64,000 bases of DNA from Clostridiaceae bacterium (GTDB taxonomy: Bacteria; Bacillota; Clostridia; DSM-8532), in the NCBI GenBank assembly GCA_012840245.1, contig DULR01000034.1, positions 1 to 64,000 on the forward strand, in the 5' to 3' direction. The notes under the pieces were generated by a model that was not told the origin of the DNA, did no database searches, and saw only the letters and a list, made by a program, of their open reading frames with translations. Position numbers and translations under genes: made by a program. Positions 1 through 64,000 of this stretch are shown one piece after another; positions within the stretch are counted from its first letter, which is position 1, and every line of letters begins with the position of its first letter.

Positions 1-91
1 GTCAATCCGAGCGAAGTGAGTGATTGACCAGGTCATCCTGAGCGAAGCGAAGGATCTTATCCAGTCAATCCGAGCGAAGTGAGTAATTGAC
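1..91. repeat. GTCATCCTGAGCGAAG-type intergenic repeat cluster
   Basis: Two near-identical 28-base units at 1-28 and 64-91 differ at one base. Each is bounded by the inverted ends GTCAAT and ATTGAC. Between them, at 32-58, lies GTCATCCTGAGCGAAGCGAA followed by GGATCTT, a motif common in intergenic DNA of many bacteria. Degenerate relatives occur at 11089-11114 and 33439-33466. No coding potential is seen. The function is unknown. Confidence 0.7.
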
Positions 92-141
92 TGTATACCC
101 ATGGGCATGGATGGCAATAATGGTTCATGGGGTGATGCAAT

Positions 142-297
142 ATGCTGAAGAATGATGATCAGCTGAAATTGGAAGTAGCCAGAGAACTTGGCTTGCTGGA
201 AAAAATCCAGGCCGGCGGCTGGAAAAGCCTTAGTCCAAAGGAAACAGGACGCATCGGAGGTATTATTTCCAGAAAGAAAAAAAGCAAGGCTGTCTGA
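142..297 (+). CDS. Probable small acid-soluble spore protein, alpha/beta-like (51 aa)
   Basis: A short reading frame of 51 codons that starts at ATG 142 behind a GGGGTGATG ribosome site. The protein has an EVARELGL block near residue 11 and a GWKSLSPKETGRIGG block followed by a basic Lys/Arg-rich tail. This pattern resembles the short clostridial alpha/beta-type SASPs, which coat DNA in dormant spores and are digested by the GPR protease at germination. A gpr gene is present at 36833-37834. The assignment rests on remembered motif similarity, so the family is likely but not certain. Confidence 0.65.
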   Translation: MLKNDDQLKLEVARELGLLEKIQAGGWKSLSPKETGRIGGIISRKKKSKAV

Positions 298-312
298 ATT
301 ACGGGTAATGGT

Positions 313-1059
313 ATGTACACACACATGGCGGAGGTTTATGACCGACTAACACACGATATCAACTATACTGAGTGGGCTGATTACTTACAATCAGCCTTTA
401 TGAAATTCAGGTGTGCACCCAGGCTCATACTTGAGCTTGGGTGCGGGACCGGAAGTTTAGCCATTGAACTGTCAAAGCGCGGATATGATATGATCGCTCT
501 GGATTCCTCGGTCGACATGCTGGGGAAAGCCTATCAAAAGGCGAAGGATGCAGGTGCAGACATTCTGTTTCTGAATCAGGACATGAGGGAATTCGAGCTG
601 TACGGAACAGTCGATGCCGTTTTATGCCTGCTGGATTCCATCAACTATATTACTTCAATGAAGGATTTGAAAAAGGTGTTCGGTCTGGTCAGAAATTATC
701 TGAACCCCGGAGGACTGTTCATTTTCGACACCAACAGCCCGTACAAGCTGTCACATGTTTTGGGAAACGAAACCTTTTACGAACTGGGTGACGAAATCTC
801 ATGGGTGTGGCAGAATACATACGACAGCAAAAAACGGATCACGACCTTTGATATCACCTTTTTTGTAAAAAGCAAAAACGGGCTTTATGAGCGCTTTGAT
901 GAGACCCACAGGGAGAGGGCGTATACAAGGGAGGAAATGGAAGGAGCCCTGAAATCGGCCGGACTTCAGCTTCTTGGGGATTACGGCAATCTGAATTTCT
1001 CAAAACCGGCTCCGTCAGAAGAACGTATTTTTTATATTGCACAAAAAGCCCTGACATGA
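313..1059 (+). CDS. Class I SAM-dependent methyltransferase
   Basis: 248 aa. Residues 41-47 (ELGCGTG) form the glycine-rich SAM-binding motif I, and the acidic residue ending motif II follows in IALDSS near residue 60. The N-terminus (MYTHMAEVYDRL) matches the usual start of this family of small-molecule or tRNA-like methyltransferases, which supports ATG 313 although the ribosome site in front is weak. The gene lies 59 bases before nusB and may share its transcript. The substrate cannot be read from the sequence. Confidence 0.8.
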   Translation: MYTHMAEVYDRLTHDINYTEWADYLQSAFMKFRCAPRLILELGCGTGSLAIELSKRGYDMIALDSSVDMLGKAYQKAKDAGADILFLNQDMREFELYGTVDAVLCLLDSINYITSMKDLKKVFGLVRNYLNPGGLFIFDTNSPYKLSHVLGNETFYELGDEISWVWQNTYDSKKRITTFDITFFVKSKNGLYERFDETHRERAYTREEMEGALKSAGLQLLGDYGNLNFSKPAPSEERIFYIAQKALT

Positions 1060-1118
1060 TTTAATCTGATTATGCAATATTGTTTCGGACTTTGAATGTG
1101 AATGTGGAGGGACAATCC

Positions 1119-1556
1119 TTGGGAAGAAGAGAGACCAGAGAGAATGCGATGAAATTGCTTTATCAGATACAGATACAAAAGGATGATATCAAGGAGCAGA
1201 TCGAGATGTTCATGGAGGAAAACCAGATAACCAGTGATCCGGATAAGGAATACTTTCTGGATGTGGTCAACGGTGTGGCCGAAAAATCAGAAGAGCTGGA
1301 CGAGCTTATAGCCCATCATGCCAAAGACTGGTCTATCAACAGAATGCCGAAAGTGGATCTGGCCATAATGCGTCTTTCATGCTATGAAATGAAATACAGA
1401 GATGACATTCCCGTCAATGTGTCAATAAACGAAGCGGTCGAAATGGCGAAAAAGTATGGCGGAGACCAATCCAAAACATTCGTCAACGGGGTATTGGGAA
1501 AGATATACGAAGAAATAAAAAGCTATTCCGATAATAAATCGGAGGAACAGCCATGA
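1119..1556 (+). CDS. nusB: Transcription antitermination factor NusB
   Basis: 145 aa. The frame is open further upstream, but a GGAGGG site at 1106-1111 and the typical N-terminus GRRETRENAMKLLYQ place the start at TTG 1119. NusB is an all-helical RNA-binding protein that binds boxA with NusE (S10) in rRNA antitermination. The conserved C-terminal part (DVPVNVSINEAVEMAKKYG-like, then FVNGVLGKI) is present. It heads nusB-xseA-xseB-ispA, and its stop overlaps the xseA start by the four bases ATGA. Confidence 0.95.
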   Translation: MGRRETRENAMKLLYQIQIQKDDIKEQIEMFMEENQITSDPDKEYFLDVVNGVAEKSEELDELIAHHAKDWSINRMPKVDLAIMRLSCYEMKYRDDIPVNVSINEAVEMAKKYGGDQSKTFVNGVLGKIYEEIKSYSDNKSEEQP

Positions 1557-2749
1557 ATAAGGCCATGACCGTCACAGAACTCACCATATATATAAAGCGG
1601 CTTGTTGACAGCGACATGCTGCTTTCGGATGTTCTGGTCACGGGTGAGATTTCAAATTTCAAAGCCCATACATCGGGCCATATGTACTTTTCATTGAAAG
1701 ATAAGGATTCGGTCATAAAATGTGTGATGTTCAGATCCCAGAACAGCCGGTTGAAATTCAGACCGGAAGAAGGAATGAGGATCATTGCAAGAGGATACAT
1801 ATCTGTTTACGCCCAGGGGGGAACATATCAGCTTTACGTAGACGACATGCAGCCTGACGGTACAGGTGCTCTGTATATGGCGTTTGAACAGCTGAAAAAG
1901 AAGCTTGAAGCCATGGGGCTTTTTGATGCTGCCAGGAAAAAACCTATCCCGCTGCTGCCCCGGGCCATAGGTATCATTACTTCACCCACGGGAGCCGTGA
2001 TAAGGGACATAACGAACATTTTGAACAGGCGCTATCCGAACAACAGAGTGATACTGTATCCATCGGCCGTACAGGGGACCGAAGCCCCGGCTCAGCTGAT
2101 CAATGGCATCAAATGCTTCAATTCATTAAAAAATGTCGATGTCATAATTCTTGCCCGTGGAGGAGGTTCCCTGGAAGATCTGTGGGCATTCAATGATGAA
2201 AGGCTTGCACTGGCCATAGCAGAATCTGAGATCCCCGTCATATCGGCGGTAGGACATGAAACAGACTTTTCGATCTCGGATTTCGTCGCAGATTTGAGAG
2301 CGCCTACGCCTTCGGCGGCAGCCGAGCTTGTAGTACCGGAAAAACATATATTGACCGATAGACTTGAGATTTATAAAAAAAGGCTGACCGGTTCATTATT
2401 ACAAAGATTGAAAAAAGAGCGGGAAAGAATACATAAAATATCCAGGTCGAAAAGCCTTATCAGGCCGATGGATTCAATAAATCAAAAAAGGCAGATGATC
2501 GACTCTCTTGAGCGGAGTCTGGGTTTACACGGCAAGGCCAGGGTGGAACGCTTACGGGCTGCATTGGGAATAGCGGCTGGTAAGTTGAATGCCTTGAGCC
2601 CTCTTACGGTATTGAGCCGTGGATATGGTGTGATCAAGAAGGAGGACGGAACGATAGTACGTTCGGTAAAAGGACTTGAGCCGGGAGACAGGCTGGTCAT
2701 CAGGGTAGCCGACGGCGAGTTCAGCGCTCTGCACGAAAAAACATTATAA
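1553..2749 (+). CDS. xseA: Exodeoxyribonuclease VII large subunit
   Basis: 398 aa, the usual length. The N-terminal OB-fold (about 1-100, including ISNFKAHTSGHMYFSLKD) binds single-stranded DNA. The catalytic domain (about 125-330) carries ARGGGSLEDLWAFNDE and AVGHETDFSISDFVADLRAPTPSAAAE, the family signature. A coiled-coil stretch follows, and the C-terminus has the typical LSRGYGV. ATG 1553 overlaps the nusB stop and has a GGAGG site within nusB. The partner xseB is the next gene. Confidence 0.97.
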   Translation: MNKAMTVTELTIYIKRLVDSDMLLSDVLVTGEISNFKAHTSGHMYFSLKDKDSVIKCVMFRSQNSRLKFRPEEGMRIIARGYISVYAQGGTYQLYVDDMQPDGTGALYMAFEQLKKKLEAMGLFDAARKKPIPLLPRAIGIITSPTGAVIRDITNILNRRYPNNRVILYPSAVQGTEAPAQLINGIKCFNSLKNVDVIILARGGGSLEDLWAFNDERLALAIAESEIPVISAVGHETDFSISDFVADLRAPTPSAAAELVVPEKHILTDRLEIYKKRLTGSLLQRLKKERERIHKISRSKSLIRPMDSINQKRQMIDSLERSLGLHGKARVERLRAALGIAAGKLNALSPLTVLSRGYGVIKKEDGTIVRSVKGLEPGDRLVIRVADGEFSALHEKTL

Positions 2750-2753
2750 ACCA

Positions 2754-2780
2754 GTAAACCAGGAGGACGGTTCTTGTGAT
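2754..2780. repeat. Degenerate ACACAG/GGACGGTTC palindromic repeat
   Basis: The stretch around GGAGGACGGTTCTTGTG shares its core GGACGGTTC with the reverse complement of the palindrome at 61328-61352. This looks like a decayed copy of a REP-like repeat in the xseA-xseB gap. With only two diverged copies in view the relation is tentative. Confidence 0.35.
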
Positions 2781-2815
2781 TAACCTTTAAGGTTTATTTG
2801 AAGGGGAGAAAATGT

Positions 2816-3067
2816 ATGAAAAAGAGTGAGGAAAAGAAAGATATAACTTATGAACAGGCCGCAGCCGAACTTGAGAGCGTGGTGGAGCTTCTGGAAAACG
2901 GAGAGCTGACACTCGAAGATTCCATCAGAATGTTTGAAAGAGGAATAGAACTGGTGCGTTTTTGCAATAAAAAGCTTGATGAGATCGAAAAAAGGATAAC
3001 TATCCTTATTGAAGGAAAGGATGGGATGACAGAAAAGGATTTTCATCCCGAAGATATGACGATATGA
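2816..3067 (+). CDS. xseB: Exodeoxyribonuclease VII small subunit
   Basis: 83 aa. The frame is open from TTG 2798, but AAGGGGAG at 2801-2808 points to ATG 2816. The helical core (TYEQAAAELESVVELLENGEL, then LEDSIRMFERGIELVRFCNKKL) is the full XseB family signature. It binds the coiled coil of XseA. Its stop overlaps the start of ispA by ATGA, so the two genes are likely translationally coupled. Confidence 0.96.
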   Translation: MKKSEEKKDITYEQAAAELESVVELLENGELTLEDSIRMFERGIELVRFCNKKLDEIEKRITILIEGKDGMTEKDFHPEDMTI

Positions 3068-3951
3068 GTTTCAGTGCCTTATACAAAGATTATCAGGAGA
3101 TCGTTGAAAACTGGCTTGATTCTGTGATATCAAAGCACCTGTTCCAGAGATCCGGTATCCATGAGGCAATGGAATACAGCCTTATGGCAGGAGGCAAGAG
3201 AATAAGGCCGGTGCTGTCGGTCGCAGTATGCGATATGCTCAAAGGTGACAGGTCTTTGATCATGCCCTATGCAACTGCTCTTGAACTGATCCACACATAT
3301 TCGCTGATCCATGATGATCTTCCCTGCATGGACAATGATGATTTCAGGCGGGGCAAGCCCACCAACCATAAAGTTTTCGGGGAAGCAATGGCAGTCCTTG
3401 CCGGTGATGGATTGCTTAACCTTGCATATGAGATCATGCTTGCCGATTTGACGAATGAAAAGAACAACGGGCTTAAAAAAGCGCAAACAGCCCGATTGAT
3501 CGCAGAAGCAGCCGGTATCTCAGGTATGATAGCCGGTCAGGTAATGGATATGGAATCCGAAAACAGGGACATATCGTATGAAGAGCTTTGTACCATGCAT
3601 AAAAATAAAACGGGAGCATTGATAAGGGCAGCTGTCCTTGCGCCTGCCATACTGCTGGATGCAAGCGAGGAGATCCGTACGAATTTGGAGGTATATGCCG
3701 AAAATATCGGGCTTGCTTTTCAGATCAAGGATGATATCCTCGACCATGAAGGCTCTGTGGAAATTACAGGGAAATCGGTGGGGAGCGACGAAAAGAACAA
3801 TAAGGCTACTTTTGTGAGCAAGCTGGGTATGGATAAAGCCAAAGAGTTGTTGAAGTCAGCTGTCGAAAAAGCTGTGGAAGCCTTAAAATCCATCGGGAAC
3901 AATGACTTCCTTGTCAAAATGGCAGTTTTTATTGCCCAGAGGAATAAATAG
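3064..3951 (+). CDS. ispA: Farnesyl diphosphate synthase (polyprenyl synthetase)
   Basis: 295 aa. It condenses DMAPP/GPP with IPP. The first aspartate-rich motif DDLPCMD is at residues 84-90 with RR following, and the second motif DDILD is at 223-227. A tyrosine lies five residues before the first motif (Tyr79), the position that limits chain length to C15 in Bacillus-type FPP synthases, so farnesyl-PP is the expected product. The gene overlaps xseB and is linked to dxs downstream, as in many Firmicutes. Confidence 0.95.
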   Translation: MSFSALYKDYQEIVENWLDSVISKHLFQRSGIHEAMEYSLMAGGKRIRPVLSVAVCDMLKGDRSLIMPYATALELIHTYSLIHDDLPCMDNDDFRRGKPTNHKVFGEAMAVLAGDGLLNLAYEIMLADLTNEKNNGLKKAQTARLIAEAAGISGMIAGQVMDMESENRDISYEELCTMHKNKTGALIRAAVLAPAILLDASEEIRTNLEVYAENIGLAFQIKDDILDHEGSVEITGKSVGSDEKNNKATFVSKLGMDKAKELLKSAVEKAVEALKSIGNNDFLVKMAVFIAQRNK

Positions 3952-3983
3952 CAGACAGTAGCAGCACGGGAGGAAAGACAAAT

Positions 3984-4418
3984 TTGACGTTAAGCAGTAT
4001 TTTCAGCAATAAAGCCATTACTTTGCCCATTCTGTCATGGTTTCTGGCACAGTTCATTAAGTTCATCCTTTGTCTTATCAAGTATAAAAAGCTGGATTTC
4101 AGAAAATTCGTAGCTTCAGGGGGTATGCCCAGCTCCCACAGCGCTATTTCGGTATGTCTGGCTACGGTCATAGGGATCCAATACGGATTCGGTTCGGGTG
4201 AATTCGCAATATCTGCAATCCTTTCGTTTATCGTGATGGCCGATGCCGCGGGTGTAAGGCGCGCGGCAGGCAAACAGGCCGAAGTACTGAACAAGATCAT
4301 TTACCACTCCAAGGAAATAAGAATGGATCAGGAGCTAAAGGTACTGCTCGGGCATACCCCGATACAAGTGTTGGCAGGAGCGCTTCTGGGCATTCTGGTA
4401 GGAACCGTATTTGCATAA
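3984..4418 (+). CDS. Divergent PAP2 family protein (YuiD-like, DUF212)
   Basis: 144 aa. It starts at TTG 3984 behind GGGAGGAAAG. Hydrophobic segments flank SGGMPSSHS (about residues 46-54), and DAAGVRRAAGKQA (about 87-99) and LLGHTPIQV (about 121-129) follow. These are the phosphatase-like motifs of the YuiD family, which is related to acid phosphatases and vanadium haloperoxidases. A membrane phosphatase acting on isoprenoid or lipid phosphates would fit next to ispA, but this is inference. The end of the gene overlaps the -35 box of the following RNA gene. Confidence 0.85.
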   Translation: MTLSSIFSNKAITLPILSWFLAQFIKFILCLIKYKKLDFRKFVASGGMPSSHSAISVCLATVIGIQYGFGSGEFAISAILSFIVMADAAGVRRAAGKQAEVLNKIIYHSKEIRMDQELKVLLGHTPIQVLAGALLGILVGTVFA

Positions 4419-4439
4419 CCTGAAATTTTGATGTATAAT
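4411..4439 (+). promoter_or_regulatory. Sigma-A-type promoter for the OLE RNA
   Basis: TTGCAT at 4411-4416 and a perfect TATAAT at 4434-4439 are separated by exactly 17 bases. The -35 box overlaps the last codon and the stop of the preceding gene. Transcription should start near 4446, giving the long RNA its own promoter in addition to read-through from the ispA operon. Confidence 0.7.
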
Positions 4440-4445
4440 ACTATT

Positions 4446-5063
4446 CCATGATAAAAGTCATCGGGATGGCGCAGTATCCTAGTCAGTACTGCCTGCTTCG
4501 AAGACGGGCCTAAAAATCCGTTAAAGGGCACATCGATGAAGTTCCTTGTGCCGGCTTGTTACGCCCAGTGATGGGCTGGTGCTGGGAGTTAAGGTTTAGG
4601 GGCAGCCTGCAATGGCATGCAGGAGATGACCCCTTTACCGCGGAGACCTTCAATCGTGGGAGACAGATTGCCCCGCGCGAGCGCTAAAAATCTTGACTAC
4701 GATGAAGGATGAACCTGTCATGCGGTATCGCTTTTTCGGTGCTGTGGACAGTGTAGCCTGCCTTGAGTGTTGTTGGAGGGATAATGGATCACGTGTTTAT
4801 GTACTGGCCGGTACATAAACAATATTGCCGTTTGAAACCAACAGTGCAAAAGAGGCTAGAAGCGGGTACAGGCTCTCGGGGAAAACCCCTAGGCTGTTTG
4901 TATAAGGCAATCTGGGGATTGCAGTGTGGACTAAGTGGTGATCAGGCTTTGAAAAGGGCAACCTTTCAACGCCGAAGTTAAAGGGAAACCACCGGGACGG
5001 CGACGTTCCGGCATTCGACGGGGAAAACCTGCCTGACCTAAGCCGCAAAATTTACTCAGATTG
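4446..5063 (+). ncRNA. ole: OLE RNA (Ornate Large Extremophilic RNA)
   Basis: About 620 nt without a convincing gene, placed between the ispA-yuiD end and a membrane-protein gene followed by dxs, which is the established neighbourhood of OLE RNA. It is rich in stems: a perfect 10-bp stem GTTTATGTAC/GTACATAAAC at 4795-4820, a nested hairpin GGGG...CCTGC/GCAGG...CCCC at 4599-4633, GGGGAAAACCCC at about 4879-4890, GCAATC/GATTGC around 4907-4922 and TTGAAAAGG/CCTTTCAA at about 4948-4970. Known OLE RNAs are about 600 nt, abundant, membrane-bound through OapA, and needed in Halalkalibacterium halodurans for tolerance of cold, short-chain alcohols and Mg2+ stress. Their biochemical action is unresolved. 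The identification rests on length, synteny and structure; the 3' end is approximate. Confidence 0.88.
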
Positions 5064-5139
5064 CTGCCATCCTACTGATCATATCTTACATAATATACTT
5101 GACCAAAAAATTATTAGTTTTGGGAAAGCAGGTTCATAC

Positions 5140-5796
5140 TTGGAACAGGAAAAATCGGAAAAAAAGTTTATAAGACTTTTTGACAGATACAGGGAACTTG
5201 CCAATGTCAGCGTTCCCGTCAAAAAAAGCTCCGGAATTGAGAAAAAACATATTTTCTGGGGTTTTCTTATTACTATCGTTTCTTTTACATTATCAATACT
5301 TATTCTTTTTGCATCGACGAGCATATTCAAGGCTATCCCGCCTGGTTTTGCTTTTTTTGTGGTTCTGGGCATCATACTGATAGGAGTTGCTTTTGACGCG
5401 GTGGGTACCGCTGTTACAGCTGCAGATGAGACTCCATTTCACTCCATGGCATCCAAAAAAATGCGCGGAGCGAAGCAGTCCATCATGCTTTTAAGAAATT
5501 CTCCGAAGGTATCCAGCTTTTGCAACGACGTTGTAGGAGATATATGCAGTGTTGTAAGCGGTGCAGCCGGAACAGCTATAGTATACCGGTTGTTTACCGG
5601 AGATCCGAATATTTCGTTTATCGAGCCGGTCTGCGGTGCTTTAATCGCAGCAATGACGGTGGGCGGCAAAGCATTTGCTAAAAATCTGGGTATCAACAAT
5701 GCAAATTATATCGTTTATAAGGTTGGCAGATTGCTTTCCCTTTTTTCACGCCGCAAACAAGGGAAAAAATGCAAAAAGGGCAAGCATACAGGCTGA
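5140..5796 (+). CDS. oapA: OLE-associated membrane protein OapA
   Basis: 218 aa, starting at TTG 5140 with only a weak AAAGCAGG site. Hydrophobic segments lie at about residues 40-60 and 68-88, with further weaker ones at 140-180. Between them is the family's conserved polar region FDAVGTAV..ADETPFHSMASKKMRGAK (about 89-116). OapA binds OLE RNA and anchors it to the membrane. The ADETPFHSMA..K pattern recalls the DUF21 membrane domain of CorC/CNNM Mg2+ proteins; that resemblance is my reading. The gene follows the RNA by about 80 bases without a clear terminator, so the two are probably co-transcribed. Confidence 0.88.
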   Translation: MEQEKSEKKFIRLFDRYRELANVSVPVKKSSGIEKKHIFWGFLITIVSFTLSILILFASTSIFKAIPPGFAFFVVLGIILIGVAFDAVGTAVTAADETPFHSMASKKMRGAKQSIMLLRNSPKVSSFCNDVVGDICSVVSGAAGTAIVYRLFTGDPNISFIEPVCGALIAAMTVGGKAFAKNLGINNANYIVYKVGRLLSLFSRRKQGKKCKKGKHTG

Positions 5797-5802
5797 TTTG
5801 GG

Positions 5803-7698
5803 GTGTATCAAGATTTGAAGAAGATAGATGGAACATATGGTTATCTTTCCAAAGTTAACAGTCCGGCCGATCTGAAAAAGCTGAGCTACGAAGAGCTGGG
5901 CATTCTGGCCGAGGAAATCCGGCTGTTTTTATTGGATTCGGTTTCGAAAACCGGCGGACATATCGCCTCCAATCTGGGAGTGGTCGAGCTTACAATAGCG
6001 CTTCACAGGGTACTGAATGCCCCTGTGGACAAAATCATATGGGATGTGGGGCATCAGACATATGTCCATAAAATACTTACAGGCAGAAAAGCTTTATTTG
6101 ACACTCTTAGAAAGCTCGACGGTCTGTCGGGCTTCCCGAAAACTCAGGAAAGCTCCTATGACGCATTCAACACAGGACACAGCAGCACCTCTGTTTCCGC
6201 CGCTCTGGGAATGGCCAGAGCAAGGGATTTGAAGGGGGAGAATTATACAGTCGCCGCAGTGATAGGGGATGGAGCCCTGACCGGTGGGATGGCTCTGGAA
6301 GCCCTCAATGATGCCGGAATGGCACGAACCAACCTGTTGATAATATTGAATGACAATGGAATGTCGATAGCTCCCAATGTGGGGGGATTATCGAGATATC
6401 TGAGCAGGATCAGGGTCAGGCCGTTCTATTACAAGACAAGAGAGTCGATGCAGGCATTTCTCGATCTGTTCCCTAAATCGGGGAAAAGGCTCAGGAGCTT
6501 CCTGCACAAGGTCAAATCGGCAATAAAGAGCATGTTTATGCCGTCCATGTTTTTTGAAGATTTAGGATTCCGCTATTTCGGACCTATTGACGGCCATAAC
6601 ATCAGGGAAATGGTACGGGTCCTGGAACAGGCAAGGACAATGAAAGGTCCTGTTCTCGTACATGTGACCACCATTAAGGGAAAAGGTTATAAATATGCCG
6701 AAAAGCAGCCTGCCATGTACCATGGCATTGCGCCTTTCGAAATAGAAACCGGCCAGGTGCTGGCTGAAGGCAGTGAAAACTATTCCAGTGTATTCGGTGA
6801 AAAACTCTGCGAGCTTGCCAGGGATAATGAAAGAATCGTTGCCATAACAGCAGCCATGACAGACGGTACCGGGCTTACCGGGTTCAGGGAGCTTTTCAAA
6901 AAACGCTTTTTTGATGTTGGGATCGCAGAGCAGCATGCGGTGACTCTGGCCGCCGGTCTGGCAATGGGCGGTATAAAGCCGGTAGTGGCGATCTATTCGA
7001 CGTTCCTGCAGCGTGCATATGATCAGATCCTGCATGATGTGGCTCTCCAGAACCTCCCTGTGGTATTTGCCATAGACAGGGCCGGCGTCGTGGGAGATGA
7101 CGGTGAAACCCATCAGGGGATATATGATGTTTCATATCTGTACACAATACCCAATCTGAAGATTTTGTCGCCCGCATCTCCAAATGAGCTTAAAATCATG
7201 CTGGAGTATGCACTGAAAGAATATCACGGCCCCATAGCCATCAGATATCCGAAAGGTTCCGGATGTGAATTTCAGGGTTCGGAAAAACCTTTGGCCTTTG
7301 GCAGGGGAGTATTGCTGCAGAAGGGCAGGGATGTAACCCTGACCGGTGTAGGTTCGATGATGTGCATCGTTCTTGAGGCTGCACGTCTTCTTGAAATGGA
7401 GGGTATTTCCTGCGAGGTCATCAACCCCAGGTTCCTGCGCCCAATTGATGAAGAGTTGATACTTGAATCAGTGAAAAAGACTAAAAGGATAGTTGTTGTT
7501 GAGGATGTCATTAAAAGCGGAGGATTCGGCTCCCATGTTGCAGAGCTTGTTTTCAGAAGCCGTACAGGGGCTGATTGTATGGTGCTCAGCCTGCCAGACA
7601 AGGGAATCGAGCATGGCAAAAGGGAATTGATTTACAAGAGGTATGGTATTGATCCTGAAGGAATAAAAACAAGCGTAAAAAGCGAGTGGTTCAGTTAA
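5803..7698 (+). CDS. dxs: 1-deoxy-D-xylulose-5-phosphate synthase
   Basis: 631 aa, full length. This thiamine-diphosphate enzyme makes DXP from pyruvate and glyceraldehyde-3-phosphate, the first step of the MEP isoprenoid pathway. Visible motifs are GHQTYVHKILTGR, the ThDP/Mg2+ motif GDGALTGGMALEALNDAG, the FGPIDGHN block, GIAEQHAVTLAAGLA and DRAGVVGDDGETHQG. GTG 5803 is the frame start; TTG 5815 behind GGGGTG (5800-5805) is an equally good choice. The stop overlaps the tlyA start by one base. Confidence 0.96.
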   Translation: MYQDLKKIDGTYGYLSKVNSPADLKKLSYEELGILAEEIRLFLLDSVSKTGGHIASNLGVVELTIALHRVLNAPVDKIIWDVGHQTYVHKILTGRKALFDTLRKLDGLSGFPKTQESSYDAFNTGHSSTSVSAALGMARARDLKGENYTVAAVIGDGALTGGMALEALNDAGMARTNLLIILNDNGMSIAPNVGGLSRYLSRIRVRPFYYKTRESMQAFLDLFPKSGKRLRSFLHKVKSAIKSMFMPSMFFEDLGFRYFGPIDGHNIREMVRVLEQARTMKGPVLVHVTTIKGKGYKYAEKQPAMYHGIAPFEIETGQVLAEGSENYSSVFGEKLCELARDNERIVAITAAMTDGTGLTGFRELFKKRFFDVGIAEQHAVTLAAGLAMGGIKPVVAIYSTFLQRAYDQILHDVALQNLPVVFAIDRAGVVGDDGETHQGIYDVSYLYTIPNLKILSPASPNELKIMLEYALKEYHGPIAIRYPKGSGCEFQGSEKPLAFGRGVLLQKGRDVTLTGVGSMMCIVLEAARLLEMEGISCEVINPRFLRPIDEELILESVKKTKRIVVVEDVIKSGGFGSHVAELVFRSRTGADCMVLSLPDKGIEHGKRELIYKRYGIDPEGIKTSVKSEWFS

Positions 7699-8501
7699 TG
7701 GCCAAAGAAAGGCTGGATGTGATCTTATATAACAGGGGCTTCTTTGAAAGCCGGGAAAAGGCAAAAGCTGCTGTAATGGCAGGCATGGTTTATGTCAACG
7801 GTGAGCGCTGCGATAAACCGGGCTTGTCCTTTGATCCCGGCTGTGAAATCGAAATAAAGGGAAATCCCATACCCTATGTCAGCCGCGGGGGGTTGAAACT
7901 GGATAAAGCCATAAAGGAGTTTGGCATAACCCTTGAAGGGCTGACCTGCGTTGATGTTGGAGCGTCAACGGGCGGTTTCACCGATGTGATGCTGAAAAAC
8001 GGAGCTGCAAAGGTATACGCAGTTGATGTAGGGTACGGACAACTGGCCTGGGAGCTGCGTAACGACTCCAGGGTAGTATGCATGGAGCGTACGAACTTCC
8101 GTTATGTTACATCAGAGCAAATAAAAGAGCCCATCGACTTTGGTTCGGCAGATGTTTCGTTCATATCGCTCAAGCTTATCCTGCCTCCGCTGAAAGCGCT
8201 TTTGAAGCCCGAAGGCAGGGTAGTATGCCTTATAAAGCCCCAGTTTGAGGCGGGAAGAGAAAAGGTCGGGAAAAAAGGGGTAGTGAGAGATCCCAAAGTC
8301 CATGAAGAAGTTATAAATGATGTAATAAGATCGGCGACTGAAATGGGTTTTTCGGTAATGGGACTTACATGGTCGCCCATAACAGGACCCGAAGGCAATA
8401 TTGAATATCTTCTGTATCTTGCCAATGGAATGCATGATGAGAATAAAAACATTAACGCATCCGAAGTTGTCAGATCAGCCCACGATGAACTTGGACGGTA
8501 G
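7698..8501 (+). CDS. tlyA: TlyA family rRNA 2'-O-methyltransferase / S4-domain protein
   Basis: 267 aa. An S4 RNA-binding domain (about 1-60: RLDVILYNRGFFESREKAKA, VYVNG) precedes an FtsJ-type methyltransferase domain with DVGASTGGFTDVMLKNGA (about 87-104) and AVDVGYGQL. ATG 7698 overlaps the dxs stop (TAATG) and matches the family start. TlyA enzymes methylate cytidines of 16S and/or 23S rRNA and sensitise cells to capreomycin-type drugs. The usual followers argR, recN, spoIVB and spo0A are not here. Confidence 0.93.
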   Translation: MAKERLDVILYNRGFFESREKAKAAVMAGMVYVNGERCDKPGLSFDPGCEIEIKGNPIPYVSRGGLKLDKAIKEFGITLEGLTCVDVGASTGGFTDVMLKNGAAKVYAVDVGYGQLAWELRNDSRVVCMERTNFRYVTSEQIKEPIDFGSADVSFISLKLILPPLKALLKPEGRVVCLIKPQFEAGREKVGKKGVVRDPKVHEEVINDVIRSATEMGFSVMGLTWSPITGPEGNIEYLLYLANGMHDENKNINASEVVRSAHDELGR

Positions 8502-8597
8502 CAGCTACGCCGCTTGATTTACTCGAACTGCTGCTTATACCATCACAACATTCATCAGCCCCTGCTTTAATAACCGTAATATGATGTTCAAAAAAAT

Positions 8598-8620
8598 AAA
8601 CCGCTTATTTAAGCGGTTTT
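8598..8620. terminator. Bidirectional intrinsic terminator
   Basis: A perfect stem AAACCGCTT/AAGCGGTTT (8598-8606 with 8611-8619) with loop ATTT has T-rich DNA on the right and an A-tract on the left. It can end both the plus-strand tlyA transcript and the convergent minus-strand gene at 8635-9240. Confidence 0.85.
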
Positions 8621-8634
8621 ATCTTTCTGATAAA

Positions 8635-9240
8635 TCAAAGCTTTGCAGGAATGAGATCTTTGAGGACCTCCAGCGAATCTGCCGCCATCAGGGCTTTTAT
8701 GATCTTCTTCTTCGGGGCATGATAGACAGTCAGATCTTCTTTTTCACCAAGCTCAGTGTTGACGGGTCTGACAGTTGACTCTTTGAACGGGTCATTTCCC
8801 CATGGCTCATCCTCGGTTACGTGGAAGCATGGATCCAGACGCACCCATTTTTTCAATTCATCGATATATACGGCATTTATGCCATGAACCATAAGCCTGC
8901 CTGAATCATTGTCATATAAAAGCTGGTAACAGAATCCGGCGGGGATTCCTGCCGCTCTCATAAGAGCTGCCAGCAGATGGGCTTTTGCAAAACATATGCC
9001 GTGTCCCTTGTCAAACACTTCTGAAGCGGTGATTGTTACGCTGGTTGCATTTATATCGAACGAATGGAAGATGTGATCCCTTGTAAATTCATATATAGCG
9101 CGTGCTTTGGAAATATTGTCCTTTAAACCGTATGTAAGCTGCTGAACTGCATTTGTGATCAAAGGATGGTCATAATCTATAATGTCGCTTGATTCAAGAT
9201 AATCACTGATATCCGACCTATCAGGATACGGGTCAGGCAT
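8635..9240 (-). CDS. Transglutaminase-like domain protein
   Basis: 201 aa from ATG at 9238-9240, which has AAGGAG 12 bases upstream; the frame stays open 25 codons further but without a better site. The core shows KGHGICFAKAHLLAALMRAAGIPAGF (Cys of the triad), then HGINAVYI (His) and WVRLDPC (Asp), the complete Cys-His-Asp set of the bacterial transglutaminase/protease-like superfamily. No signal peptide is seen, so it is probably cytoplasmic. It stands alone, opposite to its neighbours. The substrate is unknown. Confidence 0.85.
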   Translation of the reverse strand: MPDPYPDRSDISDYLESSDIIDYDHPLITNAVQQLTYGLKDNISKARAIYEFTRDHIFHSFDINATSVTITASEVFDKGHGICFAKAHLLAALMRAAGIPAGFCYQLLYDNDSGRLMVHGINAVYIDELKKWVRLDPCFHVTEDEPWGNDPFKESTVRPVNTELGEKEDLTVYHAPKKKIIKALMAADSLEVLKDLIPAKL

Positions 9241-9365
9241 TTGATTTCTCAACTCCTTATTGAAATAATATATATGCGGACAAAATCCTTTCTGGTACAT
9301 ACAGTATGCTATCATGGATTTTTCATTGTTGCAAGAGCATATATATGCACCGGTTTGCCAAACTA

Positions 9366-9399
9366 TGGTATAATTAATAAGATTTTAAGCGCTTAAAAT
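9366..9399 (+). promoter_or_regulatory. Extended -10 promoter with adjacent perfect palindrome (lepB)
   Basis: TGGTATAAT at 9366-9374 is an extended -10 element, with no good -35 box. From about the +1 position, 9382-9399, lies the perfect 18-base palindrome ATTTTAAGCGCTTAAAAT. Its place directly after the -10 box is where a repressor would block initiation. It could also fold as a short hairpin at the 5' end of the mRNA. Confidence 0.55.
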
Positions 9400-9417
9400 T
9401 GCCGGGGAGGTGGAACA

Positions 9418-10020
9418 ATGGCGAGACGGAGCATCATCAGGGAAATATTGGGCTGGATATTGGCTGTTATCATACCGGTAATATTGGTATTCGCCCTTAA
9501 TCTGTTCGTGTTTACCATATCGGGTGTCAGGCAGGAATCGATGAGAAACACGCTGAAAGAGGGAGATATTGTTTTTTTCAGCCGTCTGTCATCTGATATA
9601 GACAAGCTGAAAAGGGGAGATATTATTCTCTTTTTGGCTGACGGAAGGGAAAAAGAAGGCTTTTTAGACGAACTGTCCATTAAAATAAACGATTTCAGAG
9701 CTGTCATAACGGGAAGATCAACTGCGAAACGTTATGTCAAGCGAATCATTGGTATGCCGGGAGATATGATCGACATCAAGGAGGATGGATCGGTATATAT
9801 AAACGGTGAAAAGGAAAGCAAGGCATATGTACGGGGGCTGACACCTCCGGGTAAGATGGGATATCCTCTGGAAGTTCCGGAAGACCACCTTTTCGTTATG
9901 GGAGACAACAGGGAAGTATCAAGCGACAGCAGGGATTTCGGATGCATAAGCATAAAATCGGTTGAAGGGAAAGCAGTATTCATTCTTTGGCCGCCATCCA
10001 AGGTCGGCAGTATAAAATAA
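9418..10020 (+). CDS. lepB: Signal peptidase I
   Basis: 200 aa, ATG 9418 behind GGGGAGGTGG. One N-terminal membrane segment (about 11-35) is followed by the catalytic serine in RQESM (Ser41) and the general-base lysine in YVKRIIGMPGD (Lys108). The GDNREVSSDSRDFG box (about 161-174) is also present. It cleaves signal peptides on the outer face of the membrane. The residues around Ser41 (VRQESMRNTL) differ from the common G-x-SM-x-P-T-L, but the catalytic pair is intact. Confidence 0.93.
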   Translation: MARRSIIREILGWILAVIIPVILVFALNLFVFTISGVRQESMRNTLKEGDIVFFSRLSSDIDKLKRGDIILFLADGREKEGFLDELSIKINDFRAVITGRSTAKRYVKRIIGMPGDMIDIKEDGSVYINGEKESKAYVRGLTPPGKMGYPLEVPEDHLFVMGDNREVSSDSRDFGCISIKSVEGKAVFILWPPSKVGSIK

Positions 10021-10038
10021 ATTTTTGAGAGGTCTTTT

Positions 10039-11067
10039 ATGGAAATCGAAAAAAATACATTGTCCCCTAAATTGCCTGTGCCGTTCGACTCCGGATTGCT
10101 TTATACCGTAGTTGCTCTATATTATGTTTATGTATCGAAATATATCATAGGAATGAACATTGCTCTGGAGTTCAGGCTGATTATATCACAGGTCGTGTTT
10201 TTGGCGGCGACTCCTTTGATACTGGCAGTCATCCGTGGCTATGACATAAAAAAAACGTTCAGACTGAAAGCACCCAGACCATTGGAAGCAGTTATAATGC
10301 TGGTCATGAGCCCGGTAATGATCGTTGCGGGATTCTGTGCCGGTTTTATTGCCTTGCTGGCTGTCAAAAGTGCATTTGGCAGGGTATATCTGGAAGGAGA
10401 TATTACAGATCTTATGACCAGAAACCTTCCAATAGCGATACTTTTGGTAGCAGTTCTCCCTGCCGTATGCGAGGAGCTGCTATTCAGAGGTATGATCCAG
10501 AAAGGCCTTGAGAAGCTGGGGGCCGGCTGGTCTGTTTTTTTGAGCGGGATTTTATTCGGTCTTTTTCATTTTGATTTCCAGCGTCTGGCTGCTCAAACCA
10601 TCATAGGCATATTATCCGCATATGTTGTATACCGTACCGGATCGATATTCAACGGCATGATCCTGCATTTCATGAATAACGGTCTTCTGACCCTGCTGTC
10701 AAATTACACGGTGAAGTTCCAGGGTGAAGGGACTCAGGTAGTGACTGATCCTTTTGCCACTCCGGAGTTTCTGCAAATGGCTGAGGAGTCAGGATTGTCC
10801 CTGGAACAGTTTCTGGGAATGATGGCCGGTATTTTGACCGTACTGTTGGCTATAAGTGGTGGTGTTCTCATAGGGCTCGTCATGGTCGTGAAATCCATCA
10901 CGAAAGACAAGGTGGAGAAGCCTGAAAAGGTTAAAGGAAGCGCTAAAGGGCTGCTGATGGGAGTCCCGGGCATTTTGATGATAGGGATCGTATATACAGC
11001 TTTGGCTCTTACCCTTCTTGATAATGAATTGGGCAAAAGCATACTGCGATTTATGGGCATACTCTGA
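10039..11067 (+). CDS. CPBP family intramembrane glutamic protease
   Basis: 342 aa with about eight hydrophobic segments. The CPBP (Abi/CAAX protease) motifs are present: EELLFRG with Glu145, Glu146 and Arg150, then FGLFHFDFQR with the conserved His, and ILHFMNN with the second His-Asn. The family includes Rce1-type prenyl-protein proteases, bacteriocin self-immunity proteins and general membrane proteases. It lies 18 bases after lepB, probably in the same transcript. The target is unknown. Confidence 0.88.
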   Translation: MEIEKNTLSPKLPVPFDSGLLYTVVALYYVYVSKYIIGMNIALEFRLIISQVVFLAATPLILAVIRGYDIKKTFRLKAPRPLEAVIMLVMSPVMIVAGFCAGFIALLAVKSAFGRVYLEGDITDLMTRNLPIAILLVAVLPAVCEELLFRGMIQKGLEKLGAGWSVFLSGILFGLFHFDFQRLAAQTIIGILSAYVVYRTGSIFNGMILHFMNNGLLTLLSNYTVKFQGEGTQVVTDPFATPEFLQMAEESGLSLEQFLGMMAGILTVLLAISGGVLIGLVMVVKSITKDKVEKPEKVKGSAKGLLMGVPGILMIGIVYTALALTLLDNELGKSILRFMGIL

Positions 11068-11088
11068 TTGTGCAAAGGTAACCAGTAT

Positions 11089-11114
11089 GTCATTCTGAGT
11101 GAAAACGAATGAAC
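11089..11114. repeat. Degenerate GTCATTCTGAG repeat
   Basis: GTCATTCTGAGTGAAAACGA resembles the repeat at 32-58 and the copy at 33439-33466. It sits in the 77-base gap before the next gene. Confidence 0.45.
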
Positions 11115-11144
11115 GTCTGATATAAAAACAAGAGGTTAGATTTT

Positions 11145-12008
11145 ATGATCGTAGCAGATAAATGGACTGAATACAAGCTTCTCGACGCGGGAGAAGGAGA
11201 GAAGGTAGAAAGCTGGAACGGAATAATATTGAGACGGCCTGATCCCCAGGCTATTTGGCCATGGACAAAAAAAGAAGCGGTCAGGAACAACGTCCATGCC
11301 CATTATCACAGAAGCAAGTCCGGGGGCGGCAGCTGGGAATTCAAGAAACAGATCCCGCCCAGCTGGACTGTCAGTTATAGAAATCTGACCTTCAATATAG
11401 AGCCTACAGGCTTCAAGCATACAGGTCTTTTCCCCGAACAGGCCGTCAACTGGGACTGGATGGCCGGGCTGATAACAGAAGCAGGCAGACCCATATCTGT
11501 TCTGAACCTGTTCGCATATACCGGAGGAGCTACATGTGCATGCCTGTCTGCAGGGGCTTCGGTGTGCCATGTTGACGCATCGAAGGGCATGGTGGCCTGG
11601 GCAAAAAAGAATGTCGCTCTTTCAAATCTCAGTGACAAACCGGTGCGTTTTATCGTCGATGACTGTATGAAATTTGTCCAAAGGGAAATAAGAAGAGGAC
11701 GTTCGTATGAAGGAATCATCATGGATCCTCCTTCCTATGGCAGAGGACCGAAAGGAGAGCTTTGGAAGCTGGAAGATGAACTGTTTTCATTGGTCAGCAT
11801 ACTTAAGGATGTTTTAAGCTCCTCGCCGCTGTTTTTCCTTCTGAATTCATATACCACAGGTTTTTCTTCACAGGTTTCGGCCAACATGCTGGAACTTGTA
11901 TTGAGAAAGAAATTTGGCGGGAATGTATCCTGCGGCGAAGTAGGGCTGCCTGTTGCCGATACGTCGCTGATCCTGCCCTGTGGGACCTATGCCCGCTGGA
12001 ATATGTAG
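11145..12008 (+). CDS. Class I SAM-dependent (rRNA-type) methyltransferase
   Basis: 287 aa. The SAM-binding motif appears as LNLFAYTGGATCACLSAGA (about 126-144), followed by HVDASKGMVAWAKKN (about 148-162) and the catalytic-loop motif DPPSYGRG (about 198-205). This arrangement is that of the COG1092/RlmI-like methyltransferases, but the N-terminal PUA domain of RlmI is missing, so the true substrate is open. ATG 11145 has only a modest AAGAGG site. Confidence 0.85.
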   Translation: MIVADKWTEYKLLDAGEGEKVESWNGIILRRPDPQAIWPWTKKEAVRNNVHAHYHRSKSGGGSWEFKKQIPPSWTVSYRNLTFNIEPTGFKHTGLFPEQAVNWDWMAGLITEAGRPISVLNLFAYTGGATCACLSAGASVCHVDASKGMVAWAKKNVALSNLSDKPVRFIVDDCMKFVQREIRRGRSYEGIIMDPPSYGRGPKGELWKLEDELFSLVSILKDVLSSSPLFFLLNSYTTGFSSQVSANMLELVLRKKFGGNVSCGEVGLPVADTSLILPCGTYARWNM

Positions 12009-12110
12009 CGTATACATGTAATTTCATACATGTTTATATGCCCGACTAAGAGTAGTCTGCTCATAAGGATGGGATATAATCTGATGATGGTAGATGCAAA
12101 AGCAAAATCG

Positions 12111-12119
12111 TGGTATAAT
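12111..12119 (+). promoter_or_regulatory. Extended -10 promoter for rsfS
   Basis: TGGTATAAT at 12111-12119 matches the extended -10 consensus. No clear -35 box is seen. The leader to ATG 12224 would be about 100 nt with no obvious terminator hairpin. Confidence 0.45.
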
Positions 12120-12223
12120 AACCTCCATAAAAACATCCGATAAGGATTACAATAATATGGGTTACTTTGTAAACGGTATATACATAGATCGTTAAATATG
12201 AAAGGAAGGATTTCATTTAGCCG

Positions 12224-12571
12224 ATGGAAAAAGATCATAAAAAGAATGTTAAAACTTTCATTGACCTTCTGGAAGACAAAAAAGCCAAAAACATCACGGT
12301 TATCGATATCAGCAAGCTTACCACAATTGCTCATTATTTCGTAATTGCCAGCGGCACGTCAAATACTCATATTAAAGCCCTTGCTGACAATTTGGTCGAA
12401 AAATTATCGGAAATGGGCATGAATCCTTTACGAATGGAAGGCTATAATTTTGCGCGCTGGATCCTGATCGATTATGGTGAAGTGGTTGTCCATATCTTCC
12501 ACGAAGAAGACAGAGAATATTATGGTCTTGAACGATTGTGGCAGGATGGAGAACTTGTCGCAATAAAATGA
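12224..12571 (+). CDS. rsfS: Ribosome silencing factor RsfS
   Basis: 115 aa, ATG 12224 with AAGGAAGGA. RsfS (Iojap/YbeB) binds uL14 and blocks subunit joining during starvation. The family core DYFVIASGTS-like block appears as HYFVIASGTSNTHIKALAD (about 37-55), followed by GEVVVHIFHEEDREYYGLERLW (about 85-106). In most Firmicutes it follows nadD and yqeK; here these are absent and leuS follows at once. Confidence 0.96.
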   Translation: MEKDHKKNVKTFIDLLEDKKAKNITVIDISKLTTIAHYFVIASGTSNTHIKALADNLVEKLSEMGMNPLRMEGYNFARWILIDYGEVVVHIFHEEDREYYGLERLWQDGELVAIK

Positions 12572-12649
12572 TTTATTTAACATATAAACAGGCATATGCC
12601 GGGGGTTATTCATATTGAACGCTTAAAGCATTTATTGGAGGTTATATAG

Positions 12650-15091
12650 ATGGCTTACTCGAGAGAAATTGATAAGAAATGGCAGAAAAAGTGGGAAGAA
12701 AGCAAGATTTACAGGTTTGACCGCGATAGACCGGATAAAAAGCTATACTGTCTGGAGATGTTTTCTTACCCCTCCGGAGCGAAGCTTCATGTCGGACATT
12801 GGTATAATTTCGGCCTTACCGATTCATGGGCTCGTATGAAGAGAATGCAGGGCTACAATGTTTTCCATCCTCAGGGGTTTGATGCCTTCGGACTGCCTGC
12901 TGAAAACTATGCCATTAAAACAGGTATCCATCCTAAGGATTCAACTATGAGCAATATAGAGACCATGAGGAGACAGCTCAGGGAAATGGGAGCTACATTC
13001 GACTGGGATTATGAGGTGGTCACCTGTGTTCCCGAATACTATAAATGGACCCAATGGATATTCCTTCAGCTGTACAAAAAAGGACTGGCCTACAGGAAAA
13101 ATGCTCCTGTAAACTGGTGTCCAAGCTGTCAGACAGTTCTGGCCAACGAACAGGTGGTTGATGGTGCCTGCGAGCGCTGCAATACCGAAGTGACCAGAAA
13201 GAATCTCACTCAATGGTTCTTCAAGATCACTGATTATGCCCAGGAGCTTCTGGATTGTCTGCCCGGACTCGACTGGCCTGAGAAGACGAAGAAGATCCAG
13301 ACCAACTGGATCGGGCGCTCTGAAGGCGCTGAAATCGAGTTCAAGGTCGATGGCAAGGACATTTCCTTCCGGGTATTCACGACCCGTGCCGACACGCTTT
13401 ACGGAGTGACCTATGTCGTGCTTGCTCCTGAACATGAATTGGTCGACGAGATAACAACGCCTGAATTCAAAAAACGCGTGGAAGAGTACAGAAATCAGGT
13501 GAATAAAGTCACCGAAATAGAAAGACTTTCGACGGTCCGTGAAAAAACCGGAGTATTTACAGGTGCATATGCAGTGCATCCCCTGACCGGGAAGAAAGTT
13601 CCCATCTGGATAGCCGACTATGTGCTTGCAGGTTACGGAACAGGCTGCGTCATGGCTGTTCCGGCCCATGATGAAAGGGACTATGAGTTTGCGACCAAGT
13701 ACGGGCTTGATATAATCCGCGTTATAAAAGGCAAAGATGGTGTTGATGATACACTGCCATTTACCGAAGACGGCATCCTGACATCGAGCGCCGAATTTGA
13801 CGGTTTGTCTTCCGAAGAGAGCCGCATCGCGATAGTAAAAAAACTTGAAAAAGACGGCAGGGGCGAGCTCAAGGTAACATATCGCCTCCGGGACTGGCTT
13901 GTTTCAAGACAGCGTTACTGGGGAGCTCCGATTCCCGTGATCTACTGCGATAAGTGCGGGATAGTACCCGTTCCGGAAGATAAGCTCCCTGTAGAGCTTC
14001 CGTACAATGTCGTTTTCACGCCTGACGGAGAATCACCTCTCGCAAAGTGCGAGGAGTTCATGAACACGACCTGTCCTGAATGCGGCGGACCGGCGAGAAG
14101 AGAATCGGATACTCTGGATACGTTTGTATGCTCAAGCTGGTATTTCTTAAGATACCCCGACAACAAAAACGATAAGGAAGCATTCAATACCGAATGGATC
14201 AACAGGATCCTTCCCGTTGACAAATATGTGGGCGGAGCAGAGCATGCCGCAATGCATCTTCTCTATGCACGGTTCGTTACCAAAGCCCTGAGGGATATGG
14301 GCTATCTCGATTTTGACGAGCCCTTCCTCTCACTTGTCCATCAGGGGACCATTTTAGGATCTGACGGACAGAAGATGTCCAAATCCAGAGGAAATACCGT
14401 TATGCCTGATGAATATATCGAGATGTATGGTTCTGACGTATTCAGAATGTATCTGGCATTCGGATTTGCCTATGTAGAAGGCGGTCCCTGGAGCGATGAC
14501 GGAATAAAAGCGATCGATCGTTTTGTGGGACGTATCGAGAGATTCGTGGAGAAGCTCGTATCTGAGAGAGGCAAAGCATCTTCAGATATAATGGGCACGG
14601 AAGAAAAGGAACTCAATTATATCAGAAACTATGCCATCAAGAATGTGACAGATGATACCGAACAGTTCCAGTTCAATACCTCCATAGCTCGTCTGATGGA
14701 GCTTGTCAACGCAATGTACAAGTATGATGCGCTGGAGAATAAAAACAGAGCGCTTCTGGAGGATACGGCAAGAGACCTTATAAAGCTCCTTTCTCCCTTT
14801 GCTCCTCATTTTGCAGAAGAAATGTGGGAAATGCTGGGCAATACGACTTCCATTTTCAATGAGCCATGGCCTGTTCACGATGAGAAAGCCCTGGTGAAGG
14901 ATGAGGTGGAGCTGGCTGTTCAGTTCAACGGACAGATCAAGTACAGGATAAACGTGCCTTCGGATGCCGACAACAGGACTATCGAGGAAATGGCCATCAA
15001 TGACGTGCGTTCCAGGCCCTATCTGCAGGACAAAACCATTGTTAAGGTCATAGTTGTTAAAAACAGGCTTGTTAATATAGTAGTGAAGTAG
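12650..15091 (+). CDS. leuS: Leucyl-tRNA synthetase
   Basis: 813 aa, full length, ATG 12650 with GGAGG. Class I synthetase: the HIGH motif is HVGH at 47-50 and the KMSKS motif begins at Lys575. The CP1 editing domain (about 220-420, with [19 protein letters not shown]) and the zinc-type CP..C pairs (CPSCQ, CERC; CDKCG, CPECGG) are present. No T-box leader is visible in the 78-base gap upstream, which is unusual because many clostridial leuS genes have one. Confidence 0.97.
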
Positions 15092-15380
15092 GAGGCTATC
15101 CCAGAAGTTTGCTCTGAGGCATGCTGTTCAGAGCTGAAATGCCTCCGCAGGAGCAGTTGAATGTTGTAATGCGAACAGTGCAGCTCAGAGTTAAGCCGGC
15201 ACGTGCCTCGGACAATGCGAAAACTTTCGCATAGCGATTGCCAGCGACCTCGTGAGAGCAAACTTTGCTATTTACAACTTCCTGCGACGAGGACAGCAGG
15301 AAGATCTGAACAGCATGGCAGTTGTTGTTTGACAGTTTCGTTGCGGGCGCACAATGCACGCAATTGGCTGACCGCCACAG
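15092..15380. other. Structured intergenic region with crossing inverted repeats
   Basis: About 290 bases without a credible gene. It carries several perfect inverted repeats: AGTTTGCTCT 15106-15115 with AGAGCAAACT 15255-15264; CATGCTGTTCAGA 15120-15132 with TCTGAACAGCATG 15305-15317; ATGCGAAA/TTTCGCAT 15215-15232; CTTCCTGC/GCAGGAAG 15278-15303. The first two cross each other, so they cannot both form in a simple fold. It may be a non-coding RNA or the remnant of a mobile element. Confidence 0.55.
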
Positions 15381-15392
15381 GGAGGAAGGACA

Positions 15393-15779
15393 GTGGATCA
15401 TTCTTTCAGAATTCTGGTAATGTCTGCAGTTACCTATATGGTGTTTTTGCTGGTCGTGAGGATCTCACTGGGAAACCAGTACAAAGCAAAGTCTTTCCTT
15501 ATCAACATTATAGGGATACTGACTGTTTTCGGAAGCTTTATTATTTCCAGGTACAACGAGATATTAAAGCTTCCCGTTTTTGTTTATTACATATTGATCA
15601 TTCTGCTGACGGTTTTCCTGCCGCCACTTTCTCTTAAGATGAAGAGTGATCAGACCCTTAAGTACCTGGCAGTCGGAGTTGTTTCCATACCGCTCCTTCA
15701 TTTGGTTTTCTCGCTTTTGCTGGGATGGGGGGATATTCTGCCGTTTATTAAGCTGCCTTCGCTTTGGGAGCTTATCTGA
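15393..15779 (+). CDS. Small four-helix membrane protein, unknown function
   Basis: 128 aa, GTG 15393 behind the strong site GGGAGGAAGG. Four hydrophobic segments are visible at about 8-26, 35-50, 63-80 and 90-112, with short Lys/Arg-rich loops. No family motif is recognised. It may be expressed with mrnC, which starts 99 bases downstream. Confidence 0.75.
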   Translation: MDHSFRILVMSAVTYMVFLLVVRISLGNQYKAKSFLINIIGILTVFGSFIISRYNEILKLPVFVYYILIILLTVFLPPLSLKMKSDQTLKYLAVGVVSIPLLHLVFSLLLGWGDILPFIKLPSLWELI

Positions 15780-15878
15780 TACACAGTGAGCAGTATCTTC
15801 TGCAAAAACATGGTTTCAAGATTTTCCGGCAGAAGAAGGAAGTTCTTTTTCAGTGGTTTATTATTGGAGGGGATTTTT

Positions 15879-16304
15879 TTGGCTCTTAAAGAAGCCGATG
15901 AAGCAAAACAGATGCAGCCCGCAGTCCTTGCCTTTATTGGAGATGCCGTTTTTAATCTTTTTATCAGGGAAAGATTGATAATGAGCAAAAAAGGGACATC
16001 CCACAGGCTCCATATCCTGGCGACTGATTATGTAAAGGCAGCTTCCCAGTCAAGAATATCGAAAGCCTTGATTGATGAGCTGACAGAAGAAGAAGCGTAT
16101 ATTTTCAGGCGGGGGAGAAACGCGAAATCAGCGACAATACCTAAGAATGCCGATGTACAGGACTATAAATACGCAACAGCCCTTGAAGCGTTGCTGGGCT
16201 ACCTGTATATCACAGGCCGCAGGGAAAGACTGAATTTTTTGATGGAAAAAGCGGCAATAATAATTGAAACGAATGTGAACGGTGAAAAAAATGAAAAAGA
16301 ATAA
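15879..16304 (+). CDS. mrnC: Mini-ribonuclease III
   Basis: 141 aa. The frame opens at 15786 but GGAGGGG at 15866-15872 selects TTG 15879, which also gives the normal family length. The RNase III-like signature LAFIGDAVFNLFIRERL (about 14-30) holds the catalytic Asp, and YKYATALEALLGYLYITGR (about 96-114) has the second acidic site. MrnC lacks a dsRNA-binding domain and matures 23S rRNA ends. It overlaps rlmB by 14 bases. Confidence 0.93.
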   Translation: MALKEADEAKQMQPAVLAFIGDAVFNLFIRERLIMSKKGTSHRLHILATDYVKAASQSRISKALIDELTEEEAYIFRRGRNAKSATIPKNADVQDYKYATALEALLGYLYITGRRERLNFLMEKAAIIIETNVNGEKNEKE

Positions 16305-17292
16305 ATCGGGTCCGAAAAGGACAGTAAAAAGCCAGTCAACAGGCAAATCAAAACAGATGAATAAGGGATTTAAAAGCTCAGGGAAAAGCAAGAGCGCTGA
16401 TTTTGCTGACAAAGGCTCAAGAAAAGGTCCTGTCAGGAAATCCCCACATTTGCCTGAAAACAGGCGAGCAGGAACCAGGATCGATTTGGATGATCACGAG
16501 ACCGATGCTTTTCTTATGGAGAATGTGAAGGACGGCCTGGAAAATGACAGAGTTGAAGGGAAAAATCCGGTTTTTGAGGCAATAAGGTCAGGACGGCCCA
16601 TAAACAAGCTCTTTGTTGAAAAGGACAACCAGGATGCTTTTATATTAAGGATCCTGGCCATGGCAAGGGAAAAGGACATCCCCATACAATATCTGGAGCG
16701 CAAAAAGCTCGATGCCATCTCCCAGACCAGGGCGCACCAGGGAGTCATACTTGAAGTCGCAGCAAGGGAGTACGTTGAGGTCGACGATTTGTTAAAGGCT
16801 GCGGCCGATAATGGAGAAAAACCGTTCCTGCTTGTTCTGGACGGCATCACTGACCCGAATAATTTAGGTTCCATCATAAGGAGCGCCGAATGTGCCGGGG
16901 TGCATGGCATTATTCTGCCGAAGAGAAGGTCGGCTGCTTTGAATGCTACTGTTGCGAAAGTAGCGGCAGGAGCTTTGGAGTATGTACCCGCAGCAAGGGT
17001 GACAAATCTCGTCCAAACCCTCAGATCCCTAAAAAATGAAGGACTTTGGATAATCGGTGCGGACATGGAAGGAGCCGAAAACTATCATGATGCCGATTTG
17101 ACCGGCCCCTGCGTACTCGTTATCGGAAGTGAGGGGGAAGGCCTTTCGAGACTGGTAAAGAGCGAGTGTGACCTAATGGTCAGAATCCCCATGAAAGGAA
17201 AGATATCATCGCTCAATGCCGGTGTTGCGGCAGCACTCATAATGTTCGAGATAGCGCGCCAGAGAGAATGTGAAAACATTAAAAAACAGTAA
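16291..17292 (+). CDS. rlmB: 23S rRNA (guanosine-2'-O)-methyltransferase RlmB-type (SPOUT)
   Basis: 333 aa from ATG 16291 (GTG 16282 is an alternative). The substrate-binding domain (about 85-160: VEGKNPVFEAIRSGRPINKL) and the SPOUT domain with LDGITDPNNLGSIIRSAE (about 187-204), VIGSEGEGLSRL (about 276-287) and SSLNAGVAAALI (about 306-317) are typical of RlmB/TrmH. The first 85 or so residues are an extra Lys/Ser/Gly-rich, probably disordered and RNA-binding tail. Its 3' end overlaps uppP, which runs the other way, by 14 bases. Confidence 0.92.
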   Translation: MKKNKSGPKRTVKSQSTGKSKQMNKGFKSSGKSKSADFADKGSRKGPVRKSPHLPENRRAGTRIDLDDHETDAFLMENVKDGLENDRVEGKNPVFEAIRSGRPINKLFVEKDNQDAFILRILAMAREKDIPIQYLERKKLDAISQTRAHQGVILEVAAREYVEVDDLLKAAADNGEKPFLLVLDGITDPNNLGSIIRSAECAGVHGIILPKRRSAALNATVAKVAAGALEYVPAARVTNLVQTLRSLKNEGLWIIGADMEGAENYHDADLTGPCVLVIGSEGEGLSRLVKSECDLMVRIPMKGKISSLNAGVAAALIMFEIARQRECENIKKQ

Positions 17293-18112
17293 AATAGAGA
17301 ATCACGATGATCCCAAGCACGATTCGGTACCAGCCGAATACTTTGAAGTCATGTTTTCTGATATAAGACATAAGGAATTTTATGACCAGCATTGAAACTA
17401 TAAAGGCGACAGCCATACCCAGAACAAGCACCAACAGTTCGGTACCGGTAAAGGAAAAACCGAATTTCAGGATCTTTACCGCGCTTAAGCCGAACATTAC
17501 AGGAATGGCCAGGAAAAATGTGAATTCGGCTGCGGCAACTCTTGATACTCCTATTATCAGTGCACCCAGGATCGTGGCTCCTGACCGCGATGTCCCCGGA
17601 ACGATGGATAAAACCTGGAATAAGCCTATTGCAATAGCTGTCTTATAGGTAATGTCATACAGACTTAGTATTTTGGGAGCAGAATCCTCATTCCATCTTT
17701 CTGTCAGAATAAAGGCTATGCCATAAACTATAAGGGCAGCAGCTATCACCATAGGAGTATGAAAATTCTCCTCTATGAAATCGTCAAACAACAGAGTCGC
17801 TATAGCGCCCGGTATACAGGCTGCGGCGACCTTGAGCCAAAGAGAAATGGTATCTTTCTTAAAGACCGGCTTGCTTTTATCCCTGAACTGGAAGGGCAGT
17901 ATCTTGTTCCAGAACAAAACCACAACAGCAAGGATAGCGCCAAGCTGGATCACTATGAAGAACATTTCCTTGAAAGCGGCACTCTGGTTGAGAACGACAA
18001 GTTCATCAGCAAGCAGCATATGACCTGTGCTGCTTATTGGAAGCCATTCTGTAATTCCTTCGATGATGCCAAGGAGTATGACCTTGAGGATTTCAATCAA
18101 ATCCGGCTTCAT
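17279..18112 (-). CDS. uppP: Undecaprenyl-diphosphatase (BacA/UppP)
   Basis: 277 aa with about eight membrane segments. EGITEWLPISSTGH (about 18-31) and PGTSRSGATI (about 167-176) are the two phosphatase motifs. It recycles the C55 lipid carrier of cell-wall synthesis and confers bacitracin tolerance. The start ATG at 18112 has an AAAAGGAGG site. The upstream 300 bases hold hairpins and a possible leader peptide. It converges on rlmB with overlapping ends and no terminator between. Confidence 0.96.
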   Translation of the reverse strand: MKPDLIEILKVILLGIIEGITEWLPISSTGHMLLADELVVLNQSAAFKEMFFIVIQLGAILAVVVLFWNKILPFQFRDKSKPVFKKDTISLWLKVAAACIPGAIATLLFDDFIEENFHTPMVIAAALIVYGIAFILTERWNEDSAPKILSLYDITYKTAIAIGLFQVLSIVPGTSRSGATILGALIIGVSRVAAAEFTFFLAIPVMFGLSAVKILKFGFSFTGTELLVLVLGMAVAFIVSMLVIKFLMSYIRKHDFKVFGWYRIVLGIIVILYFTVF

Positions 18113-18253
18113 TGCTTTGCCTCCTTTTCCGGGAAAGGGCTTGCTAACTAGCTTACTATTTTAACACAAATTTTATGACAGACAAAGAAAAACTTCCTTA
18201 AGCCCGGCCTGTATAAGGCAAAAGCCGGGTAATAAAAGCGCAGGGGTTATCCG

Positions 18254-18279
18254 AAAAAAGGACAAGCCAACCGTTGTCC
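18254..18279 (-). terminator. Minus-strand intrinsic terminator upstream of uppP
   Basis: Read on the minus strand, GGACAA, an 8-base loop and TTGTCC (18279 to 18260) are followed directly by six T. It lies between the mini-ORF at 18323-18373 and uppP, so it may end the mini-ORF transcript or act as an attenuator for uppP. Confidence 0.6.
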
Positions 18280-18322
18280 ATTTCGTGGTACAAGGCATAT
18301 GATATACAGGGACAAAAATTTA

Positions 18323-18373
18323 TCACAGGTGTTTATTCCCGTATTTATCAAAGCCCATGGATATACGCCCCAT
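18323..18373 (-). CDS. Candidate 16-residue peptide ORF with strong ribosome site
   Basis: On the minus strand an AAGGAGG site lies 7-8 bases before ATG (18371-18373). The frame encodes MGRISMGFDKYGNKHL and stops. A long hairpin (18391-18422) precedes it and an intrinsic terminator (18254-18279) follows. The arrangement looks like a small gene or the leader peptide of uppP. No homologue is known to me and a 16-codon frame can arise by chance, so the call rests on the ribosome site and terminator only. Confidence 0.3.
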   Translation of the reverse strand: MGRISMGFDKYGNKHL

Positions 18374-18390
18374 TATCACTCCTCCTTCAC

Positions 18391-18430
18391 GCGCTTTAAA
18401 CATTCCCCGATGTTTAAAGCGCTTTTTGTT
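18391..18430 (+). terminator. Strong hairpin terminator before the gatC promoter
   Basis: A perfect 13-bp stem GCGCTTTAAACAT/ATGTTTAAAGCGC (18391-18403 with 18410-18422), loop TCCCCG, is followed by TTTTTGTTT on the plus strand. No plus-strand gene is seen to its left. It may insulate gatCAB, or end an unrecognised short plus-strand RNA. Confidence 0.7.
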
Positions 18431-18441
18431 TAATCAACCCC

Positions 18442-18470
18442 TTGAATTTTTATAAATACTGTGTTAAATT
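18442..18470 (+). promoter_or_regulatory. Probable gatCAB promoter
   Basis: TTGAAT at 18442-18447 and TAAATT at 18465-18470 have a 17-base spacer. The predicted start is near 18477, upstream of a second terminator-like hairpin that precedes gatC. Confidence 0.5.
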
Positions 18471-18487
18471 TCAATTACAGCAAAGGC

Positions 18488-18531
18488 GCTGTTCGGATTG
18501 CATTGACAAATGCTGTCTGAACAGCTTTTTT
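18488..18531 (+). terminator. Terminator-like hairpin in the gatC leader (possible attenuator)
   Basis: GCTGTTC (18488-18494) pairs with GAACAGC (18519-18525), the stem continues inward through GGA/TCT and TGCATT/AATGC-type pairs, and six T follow at 18526-18531. It ends only 16 bases before the gatC start codon and downstream of the best promoter, which suggests controlled read-through. No T-box sequence was found. Confidence 0.65.
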
Positions 18532-18547
18532 AATACGGAGGTCTCAT

Positions 18548-18838
18548 ATGAGCGCTGATAAAAAATTGATAAGGAGAATTGCAGATCTTTCAAATATCCA
18601 TATCGACGATGATGAGCTCGAAGGATTTGCCGGGGATATGGATGCGATAATAGGCTATATGGAGCAGATCAAAAACATCGATACCGGCGATGCAAAGCCC
18701 ATGGAACATGTTCTCCCTGTTCATAACGTATTCAGAGATGATATACCTGAAGATAGCTTTGAAAGGGAAAAACTGATAGAAAATGCACCCTCAGCTGAGG
18801 ATGGCTGCTTTAAGGTGCCGGCGGTGGTTGAACAATGA
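18548..18838 (+). CDS. gatC: Asp-tRNA(Asn)/Glu-tRNA(Gln) amidotransferase subunit C
   Basis: 96 aa, ATG 18548 with GGAGGT. Small helical subunit that clamps GatA and GatB together. The IRRIADLSNIHIDDDELEGF start and the later PMEHVLPVHNVFRDD block (about 57-71) are family hallmarks. Its stop overlaps the gatA start by ATGA. First gene of gatCAB. Confidence 0.96.
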   Translation: MSADKKLIRRIADLSNIHIDDDELEGFAGDMDAIIGYMEQIKNIDTGDAKPMEHVLPVHNVFRDDIPEDSFEREKLIENAPSAEDGCFKVPAVVEQ

Positions 18839-20307
18839 GTATATGCAATAAAACGATCAAAGAAACAGCTGCTCTTTTGCGCAGCAGAAAAATCGGAGCG
18901 GTGGAGCTTGCCCGGGAATACCTGAAGGAGATCGAAGAGAAGAATCCTTCTGTAAACGCATATGTGACAGTATGCCATGAAAAGGCGGTCAAAGCAGCAG
19001 AAGAAGCACAGAAGCTCCTGGATTCGGGAGAGGAAATCTCATTGCTTTGTGGCATCCCCATGGGAGTGAAGGACAATATATGCACGAAAGGTATAAATAC
19101 CACATGTGCCTCCAGAATGCTTGAAAATTACAAGCCTCCTTATTCTGCAACCGTATATGAAAGACTGGAAAAGGAAGGCGCAGTTCTTTTGGGTAAGCTG
19201 AACATGGATGAGTTCGCCATGGGAGGATCTTCCGAGCATACTGTTTTCGGACCCGTCCGCAATCCCTGGAATACCGAATGCGTTGCCGGAGGTTCCAGCG
19301 GAGGTTCGGCGGCAAGTGTGGCAGCAAACATGACCACATTTTCACTGGGATCTGATACCGGAGGTTCGGTTCGCCAGCCAGCCTCTTTTTGCGGCGTTGT
19401 GGGATTGAAGCCCACCTACGGGAGGGTCTCCCGTTACGGTCTTATTGCATTTGCCTCTTCACTGGACCAGATAGGACCTCTGACCAGGGACATATATGAC
19501 TGTGCCATAGTTATGAATGCCATCTCCGGATATGATAGCAGGGATTCCACCTCGGTCAATATCCCATGCGACGATTACCTTCAGGACATCGATGCGGGTG
19601 TTGAGAATCTGAAGATAGGACTTCCATCTGAATTTTTCGATACGGCCATGGATGACGATGTCAGGGAAAAGGTCCTGTCGGCTGTACAGCGGCTTGAAGA
19701 AAGAGGAGCGGTCATTAAGGAAGTATCGCTGCCGTCGGTTTCGTATTCGGTACCGGCATATTATCTGATATCTTCATCGGAGGCAAGTTCCAATCTTGCC
19801 AGATATGACGGGATAAGGTATGGCTATAGAAGCGAAAAGGCAGAAAATATATCGCAGCTTTATAAACTGTCGCGAAGCGAAGGATTCGGACGGGAGGTAA
19901 AAAGAAGGATACTGACCGGAACATACGCGCTCAGCTCAGGGTACCATGATGAATTATACATCAAAGCTCTGAAGGTCAGGAGACTCATAGCCGACGATTT
20001 CAACCGTGCATTTGAAAACTTCGATCTTATAGCAGCGCCGGTTTATCCTGTCACAGCCTTCAGGATAGGAGAAAGGGCCGGAGATCCGCTCAAGATGTAT
20101 TTGGGGGATATATTCACCGTCAGTGCCAATCTGGCAGGTATCCCTGCTCTGTCGGTGCCATGCGGACTGGATAAGAAAGGATTGCCGGTAGGGTTGCAGC
20201 TTATGGGGAAACCTTTTTCCGAAAAGCTTCTGCTGAGAGCAGGACTGGTCGTAGAACAGGAAACAGGAAGGCTCAGCATACCATGTGAAATCCAGGAACA
20301 TATATAA
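18835..20307 (+). CDS. gatA: Asp-tRNA(Asn)/Glu-tRNA(Gln) amidotransferase subunit A
   Basis: 490 aa. Amidase-signature enzyme that frees ammonia from glutamine. The Gly/Ser-rich signature GGSSGGSAASVAANM and LGSDTGGSVRQPASFCG (about 150-190) supplies the cis- and nucleophilic serines, and the catalytic lysine is in GVKDNIC (about 79). ATG 18835 overlaps gatC. The complex allows Gln-tRNA and/or Asn-tRNA to be made without the matching synthetase. Confidence 0.97.
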   Translation: MSICNKTIKETAALLRSRKIGAVELAREYLKEIEEKNPSVNAYVTVCHEKAVKAAEEAQKLLDSGEEISLLCGIPMGVKDNICTKGINTTCASRMLENYKPPYSATVYERLEKEGAVLLGKLNMDEFAMGGSSEHTVFGPVRNPWNTECVAGGSSGGSAASVAANMTTFSLGSDTGGSVRQPASFCGVVGLKPTYGRVSRYGLIAFASSLDQIGPLTRDIYDCAIVMNAISGYDSRDSTSVNIPCDDYLQDIDAGVENLKIGLPSEFFDTAMDDDVREKVLSAVQRLEERGAVIKEVSLPSVSYSVPAYYLISSSEASSNLARYDGIRYGYRSEKAENISQLYKLSRSEGFGREVKRRILTGTYALSSGYHDELYIKALKVRRLIADDFNRAFENFDLIAAPVYPVTAFRIGERAGDPLKMYLGDIFTVSANLAGIPALSVPCGLDKKGLPVGLQLMGKPFSEKLLLRAGLVVEQETGRLSIPCEIQEHI

Positions 20308-20367
20308 CCTTTATTGCCTGATGGTAACAGGGCATAGATAATCAGTAATAGAACTGGAGGCATTGTG

Positions 20368-21816
20368 ATGGAATATGAAGTTATTATAGGCCTTGAGATA
20401 CACTCCGAATTAAAGACCGATTCAAAGCTGTTTTGCAGCTGTAAAAATGATTTCGGCGGCGAGCCTAATACCCGGTGCTGTCCCGTGTGCCTTGGACTGC
20501 CCGGCACTCTCCCCGTACTGAACAGGCATGCACTGGAGCTGGCCGTCAGGGCAGGCCTTGCCATGAACTGCAAGATATCCGGGTTCAGCAAGTTTGACAG
20601 GAAAAACTACTTCTATCCCGATATGCCCAAGGCATATCAGACGACACAGTATAATCTGCCTGTCTGTTATGACGGATATGTCGAAATAGAGGTTGACGGC
20701 ATTACAAAGCGGATCGGAATAGAAAGGATACATCTTGAGGAAGACGCAGGAAAGCTGATTCATGATGCCTATGGAAGCGGCTCTCTGGTAGACTACAACC
20801 GGTGCGGAGTCCCCCTTATCGAAATAGTCACAAGGCCAGAAATGAATTCGGCTGAAGAAGCCAGAGCGCTTTTTGAAACCATAAAATCGATCCTGGAATA
20901 CACCGGTGTTTCAGACTGCAAGATGCAGGAAGGTTCATTAAGGGCTGACGTGAACCTTTCTGTAAGGCCAAAGGGTCAGAAGCAATTCGGCACAAGAACA
21001 GAGATGAAGAACCTCAACTCAATAAGAGCCGTATACCGAGCTTCACAGGCTGAAGCTCAAAGACAGATCGAGATCCTGGAGAGAGGCGGCATCGTTTATC
21101 AGGAAACAAGAAGATGGGATGACAGAAAAGGCGAGAGCATGGCTATGAGGAATAAAGAAGAATCGATGGATTACCGCTATTTTCCTGAGCCTGATCTGCT
21201 CCCGGTAATTATCGGTGAGGAATGGGTCGCATCAGTTGAAAAGAACATGCCTGAGCTTCCCAGAAGCCGCAGGGACAGATATGTCAATGAGTTTGGCATA
21301 CCTAAATATGATGCTGACCTTATTACGATGAACAAAAAACTCTCCGACATATTCGACAGGGCAGTGGCGGTATGTGGAAAGCCCAAGCTGGCAAGCAATT
21401 TTATAATGACCGATATTATGCGCCGCATAAATGAAAACGGGGAGGAGATACTGGATGCAAATCTTACCGGAGACAATTTCGGGCAGGTGCTCCTTTTCCT
21501 CGACAGGGGCGACATAACCCATGCTGCGGCGATAAAGGTTATTGATAAAATCGTTGAAACCGGAGAAGAGCCGAAGCACATCATTGATGGGCTGGAATTA
21601 TGGGTTCAGAGGGATGAGGACCTTATCAACAATGCTGTTACAAGTGTCCTGGAAGCAAACAGGCCTGCCCTTGACGATTTCCTGGCTGGCAAGGACAAAG
21701 CCTTCGGATTTTTGATGGGACAGGTCATGTCGAAACTGAAGGGGAAATGCGATCCTGCCCAGGTGAGGGAAGTGCTGATGAAGGAGATCGATAAGTCAGC
21801 AGGAAGGCAAAACTGA
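20368..21816 (+). CDS. gatB: Asp-tRNA(Asn)/Glu-tRNA(Gln) amidotransferase subunit B
   Basis: 482 aa. CTGGAGG at 20354-20360 favours ATG 20368 over the in-frame GTG three bases before it. The cradle domain has GLEIHSELKT, the zinc-type cysteines in LFCSCKNDFGGEPNTRCCPVC, and FYPDMPKAYQTTQYN; the C-terminal YqeY-like tail domain (about 330-480) binds the tRNA. It phosphorylates the misacylated tRNA and completes transamidation. It lies 60 bases after gatA. Confidence 0.97.
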   Translation: MEYEVIIGLEIHSELKTDSKLFCSCKNDFGGEPNTRCCPVCLGLPGTLPVLNRHALELAVRAGLAMNCKISGFSKFDRKNYFYPDMPKAYQTTQYNLPVCYDGYVEIEVDGITKRIGIERIHLEEDAGKLIHDAYGSGSLVDYNRCGVPLIEIVTRPEMNSAEEARALFETIKSILEYTGVSDCKMQEGSLRADVNLSVRPKGQKQFGTRTEMKNLNSIRAVYRASQAEAQRQIEILERGGIVYQETRRWDDRKGESMAMRNKEESMDYRYFPEPDLLPVIIGEEWVASVEKNMPELPRSRRDRYVNEFGIPKYDADLITMNKKLSDIFDRAVAVCGKPKLASNFIMTDIMRRINENGEEILDANLTGDNFGQVLLFLDRGDITHAAAIKVIDKIVETGEEPKHIIDGLELWVQRDEDLINNAVTSVLEANRPALDDFLAGKDKAFGFLMGQVMSKLKGKCDPAQVREVLMKEIDKSAGRQN

Positions 21817-21975
21817 AGACCGATTCAGGCTGAACCCGGATTCTAATGAAGTTCTTATAATTATTTAAGGGAATTTTTATGGTATTGGATCCCAAAGTGC
21901 AATATATTGAGTATGAGATATTTTGGATCTTTAACCCTGAAATAAAAGCCGGAGTCAGCAGGAAGGAGGTAAAAC

Positions 21976-22197
21976 ATGCTGAACTGTTTAATCTCGATCA
22001 GAGATGCTTATATCAAAAGATTCGGAACCGTGCTGGGTTATATTCTGCTGGTGATAAGTGCACTGATTTCGCTCTCGATAATTGGTTTCCTTATCAGAAC
22101 CTTTTTCAAGATCGCCATATGGATATTGATCACCTGCTGTGCATTGTTTGGGATATATAAGCTGAGCGAGTTGCTGAAGTCAGAAAAGCAGAAATAG
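21976..22197 (+). CDS. Small membrane protein, unknown function
   Basis: 73 aa, ATG 21976 behind an excellent GGAAGGAGG site. Two hydrophobic helices (about 17-37 and 42-60) and a short charged C-terminus. No recognisable family. It follows gatB by 160 bases. A longer overlapping frame from 21879 has no ribosome site and is not favoured. Confidence 0.65.
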   Translation: MLNCLISIRDAYIKRFGTVLGYILLVISALISLSIIGFLIRTFFKIAIWILITCCALFGIYKLSELLKSEKQK

Positions 22198-22282
22198 GCT
22201 GAGGACAAATGTTAAAAATGTACAATAAAATTAACCGGCATCAACTGTGGTATTGCAGTTCTACGAAAAAATCATTTGCAAA

Positions 22283-22311
22283 TTGACGCTATTTATTGTA
22301 TCTGCTATAAC
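22283..22311 (+). promoter_or_regulatory. glnN promoter
   Basis: TTGACG at 22283-22288 and TATAAC at 22306-22311 with a 17-base spacer. The predicted start near 22318 gives a leader of about 128 nt that contains a terminator just before the gene. Confidence 0.65.
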
Positions 22312-22400
22312 TTAATTAAGATGTCCTCCGTCGGTTGGCGGCGGGTACAGCCTTATTCAGCGGAATTGCTGGCCCAAATCAGTTATTTTTTCAGAATCGG

Positions 22401-22427
22401 GGGCGTTTGTATTAAACGCCCTTTTTT
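22401..22427 (+). terminator. Terminator in the glnN leader (attenuator candidate)
   Basis: GGGCGTTT (22401-22408) and AAACGCCC (22414-22421) form a perfect 8-bp stem, followed by six T. It lies after the promoter at 22283-22311 and 18 bases before the glnN start, so expression needs read-through. Two small stems occur earlier in the leader (CCGTC/GGCGG at about 22327-22340; CAGC/GCTG with hexaloop GGAATT at about 22359-22372). ANTAR-protein antitermination would fit, but I could not match its two-hairpin consensus with confidence. Confidence 0.75.
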
Positions 22428-22445
22428 GATATTAGGGGGAAGAGG

Positions 22446-24551
22446 ATGGAAAACAATATAGAGAGCTTTAGTCCTGAGATTTTCGGTTCCAATGTTTTTA
22501 ACGAATCGGTAATGAAGGAACGATTGCCAAAGCCAATCTACAAAAAACTTAAGGAAACCATCAATCTGGGGTTGCCTTTGGATCCTGAAGTGGCGGAAGT
22601 CGTAGCATGTGTCATGAAGGATTGGGCTGTTGAAAAAGGTGCTACCCATTATACGCACTGGTTCCAGCCCATGACAGGTGTCACGGCCGGCAAGCACGAT
22701 TCATTTCTTACTCCCACCAAAGACGGAAAAGCCATATTGGAGTTTTCCAGCAAGGAACTCATAAAAGGCGAACCTGATGCTTCATCATTCCCTTCGGGCG
22801 GATTGAGGGTGACATTTGAAGCCAGAGGATATACGGCGTGGGACTGTACTTCACCGGCATTCGTGAGAGACAGGACATTGTACATACCCACAGCTTTCTG
22901 CTCTTATACAGGTGAAGCTCTCGATCTGAAAACCCCCCTTTTAAGATCAATGGAAGTGGTATCAAAAGCAGCTCTCAGGATCCTGAGGCTCTTTGGGGAT
23001 ACAACCACCAGAAACGTAATAACTACAATGGGTGCTGAACAGGAGTATTTTTTGGTCGATAAAGAATACTTCATGAAGAGAAAGGACCTGATATATACGG
23101 GCAGGACACTTTTCGGAGCCAGACCGCCCAAAGGACAGGAACTGTCCGACCACTATTTCGGGAACCTGAAAGACAGAGTTTCGGCCTTTATGCATGAGCT
23201 GGACATGGAGCTCTGGAAGCTCGGAGTAACGGCCAAAACAAAGCACAATGAAGCTGCCCCGGCTCAGCATGAACTGGCTCCGGTTTATTCGACTGCAAAT
23301 ATCGCGACCGATCATAACCAGCTTACAATGGAGGTTATGAAAAGTGTTGCCGACAGGCTCGGACTGGCATGTCTGCTCCATGAGAAGCCCTTTGCAGGGG
23401 TCAATGGCTCAGGCAAGCATAACAACTGGTCTCTTTGCACCGATGAAGGCAAGAATCTTCTGGATTCAGGGAATACGCCTCTTGACAATGCCCAGTTCCT
23501 GGTCTTTGTCTGCGCTGTTATAAAGGCTGTTGATGAATATGCGGATTTATTGCGGTTCTCGGTAGCCTCAGCGGGCAATGACCATCGCTTTGGCTCCAAC
23601 GAGGCTCCACCAACTATCGTTTCCATTTATTTGGGAGAAGAGCTTACAAATGTTTTTGAACAGATAGAGACCGGAATTGTCAAAGAAAACGGGAACAGCC
23701 GGACTCTTGATATAGGTGTGCTGACACTTCCTGTTCTGCCGAAGGATTCGACCGACAGAAACAGGACTTCGCCATTTGCCTTTACAGGAAACAAATTCGA
23801 GTTCCGAATGGTGGGTTCTTCACAATCCATCGCCACTCCCAATTTTGTTCTCAATACCATCGTGGCAGATGCTTTGAACCAGATAGCCGACAGACTGGAG
23901 AAAGCCGGGGATTTCAATACCGAGGTCTATAATGTCGTAAGGGATATAATAAAGAAGCACAAACGCATAATATTCAACGGGAACAACTATTCCGAGGAAT
24001 GGGTTACAGAAGCCGAGAGGAGAGGCCTTCCGAACCTGAAAACGACGGTCGATGCGATTCCTGCCCTTATTGCCGAAAAGAACATAAAGCTGTTCGAAAG
24101 GACAGGCGTGCTGACCAGGGCCGAATTGTATTCACGGTATGAGATACAGCTTGAGAACTATATAAAAACCATACGGATCGAAGCGCTTACAATGGCAGAA
24201 ATGGTCAGCAGGCAAATACTGCCCGCTGCCCTCAATTATATGAGGCGTGTTGCAGACACCGTCTCGGCACTGAACTCTGCCGGAGCAGACTCAAGACCTA
24301 CGAAAAAGATTCTGGACAAGCTTGTGGTCCTCACATCAAGCCTGAGGATCGACGCCGACGCCCTTAACGATTCTATCGAAACCCTGGATAAAATGACAGG
24401 TGAAACGCTTCTGAAAGCAAGGGCGTACAAGGAAATGGTCATTCCTATAATGGAAGATCTCCGAAAGGATGCAGACAAGCTTGAGAGTATGATGGATGCC
24501 AGCATGTGGCCTGTACCGACTTATGGAGATTTATTGTTCGGGCTTATTTAG
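22446..24551 (+). CDS. glnN: Glutamine synthetase type III
   Basis: 701 aa, ATG 22446 with AGGGGGAAGAGG. The length and motifs are those of GSIII, the dodecameric form found in Bacteroides and many Clostridia: an early THWFQPMTG block (about 74-82), GAEQEYFLVD (about 197-206), KHNEAAPAQHELAP (about 264-277), KPFAGVNGSGKHNNWS (about 315-330) and GNDHRFGSNEAPP (about 377-389). It makes glutamine from glutamate and ammonia. The leader looks attenuated. Confidence 0.96.
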   Translation: MENNIESFSPEIFGSNVFNESVMKERLPKPIYKKLKETINLGLPLDPEVAEVVACVMKDWAVEKGATHYTHWFQPMTGVTAGKHDSFLTPTKDGKAILEFSSKELIKGEPDASSFPSGGLRVTFEARGYTAWDCTSPAFVRDRTLYIPTAFCSYTGEALDLKTPLLRSMEVVSKAALRILRLFGDTTTRNVITTMGAEQEYFLVDKEYFMKRKDLIYTGRTLFGARPPKGQELSDHYFGNLKDRVSAFMHELDMELWKLGVTAKTKHNEAAPAQHELAPVYSTANIATDHNQLTMEVMKSVADRLGLACLLHEKPFAGVNGSGKHNNWSLCTDEGKNLLDSGNTPLDNAQFLVFVCAVIKAVDEYADLLRFSVASAGNDHRFGSNEAPPTIVSIYLGEELTNVFEQIETGIVKENGNSRTLDIGVLTLPVLPKDSTDRNRTSPFAFTGNKFEFRMVGSSQSIATPNFVLNTIVADALNQIADRLEKAGDFNTEVYNVVRDIIKKHKRIIFNGNNYSEEWVTEAERRGLPNLKTTVDAIPALIAEKNIKLFERTGVLTRAELYSRYEIQLENYIKTIRIEALTMAEMVSRQILPAALNYMRRVADTVSALNSAGADSRPTKKILDKLVVLTSSLRIDADALNDSIETLDKMTGETLLKARAYKEMVIPIMEDLRKDADKLESMMDASMWPVPTYGDLLFGLI

Positions 24552-24582
24552 CAAAAGTGTACAGTATGTTTGTCTCTCATAT

Positions 24583-24612
24583 AAAAAGGGTTGTCCTGAG
24601 ACAACCCTTTTT
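24583..24612 (+). terminator. glnN terminator
   Basis: AAAAAGGGTTGTC (24583-24595), loop CTGA and GACAACCC with TTTTT (24600-24612) form a perfect stem with T-tract. The symmetrical A-tract may also let it end the minus-strand decarboxylase operon. Confidence 0.9.
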
Positions 24613-24707
24613 GATTTCATGTATCGCGGGAAGCCATTCCCGCTTTTATATGTCTTTGTATGCCGGTATGAACGAAGCATTGTGAAAAATTCTATTATTC
24701 CAAACCG

Positions 24708-25853
24708 CTATTTTCCGAACAGCGCATAGAATATGCCTGCGGCAACGGCCGAGCCGATGACACCTGCAACGTTCGGTCCCATGGCATGCATAAGCAGGTA
24801 GTTGCCGGGATTGGCCTTCTGGCCTTCGACCTGTGAAACTCTGGCGGCCATAGGTACGGCTGAGACTCCTGCCGAACCGATGAGAGGATTGATCTTTCCT
24901 CCAGAGATCCAGTACATGAGCTTGCCGAGCAGCAAACCACCTATAGTACTGAATGCAAATGCAGTCAGTCCAAGACCGATAATCATGAGGGTCTTAGGCT
25001 GCAGGAACTTTTCTCCTACTGCTTTTGAGCCGACCGTTATTCCAAGGAAAATCGTAACTATATTGATAAGCTCGTTCTGGGCAGTTTTGGACAATCTGTC
25101 AACAACACCCGACTCCCTTAAAAGATTTCCCAGCATGAGCATGCCTATCAGAGGCGCGACTGAAGGAAGCAGGAATGTACATAAAACAGTAACGATTATG
25201 GGGAATACGATCTTTTCCAGCTTGGAAACCTCCCTGAGCTGTTCCATCTTGACTTCCCTTTCCTTCTGAGTGGTCAGAAGTCTCATGAGAGGCGGCTGGA
25301 TCATCGGAATAAGTGCCATATATGAATAGGCGGCTATGGCTATGGCCGGAAGCAGCTCATTGGCCAGTTTTGAGGTCAGCCAGATCGCGGTGGGACCGTC
25401 GGCACCTCCTATGATACCTATGGAGGCAGCTTCTTCAGGTGTAAAGCCAAGTGCTATGGCTGCCATAAAGGCGATATATATGCCAAATTGGGCAGCAGCG
25501 CCCAGGAAAAGGCTCGAAGGCCTTGCGATCAGTGGACCGAAATCAGTCATAGCTCCTATTCCGAGGAAGATAAGCGGTGGATAGATCCCAAGTTCGATAC
25601 CCTGATACAGATAATAGAGCAAACCACCGGCCTGACCATCAGAGGGCGGAGCCAGAAGATCTGTCATGGGTAAGTTCGCCAGCAGCATTCCAAAAGCTAT
25701 AGGGAGCAGGAGCAATGGCTCGAACTTTTTGACTATCGCAAGATATATCAATACGAATGAGACTAAAAGCATCACGAGTTCCTGCCAGGTAAGGGCAGTA
25801 AATCCTGACAGCTCCCAGATTTTTCTGATTGTTTCACCTAATGAATAAGTCAT
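24708..25853 (-). CDS. oadB: Na+-transporting decarboxylase beta subunit
   Basis: 381 aa with about ten membrane segments. This subunit family (OadB/MmdB/GcdB) couples decarboxylation of carboxybiotin to Na+ export. Conserved blocks include [17 protein letters not shown] (about 96-112), [20 protein letters not shown] (about 144-163, with the essential Asp), and the C-terminal [17 protein letters not shown] (about 322-338) and [18 protein letters not shown] (about 358-375). Last gene of the four-gene minus-strand operon. Confidence 0.94.
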
Positions 25854-25865
25854 GAATCAACCCCC

Positions 25866-26261
25866 CTACTTTATTGCCAGCAGAACATCGCCTGTCGATA
25901 CCGATGCTCCGGCTGATGTTAAGATTTCAGTTACTACACCGTCGCGGGGCGCGCTGATTTCATTCTCCATCTTCATGGCTTCAAGAATAACGAGCGTGTC
26001 ACCTCGCTTGACCGATGCTCCCGGGGAGACTTTTATGCTCAGAATGGTACCGGGCATTGGTGCCTTGACGGGCTCACCCGATATAATTCCGGGAGTAGCT
26101 GCTGCGGGAGCAGGAGCAGCTGCCGGTGCCGGAGCAGGAGCAGGAGCTGCGGCAGCCTGAGTAACTGCCGGTGCTGCCTGGGTGGTTTTGATGATCGTGG
26201 CCTGTCCTCTTTCGACTTCAACTTCATAGCTTTTTCCGTTCAAAGTTACAATATATTTCAT
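25866..26261 (-). CDS. Biotin carrier subunit (biotinyl/lipoyl domain)
   Basis: 131 aa. N-terminal short strand region, an Ala/Pro-rich flexible linker (about 30-58) and a C-terminal biotinyl domain with the EAMKMENE biotinylation motif (Lys near 97). In the pump it carries the carboxyl group from the carboxyltransferase to the membrane beta subunit. AGGAGG lies in front of its start. Equivalent to the separate gamma/biotin subunits of methylmalonyl-CoA and glutaconyl-CoA decarboxylases. Confidence 0.92.
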   Translation of the reverse strand: MKYIVTLNGKSYEVEVERGQATIIKTTQAAPAVTQAAAAPAPAPAPAAAPAPAAATPGIISGEPVKAPMPGTILSIKVSPGASVKRGDTLVILEAMKMENEISAPRDGVVTEILTSAGASVSTGDVLLAIK

Positions 26262-26283
26262 TTAAATCCTCCTCACATGATTA

Positions 26284-26592
26284 TCAGTCCAGCGCTTTTA
26301 TGCTTTTAAACTGCAGTTCTGAAAGCGGGATACCAGACTCATCGCTGACTATAGCCATGATCATGGCAGCGGTCTTTTCTTCCACGCCGATCAGTTTCAA
26401 TTCTCCGCAGGTAGCTTCAGGTACTTCTTCAGCTTCTTCAACGGGTTTTTTCTCTGCCGGTTTTTTAGGCTTGAAAGCTTCAAGCAGCTTTGATTCAAGA
26501 GAAATTACTCCGCACAGAGCGATCAGAACCACGAACACCAATCCTAAACCAAATACCAATATAATAAGACTATCAAAAAACGTCATATCCAT
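26284..26592 (-). CDS. Sodium-pump decarboxylase gamma (OadG-like) subunit
   Basis: 102 aa. One membrane helix at the N-terminus (about 7-29), a Lys/Pro/Glu-rich linker (about 40-60) and a small C-terminal domain, the layout of OadG/MmdD-type subunits that stabilise the complex. An AGGCGG site lies eight bases before a second ATG two codons downstream (26584-26586), which may be the true start. Lies between the carboxyltransferase and biotin genes. Confidence 0.82.
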   Translation of the reverse strand: MDMTFFDSLIILVFGLGLVFVVLIALCGVISLESKLLEAFKPKKPAEKKPVEEAEEVPEATCGELKLIGVEEKTAAMIMAIVSDESGIPLSELQFKSIKALD

Positions 26593-26601
26593 TACCGCCT
26601 T

Positions 26602-27978
26602 TTATATTTTTTGGATAGTATACCTGACAGTTGACGCTTTTCTTTCTTCACGTTCTTTGAAGAACTTCTCCGCGATTTGCGGGAATGCTATATAGGAAAG
26701 CACATCCTCATCGGACTCAGCCAGACTGCCAAGCTCTTTTTTCGTCTTTTCGAAGATAGGTTCCAGTGTATCGGCAAACCTTATTGTCAAAGGCTCTTCA
26801 TCACCAAGGACTTTTTTGACGAGATCCTTGTTGATCTCACCGGGAGCTTTGCCATATTCACCTTTGATATACGCCTTGACTTCTTTTGATACGTTTTTGT
26901 ATCTTTCGCCCAGAAGCACATTGGTAGCAGCCTGTACGCCCACCATCTGGCTCATTGGTGTCACCAGGGGAGGATAGCCCAGATCTTCCCTGACTCTCGG
27001 CGTTTCCTGAAGGACCTCGTCCAGTTTGTTCAAAGCATTTTGCTGTTTGAGCTGAGAAATAAGATTTGAGAGCATTCCGCCAGGGATCTGGTATACAAGG
27101 GCATCTGTCTCAGTACCCATTACATAGGGATCCAGAACACCGGACTTTAAGAACTTGTCCTTGACCGGCCTGAAAAAGTCATTGATCTCTTTAAGGACAT
27201 TTTCCTTAAGACCGGTTTCATATCCCATTTGCTTCAGGGCATAATTCATTGTTTCGGTTGCAGGCTGGGAAGTACCGCCGGAGAATACAGATATGGCAGT
27301 GTCGATACCACTGCAGCCGGCCTCGACAGCTTTTATGTATGTCATTGGCCCAAGTCCGGTGGTTGAATGGGTATGGAGAACAAGAGGAACCTTTACGGTC
27401 TCCTTAAGAGCCTTGAATAAATCATAGGCTTCCTGAGGGCCCATTATTCCTGCCATATCTTTGATGCAGATGGAATTGACACCCATTTCTTCAAGGGTTT
27501 TACCCATCTTTGCGTAGCTTTCGAGATTATGGATCGGGCTTAAGGTGTAGCAGATCGCTCCCTGAGCATGCCCGCCCCATTTAAGAGTTTCTTTTACGGC
27601 CACTTCGATATTCCTGAAATCATTCAGGGCATCAAAAATCCTTATAATGTCCATACCGTTTTTTATGGACAGCTCAACGAATTTCTTCACCACATCGTCG
27701 GGATAATGTTTGTAGCCCAACAGATTCTGACCTCTCAAAAGCATCTGGAGTTTTGTCTTTTTGACTTTGGATTTGATCTTTCTCAGTCTTTCCCAGGGAT
27801 CTTCAGACAAGTACCTCAAACATGAATCGAAGGTTGCTCCTCCCCAACACTCTATGGAGGCATAGCCTGCTTCGTCGATTTTTTCGAGGATCGTTTCAAA
27901 ATCTTCAAAAGGCATCCTGGTAGCAATAAGAGATTGGTTCGCATCTCTTAATACGGTTTCTGTAATGTTTACTTTCAC
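26602..27978 (-). CDS. oadA: Oxaloacetate decarboxylase alpha / PycB-type carboxyltransferase
   Basis: 458 aa, GTG start behind AAAGGAGAG. The TIM-barrel carboxyltransferase has TVLRDANQSLIATRM (about 9-22), LLRGQNLLGYKHY, IKDMAGIMGP (about 173-182, with the lysine that is carboxylated) and HTHSTTG (about 201-207, metal ligands). The biotin domain is on a separate gene, as in PycB-like short forms. The likely reaction is decarboxylation of oxaloacetate to pyruvate driving Na+ export; a transcarboxylase role cannot be excluded. Its promoter contains a Rex-like operator. Confidence 0.9.
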   Translation of the reverse strand: MKVNITETVLRDANQSLIATRMPFEDFETILEKIDEAGYASIECWGGATFDSCLRYLSEDPWERLRKIKSKVKKTKLQMLLRGQNLLGYKHYPDDVVKKFVELSIKNGMDIIRIFDALNDFRNIEVAVKETLKWGGHAQGAICYTLSPIHNLESYAKMGKTLEEMGVNSICIKDMAGIMGPQEAYDLFKALKETVKVPLVLHTHSTTGLGPMTYIKAVEAGCSGIDTAISVFSGGTSQPATETMNYALKQMGYETGLKENVLKEINDFFRPVKDKFLKSGVLDPYVMGTETDALVYQIPGGMLSNLISQLKQQNALNKLDEVLQETPRVREDLGYPPLVTPMSQMVGVQAATNVLLGERYKNVSKEVKAYIKGEYGKAPGEINKDLVKKVLGDEEPLTIRFADTLEPIFEKTKKELGSLAESDEDVLSYIAFPQIAEKFFKEREERKASTVRYTIQKI

Positions 27979-28000
27979 TGTTGTCTCTCCTTTCGGTAAT

Positions 28001-28029
28001 ACAATATAGTTAAAAAATTAACAATTCAA
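28001..28029 (-). promoter_or_regulatory. oadA promoter with Rex operator in the spacer
   Basis: On the minus strand TTGAAT (28029-28024) and TATTGT (28006-28001) flank a 17-base spacer. The spacer is occupied by TTGTTAATTTTTTAACTA (28024-28007), which matches the Rex consensus TTGTTAA-N4-TTAACAA at 13 of 14 defined positions. Rex is the NADH-sensing repressor of Firmicutes. Binding here would block RNA polymerase, with relief when NADH/NAD+ is high. Confidence 0.72.
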
Positions 28030-28231
28030 TCTATTATCTATTCTTTCACACATAAAACTAATCTCATAATAATTAATCTGTTGCGGTATGGTGAAAAACG
28101 CTTTGATTAATATTCTAAACAAAAATACACCTTTATACAAGTAAATATTACTATATTAATAATGTCATAATAACCCGAATGTACTGATAATGTATACTTA
28201 ATACATGACGAATCGTCCGGAAACCCTTTAA

Positions 28232-28249
28232 TTGTAGGTTTTTTAACAA
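28232..28249 (+). promoter_or_regulatory. Weaker Rex-like site upstream of rnf
   Basis: TTGTAGG-TTTT-TTAACAA has a perfect right half and a partial left half (11 of 14 consensus positions). It lies just upstream of the rnf -35 region. It may be a second, weaker Rex site or chance in AT-rich DNA. Confidence 0.35.
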
Positions 28250-28278
28250 TGTTTATTCTTTAAAAAAATCATATGCTG

Positions 28279-28321
28279 TGTTATTATAGTATAGGTTGAA
28301 ATGGAAAGATAAATTTATCTT
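28279..28321 (+). promoter_or_regulatory. rnf promoter and palindrome
   Basis: TGTTATTAT at 28279-28287 is an extended -10 element. Downstream, 28306-28321 is the perfect palindrome AAGATAAATTTATCTT, which lies in the early transcribed region and could be an operator. The -35 region is weak (TTTAAA). Confidence 0.45.
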
Positions 28322-28355
28322 CCCGGTTGACTATACATTTATTGGAGTTGGTGAA

Positions 28356-29663
28356 ATGAGTATACTTAATTTTAAAGGCGGAGTTCATCCTCCTCACACG
28401 AAAAATACCATGGAATGCGCCACAGTCAGCGTCGGCATTCCCGAAACAGTTGTTATTCCCATGGCTCAGCACATAGGCGCACCGTGTCAGACACTGGTCA
28501 AAAAAGGCGACTATGTTAAAGTAGGTCAGGTGATCGGGAATACCGAAGCTTTTGTTTCCGCACCGATCCATTCGAGCGTGTCCGGAACGGTCACTTCTGT
28601 GGATGAGAGGATCATTACGGGAAGCAGGCCTGTGGTATGTGTGGAGATAAAGCCTGACGGGCTGCAGGAGGTTTCCGAAGATATCATGCCGCCGGTGGTG
28701 GACAGCAGGGAGTCATTTATAAAGGCTGTAAGGGATTCAGGGCTTACTGGTCTTGGAGGAGCGGGATTCCCGACCCATGTGAAGCTTAATCCTCCAAAAG
28801 ATGTGAAAATAGATACCCTTATCATAAATGCCGCCGAGTGTGAACCCTATATTACATCCGACTATCGCGAGTGTATGGAGAACACCGGCAGCATAATCGA
28901 AGGCATAAATCATGTCCTGAAATGGACTGGTATACCCAGAGCACTGATCGGGATAGAGGACAATAAGCCACAGGCAATAAAAAAGCTTAGTGAAGCGGCA
29001 GCGTCGTACGGCAATATAACTGTTCACGGTCTGAAAACACGTTACCCGCAGGGCGCTGAAAAAATGCTTATAAAGTCATTAACAGGCCGGGAGGTTCCTC
29101 CGGGAAAACTGCCCCATGATGTAAGCTGTCTGGTGATGAATGTTACCAGTGTCTCTTTTATAGCAGAATATCTGAAAACCGGAATGCCGCTTGTCAAAAA
29201 GCGCATCACCGTTGACGGATCGGCTGTCAAAAACCCGGGGAATGTATATGCCCTTATCGGTACTCCGGTCAGGAACATCATTGATTTCTGCGGTGGTTTT
29301 TCGGCAGAACCGAAAAAGCTTATAATGGGCGGGCCTATGATGGGTGTGGCATTATACTCCGCCGATCTGCCCGTTATGAAATATACCAATGCCATTCTGG
29401 CTCTTGATGAAAAGGATGGGGCAATACCCGACGAATATTCGTGCATCAGGTGCGGAAGATGTGTGAAGGCATGTCCTATGAATCTTTTGCCTTATGAAAT
29501 AGACAGACTGGTCAAGGCGCATCTGCATGATGATCTTGAAAGTTTAAATATCATGGATTGCATGGAATGCGGTTCGTGTGTATTTGCATGTCCTTCAAAA
29601 CGGCTGATCGTTCAGTCCATTCGTTTAGGCAAGGACATTTTGAGAAGAGCGTCCAAGAAATAA
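28356..29663 (+). CDS. rnfC: Rnf complex subunit RnfC
   Basis: 435 aa. ATG 28356 behind TTGGAG gives the canonical start MSILNFKGGVHPPH. RnfC is the NADH-side flavin/Fe-S subunit. The NADH/FMN-type glycine motif GLGGAGFPTHVKL (about 129-141) and two [4Fe-4S] motifs CIRCGRCVKACP (about 366-377) and CMECGSCVFACP (about 405-416) are visible. First gene of rnfCDGEAB. Confidence 0.96.
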   Translation: MSILNFKGGVHPPHTKNTMECATVSVGIPETVVIPMAQHIGAPCQTLVKKGDYVKVGQVIGNTEAFVSAPIHSSVSGTVTSVDERIITGSRPVVCVEIKPDGLQEVSEDIMPPVVDSRESFIKAVRDSGLTGLGGAGFPTHVKLNPPKDVKIDTLIINAAECEPYITSDYRECMENTGSIIEGINHVLKWTGIPRALIGIEDNKPQAIKKLSEAAASYGNITVHGLKTRYPQGAEKMLIKSLTGREVPPGKLPHDVSCLVMNVTSVSFIAEYLKTGMPLVKKRITVDGSAVKNPGNVYALIGTPVRNIIDFCGGFSAEPKKLIMGGPMMGVALYSADLPVMKYTNAILALDEKDGAIPDEYSCIRCGRCVKACPMNLLPYEIDRLVKAHLHDDLESLNIMDCMECGSCVFACPSKRLIVQSIRLGKDILRRASKK

Positions 29664-29686
29664 GGAAGGGCAAGGGGGAAATAACT

Positions 29687-30643
29687 TTGGATAGCAGATT
29701 GTATATGAGTTCATCCCCGCATATAAGAAGCGGGGTCACGACTCAAAGACTGATGCTGGATGTAATAATAGCGCTGATACCGGCATCCTTTGCGGGCGTA
29801 TATTTCTTTGGCCTGAGAGCGGCTGTTCTGATAGCGGTTACGGTCATATCGTGCGTAGGTTTTGAGTACCTTATGCGTAAGGTTATGAAGAGAAATAACA
29901 CTGTTGGTGATCTGAGCGCGGCAGTAACCGGATTGCTTCTGGCTTTGAACGTGCCGCCCACATTGCCTTTATGGATGGCCGTTGTGGGCTCATTTTTCGC
30001 CATAGTTGTTGTCAAACAGCTTTTTGGCGGGATCGGCCAGAATTTTGTCAACCCGGCGCTGGCTGCCCGTGCGTTCCTGATTATATCCTACGGAACAAGG
30101 ATGACATCATGGACGCCTCCTCTGGCAAAAGCAGCCGAAATTGACGCAGCTACATTCGCCACTCCGCTGGGTGCCCTCAAAGAGGGAGGACAGCTTCCGA
30201 ACCTTCTGGACATGTTCCTCGGAAACATAGGGGGGTCAATGGGCGAAACGTCAGCTCTTGCGCTTATCATAGGCGGCATGTATCTTTTAATCCGTGGTGT
30301 CATATCATGGCATATTCCGGTCGTATATATAGGAACTGCAGGTTTGCTTGCATGGATACTTGGGCCCAACGGCCTGTTCACGGGCGAACCGCTGTTTCAT
30401 ATCCTGGCCGGCGGTCTCATGATAGGTGCGATATTTATGGCCACCGATTACACCACCAGCCCTATGACCACCAGGGGAATGGTGATCTATGCTGCGGGGT
30501 GCGGCATTTTGACCATCCTGTTCAGGCTTTATACAAATATGCCTGAGGGTGTATCCTATGCCATTCTCCTGATGAATGTGGCGGTCCCGCTCATAGACAG
30601 ATTTACAAAACCGGCAAGATTTGGAGGTAAAGCGCATGTTTAA
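29687..30643 (+). CDS. rnfD: Rnf complex subunit RnfD
   Basis: 318 aa. The frame is open into rnfC, but AAGGGGGAA at 29670-29680 selects TTG 29687, giving the usual MDSRLYMSSSPHIRSG start. Membrane subunit with about nine helices that carries a covalently bound FMN; the conserved stretch around GGxLPNLLDMFLG and the SALALIIGG block are present. It overlaps rnfG by 8 bases. Confidence 0.94.
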   Translation: MDSRLYMSSSPHIRSGVTTQRLMLDVIIALIPASFAGVYFFGLRAAVLIAVTVISCVGFEYLMRKVMKRNNTVGDLSAAVTGLLLALNVPPTLPLWMAVVGSFFAIVVVKQLFGGIGQNFVNPALAARAFLIISYGTRMTSWTPPLAKAAEIDAATFATPLGALKEGGQLPNLLDMFLGNIGGSMGETSALALIIGGMYLLIRGVISWHIPVVYIGTAGLLAWILGPNGLFTGEPLFHILAGGLMIGAIFMATDYTTSPMTTRGMVIYAAGCGILTILFRLYTNMPEGVSYAILLMNVAVPLIDRFTKPARFGGKAHV

Positions 30644-31229
30644 GGATATCGTCAAACCGGCTTTAGTTTTAGTATTGGTATGCGCCTTTATTACTGGTGC
30701 TCTTGCCTATGTCAACAGCGTTACCGAGACTATTATTGCCGAAAATGAAAGGGTCGCCGAACAGGAAAGCCTGAAAAGCGTTTACAGTGAAGCAGACAGT
30801 TTTCTTGAACCGAAGGTTGCCGGTGCGCTTAAGTCAGAAGGGCTTGAAGTCAGCGAAAGGATAGAAAAGGTGTATGAAGCTCAGAAAGACGGCCAAACCG
30901 TCGGATATGTGGTCGCTGTTTCTTCCGGAGGTTATGGAGGAAAGATAAAAATGCTCGTGGGTATAGATAACGGCTTAAACATAAAAGGCATTACCATCAC
31001 CAGCCATAATGAGACTCCCGGTCTGGGAGCGAAAGCGGCCGACAGCCCTGGATTCACAGATCAGTTTCTGGGCAAGGCTCCTGAAAAATCATACAATGTT
31101 GTGAAAAGAGCGCCGAAAGATGAAAGTGAGATCCAGGCTATAACTGCCGCGACTATCACATCCAAGGCAGTGACACGCGGTGTTGATGATGCGGTAGCTC
31201 TTGTTCGTTCAATGGCGGGAGGTGTGTAA
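30636..31229 (+). CDS. rnfG: Rnf complex subunit RnfG
   Basis: 197 aa, ATG 30636 with GGAGGT inside rnfD. One N-terminal membrane helix and an extracytoplasmic FMN-binding domain. ETPGLGAKA (about 128-136) and the FMN-attachment-type motif AITAATITSKAVT near the C-terminus (about 171-183) are seen; the threonine carries the phosphoester-bound FMN in relatives. Confidence 0.94.
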   Translation: MFKDIVKPALVLVLVCAFITGALAYVNSVTETIIAENERVAEQESLKSVYSEADSFLEPKVAGALKSEGLEVSERIEKVYEAQKDGQTVGYVVAVSSGGYGGKIKMLVGIDNGLNIKGITITSHNETPGLGAKAADSPGFTDQFLGKAPEKSYNVVKRAPKDESEIQAITAATITSKAVTRGVDDAVALVRSMAGGV

Positions 31230-31230
31230 G

Positions 31231-31914
31231 ATGGCTGAAAAGAAAAAGGCAGTATCAGTTTTATTGAATGGTTTGATAAATGAAAATCCCACTTTCAGAC
31301 TCCTTCTCGGTATGTGCCCGTCACTGGCCGTCACAACAATGGCCAAAAACGGTCTGGGAATGGGAGCAGCCGCAACATTTGTTCTGGTCGGATCGAATCT
31401 GGTTATTTCTTTAATAAGGAAAATAGTGCCCGATAAAGTCAGAATACCGGCATATATAACAGTTATAGCGGGATTCACAACCATGGTTCAGTTGCTGCTT
31501 GCAGCGTTTTTCCCTGAACTGAACAAGCAGTTGGGTATATATATTCCTTTGATCGTTGTTAACTGTATCATTTTTGCCCGTGCCGAGATGTTCGCTCAGA
31601 AAAACGGGCCGCTGCTTTCGGTGCTGGATGGTATTGGAATGGGCGCAGGATTTACTCTGGCTATAACAATCATAGGATCTGTCAGGGAGATCCTCGGAGC
31701 AGGTACATGGATGGGTATTCCGGTCACCGTTGACCTGTTTGAGCCTGCAATTATGTTCATCCTTCCGCCCGGAGGATTTTTGGCTATGGGGTTTCTGGTC
31801 GCCCTGTTCAATAAGCTGACCAGCAGGAAAAAGAAAGACAAGAATGAATGTAAGACCGGGTGCGGGATGGGCTGCCCGGGCTGCAGCCAGGCTGCTAACG
31901 GAGGTGAGGCATAA
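31231..31914 (+). CDS. rnfE: Rnf complex subunit RnfE
   Basis: 227 aa, ATG 31231 behind GGGAGGTG. Membrane subunit with six helices and the NPTFRLLLGMCPSLAVTT start characteristic of RnfE. A cysteine-rich tail (CKTGCGMGCPGCS, about 208-220) follows the last helix. Similar Cys-rich tails occur in other clostridial RnfE proteins and may be an Fe-S or metal site. Confidence 0.94.
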   Translation: MAEKKKAVSVLLNGLINENPTFRLLLGMCPSLAVTTMAKNGLGMGAAATFVLVGSNLVISLIRKIVPDKVRIPAYITVIAGFTTMVQLLLAAFFPELNKQLGIYIPLIVVNCIIFARAEMFAQKNGPLLSVLDGIGMGAGFTLAITIIGSVREILGAGTWMGIPVTVDLFEPAIMFILPPGGFLAMGFLVALFNKLTSRKKKDKNECKTGCGMGCPGCSQAANGGEA

Positions 31915-32495
31915 TGAAAGAATTATTTGCCATACTTATTGGTGCTATGCTTGTTGAAAACTTTGTTCTGTCCAAGTTTTTAGGCATCTGTCCTTTCCTT
32001 GGAGTATCGAAGAAGACCTCTACGGCCCTCGGCATGAGCGGAGCGGTTGTGTTTGTCCTCGTACTCTCCCAGGCAGTGACATGGCTTACCAATGAATATC
32101 TGCTTAAACCAAACAAGCTGGAGTATCTTCAGACAATTGCGTTTATCCTTGTGATCGCCGCACTGGTCCAGTTTGTCGAGACTGTTCTGAAAAAGATGAT
32201 ACCTTCTCTGTACAAAGCACTGGGTGTTTATCTTCCTCTGATCACAACCAATTGTGCGGTTTTAGGATCAGCGCTCATATTCGTTGAGCGTGACTATACA
32301 TTTGTAGAATCGGTCGTTTTCGGATTCGCTGCCGGACTGGGTTTCACACTGGCATTGATATTGTTCTCAGGGATCAGGGAACGCCTGGAAACAGCTGATA
32401 TCCCGGAGGCCTTCAAGGGAATGCCCATAACGCTTATAGCTGCGTCACTGGTATCCATAACATTTGTAGGTTTCGCAGGTTTGATTATTTCATAA
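31914..32495 (+). CDS. rnfA: Rnf complex subunit RnfA
   Basis: 193 aa with six membrane helices. ATG 31914 overlaps the rnfE stop by one base. ENFVLSKFLGICPFLGVSKK (about 13-32) and the TTNCAVLG block (about 107-114) carry the cysteines that bind the intramembrane Fe-S cluster together with RnfE. Confidence 0.95.
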   Translation: MKELFAILIGAMLVENFVLSKFLGICPFLGVSKKTSTALGMSGAVVFVLVLSQAVTWLTNEYLLKPNKLEYLQTIAFILVIAALVQFVETVLKKMIPSLYKALGVYLPLITTNCAVLGSALIFVERDYTFVESVVFGFAAGLGFTLALILFSGIRERLETADIPEAFKGMPITLIAASLVSITFVGFAGLIIS

Positions 32496-32511
32496 GAGGG
32501 GAGTGACATTA

Positions 32512-33339
32512 ATGAGCATATTGATACCTGTTGCTGTTATATCGGGTTTGGGACTGGTTTTCGGTCTGGGCCTTTCATATGCATCAAAGGTTTTTGAGGT
32601 AAAGGTCGACGAAAGGATCGCGAAAGTGAGAGAAATGCTCCCCGGAGCCAATTGTGGCGCATGCGGATTTTCAGGCTGCGACGGTATGGCAGAGGCAATC
32701 GTGAACGAGGGGGTCCATCCCAGCCGCTGCCCTGTGGGAGGTATTCCGGTAGTTAATGCCATAGCTGATTTCATGGGGGTCGATGAAGGCTCCATAGATG
32801 TGAAGGTAGCGAGAGTTTTGTGCCAGGGTGATTGTGACAATGCCGTTATCAAATACGACTATGTCGGGATACAGGATTGCCATGCGGCCAATGCTCTTGC
32901 ATCGGGCATGGACGCGTGCCATTACGGCTGCCTTGGCCTGGGAAGCTGCAAGAAAGTATGCCAGTTTGATGCTATAGTGGTTGAAAACGGACTGGCCAGG
33001 ATCATACCTGAGAAATGCACCGGCTGCGGAAATTGTGTCAAAGAATGTCCAAAGGCAATAATCGCACTTGTGCCTGTGCTTTCGGGCTTTACAGTCAAGT
33101 GTTCGAACCATGACAAGGGTGCGATATCCAGAAAAAACTGCAAGGTTGGCTGCATTGCCTGCCAGAAGTGTGTAAAGGTTTGCCCTGAGAGCGCTATCAC
33201 AATGAATAACAATGTGGCCGTCATAGATCCGACCAAGTGTGTGAACTGTGGAGAATGCGCTGCTGTATGCCCGCAGAAATGTATAACGAACACCATAGTC
33301 AAGCGTTCACAGCTAAATGTAAATACTGCTGTTCAATAG
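32512..33339 (+). CDS. rnfB: Rnf complex subunit RnfB
   Basis: 275 aa, ATG 32512 with AGGGGAG. It accepts electrons from reduced ferredoxin. An N-terminal helix, the cluster motif CGACGFSGCDGMAEAI (about 46-61) and several cysteine motifs (CTGCGNCVKECP, CIACQKCVKVCP, CVNCGECAAVCP) give a multi-cluster electron wire. The six genes form one operon that ends at the terminator at 33363-33392. Confidence 0.95.
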   Translation: MSILIPVAVISGLGLVFGLGLSYASKVFEVKVDERIAKVREMLPGANCGACGFSGCDGMAEAIVNEGVHPSRCPVGGIPVVNAIADFMGVDEGSIDVKVARVLCQGDCDNAVIKYDYVGIQDCHAANALASGMDACHYGCLGLGSCKKVCQFDAIVVENGLARIIPEKCTGCGNCVKECPKAIIALVPVLSGFTVKCSNHDKGAISRKNCKVGCIACQKCVKVCPESAITMNNNVAVIDPTKCVNCGECAAVCPQKCITNTIVKRSQLNVNTAVQ

Positions 33340-33362
33340 CGAACGTTTACAATACCTGAAGA

Positions 33363-33392
33363 GGGAAGGCTGAAAAAAAGCCTTCCCTTTTT
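33363..33392 (+). terminator. rnf operon terminator
   Basis: GGGAAGGCT (33363-33371) pairs with AGCCTTCCC (33379-33387), followed by TTTTT. Perfect 9-bp stem. Confidence 0.92.
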
Positions 33393-33438
33393 ATGCTTTT
33401 CTTTCTTATGCTTACTGCATAATCATAATTGTCTAATT

Positions 33439-33466
33439 GTCATTCTGAGCCAAGTGAAGGATTTTT
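33439..33466. repeat. GTCATTCTGAG repeat copy
   Basis: GTCATTCTGAGCCAAGTGAA followed by GGATTTTT matches the repeat at 32-58. A further fragment, TCACTTCGCT at about 33485-33495, is the inverse of AGCGAAGTGA in the 28-base units at 1-91. Confidence 0.55.
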
Positions 33467-33519
33467 CTTATCTTCGGTCTGTCTCACTTCGCTTCATCAG
33501 GAACAGCAAATGCACCCGG

Positions 33520-33864
33520 TCAATAGAACTTAATCTGTGTCCCTGTTGAAAGAAATGCCAGAGCCTGAAGAGACGAAGGGAACTCCAGGACCTTTACGGC
33601 GCCGCGAACCGGAGGGACTATCGAAAAAGGCTTTATGCACCTTTTTATTGCCACTATATTGTCGTTCTCATCAAGATACAGAGCATCGAGCTGATAACGC
33701 ATGAACAAGGTATGGATAAAGTTGCATTTCAAAAGCAGCAATCCGTAAACTCCCTCTTTTTTGCCCATCAAACCAAGGAAACGTTTTTTGAAAGTGTCTG
33801 CTATATATACGGGGATATCTTTCCCGATCGATGTTATAAAATGCATTATTTTAGTATTTTGCAA
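33520..33864 (-). CDS. DUF192 family protein
   Basis: 114 aa. The DUF192 pattern is clear: TFKKRFLGLMGKK (about 24-36), GLLLLKCNFIHTLFMRYQLDALYLDENDNIV and the late VKVLEFPSS block. TTG 33864 with GGGTGA is a plausible start; ATG 33846 has no ribosome site. Members are small, often secreted; here no signal peptide is visible. The function is unknown. Confidence 0.8.
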   Translation of the reverse strand: MQNTKIMHFITSIGKDIPVYIADTFKKRFLGLMGKKEGVYGLLLLKCNFIHTLFMRYQLDALYLDENDNIVAIKRCIKPFSIVPPVRGAVKVLEFPSSLQALAFLSTGTQIKFY

Positions 33865-34059
33865 AAAAAATCACCCGAAAATAGCATATCTTTTTACATT
33901 CTTCTTAGAAATAGTAAAATTGTCCCATAGAATATAGGACGAAGGCACCAATTAACAAAAAGACGATATTTTTTATATTAATTTATTGATTCTTTGAAGT
34001 AAAACTTAGGCAAACTGACAAAACAAGAAAAACAGCTTTTATTTTTAGGTTGCGTATTG

Positions 34060-34065
34060 TATAAT
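34060..34065 (+). promoter_or_regulatory. -10 box upstream of the HPr-like gene
   Basis: A perfect TATAAT at 34060-34065 in AT-rich DNA with only a weak -35 match. The leader to ATG 34176 would be about 105 nt. Confidence 0.4.
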
Positions 34066-34175
34066 AGGTTTAGCAATCAGATACTTATGAAAGCGTAAAT
34101 TAATAATTTGATGGTTTATTATTGTTGCATTTATAACATAGTTACACTTGGTAACTGCCAGGAGGAAATTACAAT

Positions 34176-34439
34176 ATGATGGCTAAGGAAGTAACAATCT
34201 TTAGTAAAACAGGTCTGGAGTCAAAAATGGCCGCACGGCTGATTCAAAAGGCTTCAAGCTATGAGGCAAATATCTGGATTCAGAAGGATGAACGGAAAGC
34301 AAATGCAAAAAGTCTGTTGGGACTTTTATCTTTGGGGATAAGCCCGGGGGATAAGATCACGATTATTACCGAGGGCAGAGATGAAGCAACTGCTTTGAAC
34401 GAACTTGAAGCATTCGCCAATAACGGAATGACGGAATAA
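34176..34439 (+). CDS. HPr-like (Crh-type) protein lacking the catalytic histidine
   Basis: 87 aa, ATG 34176 behind AGGAGG. The whole HPr fold aligns by eye, including KANAKSLLGLLSLGI (about 41-55) with the regulatory serine (Ser46 equivalent). The active-site TGIHARPA of HPr is replaced by TGLESKMA, so His15 is Glu and Arg17 is Lys. It cannot take phosphate from PTS enzyme I in the normal way, but HPr kinase could act on the serine, as with Bacillus Crh (Gln15). A regulatory role is inferred. It lies just before uvrC and has its own terminator. Confidence 0.88.
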   Translation: MMAKEVTIFSKTGLESKMAARLIQKASSYEANIWIQKDERKANAKSLLGLLSLGISPGDKITIITEGRDEATALNELEAFANNGMTE

Positions 34440-34457
34440 TATTTGTCTTAAAATGAG

Positions 34458-34480
34458 AGCCGGCCAAGCGCCGGCTTTTT
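34458..34480 (+). terminator. Terminator after the HPr-like gene
   Basis: AGCCGGC (34458-34464) and GCCGGCT (34470-34476), loop CAAGC, followed by a T run to 34480. Confidence 0.85.
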
Positions 34481-34536
34481 GATTCATGGAATGATATAAC
34501 GTATGAAAATTTATAGTCTGGCCGGAGTTGAATAAT

Positions 34537-36363
34537 ATGGCATCGATCAAGGAAACACTGAAGAATCTTCCCGAACTGCCGGGTGTTTATATAATGCGGG
34601 ACTCAGAAGGAAAGGTTATTTATGTCGGAAAGGCCAAGATCCTGAAAAACCGTGTTAAATCATATTTCCAGCATAGAGAGGACAGGGATTCCAAAACTGC
34701 TATGCTGGTATCTGCTGTCGAATCGCTGGAGTATATTGTCACCCATACCGAGGAAGAGGCTCTGATTCTTGAAAATACGCTGATAAAGCGCCACAAGCCG
34801 AAATACAATATTCTATTGAAGGATGACAAGACATATCCGCATGTACGTCTGACGATACAGGAGGATTTCCCAAGGGTCGAAATAACCAGGAGAGTGGAAA
34901 AAGACGGAGCAAAGTACTTCGGCACCTTCGTAAAAATGAGTGCGGTAAAGGATTCCATCGAAGTGCTGAGGCGGCTCTTTCCGATACGTACATGCAAAAG
35001 GACCATATCACCCGATAAAAAGCAAAAGCCCTGCTTATATTACCATATCGGACTATGTTCAGCTCCATGTGCCGGATATATTAGCAGGGAGGAATATGCG
35101 GATCTCGTGAAAAACGCGGCAGCCTTTCTTGACGGACGCCATGAGGATGTCATTGAGAAGCTTGAGAACGAGATGAACATGCTTTCAGAACAGATGAAAT
35201 TTGAGAAGGCAGCTGTGGTGCGGGACAGGATCAGGAGTATAAATGCGTTGTACAAAAAGCAGGCTGTTTATTCGACCAAAATGGATGAACGCGATGTCAT
35301 AGCTCTCTGTTCGGATAACTGGCATTATGCCGCAAGCATACTTGCCGTGAGGGGAGGTCGTCTTATCGGGAAACGCTCATATGTGCTGGAAGGAATGGGT
35401 GCTGCAGAACCGGGCGAGGTCATCGAGTCTTTTATAATCCAGTACTATGAAGCCAATCCGGAGATCCCGAAGGAAATAGCACTGCAGGTAGAGCCAGAAT
35501 CAATGGAAGCATTGACTCAGCTGCTTACAAGGAAACGGGGAAGCAAAGTCACCCTGATAGTGCCTCAAAGAGGGAAAAAGGCCGAGCTTATTGATATGGC
35601 CGAACAGAATGCGAAAGAAGAACTGGAATTGTATAAAAGGAATGTGCTTGCGACCCAGATGAGGTCAATTGAGACTTTGAAAAAGCTTCAGGAGGCTCTG
35701 ATGCTGAAAAAAACGCCGATGATCATCGAAGCCTACGATATTTCGAATACCGGAAGCACCGAGATAGTTTCATCGATGGTGGTTTTCCGTGAGGGACAGC
35801 CCGATCCCGGCAGCTATCGCCGTTTCAGGATGAAGGCGATAACCGAACAGAATGATTACGGCAGCATGCAGGAAACACTTTTGCGCCGGTTTAACCGTTA
35901 TCTTTCAGGATCCAAGGATGAGGCATTCGGAAGGTTGCCCGATCTGATCCTTGTCGACGGCGGCGCGCAGCATGTAAATGCCGCAAAAGAAGTTTTGCAA
36001 GATCTGGAGCTGGATGTTCCCATATGGGGGATGGCCAAGGATGACAGGCATCGTTCTCATCGTCTTGTGAACGGATCGACAGGGATCCAGCTTTCGGGAG
36101 ACAGTGATATATTGAGGTTCATATCGGCAGTCCAGAACGAAGCGCACCGATATGCCCTTCAATATAACAAGAACTTGAGAAAAAAGAGGATGATAAAATC
36201 AGAGCTCGACAATATAAAGGGGATCGGTCCGACCCGCAAAAAAAGCCTGCTTAAGGCATTCGGCTCGGTTAAAAAGCTTAAGGAGGCATCTGTCGAGGAA
36301 ATAGCCAAGGTGGACGGAATAAGCCTTAAGCTTGCAGAAAGTATTAAGTCCCAGTTGAAGTGA
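34537..36363 (+). CDS. uvrC: Excinuclease ABC subunit C
   Basis: 608 aa. GGAG at 34524-34527 fits ATG 34537. The GIY-YIG nuclease domain (LPGVYIMRDSEGKVIYVGKA, about 11-30) makes the 3' cut, the UVR region near residue 215 (KFEKAAVVRDRI) meets UvrB, and the C-terminal RNase H-like nuclease (AYDISNTGSTEIVSSMV, DLILVDGG) makes the 5' cut. Two helix-hairpin-helix motifs end the protein (GIGPTRKKSLL, VDGISLKLAE). Confidence 0.97.
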   Translation: MASIKETLKNLPELPGVYIMRDSEGKVIYVGKAKILKNRVKSYFQHREDRDSKTAMLVSAVESLEYIVTHTEEEALILENTLIKRHKPKYNILLKDDKTYPHVRLTIQEDFPRVEITRRVEKDGAKYFGTFVKMSAVKDSIEVLRRLFPIRTCKRTISPDKKQKPCLYYHIGLCSAPCAGYISREEYADLVKNAAAFLDGRHEDVIEKLENEMNMLSEQMKFEKAAVVRDRIRSINALYKKQAVYSTKMDERDVIALCSDNWHYAASILAVRGGRLIGKRSYVLEGMGAAEPGEVIESFIIQYYEANPEIPKEIALQVEPESMEALTQLLTRKRGSKVTLIVPQRGKKAELIDMAEQNAKEELELYKRNVLATQMRSIETLKKLQEALMLKKTPMIIEAYDISNTGSTEIVSSMVVFREGQPDPGSYRRFRMKAITEQNDYGSMQETLLRRFNRYLSGSKDEAFGRLPDLILVDGGAQHVNAAKEVLQDLELDVPIWGMAKDDRHRSHRLVNGSTGIQLSGDSDILRFISAVQNEAHRYALQYNKNLRKKRMIKSELDNIKGIGPTRKKSLLKAFGSVKKLKEASVEEIAKVDGISLKLAESIKSQLK

Positions 36364-36384
36364 AGCGAATGAGTTTAGGGGACA

Positions 36385-36404
36385 AATGAATCAATTGATT
36401 CATT
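36385..36404. repeat. 20-base perfect palindrome after uvrC
   Basis: AATGAATCAATTGATTCATT at 36385-36404, 21 bases after the uvrC stop, followed by CGAATTTTT. GAATGAG (36367-36373) and CTCATTC (36414-36420) flank it as an outer stem. It may be the uvrC terminator, although the T-tract is short. Confidence 0.55.
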
Positions 36405-36573
36405 CGAATTTTTCTCATTCTTTCTTCGGCGGGCGCAAGAATCCCGATCCTACTGGCCTCACTTTGTCATTTATGTGAATTAAACCTCCGGTTTTGCCAA
36501 TAATAGTTATCATCATCAACAAGATAGTGTAAAGTAAAATATGAAAAAATGCTTCGCAAGATTTAAATACTTT

Positions 36574-36694
36574 CATCCTCTGACAAAATTTTAATCTGCT
36601 CAATTGAATTTTTGTCAAGGCTGAAATTAACGGGCTTTCAGCCCGACCTTGACAAAAATTTATGAGCAGATTTTAAAGCATTTTTAAGAGGATG
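36574..36694. repeat. 121-nt long inverted repeat (uvrC-gpr gap)
   Basis: Arms of about 47 bases match almost throughout: CATCCTCT 36574-36581 with AGAGGATG 36687-36694, AATCTGCTCA 36593-36602 with TGAGCAGATT 36663-36672, AATTTTTGTCAAGG 36607-36620 with CCTTGACAAAAATT 36647-36660. The centre can fold as CGGGCT/AGCCCG (36631-36645) or as GGCTGAAA/TTTCAGCC (36619-36643). No T-tract follows. It resembles a MITE-like element or the gene for a hairpin RNA. Confidence 0.75.
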
Positions 36695-36832
36695 CAAGCA
36701 TGGATTTGATGAAAATTAGGGGGTACACGAATTCTGAGGTTTAATAACTCTCTAATGCTTGAAAATAAATCATTTGACGCATTTTACACAAATACTACTT
36801 AACACAACCATCAACAAAATCGGAGGGCTTTT

Positions 36833-37834
36833 ATGGATAAATATACTCGTATGATCAGAACGGACATGGCCGACGAATCCCGGGTGGTGGGAGCCGGAGC
36901 ACATGCCAGAACAGCAGGTGGCGGTCTCGATGAAGGTTACAGCGTGGAAAATGACGGTGATCAGGATGTCTCGATAACCAGGGTGCACATCAATACTCCT
37001 GAAGCCGAGCAGAAGCTAGGAAAACCGGTCGGCAGTTATATAACCATGGACATCCCGATGATACGGGAAAAAAGCCGGGATCTGTACGAAAAGTCCTGCA
37101 GGATGCTTGCAAGGGAACTTAAAAGGCTCATTCACCTGGAAAAAAATGAAACCGTCCTGGTGGTGGGGCTGGGAAACTGGAATGTGACCGCAGACTCTCT
37201 TGGTCCCAAAGTAGCCCAGTATGTCCTTGTGACAAGGCATATCTATGAATATCTTCCCAAAGAAGTGGACGAGACCGAAAGGCCGGTATGCGCCATATCC
37301 CCCGGAGTCCTGGGTATTACGGGAATAGAGACGGGTCACATTATAAAAGGTATTGTGGACAATGTGAAACCTTCTCTGGTCATTGCAGTCGATGCTCTGG
37401 CTTCCCGCAGCATGAACAGGGTCAATGCTTCGATCCAGCTTGCCAATACGGGGATCGCGCCCGGTTCGGGTGTGGGAAATAAAAGAGCAGCGTTGACCCG
37501 TGAGAGCCTTGGAGTGCCGGTCATTGCCATCGGTGTGCCGACAGTGGTTGATGCGGCGACCATGGCAAGCGATGTTCTGGATCTTGTAATGGACAGCATG
37601 ATGGAGCAGGCCGGACAGGGGAGCGAATTTTACAGGATGCTTGCCGGGATAGACAGGGACGATAAATATCGTATGATCATAGAGATTCTGGAACCTTATT
37701 CGGGAAATCTGGTGGTGACGCCCAAGGATACCGACGACATCGTGGAGTATCTTTCCAAGCTTGTGGCAAATGGCATAAACATGGCCCTGCATGAAAACAT
37801 AGGACCTGAGGATGTTGACAGATTCATTCAATAA
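36833..37834 (+). CDS. gpr: GPR spore germination endopeptidase
   Basis: 333 aa, ATG 36833 with GGAGGGC. It degrades the DNA-coating SASPs at germination and is made as an inactive zymogen; the DMADESR region near residue 11-17 is in the cut-off propeptide zone. VVGLGNWNVTADSLGP (about 105-120), SPGVLGITGIETG and VIAIGVPTVVDAAT are family blocks. It has its own gap upstream, where a forespore sigma-G promoter is expected but only a weak AATACTA (36791-36797) is seen. Confidence 0.96.
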   Translation: MDKYTRMIRTDMADESRVVGAGAHARTAGGGLDEGYSVENDGDQDVSITRVHINTPEAEQKLGKPVGSYITMDIPMIREKSRDLYEKSCRMLARELKRLIHLEKNETVLVVGLGNWNVTADSLGPKVAQYVLVTRHIYEYLPKEVDETERPVCAISPGVLGITGIETGHIIKGIVDNVKPSLVIAVDALASRSMNRVNASIQLANTGIAPGSGVGNKRAALTRESLGVPVIAIGVPTVVDAATMASDVLDLVMDSMMEQAGQGSEFYRMLAGIDRDDKYRMIIEILEPYSGNLVVTPKDTDDIVEYLSKLVANGINMALHENIGPEDVDRFIQ

Positions 37835-37870
37835 ACAGGAACGCAGAAAGATGACTGGCTTTTGTCACGG

Positions 37871-37894
37871 TGGCTGTCTATTTTGAGACAGCCA
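37871..37894 (+). terminator. Hairpin after gpr
   Basis: TGGCTGTCT (37871-37879) pairs perfectly with AGACAGCCA (37886-37894), loop ATTTTG. The T-tract after it is poor (CTGTTATTTG), so terminator strength is uncertain. Confidence 0.6.
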
Positions 37895-38012
37895 CTGTTA
37901 TTTGTATAAAAATTAGTGTATTATATTTTATGATCAAAAGAAAAACCATACTTTAAATGCTTTCTGAATTATATTTCACACCGGGGAGCAGCAATTACGG
38001 AGAGGTGGCTTA

Positions 38013-40938
<2,926 letters not shown>

Positions 40939-40948
40939 ATACTTAAGC

Positions 40949-40976
40949 TTGAAGCCGGAATTTTCGATATTATTAT
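40949..40976 (+). promoter_or_regulatory. Promoter for the HD-GYP gene
   Basis: TTGAAG at 40949-40954 and TATTAT at 40971-40976, 16-base spacer, just after ligA. Confidence 0.45.
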
Positions 40977-41023
40977 AGTAGATGTAATATTATCAAACTA
41001 TTAAGACCGGAGGCTTATTCGGC

Positions 41024-42079
41024 ATGAAAAGTAAAAAAATGCTTTTACCTATTGAAAAGGTAAATCCGGGTATGATTACGGCTGAAGTCGTCTTTAATAA
41101 AATGGGAAATGTCATGCTCTGGGACGGCGTGGCTCTGGACAGCATTACCATAGAACGGCTCAAGAATGTTGGAGTACAGGAAATAACAGTACATGTTGAT
41201 GAGCCCCGGGAAAAGGGAATCAGGTATGATTACAGCTCACCGGTGGTTTTTGCGGCTGAATATGAACAGGATGCAAATCTGACCAAACAGATGTTCCAGG
41301 ATATTTCATCGGGGAAAAGACTGGATGCTGAGACCACAGAGGAAATAGTGGATTCAGTTCTCAGAAAATCCGAGAGCAACAGGAATATAATAGATTCTAT
41401 CACACAGGTCAGAAGCATTGACGAATATACATTTTATCACAGCCTTAATGTCTCCATGCTTTGCATGCTGATCGGCAAATGGCTGAGACTGGATGAGTAT
41501 CATGTGAGGAACCTTGCTCTGGCCGGGCTTCTCCATGACATCGGGAAGACCAGGATACCGTTCGAGATACTTAACAAACCCGGTAAACTTACAGATGAAG
41601 AATTTGAGGAAATGAAACGGCATTCCGAATACGGATATAATATTGTCAAGAATTTGGATGATATATCTCCGGAAGTCGCAAAAGCGATCCTTACCCATCA
41701 TGAAAAAGAAGACGGCAGCGGTTATCCCATGGGGCTTACCGGAGACAAGCTTAATCTTTATTCCAAGGTTATTACCGTAGCAGACATATTTGACGCTATG
41801 ACCGCAAACAGGACATATAAAAGCAAGGATACCCCCTTTAAAGTTTTTGAATTGATGCAGCACGGAAGTTTTGGTATACTAGATCCTATAGTACTGAACG
41901 CATTTTTGAACAATGTTACCAGCTATTACATAGGAGCCAATGTTTTGCTGAACACAGGCGAAACAGGAGTAGTAGTATTTATGAACAAACAGAATTTATC
42001 CCGTCCTGTGGTTCAGGTCGGAGACCGGTACATCGACACCTCGGTATCAAAATTTGTGAGGATCAAGGAGTTTCTCTGA
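41024..42079 (+). CDS. HD-GYP domain phosphodiesterase-like protein
   Basis: 351 aa, ATG 41024 with CGGAGG. An N-terminal DUF3391-like region is followed by a full HD-GYP domain: FYHSLNVSMLCM (about 138-149), LLHDIGKTRIP (HD at 171-172), THHEKEDGSGYP (His225-226, GYP at 233-235) and VADIFDAMTANRTYK. HD-GYP proteins hydrolyse c-di-GMP or related cyclic dinucleotides. No receiver domain is present. Confidence 0.9.
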   Translation: MKSKKMLLPIEKVNPGMITAEVVFNKMGNVMLWDGVALDSITIERLKNVGVQEITVHVDEPREKGIRYDYSSPVVFAAEYEQDANLTKQMFQDISSGKRLDAETTEEIVDSVLRKSESNRNIIDSITQVRSIDEYTFYHSLNVSMLCMLIGKWLRLDEYHVRNLALAGLLHDIGKTRIPFEILNKPGKLTDEEFEEMKRHSEYGYNIVKNLDDISPEVAKAILTHHEKEDGSGYPMGLTGDKLNLYSKVITVADIFDAMTANRTYKSKDTPFKVFELMQHGSFGILDPIVLNAFLNNVTSYYIGANVLLNTGETGVVVFMNKQNLSRPVVQVGDRYIDTSVSKFVRIKEFL

Positions 42080-42118
42080 CTATGTCCGTCAAAGACGGCA
42101 TTTAGATTGGAGGCTTAA

Positions 42119-42838
42119 ATGAACAAAGGCCATAACGGCATGATGTTTATAATATTCCTGTTACTAGGGATTCTTATAAATCTTCAATTCAGAGGCATCA
42201 TTCTGTCTGAGCCGAATGAGCAGGCATCGATCAAGAAGCTTGCTGCCGAGCTTGAGGCCGAAAGGAAAGAAAACAGGAAGCTTATCGAGCAACTGGAAAG
42301 TATTCAGGCCGAGCGCGAGCAACTGTGGAAGAATCTTGGCAACAATCTCAATAATCAGGAGATCAATAACCTGTTAAGGATGCGTGATTACGAGAATTTT
42401 CGCGCAGGGTTGACTGCCGTCAAAGGCAGCGGTATCGTGATAACCATGGAAGATGCTCCTGCCAAAGGAGAACTTGATATAGAAGATTATATTATCCATG
42501 ATAACGATATCAACATTATTCTCAATGAACTTAAGGCAAACGGCGCCCAGGCCATATCAGTCAATGGCGAAAGAGTCATGCTTTCAACGAAACCGGTATG
42601 CGCCGGACCTACTATCATAGTGAACAACAATCGTTATCCGCCCCCTTACGTAATTAAAGCCATAGGAGACCCGGACATACTTTATGAGGCCATCGAGACC
42701 ATGGCCCAGGTCGCTTTCATGCGTCTTATGGATATTCGTATAAACGTTGTCAAACAGGACGACATAATAATAAACAAGTATAATATTTATACTTCTCTTG
42801 AAGAATCGTTAAAAGGCTTGGAGGTGGTTTCAAAATGA
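42119..42838 (+). CDS. DUF881 family membrane-anchored coiled-coil protein (copy 1)
   Basis: 239 aa, ATG preceded by GGAGG. One N-terminal helix (about 8-26), a coiled coil rich in Glu/Lys/Arg (about 35-75) and the DUF881 domain (about 95-225: GLTAVKGSGIVITMEDAP, ILNELKANGAQAISVNGERV, PPYVIKAIGD). Relatives are Bacillus YlxW/YlxX near division genes. It overlaps the second copy by four bases. Confidence 0.88.
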   Translation: MNKGHNGMMFIIFLLLGILINLQFRGIILSEPNEQASIKKLAAELEAERKENRKLIEQLESIQAEREQLWKNLGNNLNNQEINNLLRMRDYENFRAGLTAVKGSGIVITMEDAPAKGELDIEDYIIHDNDINIILNELKANGAQAISVNGERVMLSTKPVCAGPTIIVNNNRYPPPYVIKAIGDPDILYEAIETMAQVAFMRLMDIRINVVKQDDIIINKYNIYTSLEESLKGLEVVSK

Positions 42839-43530
42839 AGATATTCAAGACCATATCCCTCACGGCTGTTTGCCTTATTCTGGGCATAATCATGGCATGG
42901 CAGTTCAGAAGCGTCAAGCAGAACCAGGTTCTGGCCCAGTATGAAAAGAAAAATGTAAGTGAGATAATAGATGAATTACTTATAGAGAAAAAGAACAATG
43001 AGAACCTGAAGGTGCGTCTCCAGGAACTGCAAAAAGAAGTAGATGCATTCAAGGATGGAGAAACCAGCGTCAAAGACAAGATCGATGCTCTTCAAAGGGA
43101 AATATTGACTGCCCGTATCAAGGCTGGGCTTGAGACCGTGAAGGGTCCCGGACTCATAATAACCATTGAGGCCGGGGGCATGAAAAATGTCGAGGACAGA
43201 CATATCGAAGAGATCATAAATGAGCTCAAAGCTTCCGATGTGCAGGCAATCTCGGTGAACGACGAGCGTATAGTGGCAATGAGCGAGATCAGGAATGCCA
43301 GCGATTATATAATGATCAACGGCACTCAGCTGGTCCCTCCGTATACCATAAAAGCCATCGGCCATGCCGATAACATGGAAAGATCGTTGAGGCTTCTGGG
43401 CGGCGTTCTGGAGAAATTCGAGTATTATGAGTTCAAAGTGAACATCAAAAAAGAGGATGTCATTGTTATACCCGCCGTCAGAGATGACGGAACGGTCCTC
43501 AGGATCGACAAGCTTACCCCGGTCCAGTAA
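42835..43530 (+). CDS. DUF881 family membrane-anchored coiled-coil protein (copy 2)
   Basis: 231 aa, ATGA overlap with copy 1 and a GGAGG site inside it. Same plan: N-terminal helix (about 8-22), coiled coil (about 38-85), DUF881 domain (GLETVKGPGLIITIE, INELKASDVQAISVNDERIV, PPYTIKAIGHAD). The pair probably arose by duplication and may act together. The small basic protein Sbp that often accompanies the pair is not here. Confidence 0.88.
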   Translation: MKIFKTISLTAVCLILGIIMAWQFRSVKQNQVLAQYEKKNVSEIIDELLIEKKNNENLKVRLQELQKEVDAFKDGETSVKDKIDALQREILTARIKAGLETVKGPGLIITIEAGGMKNVEDRHIEEIINELKASDVQAISVNDERIVAMSEIRNASDYIMINGTQLVPPYTIKAIGHADNMERSLRLLGGVLEKFEYYEFKVNIKKEDVIVIPAVRDDGTVLRIDKLTPVQ

Positions 43531-43597
43531 GGATCCATATAAGTCACTTTAGTAATTTTGGCATGTCCCTGAATAATATAATGTTTGTAGGAGATAG

Positions 43598-43626
43598 GAG
43601 TCATTGAATAGCAATGGCTCTTTTTT
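43598..43626 (+). terminator. Terminator after the DUF881 pair
   Basis: GAGTCATTG (43598-43606) and CAATGGCTC (43612-43620) pair with one G-T, then six T. Confidence 0.88.
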
Positions 43627-43685
43627 ATTGAGTCATGCGCTTTTTGGACAGCTTGTGCCCAATAAAAGCGCTCATGGAGGATATG

Positions 43686-44591
43686 ATGGAGAGGATATAT
43701 AAATATTTCAGCTTCTTTGTAGTGATGATTCTTGCCGCATTTACACTGTTCATGCTTGCAGCTTACGAACTTCCCGGGATGTCTCAGATGATGTTCGCCG
43801 AGGAGCTTACCGGAGCTTTGTCTGAAGGTGAAGATACCGCCATTTCAGAAGTACGGTATTATGCTTCAGGCGTCAATGACAGTTATTCGAAACTCAGAAG
43901 CTGGGGGATCAAAAGGGGGGTCAACGGGGAGCTTCCGAAAGCCGACCCCGGCGCTCCTGAACTTTTGTCAAAGTACAATTCATTATATCTGGCCGATACG
44001 AATAAAAAAACCATATATCTTACCTTTGATGAAGGATATGAGAACGGCTACACCTCAAAGATCCTGGATGTGCTCTATGAAAACAAGGTCAATGCCATAT
44101 TTTTCATAACGGGACCCTACCTTGAGAAGGAAGATGCTCTTATCCGGAGAATGCTGGATGAAGGGCATGCCATAGGCAATCATACTATAAACCATAAAAG
44201 CCTTCCTCTTCTGGATGACAAAGAAATAGAAGAAGAAGTGGTGGGGCTGGACAGGAAGTTCCACAGCAAATACGGCAGGAACATGGTGTTTTTAAGGCCG
44301 CCGAAGGGCGAGTACAGTGAGAGGAGCCTCAGCATAACATCAAAGCTTGGATACGTGAATGTGTTCTGGAGCTTCGCCTATGATGACTGGGCGGTCGATC
44401 GCCAGAGAGGATGGGAATACGCATTTAAAAAGGTCACCGACAATCTGCATAATGGTGCTGTGATTCTTCTTCATGCTGTTTCCAGGGACAATGCCGAAGC
44501 ACTTGATGCGATCATACATCACGCCAGGGAATCGGGATATGAATTCGGGGATGTTTTTGAGCTTGAAAAATATGCAAGAGGTGAGGGTTGA
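43686..44591 (+). CDS. pdaA: PdaA-type polysaccharide deacetylase (delta-lactam formation)
   Basis: 301 aa from ATG 43686; GGAGG at 43676-43680 lies close, and ATG 43683 or the far ATG 43635 are alternatives. Signal/anchor helix at about 5-27. The NodB domain shows YLTFDEGYENGYT, the PdaA form of the catalytic Asp motif, the zinc ligands in GNHTINHKSL, and RPPKGEYSERS. It makes muramic-delta-lactam in spore cortex, needed for germination. It overlaps yqfC by one base. Confidence 0.9.
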   Translation: MERIYKYFSFFVVMILAAFTLFMLAAYELPGMSQMMFAEELTGALSEGEDTAISEVRYYASGVNDSYSKLRSWGIKRGVNGELPKADPGAPELLSKYNSLYLADTNKKTIYLTFDEGYENGYTSKILDVLYENKVNAIFFITGPYLEKEDALIRRMLDEGHAIGNHTINHKSLPLLDDKEIEEEVVGLDRKFHSKYGRNMVFLRPPKGEYSERSLSITSKLGYVNVFWSFAYDDWAVDRQRGWEYAFKKVTDNLHNGAVILLHAVSRDNAEALDAIIHHARESGYEFGDVFELEKYARGEG

Positions 44592-44911
44592 TGAAAAGAG
44601 GAATACATAGAATTAAAGGATCCGGGAAAACCCCGAAAGAACCTGGGGAAAGTCTTGGGGAAAAGCTTGCCCGCCTCTTTGAGATACCGGCCGATGTTTA
44701 CGGCAACCGCCCGAAGGTTACGGCAATAGGCCGCGGAGAGGTCATGATCGAGAATTTTAAGGGGATAATGGATTTTCAGGACGGTATGATACGGATAAAC
44801 ACCAATAACGGTGTCATCAGGGTTACCGGAGAAAGGCTTGTCATCAGAGAAATCACGAGTGAGGAAATCATAATCGGAGGAAAGATCTCAAATATCGACT
44901 ATGATGCTTAA
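44591..44911 (+). CDS. yqfC: Sporulation protein YqfC
   Basis: 106 aa, ATG 44591 overlapping the pdaA stop (TGATG) with GAGGTGAGGG in front. The core VTAIGRGEVMIENFKGI and the later INTNNGVIRVTGERLVI are the YqfC family pattern. It is mother-cell expressed (sigma-E regulon) in Bacillus, with unknown molecular function. yqfD follows, the invariant pair. Confidence 0.93.
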   Translation: MKRGIHRIKGSGKTPKEPGESLGEKLARLFEIPADVYGNRPKVTAIGRGEVMIENFKGIMDFQDGMIRINTNNGVIRVTGERLVIREITSEEIIIGGKISNIDYDA

Positions 44912-44929
44912 AAGTGAGTTGGTCGGTCT

Positions 44930-46117
44930 ATGTTTCTGGTGCATTTATGGAATTATATCAGGGGATATGTTATTATTATAGTTACAGGCAGGGGTCTGGA
45001 GCGCTTTATAAATATATGCTCAAAACGGCAGATACTGCTTTGGGACATAATCAGGAAAGACAGCGAATCTGCATTGATGAAGGCAAGCTTGAGAGGGTTC
45101 AGACTTATGCGGCCTGCGGCGAAAAAATCGGGCTGCAGAGTGCGTATTCAGAAAAAATGCGGTTTACCGTTCTGTCTGAACAGATTTAAAAAAAGAAAAG
45201 GATTCAAGATCGGGCTTTTGCTTTTTGCTTCCCTTCTGGTTCTTGCTACATCTGTCATCTGGGATATTGAAATAATAAGTCCCAAGCCTGAGCTGGTACC
45301 TCAGGTTCAGAATGTTCTGGAAACAGAGAATATAGGGAGAGGAAGCTTCAAAAGAGGACTTGATCCAAAAAAGCTCGCTTCACGCATTGCTCTGGATGTG
45401 GATGGGCTTGCCTGGGTAGGGGTTGAGATAAAAGGTGTAAAGCTCTATGTTACTGTCAAGGACAGTATAGAGCCGCCTGTATTGATAAAGAACAATGAAA
45501 AGTTCAACATTGTTGCTGAAAGGGACGGCATTATTACCCATATGGAGGTTTATGCCGGGAATACGCTCGTTAAGAAAGGGGATACGGTCAAAAAAGGCCA
45601 GGTGCTGGTTTCAGGAAGGCTCGAGAGCAAGAACCCCGATTTTGGGACCCGCGATGTACATGCACTGGGCAAGATCATAGCAAGAACATGGTATGAGAGC
45701 TCATTGCCTGTATCAATGGTATATACTCAGAGGTTAAAGACTGAAAAATCTCACGACACTGTATATCTGAGGATTTTTGACCAAAAAATTAAATTAGGGG
45801 GCGAGCCTCCTTTTGAGATGTATGAAACCCAGACTGTCGACAAGTTTCTGTCGCCCTTTGGGATAAGGCTTCCGATAGGCTTGACTGTTGAAACAAGCTT
45901 TGAAATAATGGAAAGACAAATTGATCTGACAATGGATGAAGCTATTTCGGTGGCCATCGATACGGCTAAAAAGGATCTTGAGGCGAGGCTGCCCGATGAC
46001 TGTGTCGTGGTTGACGAGAAAATCAAACAGGTAACAGGAGATAACGGCACTGTTTACATACAGGTAGTAGTGGAATGCGAGGAGGATATAGCAGGACTGG
46101 TACCTGTGGCTGAATAA
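44930..46117 (+). CDS. yqfD: Sporulation protein YqfD
   Basis: 395 aa. The N-terminal part (about 1-70, LWNYIRGYVIIIVTGRGLERF) is soluble, one membrane helix follows at about 93-112, and the rest is a beta-rich outer domain with VWDIEI-like and GVEIKGVKLYVTVKD blocks. YqfD is required for normal sporulation in Bacillus. ATG 44930 has only a weak site, consistent with coupling to yqfC 18 bases away. Confidence 0.93.
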   Translation: MFLVHLWNYIRGYVIIIVTGRGLERFINICSKRQILLWDIIRKDSESALMKASLRGFRLMRPAAKKSGCRVRIQKKCGLPFCLNRFKKRKGFKIGLLLFASLLVLATSVIWDIEIISPKPELVPQVQNVLETENIGRGSFKRGLDPKKLASRIALDVDGLAWVGVEIKGVKLYVTVKDSIEPPVLIKNNEKFNIVAERDGIITHMEVYAGNTLVKKGDTVKKGQVLVSGRLESKNPDFGTRDVHALGKIIARTWYESSLPVSMVYTQRLKTEKSHDTVYLRIFDQKIKLGGEPPFEMYETQTVDKFLSPFGIRLPIGLTVETSFEIMERQIDLTMDEAISVAIDTAKKDLEARLPDDCVVVDEKIKQVTGDNGTVYIQVVVECEEDIAGLVPVAE

Positions 46118-46178
46118 AAAATGGATTTCGCGATAATGCTGAATCGATAAAAAAAGATAGGAAAGGTAAGAAAAAAAC

Positions 46179-47144
46179 TTGGATACTGTTGTTGAAAGAC
46201 AATTGGAATTGGCTGACCCTGGTTTGGCAATAAACCTGTTTGGCACAAATGATAAAAATATCAGAATGATCGAAGACAGACTGGATGTCAAAATAACGAT
46301 CAGGAACGGCGGGCTTAATATAACAGGATTTGAGAGTCGGGCCGATTTGGCGGCAGACGTCATAAAAAAGCTCATGCAGATTTCGGAAAGCGGAGATGTG
46401 ATCACCGAGCAAAACGTTCGCTATCTTCTTGAGCTTACAGAAGAGGAGAGAGCAGGCAACGATTCGCTTCCTCTTGATCAGATATGCGTGACCTACAGGG
46501 GCAAGCCCATAAAGTCGAAAACTTTCGGACAAAAAAGATACGTCGAGGCAATGCAGAAAAATCCCATCGTATTTGCCATAGGTCCTGCGGGGACCGGGAA
46601 GACGTTTCTTGCAGTGGCTCTTGCCGTCAAGGCTTTCCGGGAAAAAATGATCAACCGGATAATATTGACCAGACCGGCAGTTGAGGCGGGTGAGCGTCTG
46701 GGATTTTTGCCAGGCGACCTTCAGAACAAGGTAGATCCATATCTGCGTCCCTTATATGATGCCCTTTATCAGATCATGGGCCCCGAAGCCTATCATAGCA
46801 ACATGGAAAAAGGAGTGATAGAAGTCGCGCCTCTTGCGTACATGAGGGGAAGGACCCTCGACGATTCATTCATTATTCTGGATGAAGCCCAGAACACCAC
46901 TCCTGAACAGATGAAGATGTTTCTGACCAGAATGGGCACAGGCTCAAGAATGGTTATTACCGGTGATATAACACAGATTGACCTTCCGGGCGGCAAATCA
47001 GGTTTGAACGAAGCCAGGAGGATCCTAGGCAATATAGAAGGAATCTCGTTTATATACCTGACGGAACGCGATGTAGTACGACACGAACTGGTCCAGCGAA
47101 TAATCAAGGCGTATGAAAATGACGCGAAAGGCAGGGGCGTGTAG
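46179..47144 (+). CDS. phoH: PhoH family ATPase
   Basis: 321 aa, TTG 46179 behind AGGAAAGG. A KH-like N-terminal region (about 20-75) and a P-loop domain: Walker A GPAGTGKTFLA (about 132-142) and Walker B FIILDEAQNTTPEQMK (about 229-244), plus VITGDITQIDLP. PhoH proteins are RNA helicase-like ATPases often linked with ybeY, as here, and act in RNA processing. Confidence 0.95.
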   Translation: MDTVVERQLELADPGLAINLFGTNDKNIRMIEDRLDVKITIRNGGLNITGFESRADLAADVIKKLMQISESGDVITEQNVRYLLELTEEERAGNDSLPLDQICVTYRGKPIKSKTFGQKRYVEAMQKNPIVFAIGPAGTGKTFLAVALAVKAFREKMINRIILTRPAVEAGERLGFLPGDLQNKVDPYLRPLYDALYQIMGPEAYHSNMEKGVIEVAPLAYMRGRTLDDSFIILDEAQNTTPEQMKMFLTRMGTGSRMVITGDITQIDLPGGKSGLNEARRILGNIEGISFIYLTERDVVRHELVQRIIKAYENDAKGRGV

Positions 47145-49394
47145 ATGGGTGTAAAAAAAGGGAAAAACGCAGAAGTCAAATTGTTCAGGGTTATACGGAG
47201 CATATCGTTTCAGCGGATAATTGCCCTTTTTCTCACATGGCTTGTACTGTCGGCACTGGTTGCTTATGAGGCAGCTCCCAAAAAGTATAAGCTAAGCATC
47301 GGGGATGTTTCCCAATACGATATCCAGGCTCCCAGGGATATTGAAAACAAGCTCAAAACGCGGCAGAATGCCGAAGATAGAGCATCAAAGCTGGCTCCTG
47401 TGGTGATCGACATCGAGAATGCCAACAGTGACATGCTGAACGGGGCTTATGAGTATTTTGACAGTCTCGAGCAGCTTATATCTGATGTAAGAGACAATAC
47501 CGACAATATAACACTGGAAGAAAAAATCCGGAATTCTGATGCGGAAGGGTTTTTCAATGTTCTTTTTGAGCTGGACAAGCCTGTATTGGAGATACTTTTC
47601 GGCGAACAGGCCAAAGAGAGGATCACTTCTCTCAAGAATACTGTCATAAAAGAGATCATACCTGGAATTACCAGGAAAAAGCTGATGGAAGACAATATTG
47701 CAATTGAAATCGCCGGCGGGATCAATATTATCGGTGAAGGACATGAGCTTGAGTCTTTGAAACCGATAGCCGTCGATGTGCTGCAAAAAGTGATCAAACC
47801 AAACAGCCGGGTCGATGAGGAAGCTACGAATGCTCAGCGGGATTCGTTCATTGAAAGCTATATCAAGGAAAATCCCGTTATAATCTATAAAGATGAAAGA
47901 ATAATCAGCAAGGATGACATAGTCACAGAGGACAAATTCGCGGTATTGAAGGAACTGAATTACATAGACAGCGAAGGCAGACCTGATTATCTGCTTTACA
48001 TTGCCGTGTTCATCATAGTGCTGCTTTTGATCGCGGCATCGGTTATTTATCTCCAGAAGTTCCATTCCAGGATATATTATGACCGGAACTCCATATTCCT
48101 TATTTGTGTATCGATACTGATAACCACGTTGTTTGCCTGGGCCATACGTGAGTTTATACCCGATCTGTCGTATTTTATAATCCCGATTTTCATAGCGCCG
48201 GTCCTTATCGCTATTTTCCTTGGAATAGAGCCTGCCATAGCAGTGAACATACTCCTTACATTCAGCTTTTCGCTGATGGTCGGCGGAAATCTTGAATTTA
48301 TGCTGATATCCATTATTGGGGGCACATTTGCGGCATTTCTCACCGTAAATGCCACACAGCGAAGGAAGATATCCCTGGCCGGGCTTGTCCTGGGCTGCCT
48401 GAATGCAGTGATTATAGCATTGGTAGGGATCATTGAGAAAAAGAGCCTTGAGAACCTGCTCAACGACGGAGGACTGGCATTTATAAACGGCATGCTGTCG
48501 ATCATTCTTGCAATCGGACTTTTGCCTTTCCTTGAAAGCACCTTCAATGTGGTAACACCTCTCAAGCTTCTGGAACTGGCCGATCCTAACCATCCTCTGC
48601 TGAAAAAGCTTCTGATGGAAGCTCCGGGGACATATCATCACAGCCTCATGGTGGGGAATCTGGCAGAAGCGGCTACCAGAGAGATCGGAGGCAATGCCCT
48701 GCTTGCAAGGGTCGGGGCGTATTTCCATGATGTAGGAAAACTCAAACGTCCTCATTTCTTCAAAGAAAACCAGCTTTCTGACAATCCTCATGACAAGCTT
48801 ACTCCCAACTTAAGCACTCTGGTCATTACCTCCCATACGAAAGACGGGGAAGAGCTGGCGATAAAATATCGTCTGCCAAAAATCATTCGTGATATCATAG
48901 CCCAGCATCATGGGAATACTTTGGTTGCATATTTTTATCACAAAGCAAGCCAGACCGAAAAACCTGAAGAACTTAAAGAGGACGATTTCCGTTACGGTGG
49001 CCCGATACCGGATTCCAGAGAGGCGGCGGTTGTGATGCTGGCCGATTCGGTAGAGGCAGCAGTACGCTCGATGCCTGAGAAAACCCCCGGAAAGACAGAA
49101 GGGCTGGTACGCAAAATAATAAAGGACAAGCTTGATGACGGCCAACTGGACCGCTGCGATCTCACACTAAAGGATCTCAGCATAATCGCTGACAGTTTTG
49201 TGCAGGTATTAAGCGGAGTTTATCACGAACGGATCGAGTATCCGGAACTGGAAAAGAAAAACAGCCTGCAGGAGCTTGACAACAGTATTTATAATACGTT
49301 GCCCAAAAACAATAAAACGATCAGGGAGATTTACAATGAAGCTGACAGTGTACAATCGCCAAAAGAGTTCGCCGATTCCCAGAGAAACGATTAA
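47145..49394 (+). CDS. pgpH: PgpH-type 7TM-HD c-di-AMP phosphodiesterase
   Basis: 749 aa, directly after the phoH stop. An N-terminal helix, a large extracytoplasmic 7TMR-HDED domain (about 45-265), seven membrane helices (about 283-465) and a cytoplasmic HD domain with TYHHSLMVGNLAEAA (about 502-516) and AYFHDVGKLKRPHFF (about 531-545). PgpH hydrolyses the essential messenger c-di-AMP. The 3' end overlaps ybeY by 59 bases. Confidence 0.94.
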   Translation: MGVKKGKNAEVKLFRVIRSISFQRIIALFLTWLVLSALVAYEAAPKKYKLSIGDVSQYDIQAPRDIENKLKTRQNAEDRASKLAPVVIDIENANSDMLNGAYEYFDSLEQLISDVRDNTDNITLEEKIRNSDAEGFFNVLFELDKPVLEILFGEQAKERITSLKNTVIKEIIPGITRKKLMEDNIAIEIAGGINIIGEGHELESLKPIAVDVLQKVIKPNSRVDEEATNAQRDSFIESYIKENPVIIYKDERIISKDDIVTEDKFAVLKELNYIDSEGRPDYLLYIAVFIIVLLLIAASVIYLQKFHSRIYYDRNSIFLICVSILITTLFAWAIREFIPDLSYFIIPIFIAPVLIAIFLGIEPAIAVNILLTFSFSLMVGGNLEFMLISIIGGTFAAFLTVNATQRRKISLAGLVLGCLNAVIIALVGIIEKKSLENLLNDGGLAFINGMLSIILAIGLLPFLESTFNVVTPLKLLELADPNHPLLKKLLMEAPGTYHHSLMVGNLAEAATREIGGNALLARVGAYFHDVGKLKRPHFFKENQLSDNPHDKLTPNLSTLVITSHTKDGEELAIKYRLPKIIRDIIAQHHGNTLVAYFYHKASQTEKPEELKEDDFRYGGPIPDSREAAVVMLADSVEAAVRSMPEKTPGKTEGLVRKIIKDKLDDGQLDRCDLTLKDLSIIADSFVQVLSGVYHERIEYPELEKKNSLQELDNSIYNTLPKNNKTIREIYNEADSVQSPKEFADSQRND

Positions 49395-49824
49395 GCTTAT
49401 AGAAAAGGCCATTAAGCTGTGTGTGAAAAGAAAAGGGTTTCCGGTGCCCTGTGAAGCGAACGTTACGTTGACCGATAATGACGGTATACAGAAAATAAAC
49501 AAAGAGCACAGGGGGATCGACAAGCCAACTGATGTTCTTTCTTTTCCACTGGTGGAATATTCTAATGGTGAACCCTGTATTGAGCCCGGAGATATCGATC
49601 CGGACACGGGAAGGGTCTTTATAGGAGATATAATAATATCTGTTGATAAGGCAAAGGAACAGGCACAGAAATACGGACACTCCCGGGACCGGGAATTTGC
49701 CTTTCTTGCAGTGCATGGAGCATTGCATCTCCTGGGTTATGATCATGAATCAAAAGAAGATGAGAAAATTATGTTTTCTATCCAGGAAGACATATTGGAG
49801 GAAATGGGGCTTCCCAGAACATGA
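49336..49824 (+). CDS. ybeY: Endoribonuclease YbeY
   Basis: 162 aa. GGGAG at 49324-49328 points to ATG 49336 rather than the frame start further upstream. The zinc motif HGALHLLGYDHE (about 131-142) is complete. YbeY acts in 16S rRNA 3' maturation and ribosome quality control, with PhoH as frequent partner. It overlaps pgpH and dgkA (ATGA). Confidence 0.96.
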   Translation: MKLTVYNRQKSSPIPRETIKLIEKAIKLCVKRKGFPVPCEANVTLTDNDGIQKINKEHRGIDKPTDVLSFPLVEYSNGEPCIEPGDIDPDTGRVFIGDIIISVDKAKEQAQKYGHSRDREFAFLAVHGALHLLGYDHESKEDEKIMFSIQEDILEEMGLPRT

Positions 49825-50189
49825 AGAATAAAAGTATCGGCACCAGCTTCAAAAATGCTTTCAGAGGGTTATTGGCGGCCTTTGCAAGCGAGCGGAACAT
49901 GAAAATACACGGAATGGCAGCTGTTTTGGTGATCCTTATGGGCATTGTCCTGAGGATAGATAACTCTGGTTGGCTGGCATTGTTTTTTGCCATAGGCCTG
50001 GTTTTTGTATGCGAATTGTTCAATACAGCCATTGAAATACTAACTGACATGATAACTGATCAATACTCGGAAAAAGCTAAGAAGGTAAAGGATATCAGCG
50101 CAGGGGCCGTTATGTTGGGCGCCGCTGTCTCAGTCATAATCGGAGCTATGGTTTTTCTGGGCCCGATCATAGGATTGATAAAAAAGTAG
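49821..50189 (+). CDS. dgkA: Diacylglycerol/undecaprenol kinase
   Basis: 122 aa. Amphipathic start helix and three membrane helices; conserved FKNAFRGLLAAFASERNMKIH, ELFNTAIEILTDMI and KDISAGAVMLGA blocks. In Gram-positives this enzyme phosphorylates undecaprenol, feeding the lipid carrier pool that uppP also serves. ATG 49821 overlaps ybeY. Confidence 0.96.
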   Translation: MKNKSIGTSFKNAFRGLLAAFASERNMKIHGMAAVLVILMGIVLRIDNSGWLALFFAIGLVFVCELFNTAIEILTDMITDQYSEKAKKVKDISAGAVMLGAAVSVIIGAMVFLGPIIGLIKK

Positions 50190-50210
50190 CGCCAGAAGAA
50201 GGATAATGTT

Positions 50211-50951
50211 ATGGAATTCTTATCACTGCAGAATATATTGTTTATGACGCCGATACTTTTTCTTGCATTGCCCGTGCATGAATTTGCCCATGGATGGGTG
50301 GCCAGTAAGCTTGGAGATCCTACCGCTAAAATCGCGGGCAGGCTTTCTTTCAATCCCTTCAGGCACCTGGACCTTGTCGGCGTGTTAATGATGTACACTG
50401 TCGGATTTGGCTGGGCAAAGCCGGTTCCTGTGAATTTCTCCAACCTGAAAAACCGACGTTCGGGTATAATCCTTGTGGCACTTGCGGGTCCTCTGTCCAA
50501 TATTTTGCTTGCGTTCACAAGCATGCTCATCAGCGGTGTCATAGCAAAGCTTATAGATCTTGGAATTATAGTGATCGGCTCCGAAAGATTGCTCAGGTAT
50601 CTGTATTATGTTTCCCTGTTTTTCTTTTTTCTCGTTATAGTGAATATAAATCTGGCTATTTTCAATATGCTTCCCGTGCCTCCCCTTGACGGTTCACGGC
50701 TGATATCGGCGTTTGTACCTGAAGAGGCATACTATCGATTTGCCAGATATGAGCAATATATCGGCCTAATATTTCTGGCTATTGTGATACTTGTTCCCAA
50801 CGACTTTATAAGCGGGTTCATCCGGTCTGTAGCCGAACCTGTTTTCCGCAGCATGATCCTTACGGTCCAGGCAATTCTGGGTATAAATGCCGATAATGAT
50901 TTTTGGTTGCTGATACAGTACTTTGCGATGCAGTTGTTCGGGCATCTTTAG
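50211..50951 (+). CDS. Site-2 protease family (M50) membrane metalloprotease
   Basis: 246 aa with about six hydrophobic segments. The zinc motif HEFAH (about 24-28) and the later NMLPVPPLDGSRLI with the third ligand Asp (about 151-164) mark the M50 family, close to Bacillus YwhC/YdjL-type rather than RseP with PDZ domain. The substrate is unknown. 21 bases after dgkA. Confidence 0.9.
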   Translation: MEFLSLQNILFMTPILFLALPVHEFAHGWVASKLGDPTAKIAGRLSFNPFRHLDLVGVLMMYTVGFGWAKPVPVNFSNLKNRRSGIILVALAGPLSNILLAFTSMLISGVIAKLIDLGIIVIGSERLLRYLYYVSLFFFFLVIVNINLAIFNMLPVPPLDGSRLISAFVPEEAYYRFARYEQYIGLIFLAIVILVPNDFISGFIRSVAEPVFRSMILTVQAILGINADNDFWLLIQYFAMQLFGHL

Positions 50952-51103
50952 CCAACACATGGGAGTTTACAATAAATTTCATTCTTGAAATGGCCGAAGA
51001 ATTCTCTTCAGGATCCTTTTAAACTTCAGGATGAAATCTGTTCCGAACAGCCCGAAGCAGGATATCGCGTTTTTATAATGATCGTAAGATTAAGAGGGTT
51101 CAT

Positions 51104-54100
51104 ATGAGACTTATAACTTCAGTAATGAAGGATTCAGTAAAGATAAATCAAATAGCGAAACTGGCCAGAAACGGAACCGATACGGTGGTTTATGGCGTTT
51201 CCGATTCGCAGAAACGTCATATCGCAAATACTGTCTCTGAATTCACAGGCTATAAGGGATTATATGTCGCATGGAATGAAATGCAGGCCCGTCAGGCCTA
51301 TATCGACCTGTCTTATCTTACGGGAGACAAGGCCGTATATTTGTCAAACCGTGAAATAATGCTGTATGATGTGGAAGCCAGAAGCTTTGAGCAGACTCAT
51401 GAAAGGATAGCTTCCCTGGCCAGGATTTTGAACGGAGACTATAAATTTATAGTAACGTCAGGCGAAGCGCTGATGCACTATCTTATGGATCCCGAAGACT
51501 TCGGAAAGCAACTTTTGACACTGAGACCCGGTGATACGGTCGACGTCGGTCAGCTTGAGATGAAGCTTCTGGAAATGGGTTATGAAAGGGAAGAAAAAGT
51601 TGAAGGACGGGGACAGTATTCCAAACGCGGAGGGATCCTGGACATATTCCCTGTCAACTGCGAAATGCCCTGCCGTATCGAGTTTTTTGATATAGAGATC
51701 GACACAATGCGCTGGTTTTCAGAGGATACCCAGCGCTCGGTGGAGCAGTGCTATGAACTGAATATATATCCTGCCAGGGAAATAGTGTATTCACGCGATC
51801 AGATTGATGATATAAAAGTAAGGATCAATAAAGCTCTGGAAGAGACCCTTCCGCTCATCCCAAAAGAACTAGGAACGATCCTTGCCAAAAATATCGGCAG
51901 GTATATCGAAAAACTACAGGACAATCATTATTTTACCGGAGTGGATAAATTCATCCCATATCTGCTTGAAAGAAAGGCAAGTCTTTTTGATTATATCAAA
52001 GACAAGCATCTGATATTCTTTGAGGAATCCACCAGGACCAGGGAACGGATGAATAATGAGATGGAGTCACTGAGCAACTTATGCGAGACTCTCATTGAAA
52101 AGGGGATCATCCTGAAGGACACTTTTTCAATGCTTTATGATCTGGATACCCTCCTTGAAGGTGCAAAAAACAACTGCTTCATTACTTTCGAATCTTTTTA
52201 CGGTGACAGTTCGATAACCGGAAATCAAGCTGAAAGCATTGAAATAAACGGTTCCAGTATAAGCACTTACAATGGCAGGCTGGATCTTATCAGCGAGGAT
52301 ATAAGAAAATGGTCTGCCGAAGGGTACCGGGTAGTGATCCTGTGCGCTTCAAAAGAGAGGATCCGAAAGTTTACCGAAGATATAAGAGAATACGGTATAA
52401 CATCTGTCATTGCCAGGGAAGACGGAGAATGGCCTCGGGGAGCTTCAGTGATAACGATTGACGGGCACCTTCAGACAGGTTTTGTTTATGACGATGAAAG
52501 ACTTGTGTTCCTGTCTGAAAGCGATATAACGGTAACAAGGGCTCGCAGGGGAAGAAGATCCGTCGAGAAGGGAAAACGGATCTCATCCTTCACAGATCTG
52601 AAAATCGGAGACTATGTAGTCCATCAGACTCATGGCATAGGCATATATAACGGTATCGAACAGCTTGTTGTCGAGGGGATAAGAAGGGATTACCTGAAGA
52701 TATCCTACAAAGACGGAGGCCTTTTGTATATTCCCACCACCAGCATGAACCTGATCCAGAAATATATAGGTTCCGAAGGACGTGCTCCAAGGCTCAACAA
52801 ACTTGGTGGCACCGAGTGGGCAAAAGCCAAGGCAAAGGTAAAGGAATCCCTGAAGACCCTGGCCATTGGACTTATCCGGCTGCAGGCTGAACGGCAAAAT
52901 TCGAAAGGCTATGCTTTCTCACCTGATACGGTCTGGCAGAAGCAGTTTGAAGATGCCTTCCCCTTCGAGGAAACTCCCGATCAGCTGAGATGTGTCGAGG
53001 AAATAAAGAAAGACATGGAGTCTGAAATCATCATGGACAGGCTGCTTTGCGGTGATGTAGGGTACGGGAAGACCGAAGTGGCCATTCGCGCAGCATTTAA
53101 GGCCGTCATGGACAGCAAGCAGGTTGCTTTTCTTGTTCCGACGACCGTTCTTGCCGCTCAGCATTATGAGACCCTGAAAAAGAGGCTGGCAGGATTCCCT
53201 GTCACTGTCGAGATGCTGAGCAGGTTCAGGACCGATGCAGAGCAAAAAGCAATAATAAGAGATCTGAAAAGCGGAAAGATAGATATAATAATCGGGACCC
53301 ACATGATATTGGGGGAGAACGTAAAATTCAAAGACATAGGACTTCTAATCATCGACGAGGAGCAGCGCTTCGGAGTGGAACATAAGGAAACAATAAAAGC
53401 GCGTTATCCCAAAGTCGATATCCTGACTCTGTCAGCAACTCCCATACCCAGGACCCTGAATATGTCCCTGTCAGGCATCAGGGATATCAGCACACTGGAA
53501 GATCCTCCGGAGCACAGATATCCTGTTCAGACCTATGTTGTGGAGCACCGTGACGATATCATCCAAAGCGCCATCAACAGGGAACTGGCACGGGGAGGTC
53601 AGGTTTTCTACCTGTACAACAGGGTCAGGGGCATCCAGTCCAAAGTGACACAGATCAAGAGCCTGGTGCCTGAAGCAAGAATCGATTATGCCCACGGGCA
53701 GATGAGCGAGCGGGAACTGGAACGGATCATTCAGTCTTTCCTTGACAAGGATTTCGATGTCCTTGTATGTACTACTATCATAGAATCAGGAATCGATATG
53801 CCGAATGTAAATACCATTATCGTAGAGGACGCAGACAGGCTGGGACTGGCCCAGCTTTACCAGTTGAGAGGAAGGGTCGGCAGGTCGAATCGTCTGGCAT
53901 ATGCGTATTTAACATATAAGAAGGACAAAGCGCTGAGCGAAATTGCCGAGAAACGCCTTAAGGCGATAAAGGAATTCACTGAGTTCGGTTCGGGATTCAA
54001 GATAGCTATGCGGGATCTGCAGATAAGGGGAGCTGGAAATCTCCTTGGAGCCGAGCAGCATGGTCATATGGAGTCAGTCGGATATGACATGTACTTAAAA

Positions 54101-54613
54101 CTTCTGGATGAGGCAATAACTGAACTTAAAGGAAAAGCTGCCACCAACAGGGCTGTCGATACGACAGTTGAGCTTTTGTCGAGCGCATATATAGACGCGG
54201 CATATATCAGTGATGAAGAGCAAAGAATAGACATGTACCGGACCATTGCGGCCGTTGAAACCGAAGAGGACATACTTGACATCAAGGATGAGCTGATCGA
54301 CAGATATGGCGATATTCCACCCGAGACAGAGCTTTTGATAGAAGTGGCTTACATCAGGAATCTTGCGTCGGCGCTCGGTTTTGCCAACATAAAAGAAAAA
54401 GAGGATGCCGTACTTTTTATATTTGCTGAGCAAGGCGGACTGCCGTTAGAAAAAATTGGAGAAATAATGAACAGGTGGAAGGGGAAACTTATGTTCAGTG
54501 CAGGAAAGCAACCCTATCTTTCCATACGCACCAAGGGTCTGAGTACTCGTGAGGTGACAGAAAATATTAAAATTCTATTACAAGACCTACAGAAATTGAA
54601 GTTGGAGCATTGA
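51104..54613 (+). CDS. mfd: Transcription-repair coupling factor Mfd
   Basis: 1169 aa, full length. UvrB-homology module (about 1-450), RNA polymerase-interacting domain around IGDYVVHQTHGIGIYNGIEQL (about 501-521), superfamily-2 translocase with GDVGYGKTEVAIRAAF (about 649-664), DEEQRFGVEHKE and TLSATPIPRTLNMSLSGIRD, helicase motif VI QLRGRVGRS, and the C-terminal TRCF domain. It removes stalled polymerase and recruits UvrA. ATG 51104 with AAGAGGG. Confidence 0.97.
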   Translation: MRLITSVMKDSVKINQIAKLARNGTDTVVYGVSDSQKRHIANTVSEFTGYKGLYVAWNEMQARQAYIDLSYLTGDKAVYLSNREIMLYDVEARSFEQTHERIASLARILNGDYKFIVTSGEALMHYLMDPEDFGKQLLTLRPGDTVDVGQLEMKLLEMGYEREEKVEGRGQYSKRGGILDIFPVNCEMPCRIEFFDIEIDTMRWFSEDTQRSVEQCYELNIYPAREIVYSRDQIDDIKVRINKALEETLPLIPKELGTILAKNIGRYIEKLQDNHYFTGVDKFIPYLLERKASLFDYIKDKHLIFFEESTRTRERMNNEMESLSNLCETLIEKGIILKDTFSMLYDLDTLLEGAKNNCFITFESFYGDSSITGNQAESIEINGSSISTYNGRLDLISEDIRKWSAEGYRVVILCASKERIRKFTEDIREYGITSVIAREDGEWPRGASVITIDGHLQTGFVYDDERLVFLSESDITVTRARRGRRSVEKGKRISSFTDLKIGDYVVHQTHGIGIYNGIEQLVVEGIRRDYLKISYKDGGLLYIPTTSMNLIQKYIGSEGRAPRLNKLGGTEWAKAKAKVKESLKTLAIGLIRLQAERQNSKGYAFSPDTVWQKQFEDAFPFEETPDQLRCVEEIKKDMESEIIMDRLLCGDVGYGKTEVAIRAAFKAVMDSKQVAFLVPTTVLAAQHYETLKKRLAGFPVTVEMLSRFRTDAEQKAIIRDLKSGKIDIIIGTHMILGENVKFKDIGLLIIDEEQRFGVEHKETIKARYPKVDILTLSATPIPRTLNMSLSGIRDISTLEDPPEHRYPVQTYVVEHRDDIIQSAINRELARGGQVFYLYNRVRGIQSKVTQIKSLVPEARIDYAHGQMSERELERIIQSFLDKDFDVLVCTTIIESGIDMPNVNTIIVEDADRLGLAQLYQLRGRVGRSNRLAYAYLTYKKDKALSEIAEKRLKAIKEFTEFGSGFKIAMRDLQIRGAGNLLGAEQHGHMESVGYDMYLKLLDEAITELKGKAATNRAVDTTVELLSSAYIDAAYISDEEQRIDMYRTIAAVETEEDILDIKDELIDRYGDIPPETELLIEVAYIRNLASALGFANIKEKEDAVLFIFAEQGGLPLEKIGEIMNRWKGKLMFSAGKQPYLSIRTKGLSTREVTENIKILLQDLQKLKLEH

Positions 54614-54629
54614 AGCGGTATTATATAAT
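54602..54629 (+). promoter_or_regulatory. Promoter for the PrsA-like gene
   Basis: TTGGAG at 54602-54607 and TATAAT at 54624-54629, 16-base spacer, overlapping the 3' end of mfd. A stem AGCCATT/AATGGCT follows in the leader without a T-tract. Confidence 0.5.
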
Positions 54630-54697
54630 TGAGCCATTATAAAGAAATGGCTGTATATTGAGGATAAATTTATTTGTATTTTATTTTGGGGAAAAGG

Positions 54698-55828
54698 ATG
54701 AAACACATGGAAAAGAAAACATTAAAGGATAAATCGGGTTCAAACAAGAAAAAGCTTATCAGGACCCGGCGTGATATCGCGAGAATCAGAATCATATCCG
54801 TTATTGTTGTTTTATTGGTGATCGCTGCCATCTACTATATCGTGGATTCCGGCAGCTATGTGGCAACTGTTGACGGATACAGGATTTCAAAATCGGAGTA
54901 TATGTTTTTCCTGAAGCAGCAGTTGGCTTCTACCGAAGCAAACGAAGGACTTACGACAGACAAGGAGAAAAAGGATTTCTGGACGACTCCCGTAGACGGG
55001 CAGGATCCGTTTAAAACGGCAAAAAGCAAAGCTCTGGATTTCTCCAAGGAATTCACTATTCAATACATTAAAGCAAGAGAAGCAGGCTTTAAAATTGATG
55101 CCGAGGCAAGAAATCAGGCTGCAACGCTTGTAACTGCCATTAAAGGTCAATTGTCGGAAAGGGTGTTCCGCGAATCGTATGGCATCGGTTCCCGGGAACT
55201 TCAGCGTTTTTATGAGAAGTTAAGTATCATAGAGAAATTCAAGCAGAAGTATCTTGAGAAGGAATATACTCCCAAGGAATTTACTGAGGAGGAAGTAAAA
55301 GCTGAGTATGACAAAGACAGCAAAGTATATGACAAGGTAGATATAAGCTATATAACACTATATAAATTCAATGAGAACGGCGTTTCTCTGACAGATGAAG
55401 AGAAAGCCAAAAAGAAAAAGACCGCAGAGGAAGCATTGGATAAAATCAAGCAGGGTGAGGAATTTGACAAGATCCTTGCAAAATACACTGAGGATAAATC
55501 AGATGATGAGGATAAACCTGTCGGAAAAGCAAAAATATCATACAGCCAGAATTCGATTTATGAATACTATATAGACTGGGATCTTATTGAATGGGCTTTC
55601 GAAAACAAAACCGGAGATATTGATCTCATTGAAACAGATAATTTTATTTATGTTGCTAAGATAGATGACAGGACAACTTTCGATGATGTAAAGGATACAG
55701 TAAAGAAAACCATGCAAAACAGGGACCGCGAGAATTTCTATGACAGTGCGCTGGAAAGCTGGGGCCTGGAATCCCGTTACAATATAATCAAGAATAACCG
55801 CGTATATGACTCGATATCATATAAATAA
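54698..55828 (+). CDS. PrsA/SurA-like extracytoplasmic peptidyl-prolyl isomerase
   Basis: 376 aa from ATG 54698 (ATG 54707 is equally possible). A Lys/Arg-rich start, one membrane anchor (about 30-50), a SurA-N-like helical domain and a parvulin-like region around VDISYITLYKF, AEEALDKIKQGEEFDKILAKYTEDKS (about 212-265). It would help proteins fold outside the membrane. It is anchored without a lipobox cysteine. The gene ends 20 bases before the truncated glycosidase. Confidence 0.82.
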   Translation: MKHMEKKTLKDKSGSNKKKLIRTRRDIARIRIISVIVVLLVIAAIYYIVDSGSYVATVDGYRISKSEYMFFLKQQLASTEANEGLTTDKEKKDFWTTPVDGQDPFKTAKSKALDFSKEFTIQYIKAREAGFKIDAEARNQAATLVTAIKGQLSERVFRESYGIGSRELQRFYEKLSIIEKFKQKYLEKEYTPKEFTEEEVKAEYDKDSKVYDKVDISYITLYKFNENGVSLTDEEKAKKKKTAEEALDKIKQGEEFDKILAKYTEDKSDDEDKPVGKAKISYSQNSIYEYYIDWDLIEWAFENKTGDIDLIETDNFIYVAKIDDRTTFDDVKDTVKKTMQNRDRENFYDSALESWGLESRYNIIKNNRVYDSISYK

Positions 55829-55845
55829 TCAAAAAGTCTGAATAA

Positions 55846-57651
55846 TCCAACGAGAGTAATAATCAGTACAGCGAAAATATCACAGTTGGTTCGTCTCAGA
55901 CGCCGACACCGACACCTACACCCACGATCACACCTACGCCGCCACCGGTAACTCCTCCTCCGGCAGGTAATCGTGGCGCAACCATGCCTTATACAAGATA
56001 TGAATCAGAGGATGGCACATATGGAGGAGGTGCTGTATTAAGAACAGCTCTTGACTTCGATATCACCAAAACTGCATCTGAAGCGTCGAACCAGAGATAT
56101 GTTGCCCTTCCGTCCAACGGTTCTTATGTTCAGTGGACAGTCGGTCAGAATGCCAGAGGTGTTACAATGAGATTCACCATGCCAGATTCAAGCGACGGTA
56201 TGGGACGTAACGGATCTCTTGATGTATTCGTTAACGGAACAAAAGTAAAAACAGTTCAACTGTCATCATACTGGTCGTGGCAATATTTCTACGGCGATCA
56301 TCCGACTGATGTTCCGGGAGGAGAGCCACGCTTCAGATTCGATGAAGTACACTTCCTGCTCGATCAGTCGTTGAAGTCCGGAGATACGATCAGGATACAG
56401 AAAACCAACGGAGACTCGATAGAATATGGTGTAGACTTTATTGAGATCGAGCCTGTTCCCGATCCGATACCAAAGCCGGCAAATGCGTTGTCAGTTGTAG
56501 ATTTTGGTGCTACACCGAATGACAGCACCGATGACCTTCAGGCATTCATGGCCTGTGTAAGTGCTGCTGACGCGCAGGGCAAAGATGTTTACATTCCTGC
56601 AGGAAGATTCGTGCTTGGCGGGATTTGGAGAATAGGCGCTTCCAACATCAAGATCATGGGTGCCGGCATTTGGTACACCGAAGTCCATTTCTCGTCATCC
56701 CAGCCAAGCGGCGGAGGCATATCGGGGGATGATTCCTGTTCAGGCCTGGAATTTTGCCATATGTATCTCAGCTCCATGCTGAGGTCAAGGCATAACCAGC
56801 AGGCGGTCTACAAGTGTTTTATGGATACATTCGGAACCAATTCTTATATACACGACATCTGGCAGGAGCATTTCGAATGCGGTTTCTGGATCGGCGACTA
56901 TGATTCTCCCATAGTTGTAACAGATGGCCTTGTGATCGCAAACAGCCGCATCAGGAACAATCTGGCTGATGGTGTGAACTTCTGTCAGGGGACCAAAAAC
57001 TCCACTGTCATCAACTGCAGCGTAAGAAACAATGGTGATGACGGACTCGCCATCTGGACCGACAATACTTTGGGGGCTCCAATGGGTGTAAACAACTCGT
57101 TCCAGTACAATACCATAGAAAACAACTGGAGAGCCGGCAGCATCGCTATTTTTGGCGGCAGCGGCCATACCGTGCATCACAACTACATCAAAGATGGTTA
57201 CAGGGGTTCGGGTATCAGATTGAACACCGTATTCCCCGGATATCATTTTGAGAACAATACCGGAATACACATCTATGACAACACTATTGTAAACTGCGGT
57301 ACCAGCAAGGACTGCTATGGAGGGGAACGCGGAGCCATCGATCTTGAGGCATCAACTGTGTCAATAAGGAATATCACATTTGAAAATATCGATATTTACA
57401 ATACCCAGAGAGACGCTATACAAATTGGTTATCCTGGAGGATTCAGCGGTATTGTCTTTAAAAATATCCTTATTGATGGCACTGGACTTGATAATATCAC
57501 GACCTCAAGATTCACCATACCGCATGAAGGAAAAGCCATCATGGTTTATACAAACAATGGTTCGGCAACCTTTAACAATCTCGTGATGAGAAATATCGAG
57601 GCTGCAGACCCGTTCCTGGTACAGCAGGGATTCCAGTTAAATTTAAATTAA
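55846..57651 (+). pseudogene. 5'-truncated secreted beta-helix glycosidase (GH87-like)
   Basis: The frame is open from 55846 but has no start codon until ATG 55984, which lies inside the protein and lacks a ribosome site. The first 46 codons encode a Thr/Pro linker typical of secreted modular enzymes. A CBM6/35-like module (about 55984-56450: RYESEDGTYGGG, NGSYVQWTV) and a right-handed beta-helix follow with VVDFGATPNDSTDD, YIPAGRFVLGG and NNGDDGLAIW, the last resembling the Asp-Asp site of GH87 alpha-1,3-glucanases/mycodextranases. Signal peptide and N-terminal modules are missing. It is either a decayed gene or the result of a deletion. Confidence 0.75.
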
Positions 57652-57670
57652 ACGCTAAATGATCGCTTTC

Positions 57671-57702
57671 ACCGCTGAAGGTTACAACCTTCAGCGGTTT
57701 TT
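57671..57702 (+). terminator. Terminator after the beta-helix gene
   Basis: ACCGCTGAAGGTT (57671-57683) pairs perfectly with AACCTTCAGCGGT (57686-57698), followed by TTTT. Confidence 0.92.
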
Positions 57703-58088
57703 CTTTCATTAATGGCGGACTCTTTTTATAATAATTTATCATCATAGAAAATTATGGTATACTAGTGACACGTATCAATGCTGTTTTTTATACTGCATTA
57801 TAAGCCTGATTGGAATTGCCTTATGTCTGCTTGAGGTATAAAGTAAAAATAAAAGTGATAATTAAAAATGAATGGTGCCAATATATTTTGATCCGAGGTG
57901 ACAAAATTAGTGAGGTTCCCAGAACGATAAGCATCCGCCCAGGGAACACTGGGAAAAATGGTATGAGGATTTACTGGGAGAAAGATTTACCTGAATGATC
58001 TCAAATGATCCTGAGTTCGGAGAACAAGGTTTCTGAATTCGTATTATGGTATCCTGGATTTAATATAGAATGTTTTTGGAGAGCAAGT
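57703..58088 (+). other. Intergenic region with promoter, long leader
   Basis: 386 bases. An extended -10 TGGTATACT lies at 57755-57763. The leader to ATG 58089 would be about 320 nt. A 62-codon frame (57810-57998) inside has no ribosome site and no known family, so I do not call it. No riboswitch or terminator is recognised. Confidence 0.45.
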
Positions 58089-58901
58089 ATGAAAATAAGG
58101 TTAACTCCCATTCTGATCATAATTCTTTTAATTGCTTCTTTACCGGTCATCGCATTTGCCGATATCGGTCCAAAACCATCGATTGATATATTTGTTGCCA
58201 ATTATAAAAATGAGCCGTTTTATTTAACAATTGACTGTTCGCCTTATGCTGAGAATCCTGATCCGGAAAAAATGTATAAATACGAGAATACATATTTGTA
58301 TATAGATCCTTTGAATATCAGGGATCTTGAAGAATATGATGATGTCATGTCATATAAGCGCTGTCATTTCGGATTTTATAACAGGCAATGGAGAATTGGC
58401 CTTCCGAAGACGTTCAGAATATATCTTCAGTATGCGTCAGGTGAGATAATAGTATCTAACCCTGTTTCTAATAAGCAATTCGCTGAAACGATCATATTTG
58501 ATGCAGAGACCGGCACAGCAGGGAATATAACTATGCTGAGCCTTGTGTTTTATAAAGTAAATTTTAAAATAATAATTGTGTACATATTGGCAATTCATCT
58601 TACTCTTCTTATCGAAATACTTCTTTCAGTTCCTTTTGGCATCAGGCCTGTAAAAGTGCTTATAATTACTAATTTGATAACGCAGATCTCGTTTTATATC
58701 AGTGCGTTCTACATATACAGATATATCCATGATTACTATATATTTTACTTTTTAATAATGGAAGCTGTTATATGGTTTATCGAATATATCATATATAAAA
58801 GATTTACCAAATCAAAAAAATCAATCGGAGCTTATGTTTTACTGGCCAATTTTATTACAATGATGATAAGCTTTATATTTGCTTTATATCTGGAGTATTA
58901 G
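58089..58901 (+). CDS. Membrane protein with signal peptide, unknown function
   Basis: 270 aa. GGAGAG in front of ATG 58089 and a clear signal peptide (about 1-22, ending near AFA-DIG) set the start. An outer beta-rich domain of about 140 residues begins with DIGPKPSIDIFV, and four or five membrane helices follow (about 155-270). Proteins beginning ADIGPKPS after the signal are found in other Clostridia, as I recall, without assigned function. It runs into the AviRa-like gene 17 bases later. Confidence 0.72.
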   Translation: MKIRLTPILIIILLIASLPVIAFADIGPKPSIDIFVANYKNEPFYLTIDCSPYAENPDPEKMYKYENTYLYIDPLNIRDLEEYDDVMSYKRCHFGFYNRQWRIGLPKTFRIYLQYASGEIIVSNPVSNKQFAETIIFDAETGTAGNITMLSLVFYKVNFKIIIVYILAIHLTLLIEILLSVPFGIRPVKVLIITNLITQISFYISAFYIYRYIHDYYIFYFLIMEAVIWFIEYIIYKRFTKSKKSIGAYVLLANFITMMISFIFALYLEY

Positions 58902-58918
58902 AAAAAGGAGAAATCATA

Positions 58919-59638
58919 TTGGTTTATAAATATTATAAAAATCAGAACTTTGAAGATTTTGCATGCGGAAGAGTGATATATGGCAGGGCCGGATTCACCA
59001 ACTATCCGGTCAAGATAGCTTATGAGGTATTCAACAGAGCTCTCGAATATACAGATAAGAAGGACAATATAACTGTCTATGATCCCTGCTGTGGGGGCGG
59101 ATATCTGTTGACAGTCCTTGGACTTTTGAATCCTGATGAAATATCCAGGATAATTGCTTCTGATGTAAGCACAGAGGCTGTAGCTCTTGCAAAAGAGAAC
59201 TTGTCTTTGCTGTCTGAAGAAGGCTTGATGAAAAGAAAGCAGCAGATCGAAGAAATGCTGGTGAAGTTCAATAAGCAATCTCATAGGGATGCCTTGAAAA
59301 GTGTGGAGGTATTTTATGACATTATTAAGAAGAGAGGACACGATCCCGAAATCACCTGTTTCACAGCCGATGTGCTGGACAGCAGCCAATTTGAAGATCG
59401 TGATTTTTCTGCTGATATATTGATAACTGATGTTCCGTATGGTGATCTTGTTTCCTGGTCTGAAGAAGATGATTCCCTTAACCGCTTTCTGACCAATATA
59501 ATTCCCGTCCTGCATGAGAACAGCATACTTGTGATCAGTACCGATAAGAGTCAAAAAATAAAGAATGAGTGCTTTCATCGGCTGGAGAGATTCTCGATTG
59601 GGAAAAGGCTTATATCAATTTTACAGCTGATTGTTTAG
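58919..59638 (+). CDS. AviRa-like 23S rRNA (guanine) methyltransferase
   Basis: 239 aa, TTG 58919 behind AAAAAGGAG. The sequence follows AviRa of the avilamycin producer along its length: DFACGRVIYGRAGFTNYPV (about 12-30), the SAM motif YDPCCGGGYLLTVLGLLN (about 54-71), IIASDVSTEAVALAKENLSLL (about 77-97) and ILITDVPYGDLVSW (about 170-183). AviRa methylates G2535 of 23S rRNA (E. coli numbering) and gives orthosomycin resistance. Whether this homologue protects or is housekeeping is unknown. Confidence 0.87.
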   Translation: MVYKYYKNQNFEDFACGRVIYGRAGFTNYPVKIAYEVFNRALEYTDKKDNITVYDPCCGGGYLLTVLGLLNPDEISRIIASDVSTEAVALAKENLSLLSEEGLMKRKQQIEEMLVKFNKQSHRDALKSVEVFYDIIKKRGHDPEITCFTADVLDSSQFEDRDFSADILITDVPYGDLVSWSEEDDSLNRFLTNIIPVLHENSILVISTDKSQKIKNECFHRLERFSIGKRLISILQLIV

Positions 59639-59692
59639 GAAATGACAGGAATTCGGGCATGATAAAAAATTAATTTAATCATAAGGTTATGA

Positions 59693-59728
59693 TAAAGGGC
59701 ATACATTTAAGCATGTCCTTTTATTTTT
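59693..59728 (+). terminator. Terminator after the AviRa-like gene
   Basis: AAAGGGCAT (59693-59701) and ATGTCCTTT (59713-59721) pair with one G-T, then TATTTTT. Confidence 0.8.
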
Positions 59729-59756
59729 CTTTTGATTGTTTTACGGAGGAGCTTTT

Positions 59757-60854
59757 ATGTGGCACGAAAGAGATGGCTGTGAGAGGTTTGATGAGCTTAT
59801 ATCGTTCTATCTTCCCGATAGTATAAAGACAGCCGTCAGAGGAATAAAGAGGGAATATTTGATTGAACTCGAGGAGTTGAGGATAAGGGCCGGACAACCA
59901 TTGATGGGAGTGTTTGCAGGATTCGACCGGTATATCGGCAGGGATGGATTTCTGTCAGACAATCCACAGTTTGGGCTTATCGTTTCACCGAAAGAGGTTG
60001 ACAATCTGTTCATGTTGCTTTGTGAGCATTCTGTATATGCTTATCAGGACGATATCAGCAGAGGCTTTATAACTTTAAAGGGAGGACACAGGGCCGGCAT
60101 ATGCGGAACAGTGATTTATGAAGGAAATAACATCAGGGGAATGAAAGATATTTCTTCTGTCAACATACGATTTTCCAGACAGATAAAAGACTGCGCCAGG
60201 GACGTTTTCGGCCATATCGTGCGAAATAAGCAGGACATTTACAATACGTTGATACTGTCACCGCCCCGCTGCGGGAAAACAACGCTTCTTCGCGACCTTT
60301 GCCGGATGGTAAGCAGCGGTACGGGCACAAGCTTCAAAGGGCTCAGAACTGCTGTGATAGATGAAAGATCAGAACTGGCAGCAAGCTACAGAGGTGTTCC
60401 GCAGAATGATCTGGGGCCAAGAACAGATGTATTGGATGGCTGCCGGAAAAGCGAAGGAATAGAGATCATGCTCAGGGGTATGGCCCCACAGGTCATTGTT
60501 GTCGATGAGCTTGGGGCAACACGTGATCCGGATGCCATAAAAATGGCCTGGAATGCGGGAGTAAGGATAATTGCAACTGCCCACGCGTATGGTCTCGATG
60601 ATTTCAAAAGAAGGCTGGGAATCGGTCAATTAGCGGCAAAAGACGGATTTGAGAGAATAATTCTTCTCGGTATGGACAACGGAAAAAGATGGGTAAGGGT
60701 GATGGATGCCTATGGGAATGAGCTTAGTGGTTTGGTTAAAATTGATCGGCTGTCTGATGGTATTCGCGGGTTGTACGGCATTAGGGATGAAGCTGTCGGC
60801 AAGGCTGGCAGAGAGACAGCGTGCCTTATCAAAACTCATGGAGATCCTGCTTAA
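59757..60854 (+). CDS. spoIIIAA: Stage III sporulation protein AA (ATPase)
   Basis: 365 aa, ATG 59757 with GGAGGAG. Secretion-ATPase-like protein: Walker A SPPRCGKTTLLRDLC (about 172-186) and Walker B VIVVDELGATRD (about 246-257). It powers the SpoIIIA-SpoIIQ channel between mother cell and forespore. The C-terminus is longer than usual; its last 49 codons overlap spoIIIAB in another frame. Confidence 0.95.
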   Translation: MWHERDGCERFDELISFYLPDSIKTAVRGIKREYLIELEELRIRAGQPLMGVFAGFDRYIGRDGFLSDNPQFGLIVSPKEVDNLFMLLCEHSVYAYQDDISRGFITLKGGHRAGICGTVIYEGNNIRGMKDISSVNIRFSRQIKDCARDVFGHIVRNKQDIYNTLILSPPRCGKTTLLRDLCRMVSSGTGTSFKGLRTAVIDERSELAASYRGVPQNDLGPRTDVLDGCRKSEGIEIMLRGMAPQVIVVDELGATRDPDAIKMAWNAGVRIIATAHAYGLDDFKRRLGIGQLAAKDGFERIILLGMDNGKRWVRVMDAYGNELSGLVKIDRLSDGIRGLYGIRDEAVGKAGRETACLIKTHGDPA

Positions 60855-61251
60855 CCTGAAAAATCAAATATGCAGCCTGGGAGTACCCCTATATGCCGCA
60901 TTTGAGGAAATCGGCACTGAGGGAACAGGAGGATTATGGTCGGAGATCTTTCTGAGATGCAGTCAGGTTATGAAGGAACAGCGCATGGATGCAGGCTCGG
61001 CATGGAAGAAGGCTATATCTGAGAACAGAGGGCTATTGCCGCTTGAATCATCAGATTGGGATTCTATAGACGATTTTGGAGAGCTATTGGGCAAATCGGA
61101 CAGATATAACCAGGAAGCGGTATTGGACATGGCAAGAGAAAGCATTGCGGTTCTTGAAAAGAAAGCCGAGGAGGCTGTCAGAACAAAAGGCAAGCTATAC
61201 AGGAACCTGGGAGCACTATGCGGAGCGGCAGTTGTGATTCTGTTAATATGA
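60706..61251 (+). CDS. spoIIIAB: Stage III sporulation protein AB
   Basis: 181 aa from ATG 60706; ATG 60712, ATG 60718 and GTG 60727 are alternatives close to the family start at VVWLKLIGCLMVFAGCTALG. N-terminal helix, long helical middle (LNLKNQICSLGVPLYAAFEEI), C-terminal helix. It resembles type II secretion GspF. It overlaps spoIIIAA by up to 149 bases, far more than usual. Confidence 0.92.
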   Translation: MPMGMSLVVWLKLIGCLMVFAGCTALGMKLSARLAERQRALSKLMEILLNLKNQICSLGVPLYAAFEEIGTEGTGGLWSEIFLRCSQVMKEQRMDAGSAWKKAISENRGLLPLESSDWDSIDDFGELLGKSDRYNQEAVLDMARESIAVLEKKAEEAVRTKGKLYRNLGALCGAAVVILLI

Positions 61252-61327
61252 AATGACGTAATAACAACATTCTGTAATGTCAGGCTGTTTGCTGAATGAA
61301 TTATGTTGCCGGAAGGAGAAGAAGCAC

Positions 61328-61352
61328 ACAGAGGAACCGTCCCCCTGTGTTC
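61328..61352. repeat. ACACAG...CTGTGT REP-like palindrome
   Basis: ACACAGAGGAACCGTCCCCC followed by TGTGT: imperfect hairpin ACACAG/CTGTGT with GG/CC next to a central GGAACCGTCC. Related sequences (ACACAGGGGGACGGTTC...) are dispersed in many Firmicutes genomes. It lies in the 118-base gap between spoIIIAB and spoIIIAC, inside the operon. A decayed copy may be at 2754-2780. Confidence 0.55.
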
Positions 61353-61369
61353 TTGGAGAGGATACGGGT

Positions 61370-61564
61370 ATGAATGTGGATTTGATTTTTAAAATAGCGG
61401 CAATCGGTATTTTAGTATCCATTCTGAACATCGTGCTTACTAAATCAGGCAGGGAAGAGATGGCAATGATGACTACACTGGCAGGAGTCGTAGTGGTCCT
61501 GCTGATGGTGGCAAAGGAAATCGTTAACCTGTTTGACACCGTCAAAGCATTATTTGGGTTTTAA
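61370..61564 (+). CDS. spoIIIAC: Stage III sporulation protein AC
   Basis: 64 aa. The frame opens at 61277, but TTGGAGAGG in front of ATG 61370 and the usual length of about 65 aa set the start. Two membrane helices (about 3-22 and 30-52) with the NIVLTKSGREEMA loop. Part of the mother-cell channel, paired with SpoIIIAD. Confidence 0.94.
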   Translation: MNVDLIFKIAAIGILVSILNIVLTKSGREEMAMMTTLAGVVVVLLMVAKEIVNLFDTVKALFGF

Positions 61565-61576
61565 GGGTCAATAAAG

Positions 61577-61966
61577 ATGGAAGCAGAACTTGTCAGGATC
61601 GCCGCAATCGGGATCATAGCCGCTATTTTGGCAGTGATAATATCAGAAAAAAGGCCTGAACTGGGGCTGCTGCTCGGACTTGCTTTCGGCTGCATCGCCC
61701 TGATGATCGCTTTCAGCAAGGCTGGTGCAATAGTCATGGTTCTGGAGGATACGGTGAATAAAGCGGGGATCGACGGACAACTGCTGGTCCCGGTACTCAA
61801 GGTCACCGGCATGGCATATATAACACAGTTTTCCGTTGATGCCTGCAAGGATGTAGGACAAAACTCCATAGCAGGAAAAGTGGAAACAGTAGGGAAAATA
61901 ATGATGCTTGTGGTTTCAGTGCCTATAGCGACATCATTGATAAAAATAATCTCTTCAATAATTTGA
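61577..61966 (+). CDS. spoIIIAD: Stage III sporulation protein AD
   Basis: 129 aa, ATG 61577, weak AAGGG site. Four membrane helices; IRIAAIGIIAAILAVIISEKRPE-like start and the GMAYITQFSVDACKDVGQ block (about 76-93) are typical. 12 bases after spoIIIAC. Confidence 0.94.
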   Translation: MEAELVRIAAIGIIAAILAVIISEKRPELGLLLGLAFGCIALMIAFSKAGAIVMVLEDTVNKAGIDGQLLVPVLKVTGMAYITQFSVDACKDVGQNSIAGKVETVGKIMMLVVSVPIATSLIKIISSII

Positions 61967-62014
61967 GCTGTAAACAATTGCTGATGCACACAAGAGAGAG
62001 GGTGTATATACATA

Positions 62015-63205
62015 ATGGCTTATGACTTCAGGAAAATGATCGTATTCATATCTGTTATCCTGGCTGTGCTTTTCTCTCCTGCGACCGGGTGTCAGGCCTA
62101 TGGAGAAGATGAACCAGGGATAAATACTGAAATTATTGAAGAGAAACTTAAAAGCAGCGAGATCAGATCGATAAGGGAAGCAGTGGACAAAGAGATCAAT
62201 AAGACACCCATCATAAAAGAATATGATTTCAATTCACAGGATATTTTGGAGGGAGCTCTTAAAGGCAGACCTATGGAAAGCCTCAAAGGCCTTCCCAAAA
62301 TACTTGCCGGGGTTCTGGGCAAAGAAATAAAGGCGAATTTGATCCTTATACTTCAGTTGTTTGCCGTGATGCTTCTGGGCGCTGTGATCCGCTCACTGCA
62401 GCCTTTGAACAACGGTATAACCAATGAGGTAGCGAAGCTGGGAGTCAATGGTGTGCTTATAGTCATTTCTGCTGTCAGCTTCGGAAGCGTTGTGGATATA
62501 GCCAGAACTACAATAGAATCAATGCAGTCCATTGCATCACTGGCTATGCCCGCTTTGTTCGCTCTTATGGCAGCCTCAGGCAGGATCGTATCTGTAACTG
62601 CCATACAGCCGCTGATGCTTTTTGGAGTGAACGTAGCGTGCCATCTGTTCAAAATGGTGCTTTTGCCCCTGGCGGTCATGGCTGGCCTGCTTTTTCTGGT
62701 GGACAGTGTTTCTGAACGCTTCAAGGTCAAGACTCTGGCAAATCTTTTAAAGAGCGGTGCCGTATGGATAACAGGGGTTATTACGTTTGTGTTTTCCCTT
62801 ATAGTTTCCATACAGAGAATCGCAAGCTCCTCGGTAGACGCGGTAACTCTGAAAACGACCAAATTTGCCATAGGTACCTTCGTTCCCGTAGCCGGAAAAT
62901 ATATGGCTGATGCCGCCGACACTATACTTATGTGCACGTCGGCTGCAGGCAATATTGCCGGAATTTTGACGGTGACAGGCCTCATCGTAGTATCTGTGAT
63001 ACCATTCATCAAAGTCTTTATTATCATGATCTCGTTCCGGCTGGCAGCTTCCTTTGGTGCTCCCGTATGCGATGAAAATGTCTGTGAAGCGCTGGAAGAA
63101 GCAGCAGGATGTCTTTCGGTGATTCTGGGAATAATGGGGGCGTCACTTTTTACAGTCATTTTACTGGCAGGAGCACTGATGAATGCAGGCGGTGTCCTGA
63201 GATAG
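62015..63205 (+). CDS. spoIIIAE: Stage III sporulation protein AE
   Basis: 396 aa, ATG 62015 with GAGAGGG. Signal-type helix (about 9-28), an outer region, then seven or eight membrane helices (about 105-395). SpoIIIAE is the largest membrane part of the channel and has permease-like character. GNIAGILTVTGLIVVSVIPFIK and the AAGCLSVILGIMGASLF blocks support the family. Confidence 0.94.
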   Translation: MAYDFRKMIVFISVILAVLFSPATGCQAYGEDEPGINTEIIEEKLKSSEIRSIREAVDKEINKTPIIKEYDFNSQDILEGALKGRPMESLKGLPKILAGVLGKEIKANLILILQLFAVMLLGAVIRSLQPLNNGITNEVAKLGVNGVLIVISAVSFGSVVDIARTTIESMQSIASLAMPALFALMAASGRIVSVTAIQPLMLFGVNVACHLFKMVLLPLAVMAGLLFLVDSVSERFKVKTLANLLKSGAVWITGVITFVFSLIVSIQRIASSSVDAVTLKTTKFAIGTFVPVAGKYMADAADTILMCTSAAGNIAGILTVTGLIVVSVIPFIKVFIIMISFRLAASFGAPVCDENVCEALEEAAGCLSVILGIMGASLFTVILLAGALMNAGGVLR

Positions 63206-63214
63206 GGGATCGGT

Positions 63215-63784
63215 ATGGAAGCACTGAGGACATGGGTAATCACGCTGGTTACTATAACGGTACTGTGTTCTATAATAGAAAAGTTCGCCCCTCAGGGGAA
63301 TCTCAATAAATATGTCAGGCTGATCTGCGGGCTTGCCGTGACTGTTGCCATGGCTATGCCTGTCCTGAATCTGGCCAGAAGTGATTTCAGGCTTGATAGT
63401 CTGGCATGGAAGGATTATGTGAAATTATCGGAGGGTGAGTTAAAAAGAAGGATCGAAAAACTGCAGGAAGAGGACTCGAGACAAATGATGGAAATATACA
63501 GACAGTCGCTTATCAATGACATCAGGGGAAGACTAAAAGGAAGTGAAGAGTTTTCTGTTGCTGCAGCCGATGCAGTTTTGTATGAAGACCCTTATGATGA
63601 ACTCTATTGTATGGTGAGGACAATCTATCTGACATTGGAACCGACAGGCATGAACACTTCAAAGGCAATAAGCAGAACGACGATCGACAATATTAAAAAG
63701 CAGCTTTCGGAAGTTTTCGCCATTGATGAGAACCAAATAATCATAGAACTTCGGGGATTTAGTGAGGGTGGTCAGTATGATTAA
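63215..63784 (+). CDS. spoIIIAF: Stage III sporulation protein AF
   Basis: 189 aa, ATG 63215 with GGGGATCGGT. Two N-terminal membrane helices (about 5-23 and 34-53) and a soluble domain facing the intermembrane space that resembles the ring-forming SpoIIIAG/EscJ domain. Its stop overlaps spoIIIAG. Confidence 0.92.
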   Translation: MEALRTWVITLVTITVLCSIIEKFAPQGNLNKYVRLICGLAVTVAMAMPVLNLARSDFRLDSLAWKDYVKLSEGELKRRIEKLQEEDSRQMMEIYRQSLINDIRGRLKGSEEFSVAAADAVLYEDPYDELYCMVRTIYLTLEPTGMNTSKAISRTTIDNIKKQLSEVFAIDENQIIIELRGFSEGGQYD

Positions 63785-64000
63785 AGGCATTACAGGCTTC
63801 TTTGTCAAGAAAAATGAGAAAAAGGAAAAGAGGAAGCTTTCGACTTTCGAGACTTTGCTTGTTATCGTGATTCTCGGAATAATCATAATCCTTGCAGGGA
63901 GCCATCTTGCAAAACCGGCTTATAAAGACACCATGAATGATGCAAGCAGTATGGAAAGCCAGGAAGGTAAAATGAATCAAACCAATAACTCTGCTTATGG
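63777..64000 (+). CDS. spoIIIAG: Stage III sporulation protein AG (partial, runs off window)
   Basis: Starts at ATG 63777 with GAGGGTGG in front, overlapping spoIIIAF. Seventy-four codons are visible: a Lys-rich cytoplasmic start, one membrane helix (about 25-43, ETLLVIVILGIIIILAG) and the beginning of the outer region. SpoIIIAG forms a 30-fold ring in the channel. The 3' end lies beyond 64000. Confidence 0.92.
   Translation, partial: MIKGITGFFVKKNEKKEKRKLSTFETLLVIVILGIIIILAGSHLAKPAYKDTMNDASSMESQEGKMNQTNNSAY

Follow-up and report, generated by a model that had tools for sequence, protein, structure and literature searches.

Few bacterial RNAs of unsolved function are as large as OLE, which is membrane-bound. 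In Halalkalibacterium the RNA binds the protein OapA at P2 and P4a and goes to the membrane, and cells depend on it when stressed by Mg2+, alcohol, cold or a poor carbon source. The OLE RNAs of Halalkalibacterium halodurans, Clostridium acetobutylicum and C. botulinum (Rfam family RF01071) lie in operons of the order ispA–OLE–oapA–dxs, and the same order is displayed by the window, the whole stretch of 64,000 nucleotides analysed here. On its + strand nusB (from 1080), xseA (from 1553) and xseB (from 2798) precede ispA (3064–3951), and yuiD (DUF212; 3984–4418) is placed between ispA and OLE; oapA (5140–5796) follows the RNA and leads into dxs (5803–7698) and tlyA (from 7686). This is the gene order of the published OLE neighbourhood. 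The window RNA shares the P4, P5.1, P6.1, P9 and P13 loops with the RF01071 RNAs and its genome likewise has OapB and OapC homologues, although the RNA carries about 20 nt extra in P7 and lacks the CCUCC mimic in P6, two features that are common among its relatives. The locus is a complete and ordinary example of OLE, with nothing new in kind; it adds one to the known examples, from a genome that has no ordinary CNNM exporter.

The original prediction, made from the letters of the window, placed an OLE RNA between ispA-yuiD and a membrane-protein gene followed by dxs, and staked this identity on a covariance-model search. The Rfam scan confirms it, together with the gene order: RF01071 matches the + strand at 4450–5086 with 534.4 bits and an E-value of 6.6e-154, where the gathering score of the family is 50 bits, and this is the sole hit in the window for all 4227 Rfam families. 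The match spans model positions 1–616 of 616 and is untruncated; published work takes 390 bits, on a model of its own, as the cut for a 'full-length' OLE (PMC11332333). The predicted interval, 4440–5070, located the RNA correctly and fell short by about 15 nt at the 3′ end, including most of the 3′ strand of P1 (5066–5074). OLE is present as a single copy in the genome (assembly of 2.9 Mb in 108 contigs, estimated completeness 99.99%). The interval contains no noteworthy open reading frame among those of the window, its folding energy lies below that of all 20 dinucleotide shuffles (z −6.2), and oapA begins directly downstream, 53 nt past the end of the match.

An alignment of 77 OLE RNAs, comprising the window RNA and 76 others, has a mean identity of 62% (lowest 47%) and holds more than 100 invariant or near-invariant positions across these diverse sequences. 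RNAalifold, run without a supplied structure, predicts 170 pairs, and in 124 of these both partners have changed in one sequence or more; it recovers P1, P2 and P3, all of which are unpaired in the Rfam model. The 28 pairs of P1–P3 are formed in 93% of the alignment cells, against 79% with shuffled partners and 34–46% when the strands are slid, and double changes occupy 403 cells, against 142 and 41–76 respectively. Helices P1–P3 are backed by covariation, and together with the 3′ domain they make up the ornate structure of the RNA. The 5′ strand of P1 (4462–4470) pairs with 5066–5074, with both-side changes in 8 of the 9 pairs over the 77 sequences. P2, formed by 4471–4482 and 4889–4897, is one of the two published OapA-binding regions (PMC12265935); 99.7–100% of its cells are paired and 3 of its 9 pairs change on both sides. 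In P3/P3.1 (4483–4502 with 4858–4877) all 10 modelled pairs do so.

The interval could be read instead as nothing more than a long spacer or leader ahead of oapA-dxs whose stems arose by chance, a reading favoured by the lack of a + strand terminator-like site separating OLE from oapA. The strength of the covariance-model match and the double changes in 124 of 170 predicted pairs across 77 species refute it, leaving it hardly any credence. That 4450–5086 is a full-length OLE RNA accompanied by OapA is practically certain.

The hairpins enclosed by these helices carry the sequences expected of OLE. P4 (4503–4522) presents an A-rich loop, CUAAAAA at 4510, whose UAAAAA is found in 77 of 77 RNAs and is a published dimer contact. 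P5/P5.1 (4542–4588) exposes the kissing loop GCCCA at 4563–4567 (conserved in 75 of 77), and its counterpart AAUGGCA at 4611 is located in P6/P6.1 (4593–4640), the region of the published bS21 site. The long hairpin P9 (4757–4857) ends in a self-complementary GGCC loop (UGGCC at 4805), a further published dimer contact. The published dimer-contact sequences of P4, P5.1/P6.1 and P9 are thus all present, at 4510, 4563, 4611 and 4805, and the RNA may dimerise. The P13 region (4983–5030) displays the loop GGCGAC at 4999, the published OapB site, of the form GGnnAC in all 77 sequences. A GC-rich insert of about 20 nt relative to the Rfam consensus is seen at 4671–4690 in P7, the most length-variable helix of the alignment (21–109 nt). 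Elsewhere in the alignment the OLE RNAs of Marininema, Caldanaerobacter and Marinithermofilum (L081, L083 and L088) have a shortened P9 without the GGCC kissing loop, so that these RNAs can do without one of the four published dimer contacts.

A likely promoter for OLE, TTTGCA–18 nt–TATAAT, lies at 4410–4439 of the + strand and agrees with the consensus at 10 of 12 positions; transcription would be expected to start near 4446. Promoter-like sites are no commoner in this consensus scan than in shuffled sequence, and the window site taken alone is at chance level. Across 76 OLE loci, TATAAT/TTGACA pairs matching at least 9 of 12 positions occur 5–20 nt upstream of P1 in 48, against 5, 9 and 5 in three control windows further upstream. 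The −10 element of the window ends 22 nt before P1, just outside the 5–20 nt bin and inside the cluster of exact TATAAT elements. The sigma-A-like promoter and the clustering of such sites at other OLE loci lend indirect support to the RNA being made. As the + strand shows no terminator-like site from OLE to oapA, the RNA and the oapA message probably begin as one transcript and the 3′ end of OLE is probably made by processing, which has been reported for the Halalkalibacterium RNA (PMC11332333).

A family-by-family search of the genome of the window covered homologues of OapB, OapC and bS21; the original prediction expected the first two to be encoded away from the locus. Both are found: OapB is a 90-aa protein encoded between map and infA (L137 2695–2967; E 6.8e-10 against the solved OapB 7k9b), and OapC is an 81-aa protein encoded directly upstream of rpsL-rpsG (L132 1495–1740; E 5e-15 against YbxF). 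A paralogue beside nusA (L131) is YlxQ and was rejected as OapC. The bS21 homologue is also present (E 3.5e-23), and the known OLE particle can thus be complete in this organism. Judged by the P13 loop at 4999 and the two homologues, the genome appears equipped for OapB and OapC.

The oapA gene (5140–5796) encodes 218 aa from a TTG start with an AGG 10 nt upstream. Its assignment, likewise predicted, holds: in an alignment its identity to 68 other OapAs, almost all of them encoded beside OLE, is 36–87%. Invariant positions among the 69 include D86, G89, D130 and D134 of the DxxxD motif, S140-G141, G175-G176-K177 and K181. In common with known OapAs it displays D86, G89, the DxxxD at 130–134, PFHSMA, the GGK at 175–177, adjacency to OLE and, in the model, four long hydrophobic helices; it differs from them in the TTG start and is otherwise ordinary. 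The AlphaFold2 model (pLDDT 84.8) superposes best on CNNM proteins, with Z-scores of 11.9 and 11.1 for MtCorB (7m1t and 7m1u) and 10.3 for the CorC membrane domain (7cfg), and the five best Foldseek hits are all CNNM proteins, none of them under E 0.001. A Z-score of 10–12 for a helical bundle can arise from a common arrangement of helices, and the fluoride channels (Fluc, Z about 8.5), the next-best fold after CNNM, were read in that way and set aside. The OapA profile matches eight CNNM-CBS exporters of related genomes over 136 columns (E 9e-8, probability 94%). OapA alone reaches 22.5 bits against Pfam CNNM, under the cut-off of 28.4, and alone it retrieves nothing in a sequence search of the PDB, so that the profile and fold comparisons were required. 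OapA is predicted to adopt a CNNM-like membrane fold of the CorB/CorC Mg2+ transporter type without CBS domains. In contrast to the CNNM/CorB/CorC/MpfA exporters, with which it shares the predicted fold and the profile match, it possesses the DxxxD motif and one more membrane helix (PMC11332333), and it ends at 218 aa with neither the CBS pair nor the CorC_HlyC domain that follow the membrane domain in CNNM-CBS exporters; CNNM, CBS and CorC_HlyC are all present in the two exporters, out of the eight, that were checked. A relation of OapA to MpfA/CorB has already been published (PMC11332333).

Apart from OapA the genome of the window yields no CNNM match, and it contains no CNNM-CBS Mg2+ exporter. 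The distribution of the two was surveyed in 293 genomes of the class that are at least 90% complete, 123 with OLE and 170 without, counting as an exporter any CNNM match with an E-value below 1e-15. An exporter is present in 161 of the 170 OLE-negative genomes and in 61 of the 123 OLE-positive ones (Fisher p 1.4e-19, shared ancestry being ignored). As read from the tables, the 62 genomes with OLE and no exporter are spread over about 33 families and the pattern thus does not come from one clade, ancestry lying outside the count. This anticorrelation repeats the published one with MpfA, to which it adds that genomes with neither OLE nor exporter are rare (9 of 293). The exchange is not strict, since half of the OLE-positive genomes also have an exporter. 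One complete genome that is a single contig of 3.0 Mb (G020; family f1, genus g2) has no OLE, and the three other sampled members of g2 are OLE-positive. All four carry a CNNM-CBS exporter, and this shared possession suggests that in g2 the exporter came first and then allowed OLE to be lost in G020.

According to the published account OLE and OapA 'might never appear independently' (PMC11332333). In genus g13 (family f7; genomes of 0.8–1.2 Mb), all six sampled species carry an OapA homologue, here termed OapA2, at one fixed site (loci L141–L146 in G259, G180, G074, G037, G271 and G121). Its neighbour is proS in five species and a polA-like gene in G271, and in every case the L20 leader and the infC-rpmI-rplT operon adjoin it. 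G074 and G271 additionally possess an OLE RNA (357 and 351 bits) with a second, adjacent OapA; in the other four species the search that detects these two returns no OLE up to E 10. Those four account for four of the nine surveyed genomes that have neither OLE nor exporter. The OapA2 proteins group together in a single clade (support 100/97) whose closest relatives are the OLE-linked OapAs of g13 (sister relation, 99/96), and the two therefore arose through duplication within OapA. With dN/dS of about 0.07–0.14 between five of the proteins, in the comparisons where dS is unsaturated, OapA2 appears to be under purifying selection.

W40, S52, S59, D86, D130, G133, D134, S140, G141, K177 and K181 are retained in all six OapA2 proteins and G89 in five. 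P99, M103, A104 and G176 are missing from all six; these residues are conserved in 93–99% of OLE-linked OapAs and are kept by both OLE-linked OapAs of g13. N129 and G175 are not informative, because they have changed in both OapA groups of the genus. Three of the lost residues belong to PFHSMA (residues 99–104, codons at 5434–5451), a candidate OLE-contact loop that is near-universal in OLE-linked OapAs. In the model, loop 97–110 is a short helix that links two long ones; its richness in lysine and arginine and its alignment with the segment that follows the first long CNNM-exporter helix suggest a cytosolic position. P99, M103, A104 and G176 are therefore put forward as candidate RNA-interface residues. 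That OapA can exist without OLE, the g13 proteins having shed the PFHSMA loop and G176 while retaining what is presumed to be the transport core, seems to us an evenly poised proposition. If it holds, OapA would be a membrane protein in its own right over which OLE gained control, and the lost residues would be the RNA interface. No mention of an OLE-free OapA paralogue was found in the literature within reach of the search, subscription papers lying largely beyond it, and OapA2 is apparently new. It constitutes the main gain of the analysis, although outside the window, and offers a new route to what OLE is for: this natural case separates the residues of the membrane function from those probably serving the RNA, and in doing so it makes testable whether OLE regulates a metal transporter.

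Other candidates for an OapA without OLE were discarded. In G017 the OLE is cut by the contig end, and L032, L034, L035, L047, L064 and others had been missed by the anchor search, their OLE being found by the model scan. The N runs in an 'enlarged' OLE (765 nt) and oapA of G010 are scaffold gaps and not inserted elements. At the level of the locus, an oapA with no OLE directly upstream is also seen at L106 4758–5513, L091 1274–1858 and L080 433–1086, the first and last followed by dxs; L080 offers only about 430 nt of upstream sequence. Close relatives of these loci, L103/L111 and L086, do have OLE.

The reading that accounts best for these observations, and that we hold to be on balance probable, is a full-length OLE with its OapA in which the RNA gates a CNNM-type protein; the gating mechanism itself stands at about even odds. 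OapA would provide a divalent-ion transport domain of CNNM type that lacks the cytosolic CBS and CorC domains by which ordinary Mg2+ exporters are controlled. A dimer of OLE would dock on its cytosolic side in place of those domains and serve as both sensor and gate, while OapB and OapC would keep the RNA folded. Were OLE to substitute for the exporter control domains in this way, an organism would need either an ordinary exporter or OLE with OapA. The OLE–exporter anticorrelation, the exporter carried by the OLE-negative G020 and by its three OLE-positive relatives, the predicted CNNM fold and the retention of the core with loss of the interface in OapA2 favour such gating; OapA2 in particular, a half-size CNNM protein persisting after the RNA and the presumed contact residues are gone, fits the idea but is not proof of transport, which in OapA is an inferred activity. 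Counted against it are the exporters present in half of the OLE-positive genomes, the ancestry-blind Fisher test, the Pfam score below cut-off and Z-scores of a size that a common helical arrangement can give. Moreover, the published OLE phenotypes include secretion and carbon source and so extend beyond Mg2+. In its general form, that OLE may act like CBS and CorC domains, the idea has been published (PMC11332333).

A different role has been given to P3, which is proposed as a membrane-spanning helix (PMC12265935): OLE would be an integral membrane RNA whose P3/P3.1 crosses the bilayer beside OapA, the two RNA domains on opposite sides relaying stress signals (Lyon and Breaker 2025). By published estimate a bilayer span needs about 14 bp, and P3 plus P3.1 is given as 12 bp (PMC12265935). 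In the alignment the 5′ strand of P3 is 20 nt long in 69 of 77 species and the 3′ strand 19–20 nt in 70 of 77, the sequence is among the most variable of OLE with pairing kept through compensatory change, and the best duplex averages 13.5 bp against 9.9 bp for strands mixed across species, all in agreement with a transmembrane helix. However, strand length is equally constant in P1, P4, P5.1 and the P11 strand, and for that reason P3 was rejected as a membrane ruler and its length is not counted as transmembrane evidence. Nothing in the sequence points to a lipid-facing surface, we know of no precedent for a charged RNA helix in lipid, and we regard the transmembrane reading as unlikely.

Still less probable, in our estimation, is that OLE works as a ribozyme and signals stress through the product of its reaction; no OLE reaction is known to us. 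Its size, its more than 100 invariant or near-invariant positions and a structural complexity on a par with that of known ribozymes speak for it (an argument of PMC11332333), but the dimer contacts and protein sites seen by cryo-EM also explain such conservation (PMC12286853, PMC12265935). We give yet less weight, as quite improbable, to a main role in capturing bS21 through an anti-Shine-Dalgarno duplex mimic in P6 and thereby tuning translation. Binding of bS21 and the mimic have been reported for Halalkalibacterium OLE (PMC12054373), and the window genome has the bS21 gene and a well-conserved P6. Against this, the matching place in the window RNA is ACCCCUUU, which is usual among its relatives and offers only CCCCUUU at 4630 in place of CCUCC, and single P6 mutants of Halalkalibacterium with weakened bS21 binding grew like the wild type (PMC12054373).

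Further genes of the window were recognised by eye. At 59736–63205 spoIIIAA-like and spoIIIAE-like genes are present. Co-occurrence with OLE has been reported for sporulation genes. A 749-aa PgpH-like protein is encoded at 47145–49394 after a phoH-like gene, and the c-di-AMP phosphodiesterase PgpH has likewise been reported to accompany OLE (PMC11332333).
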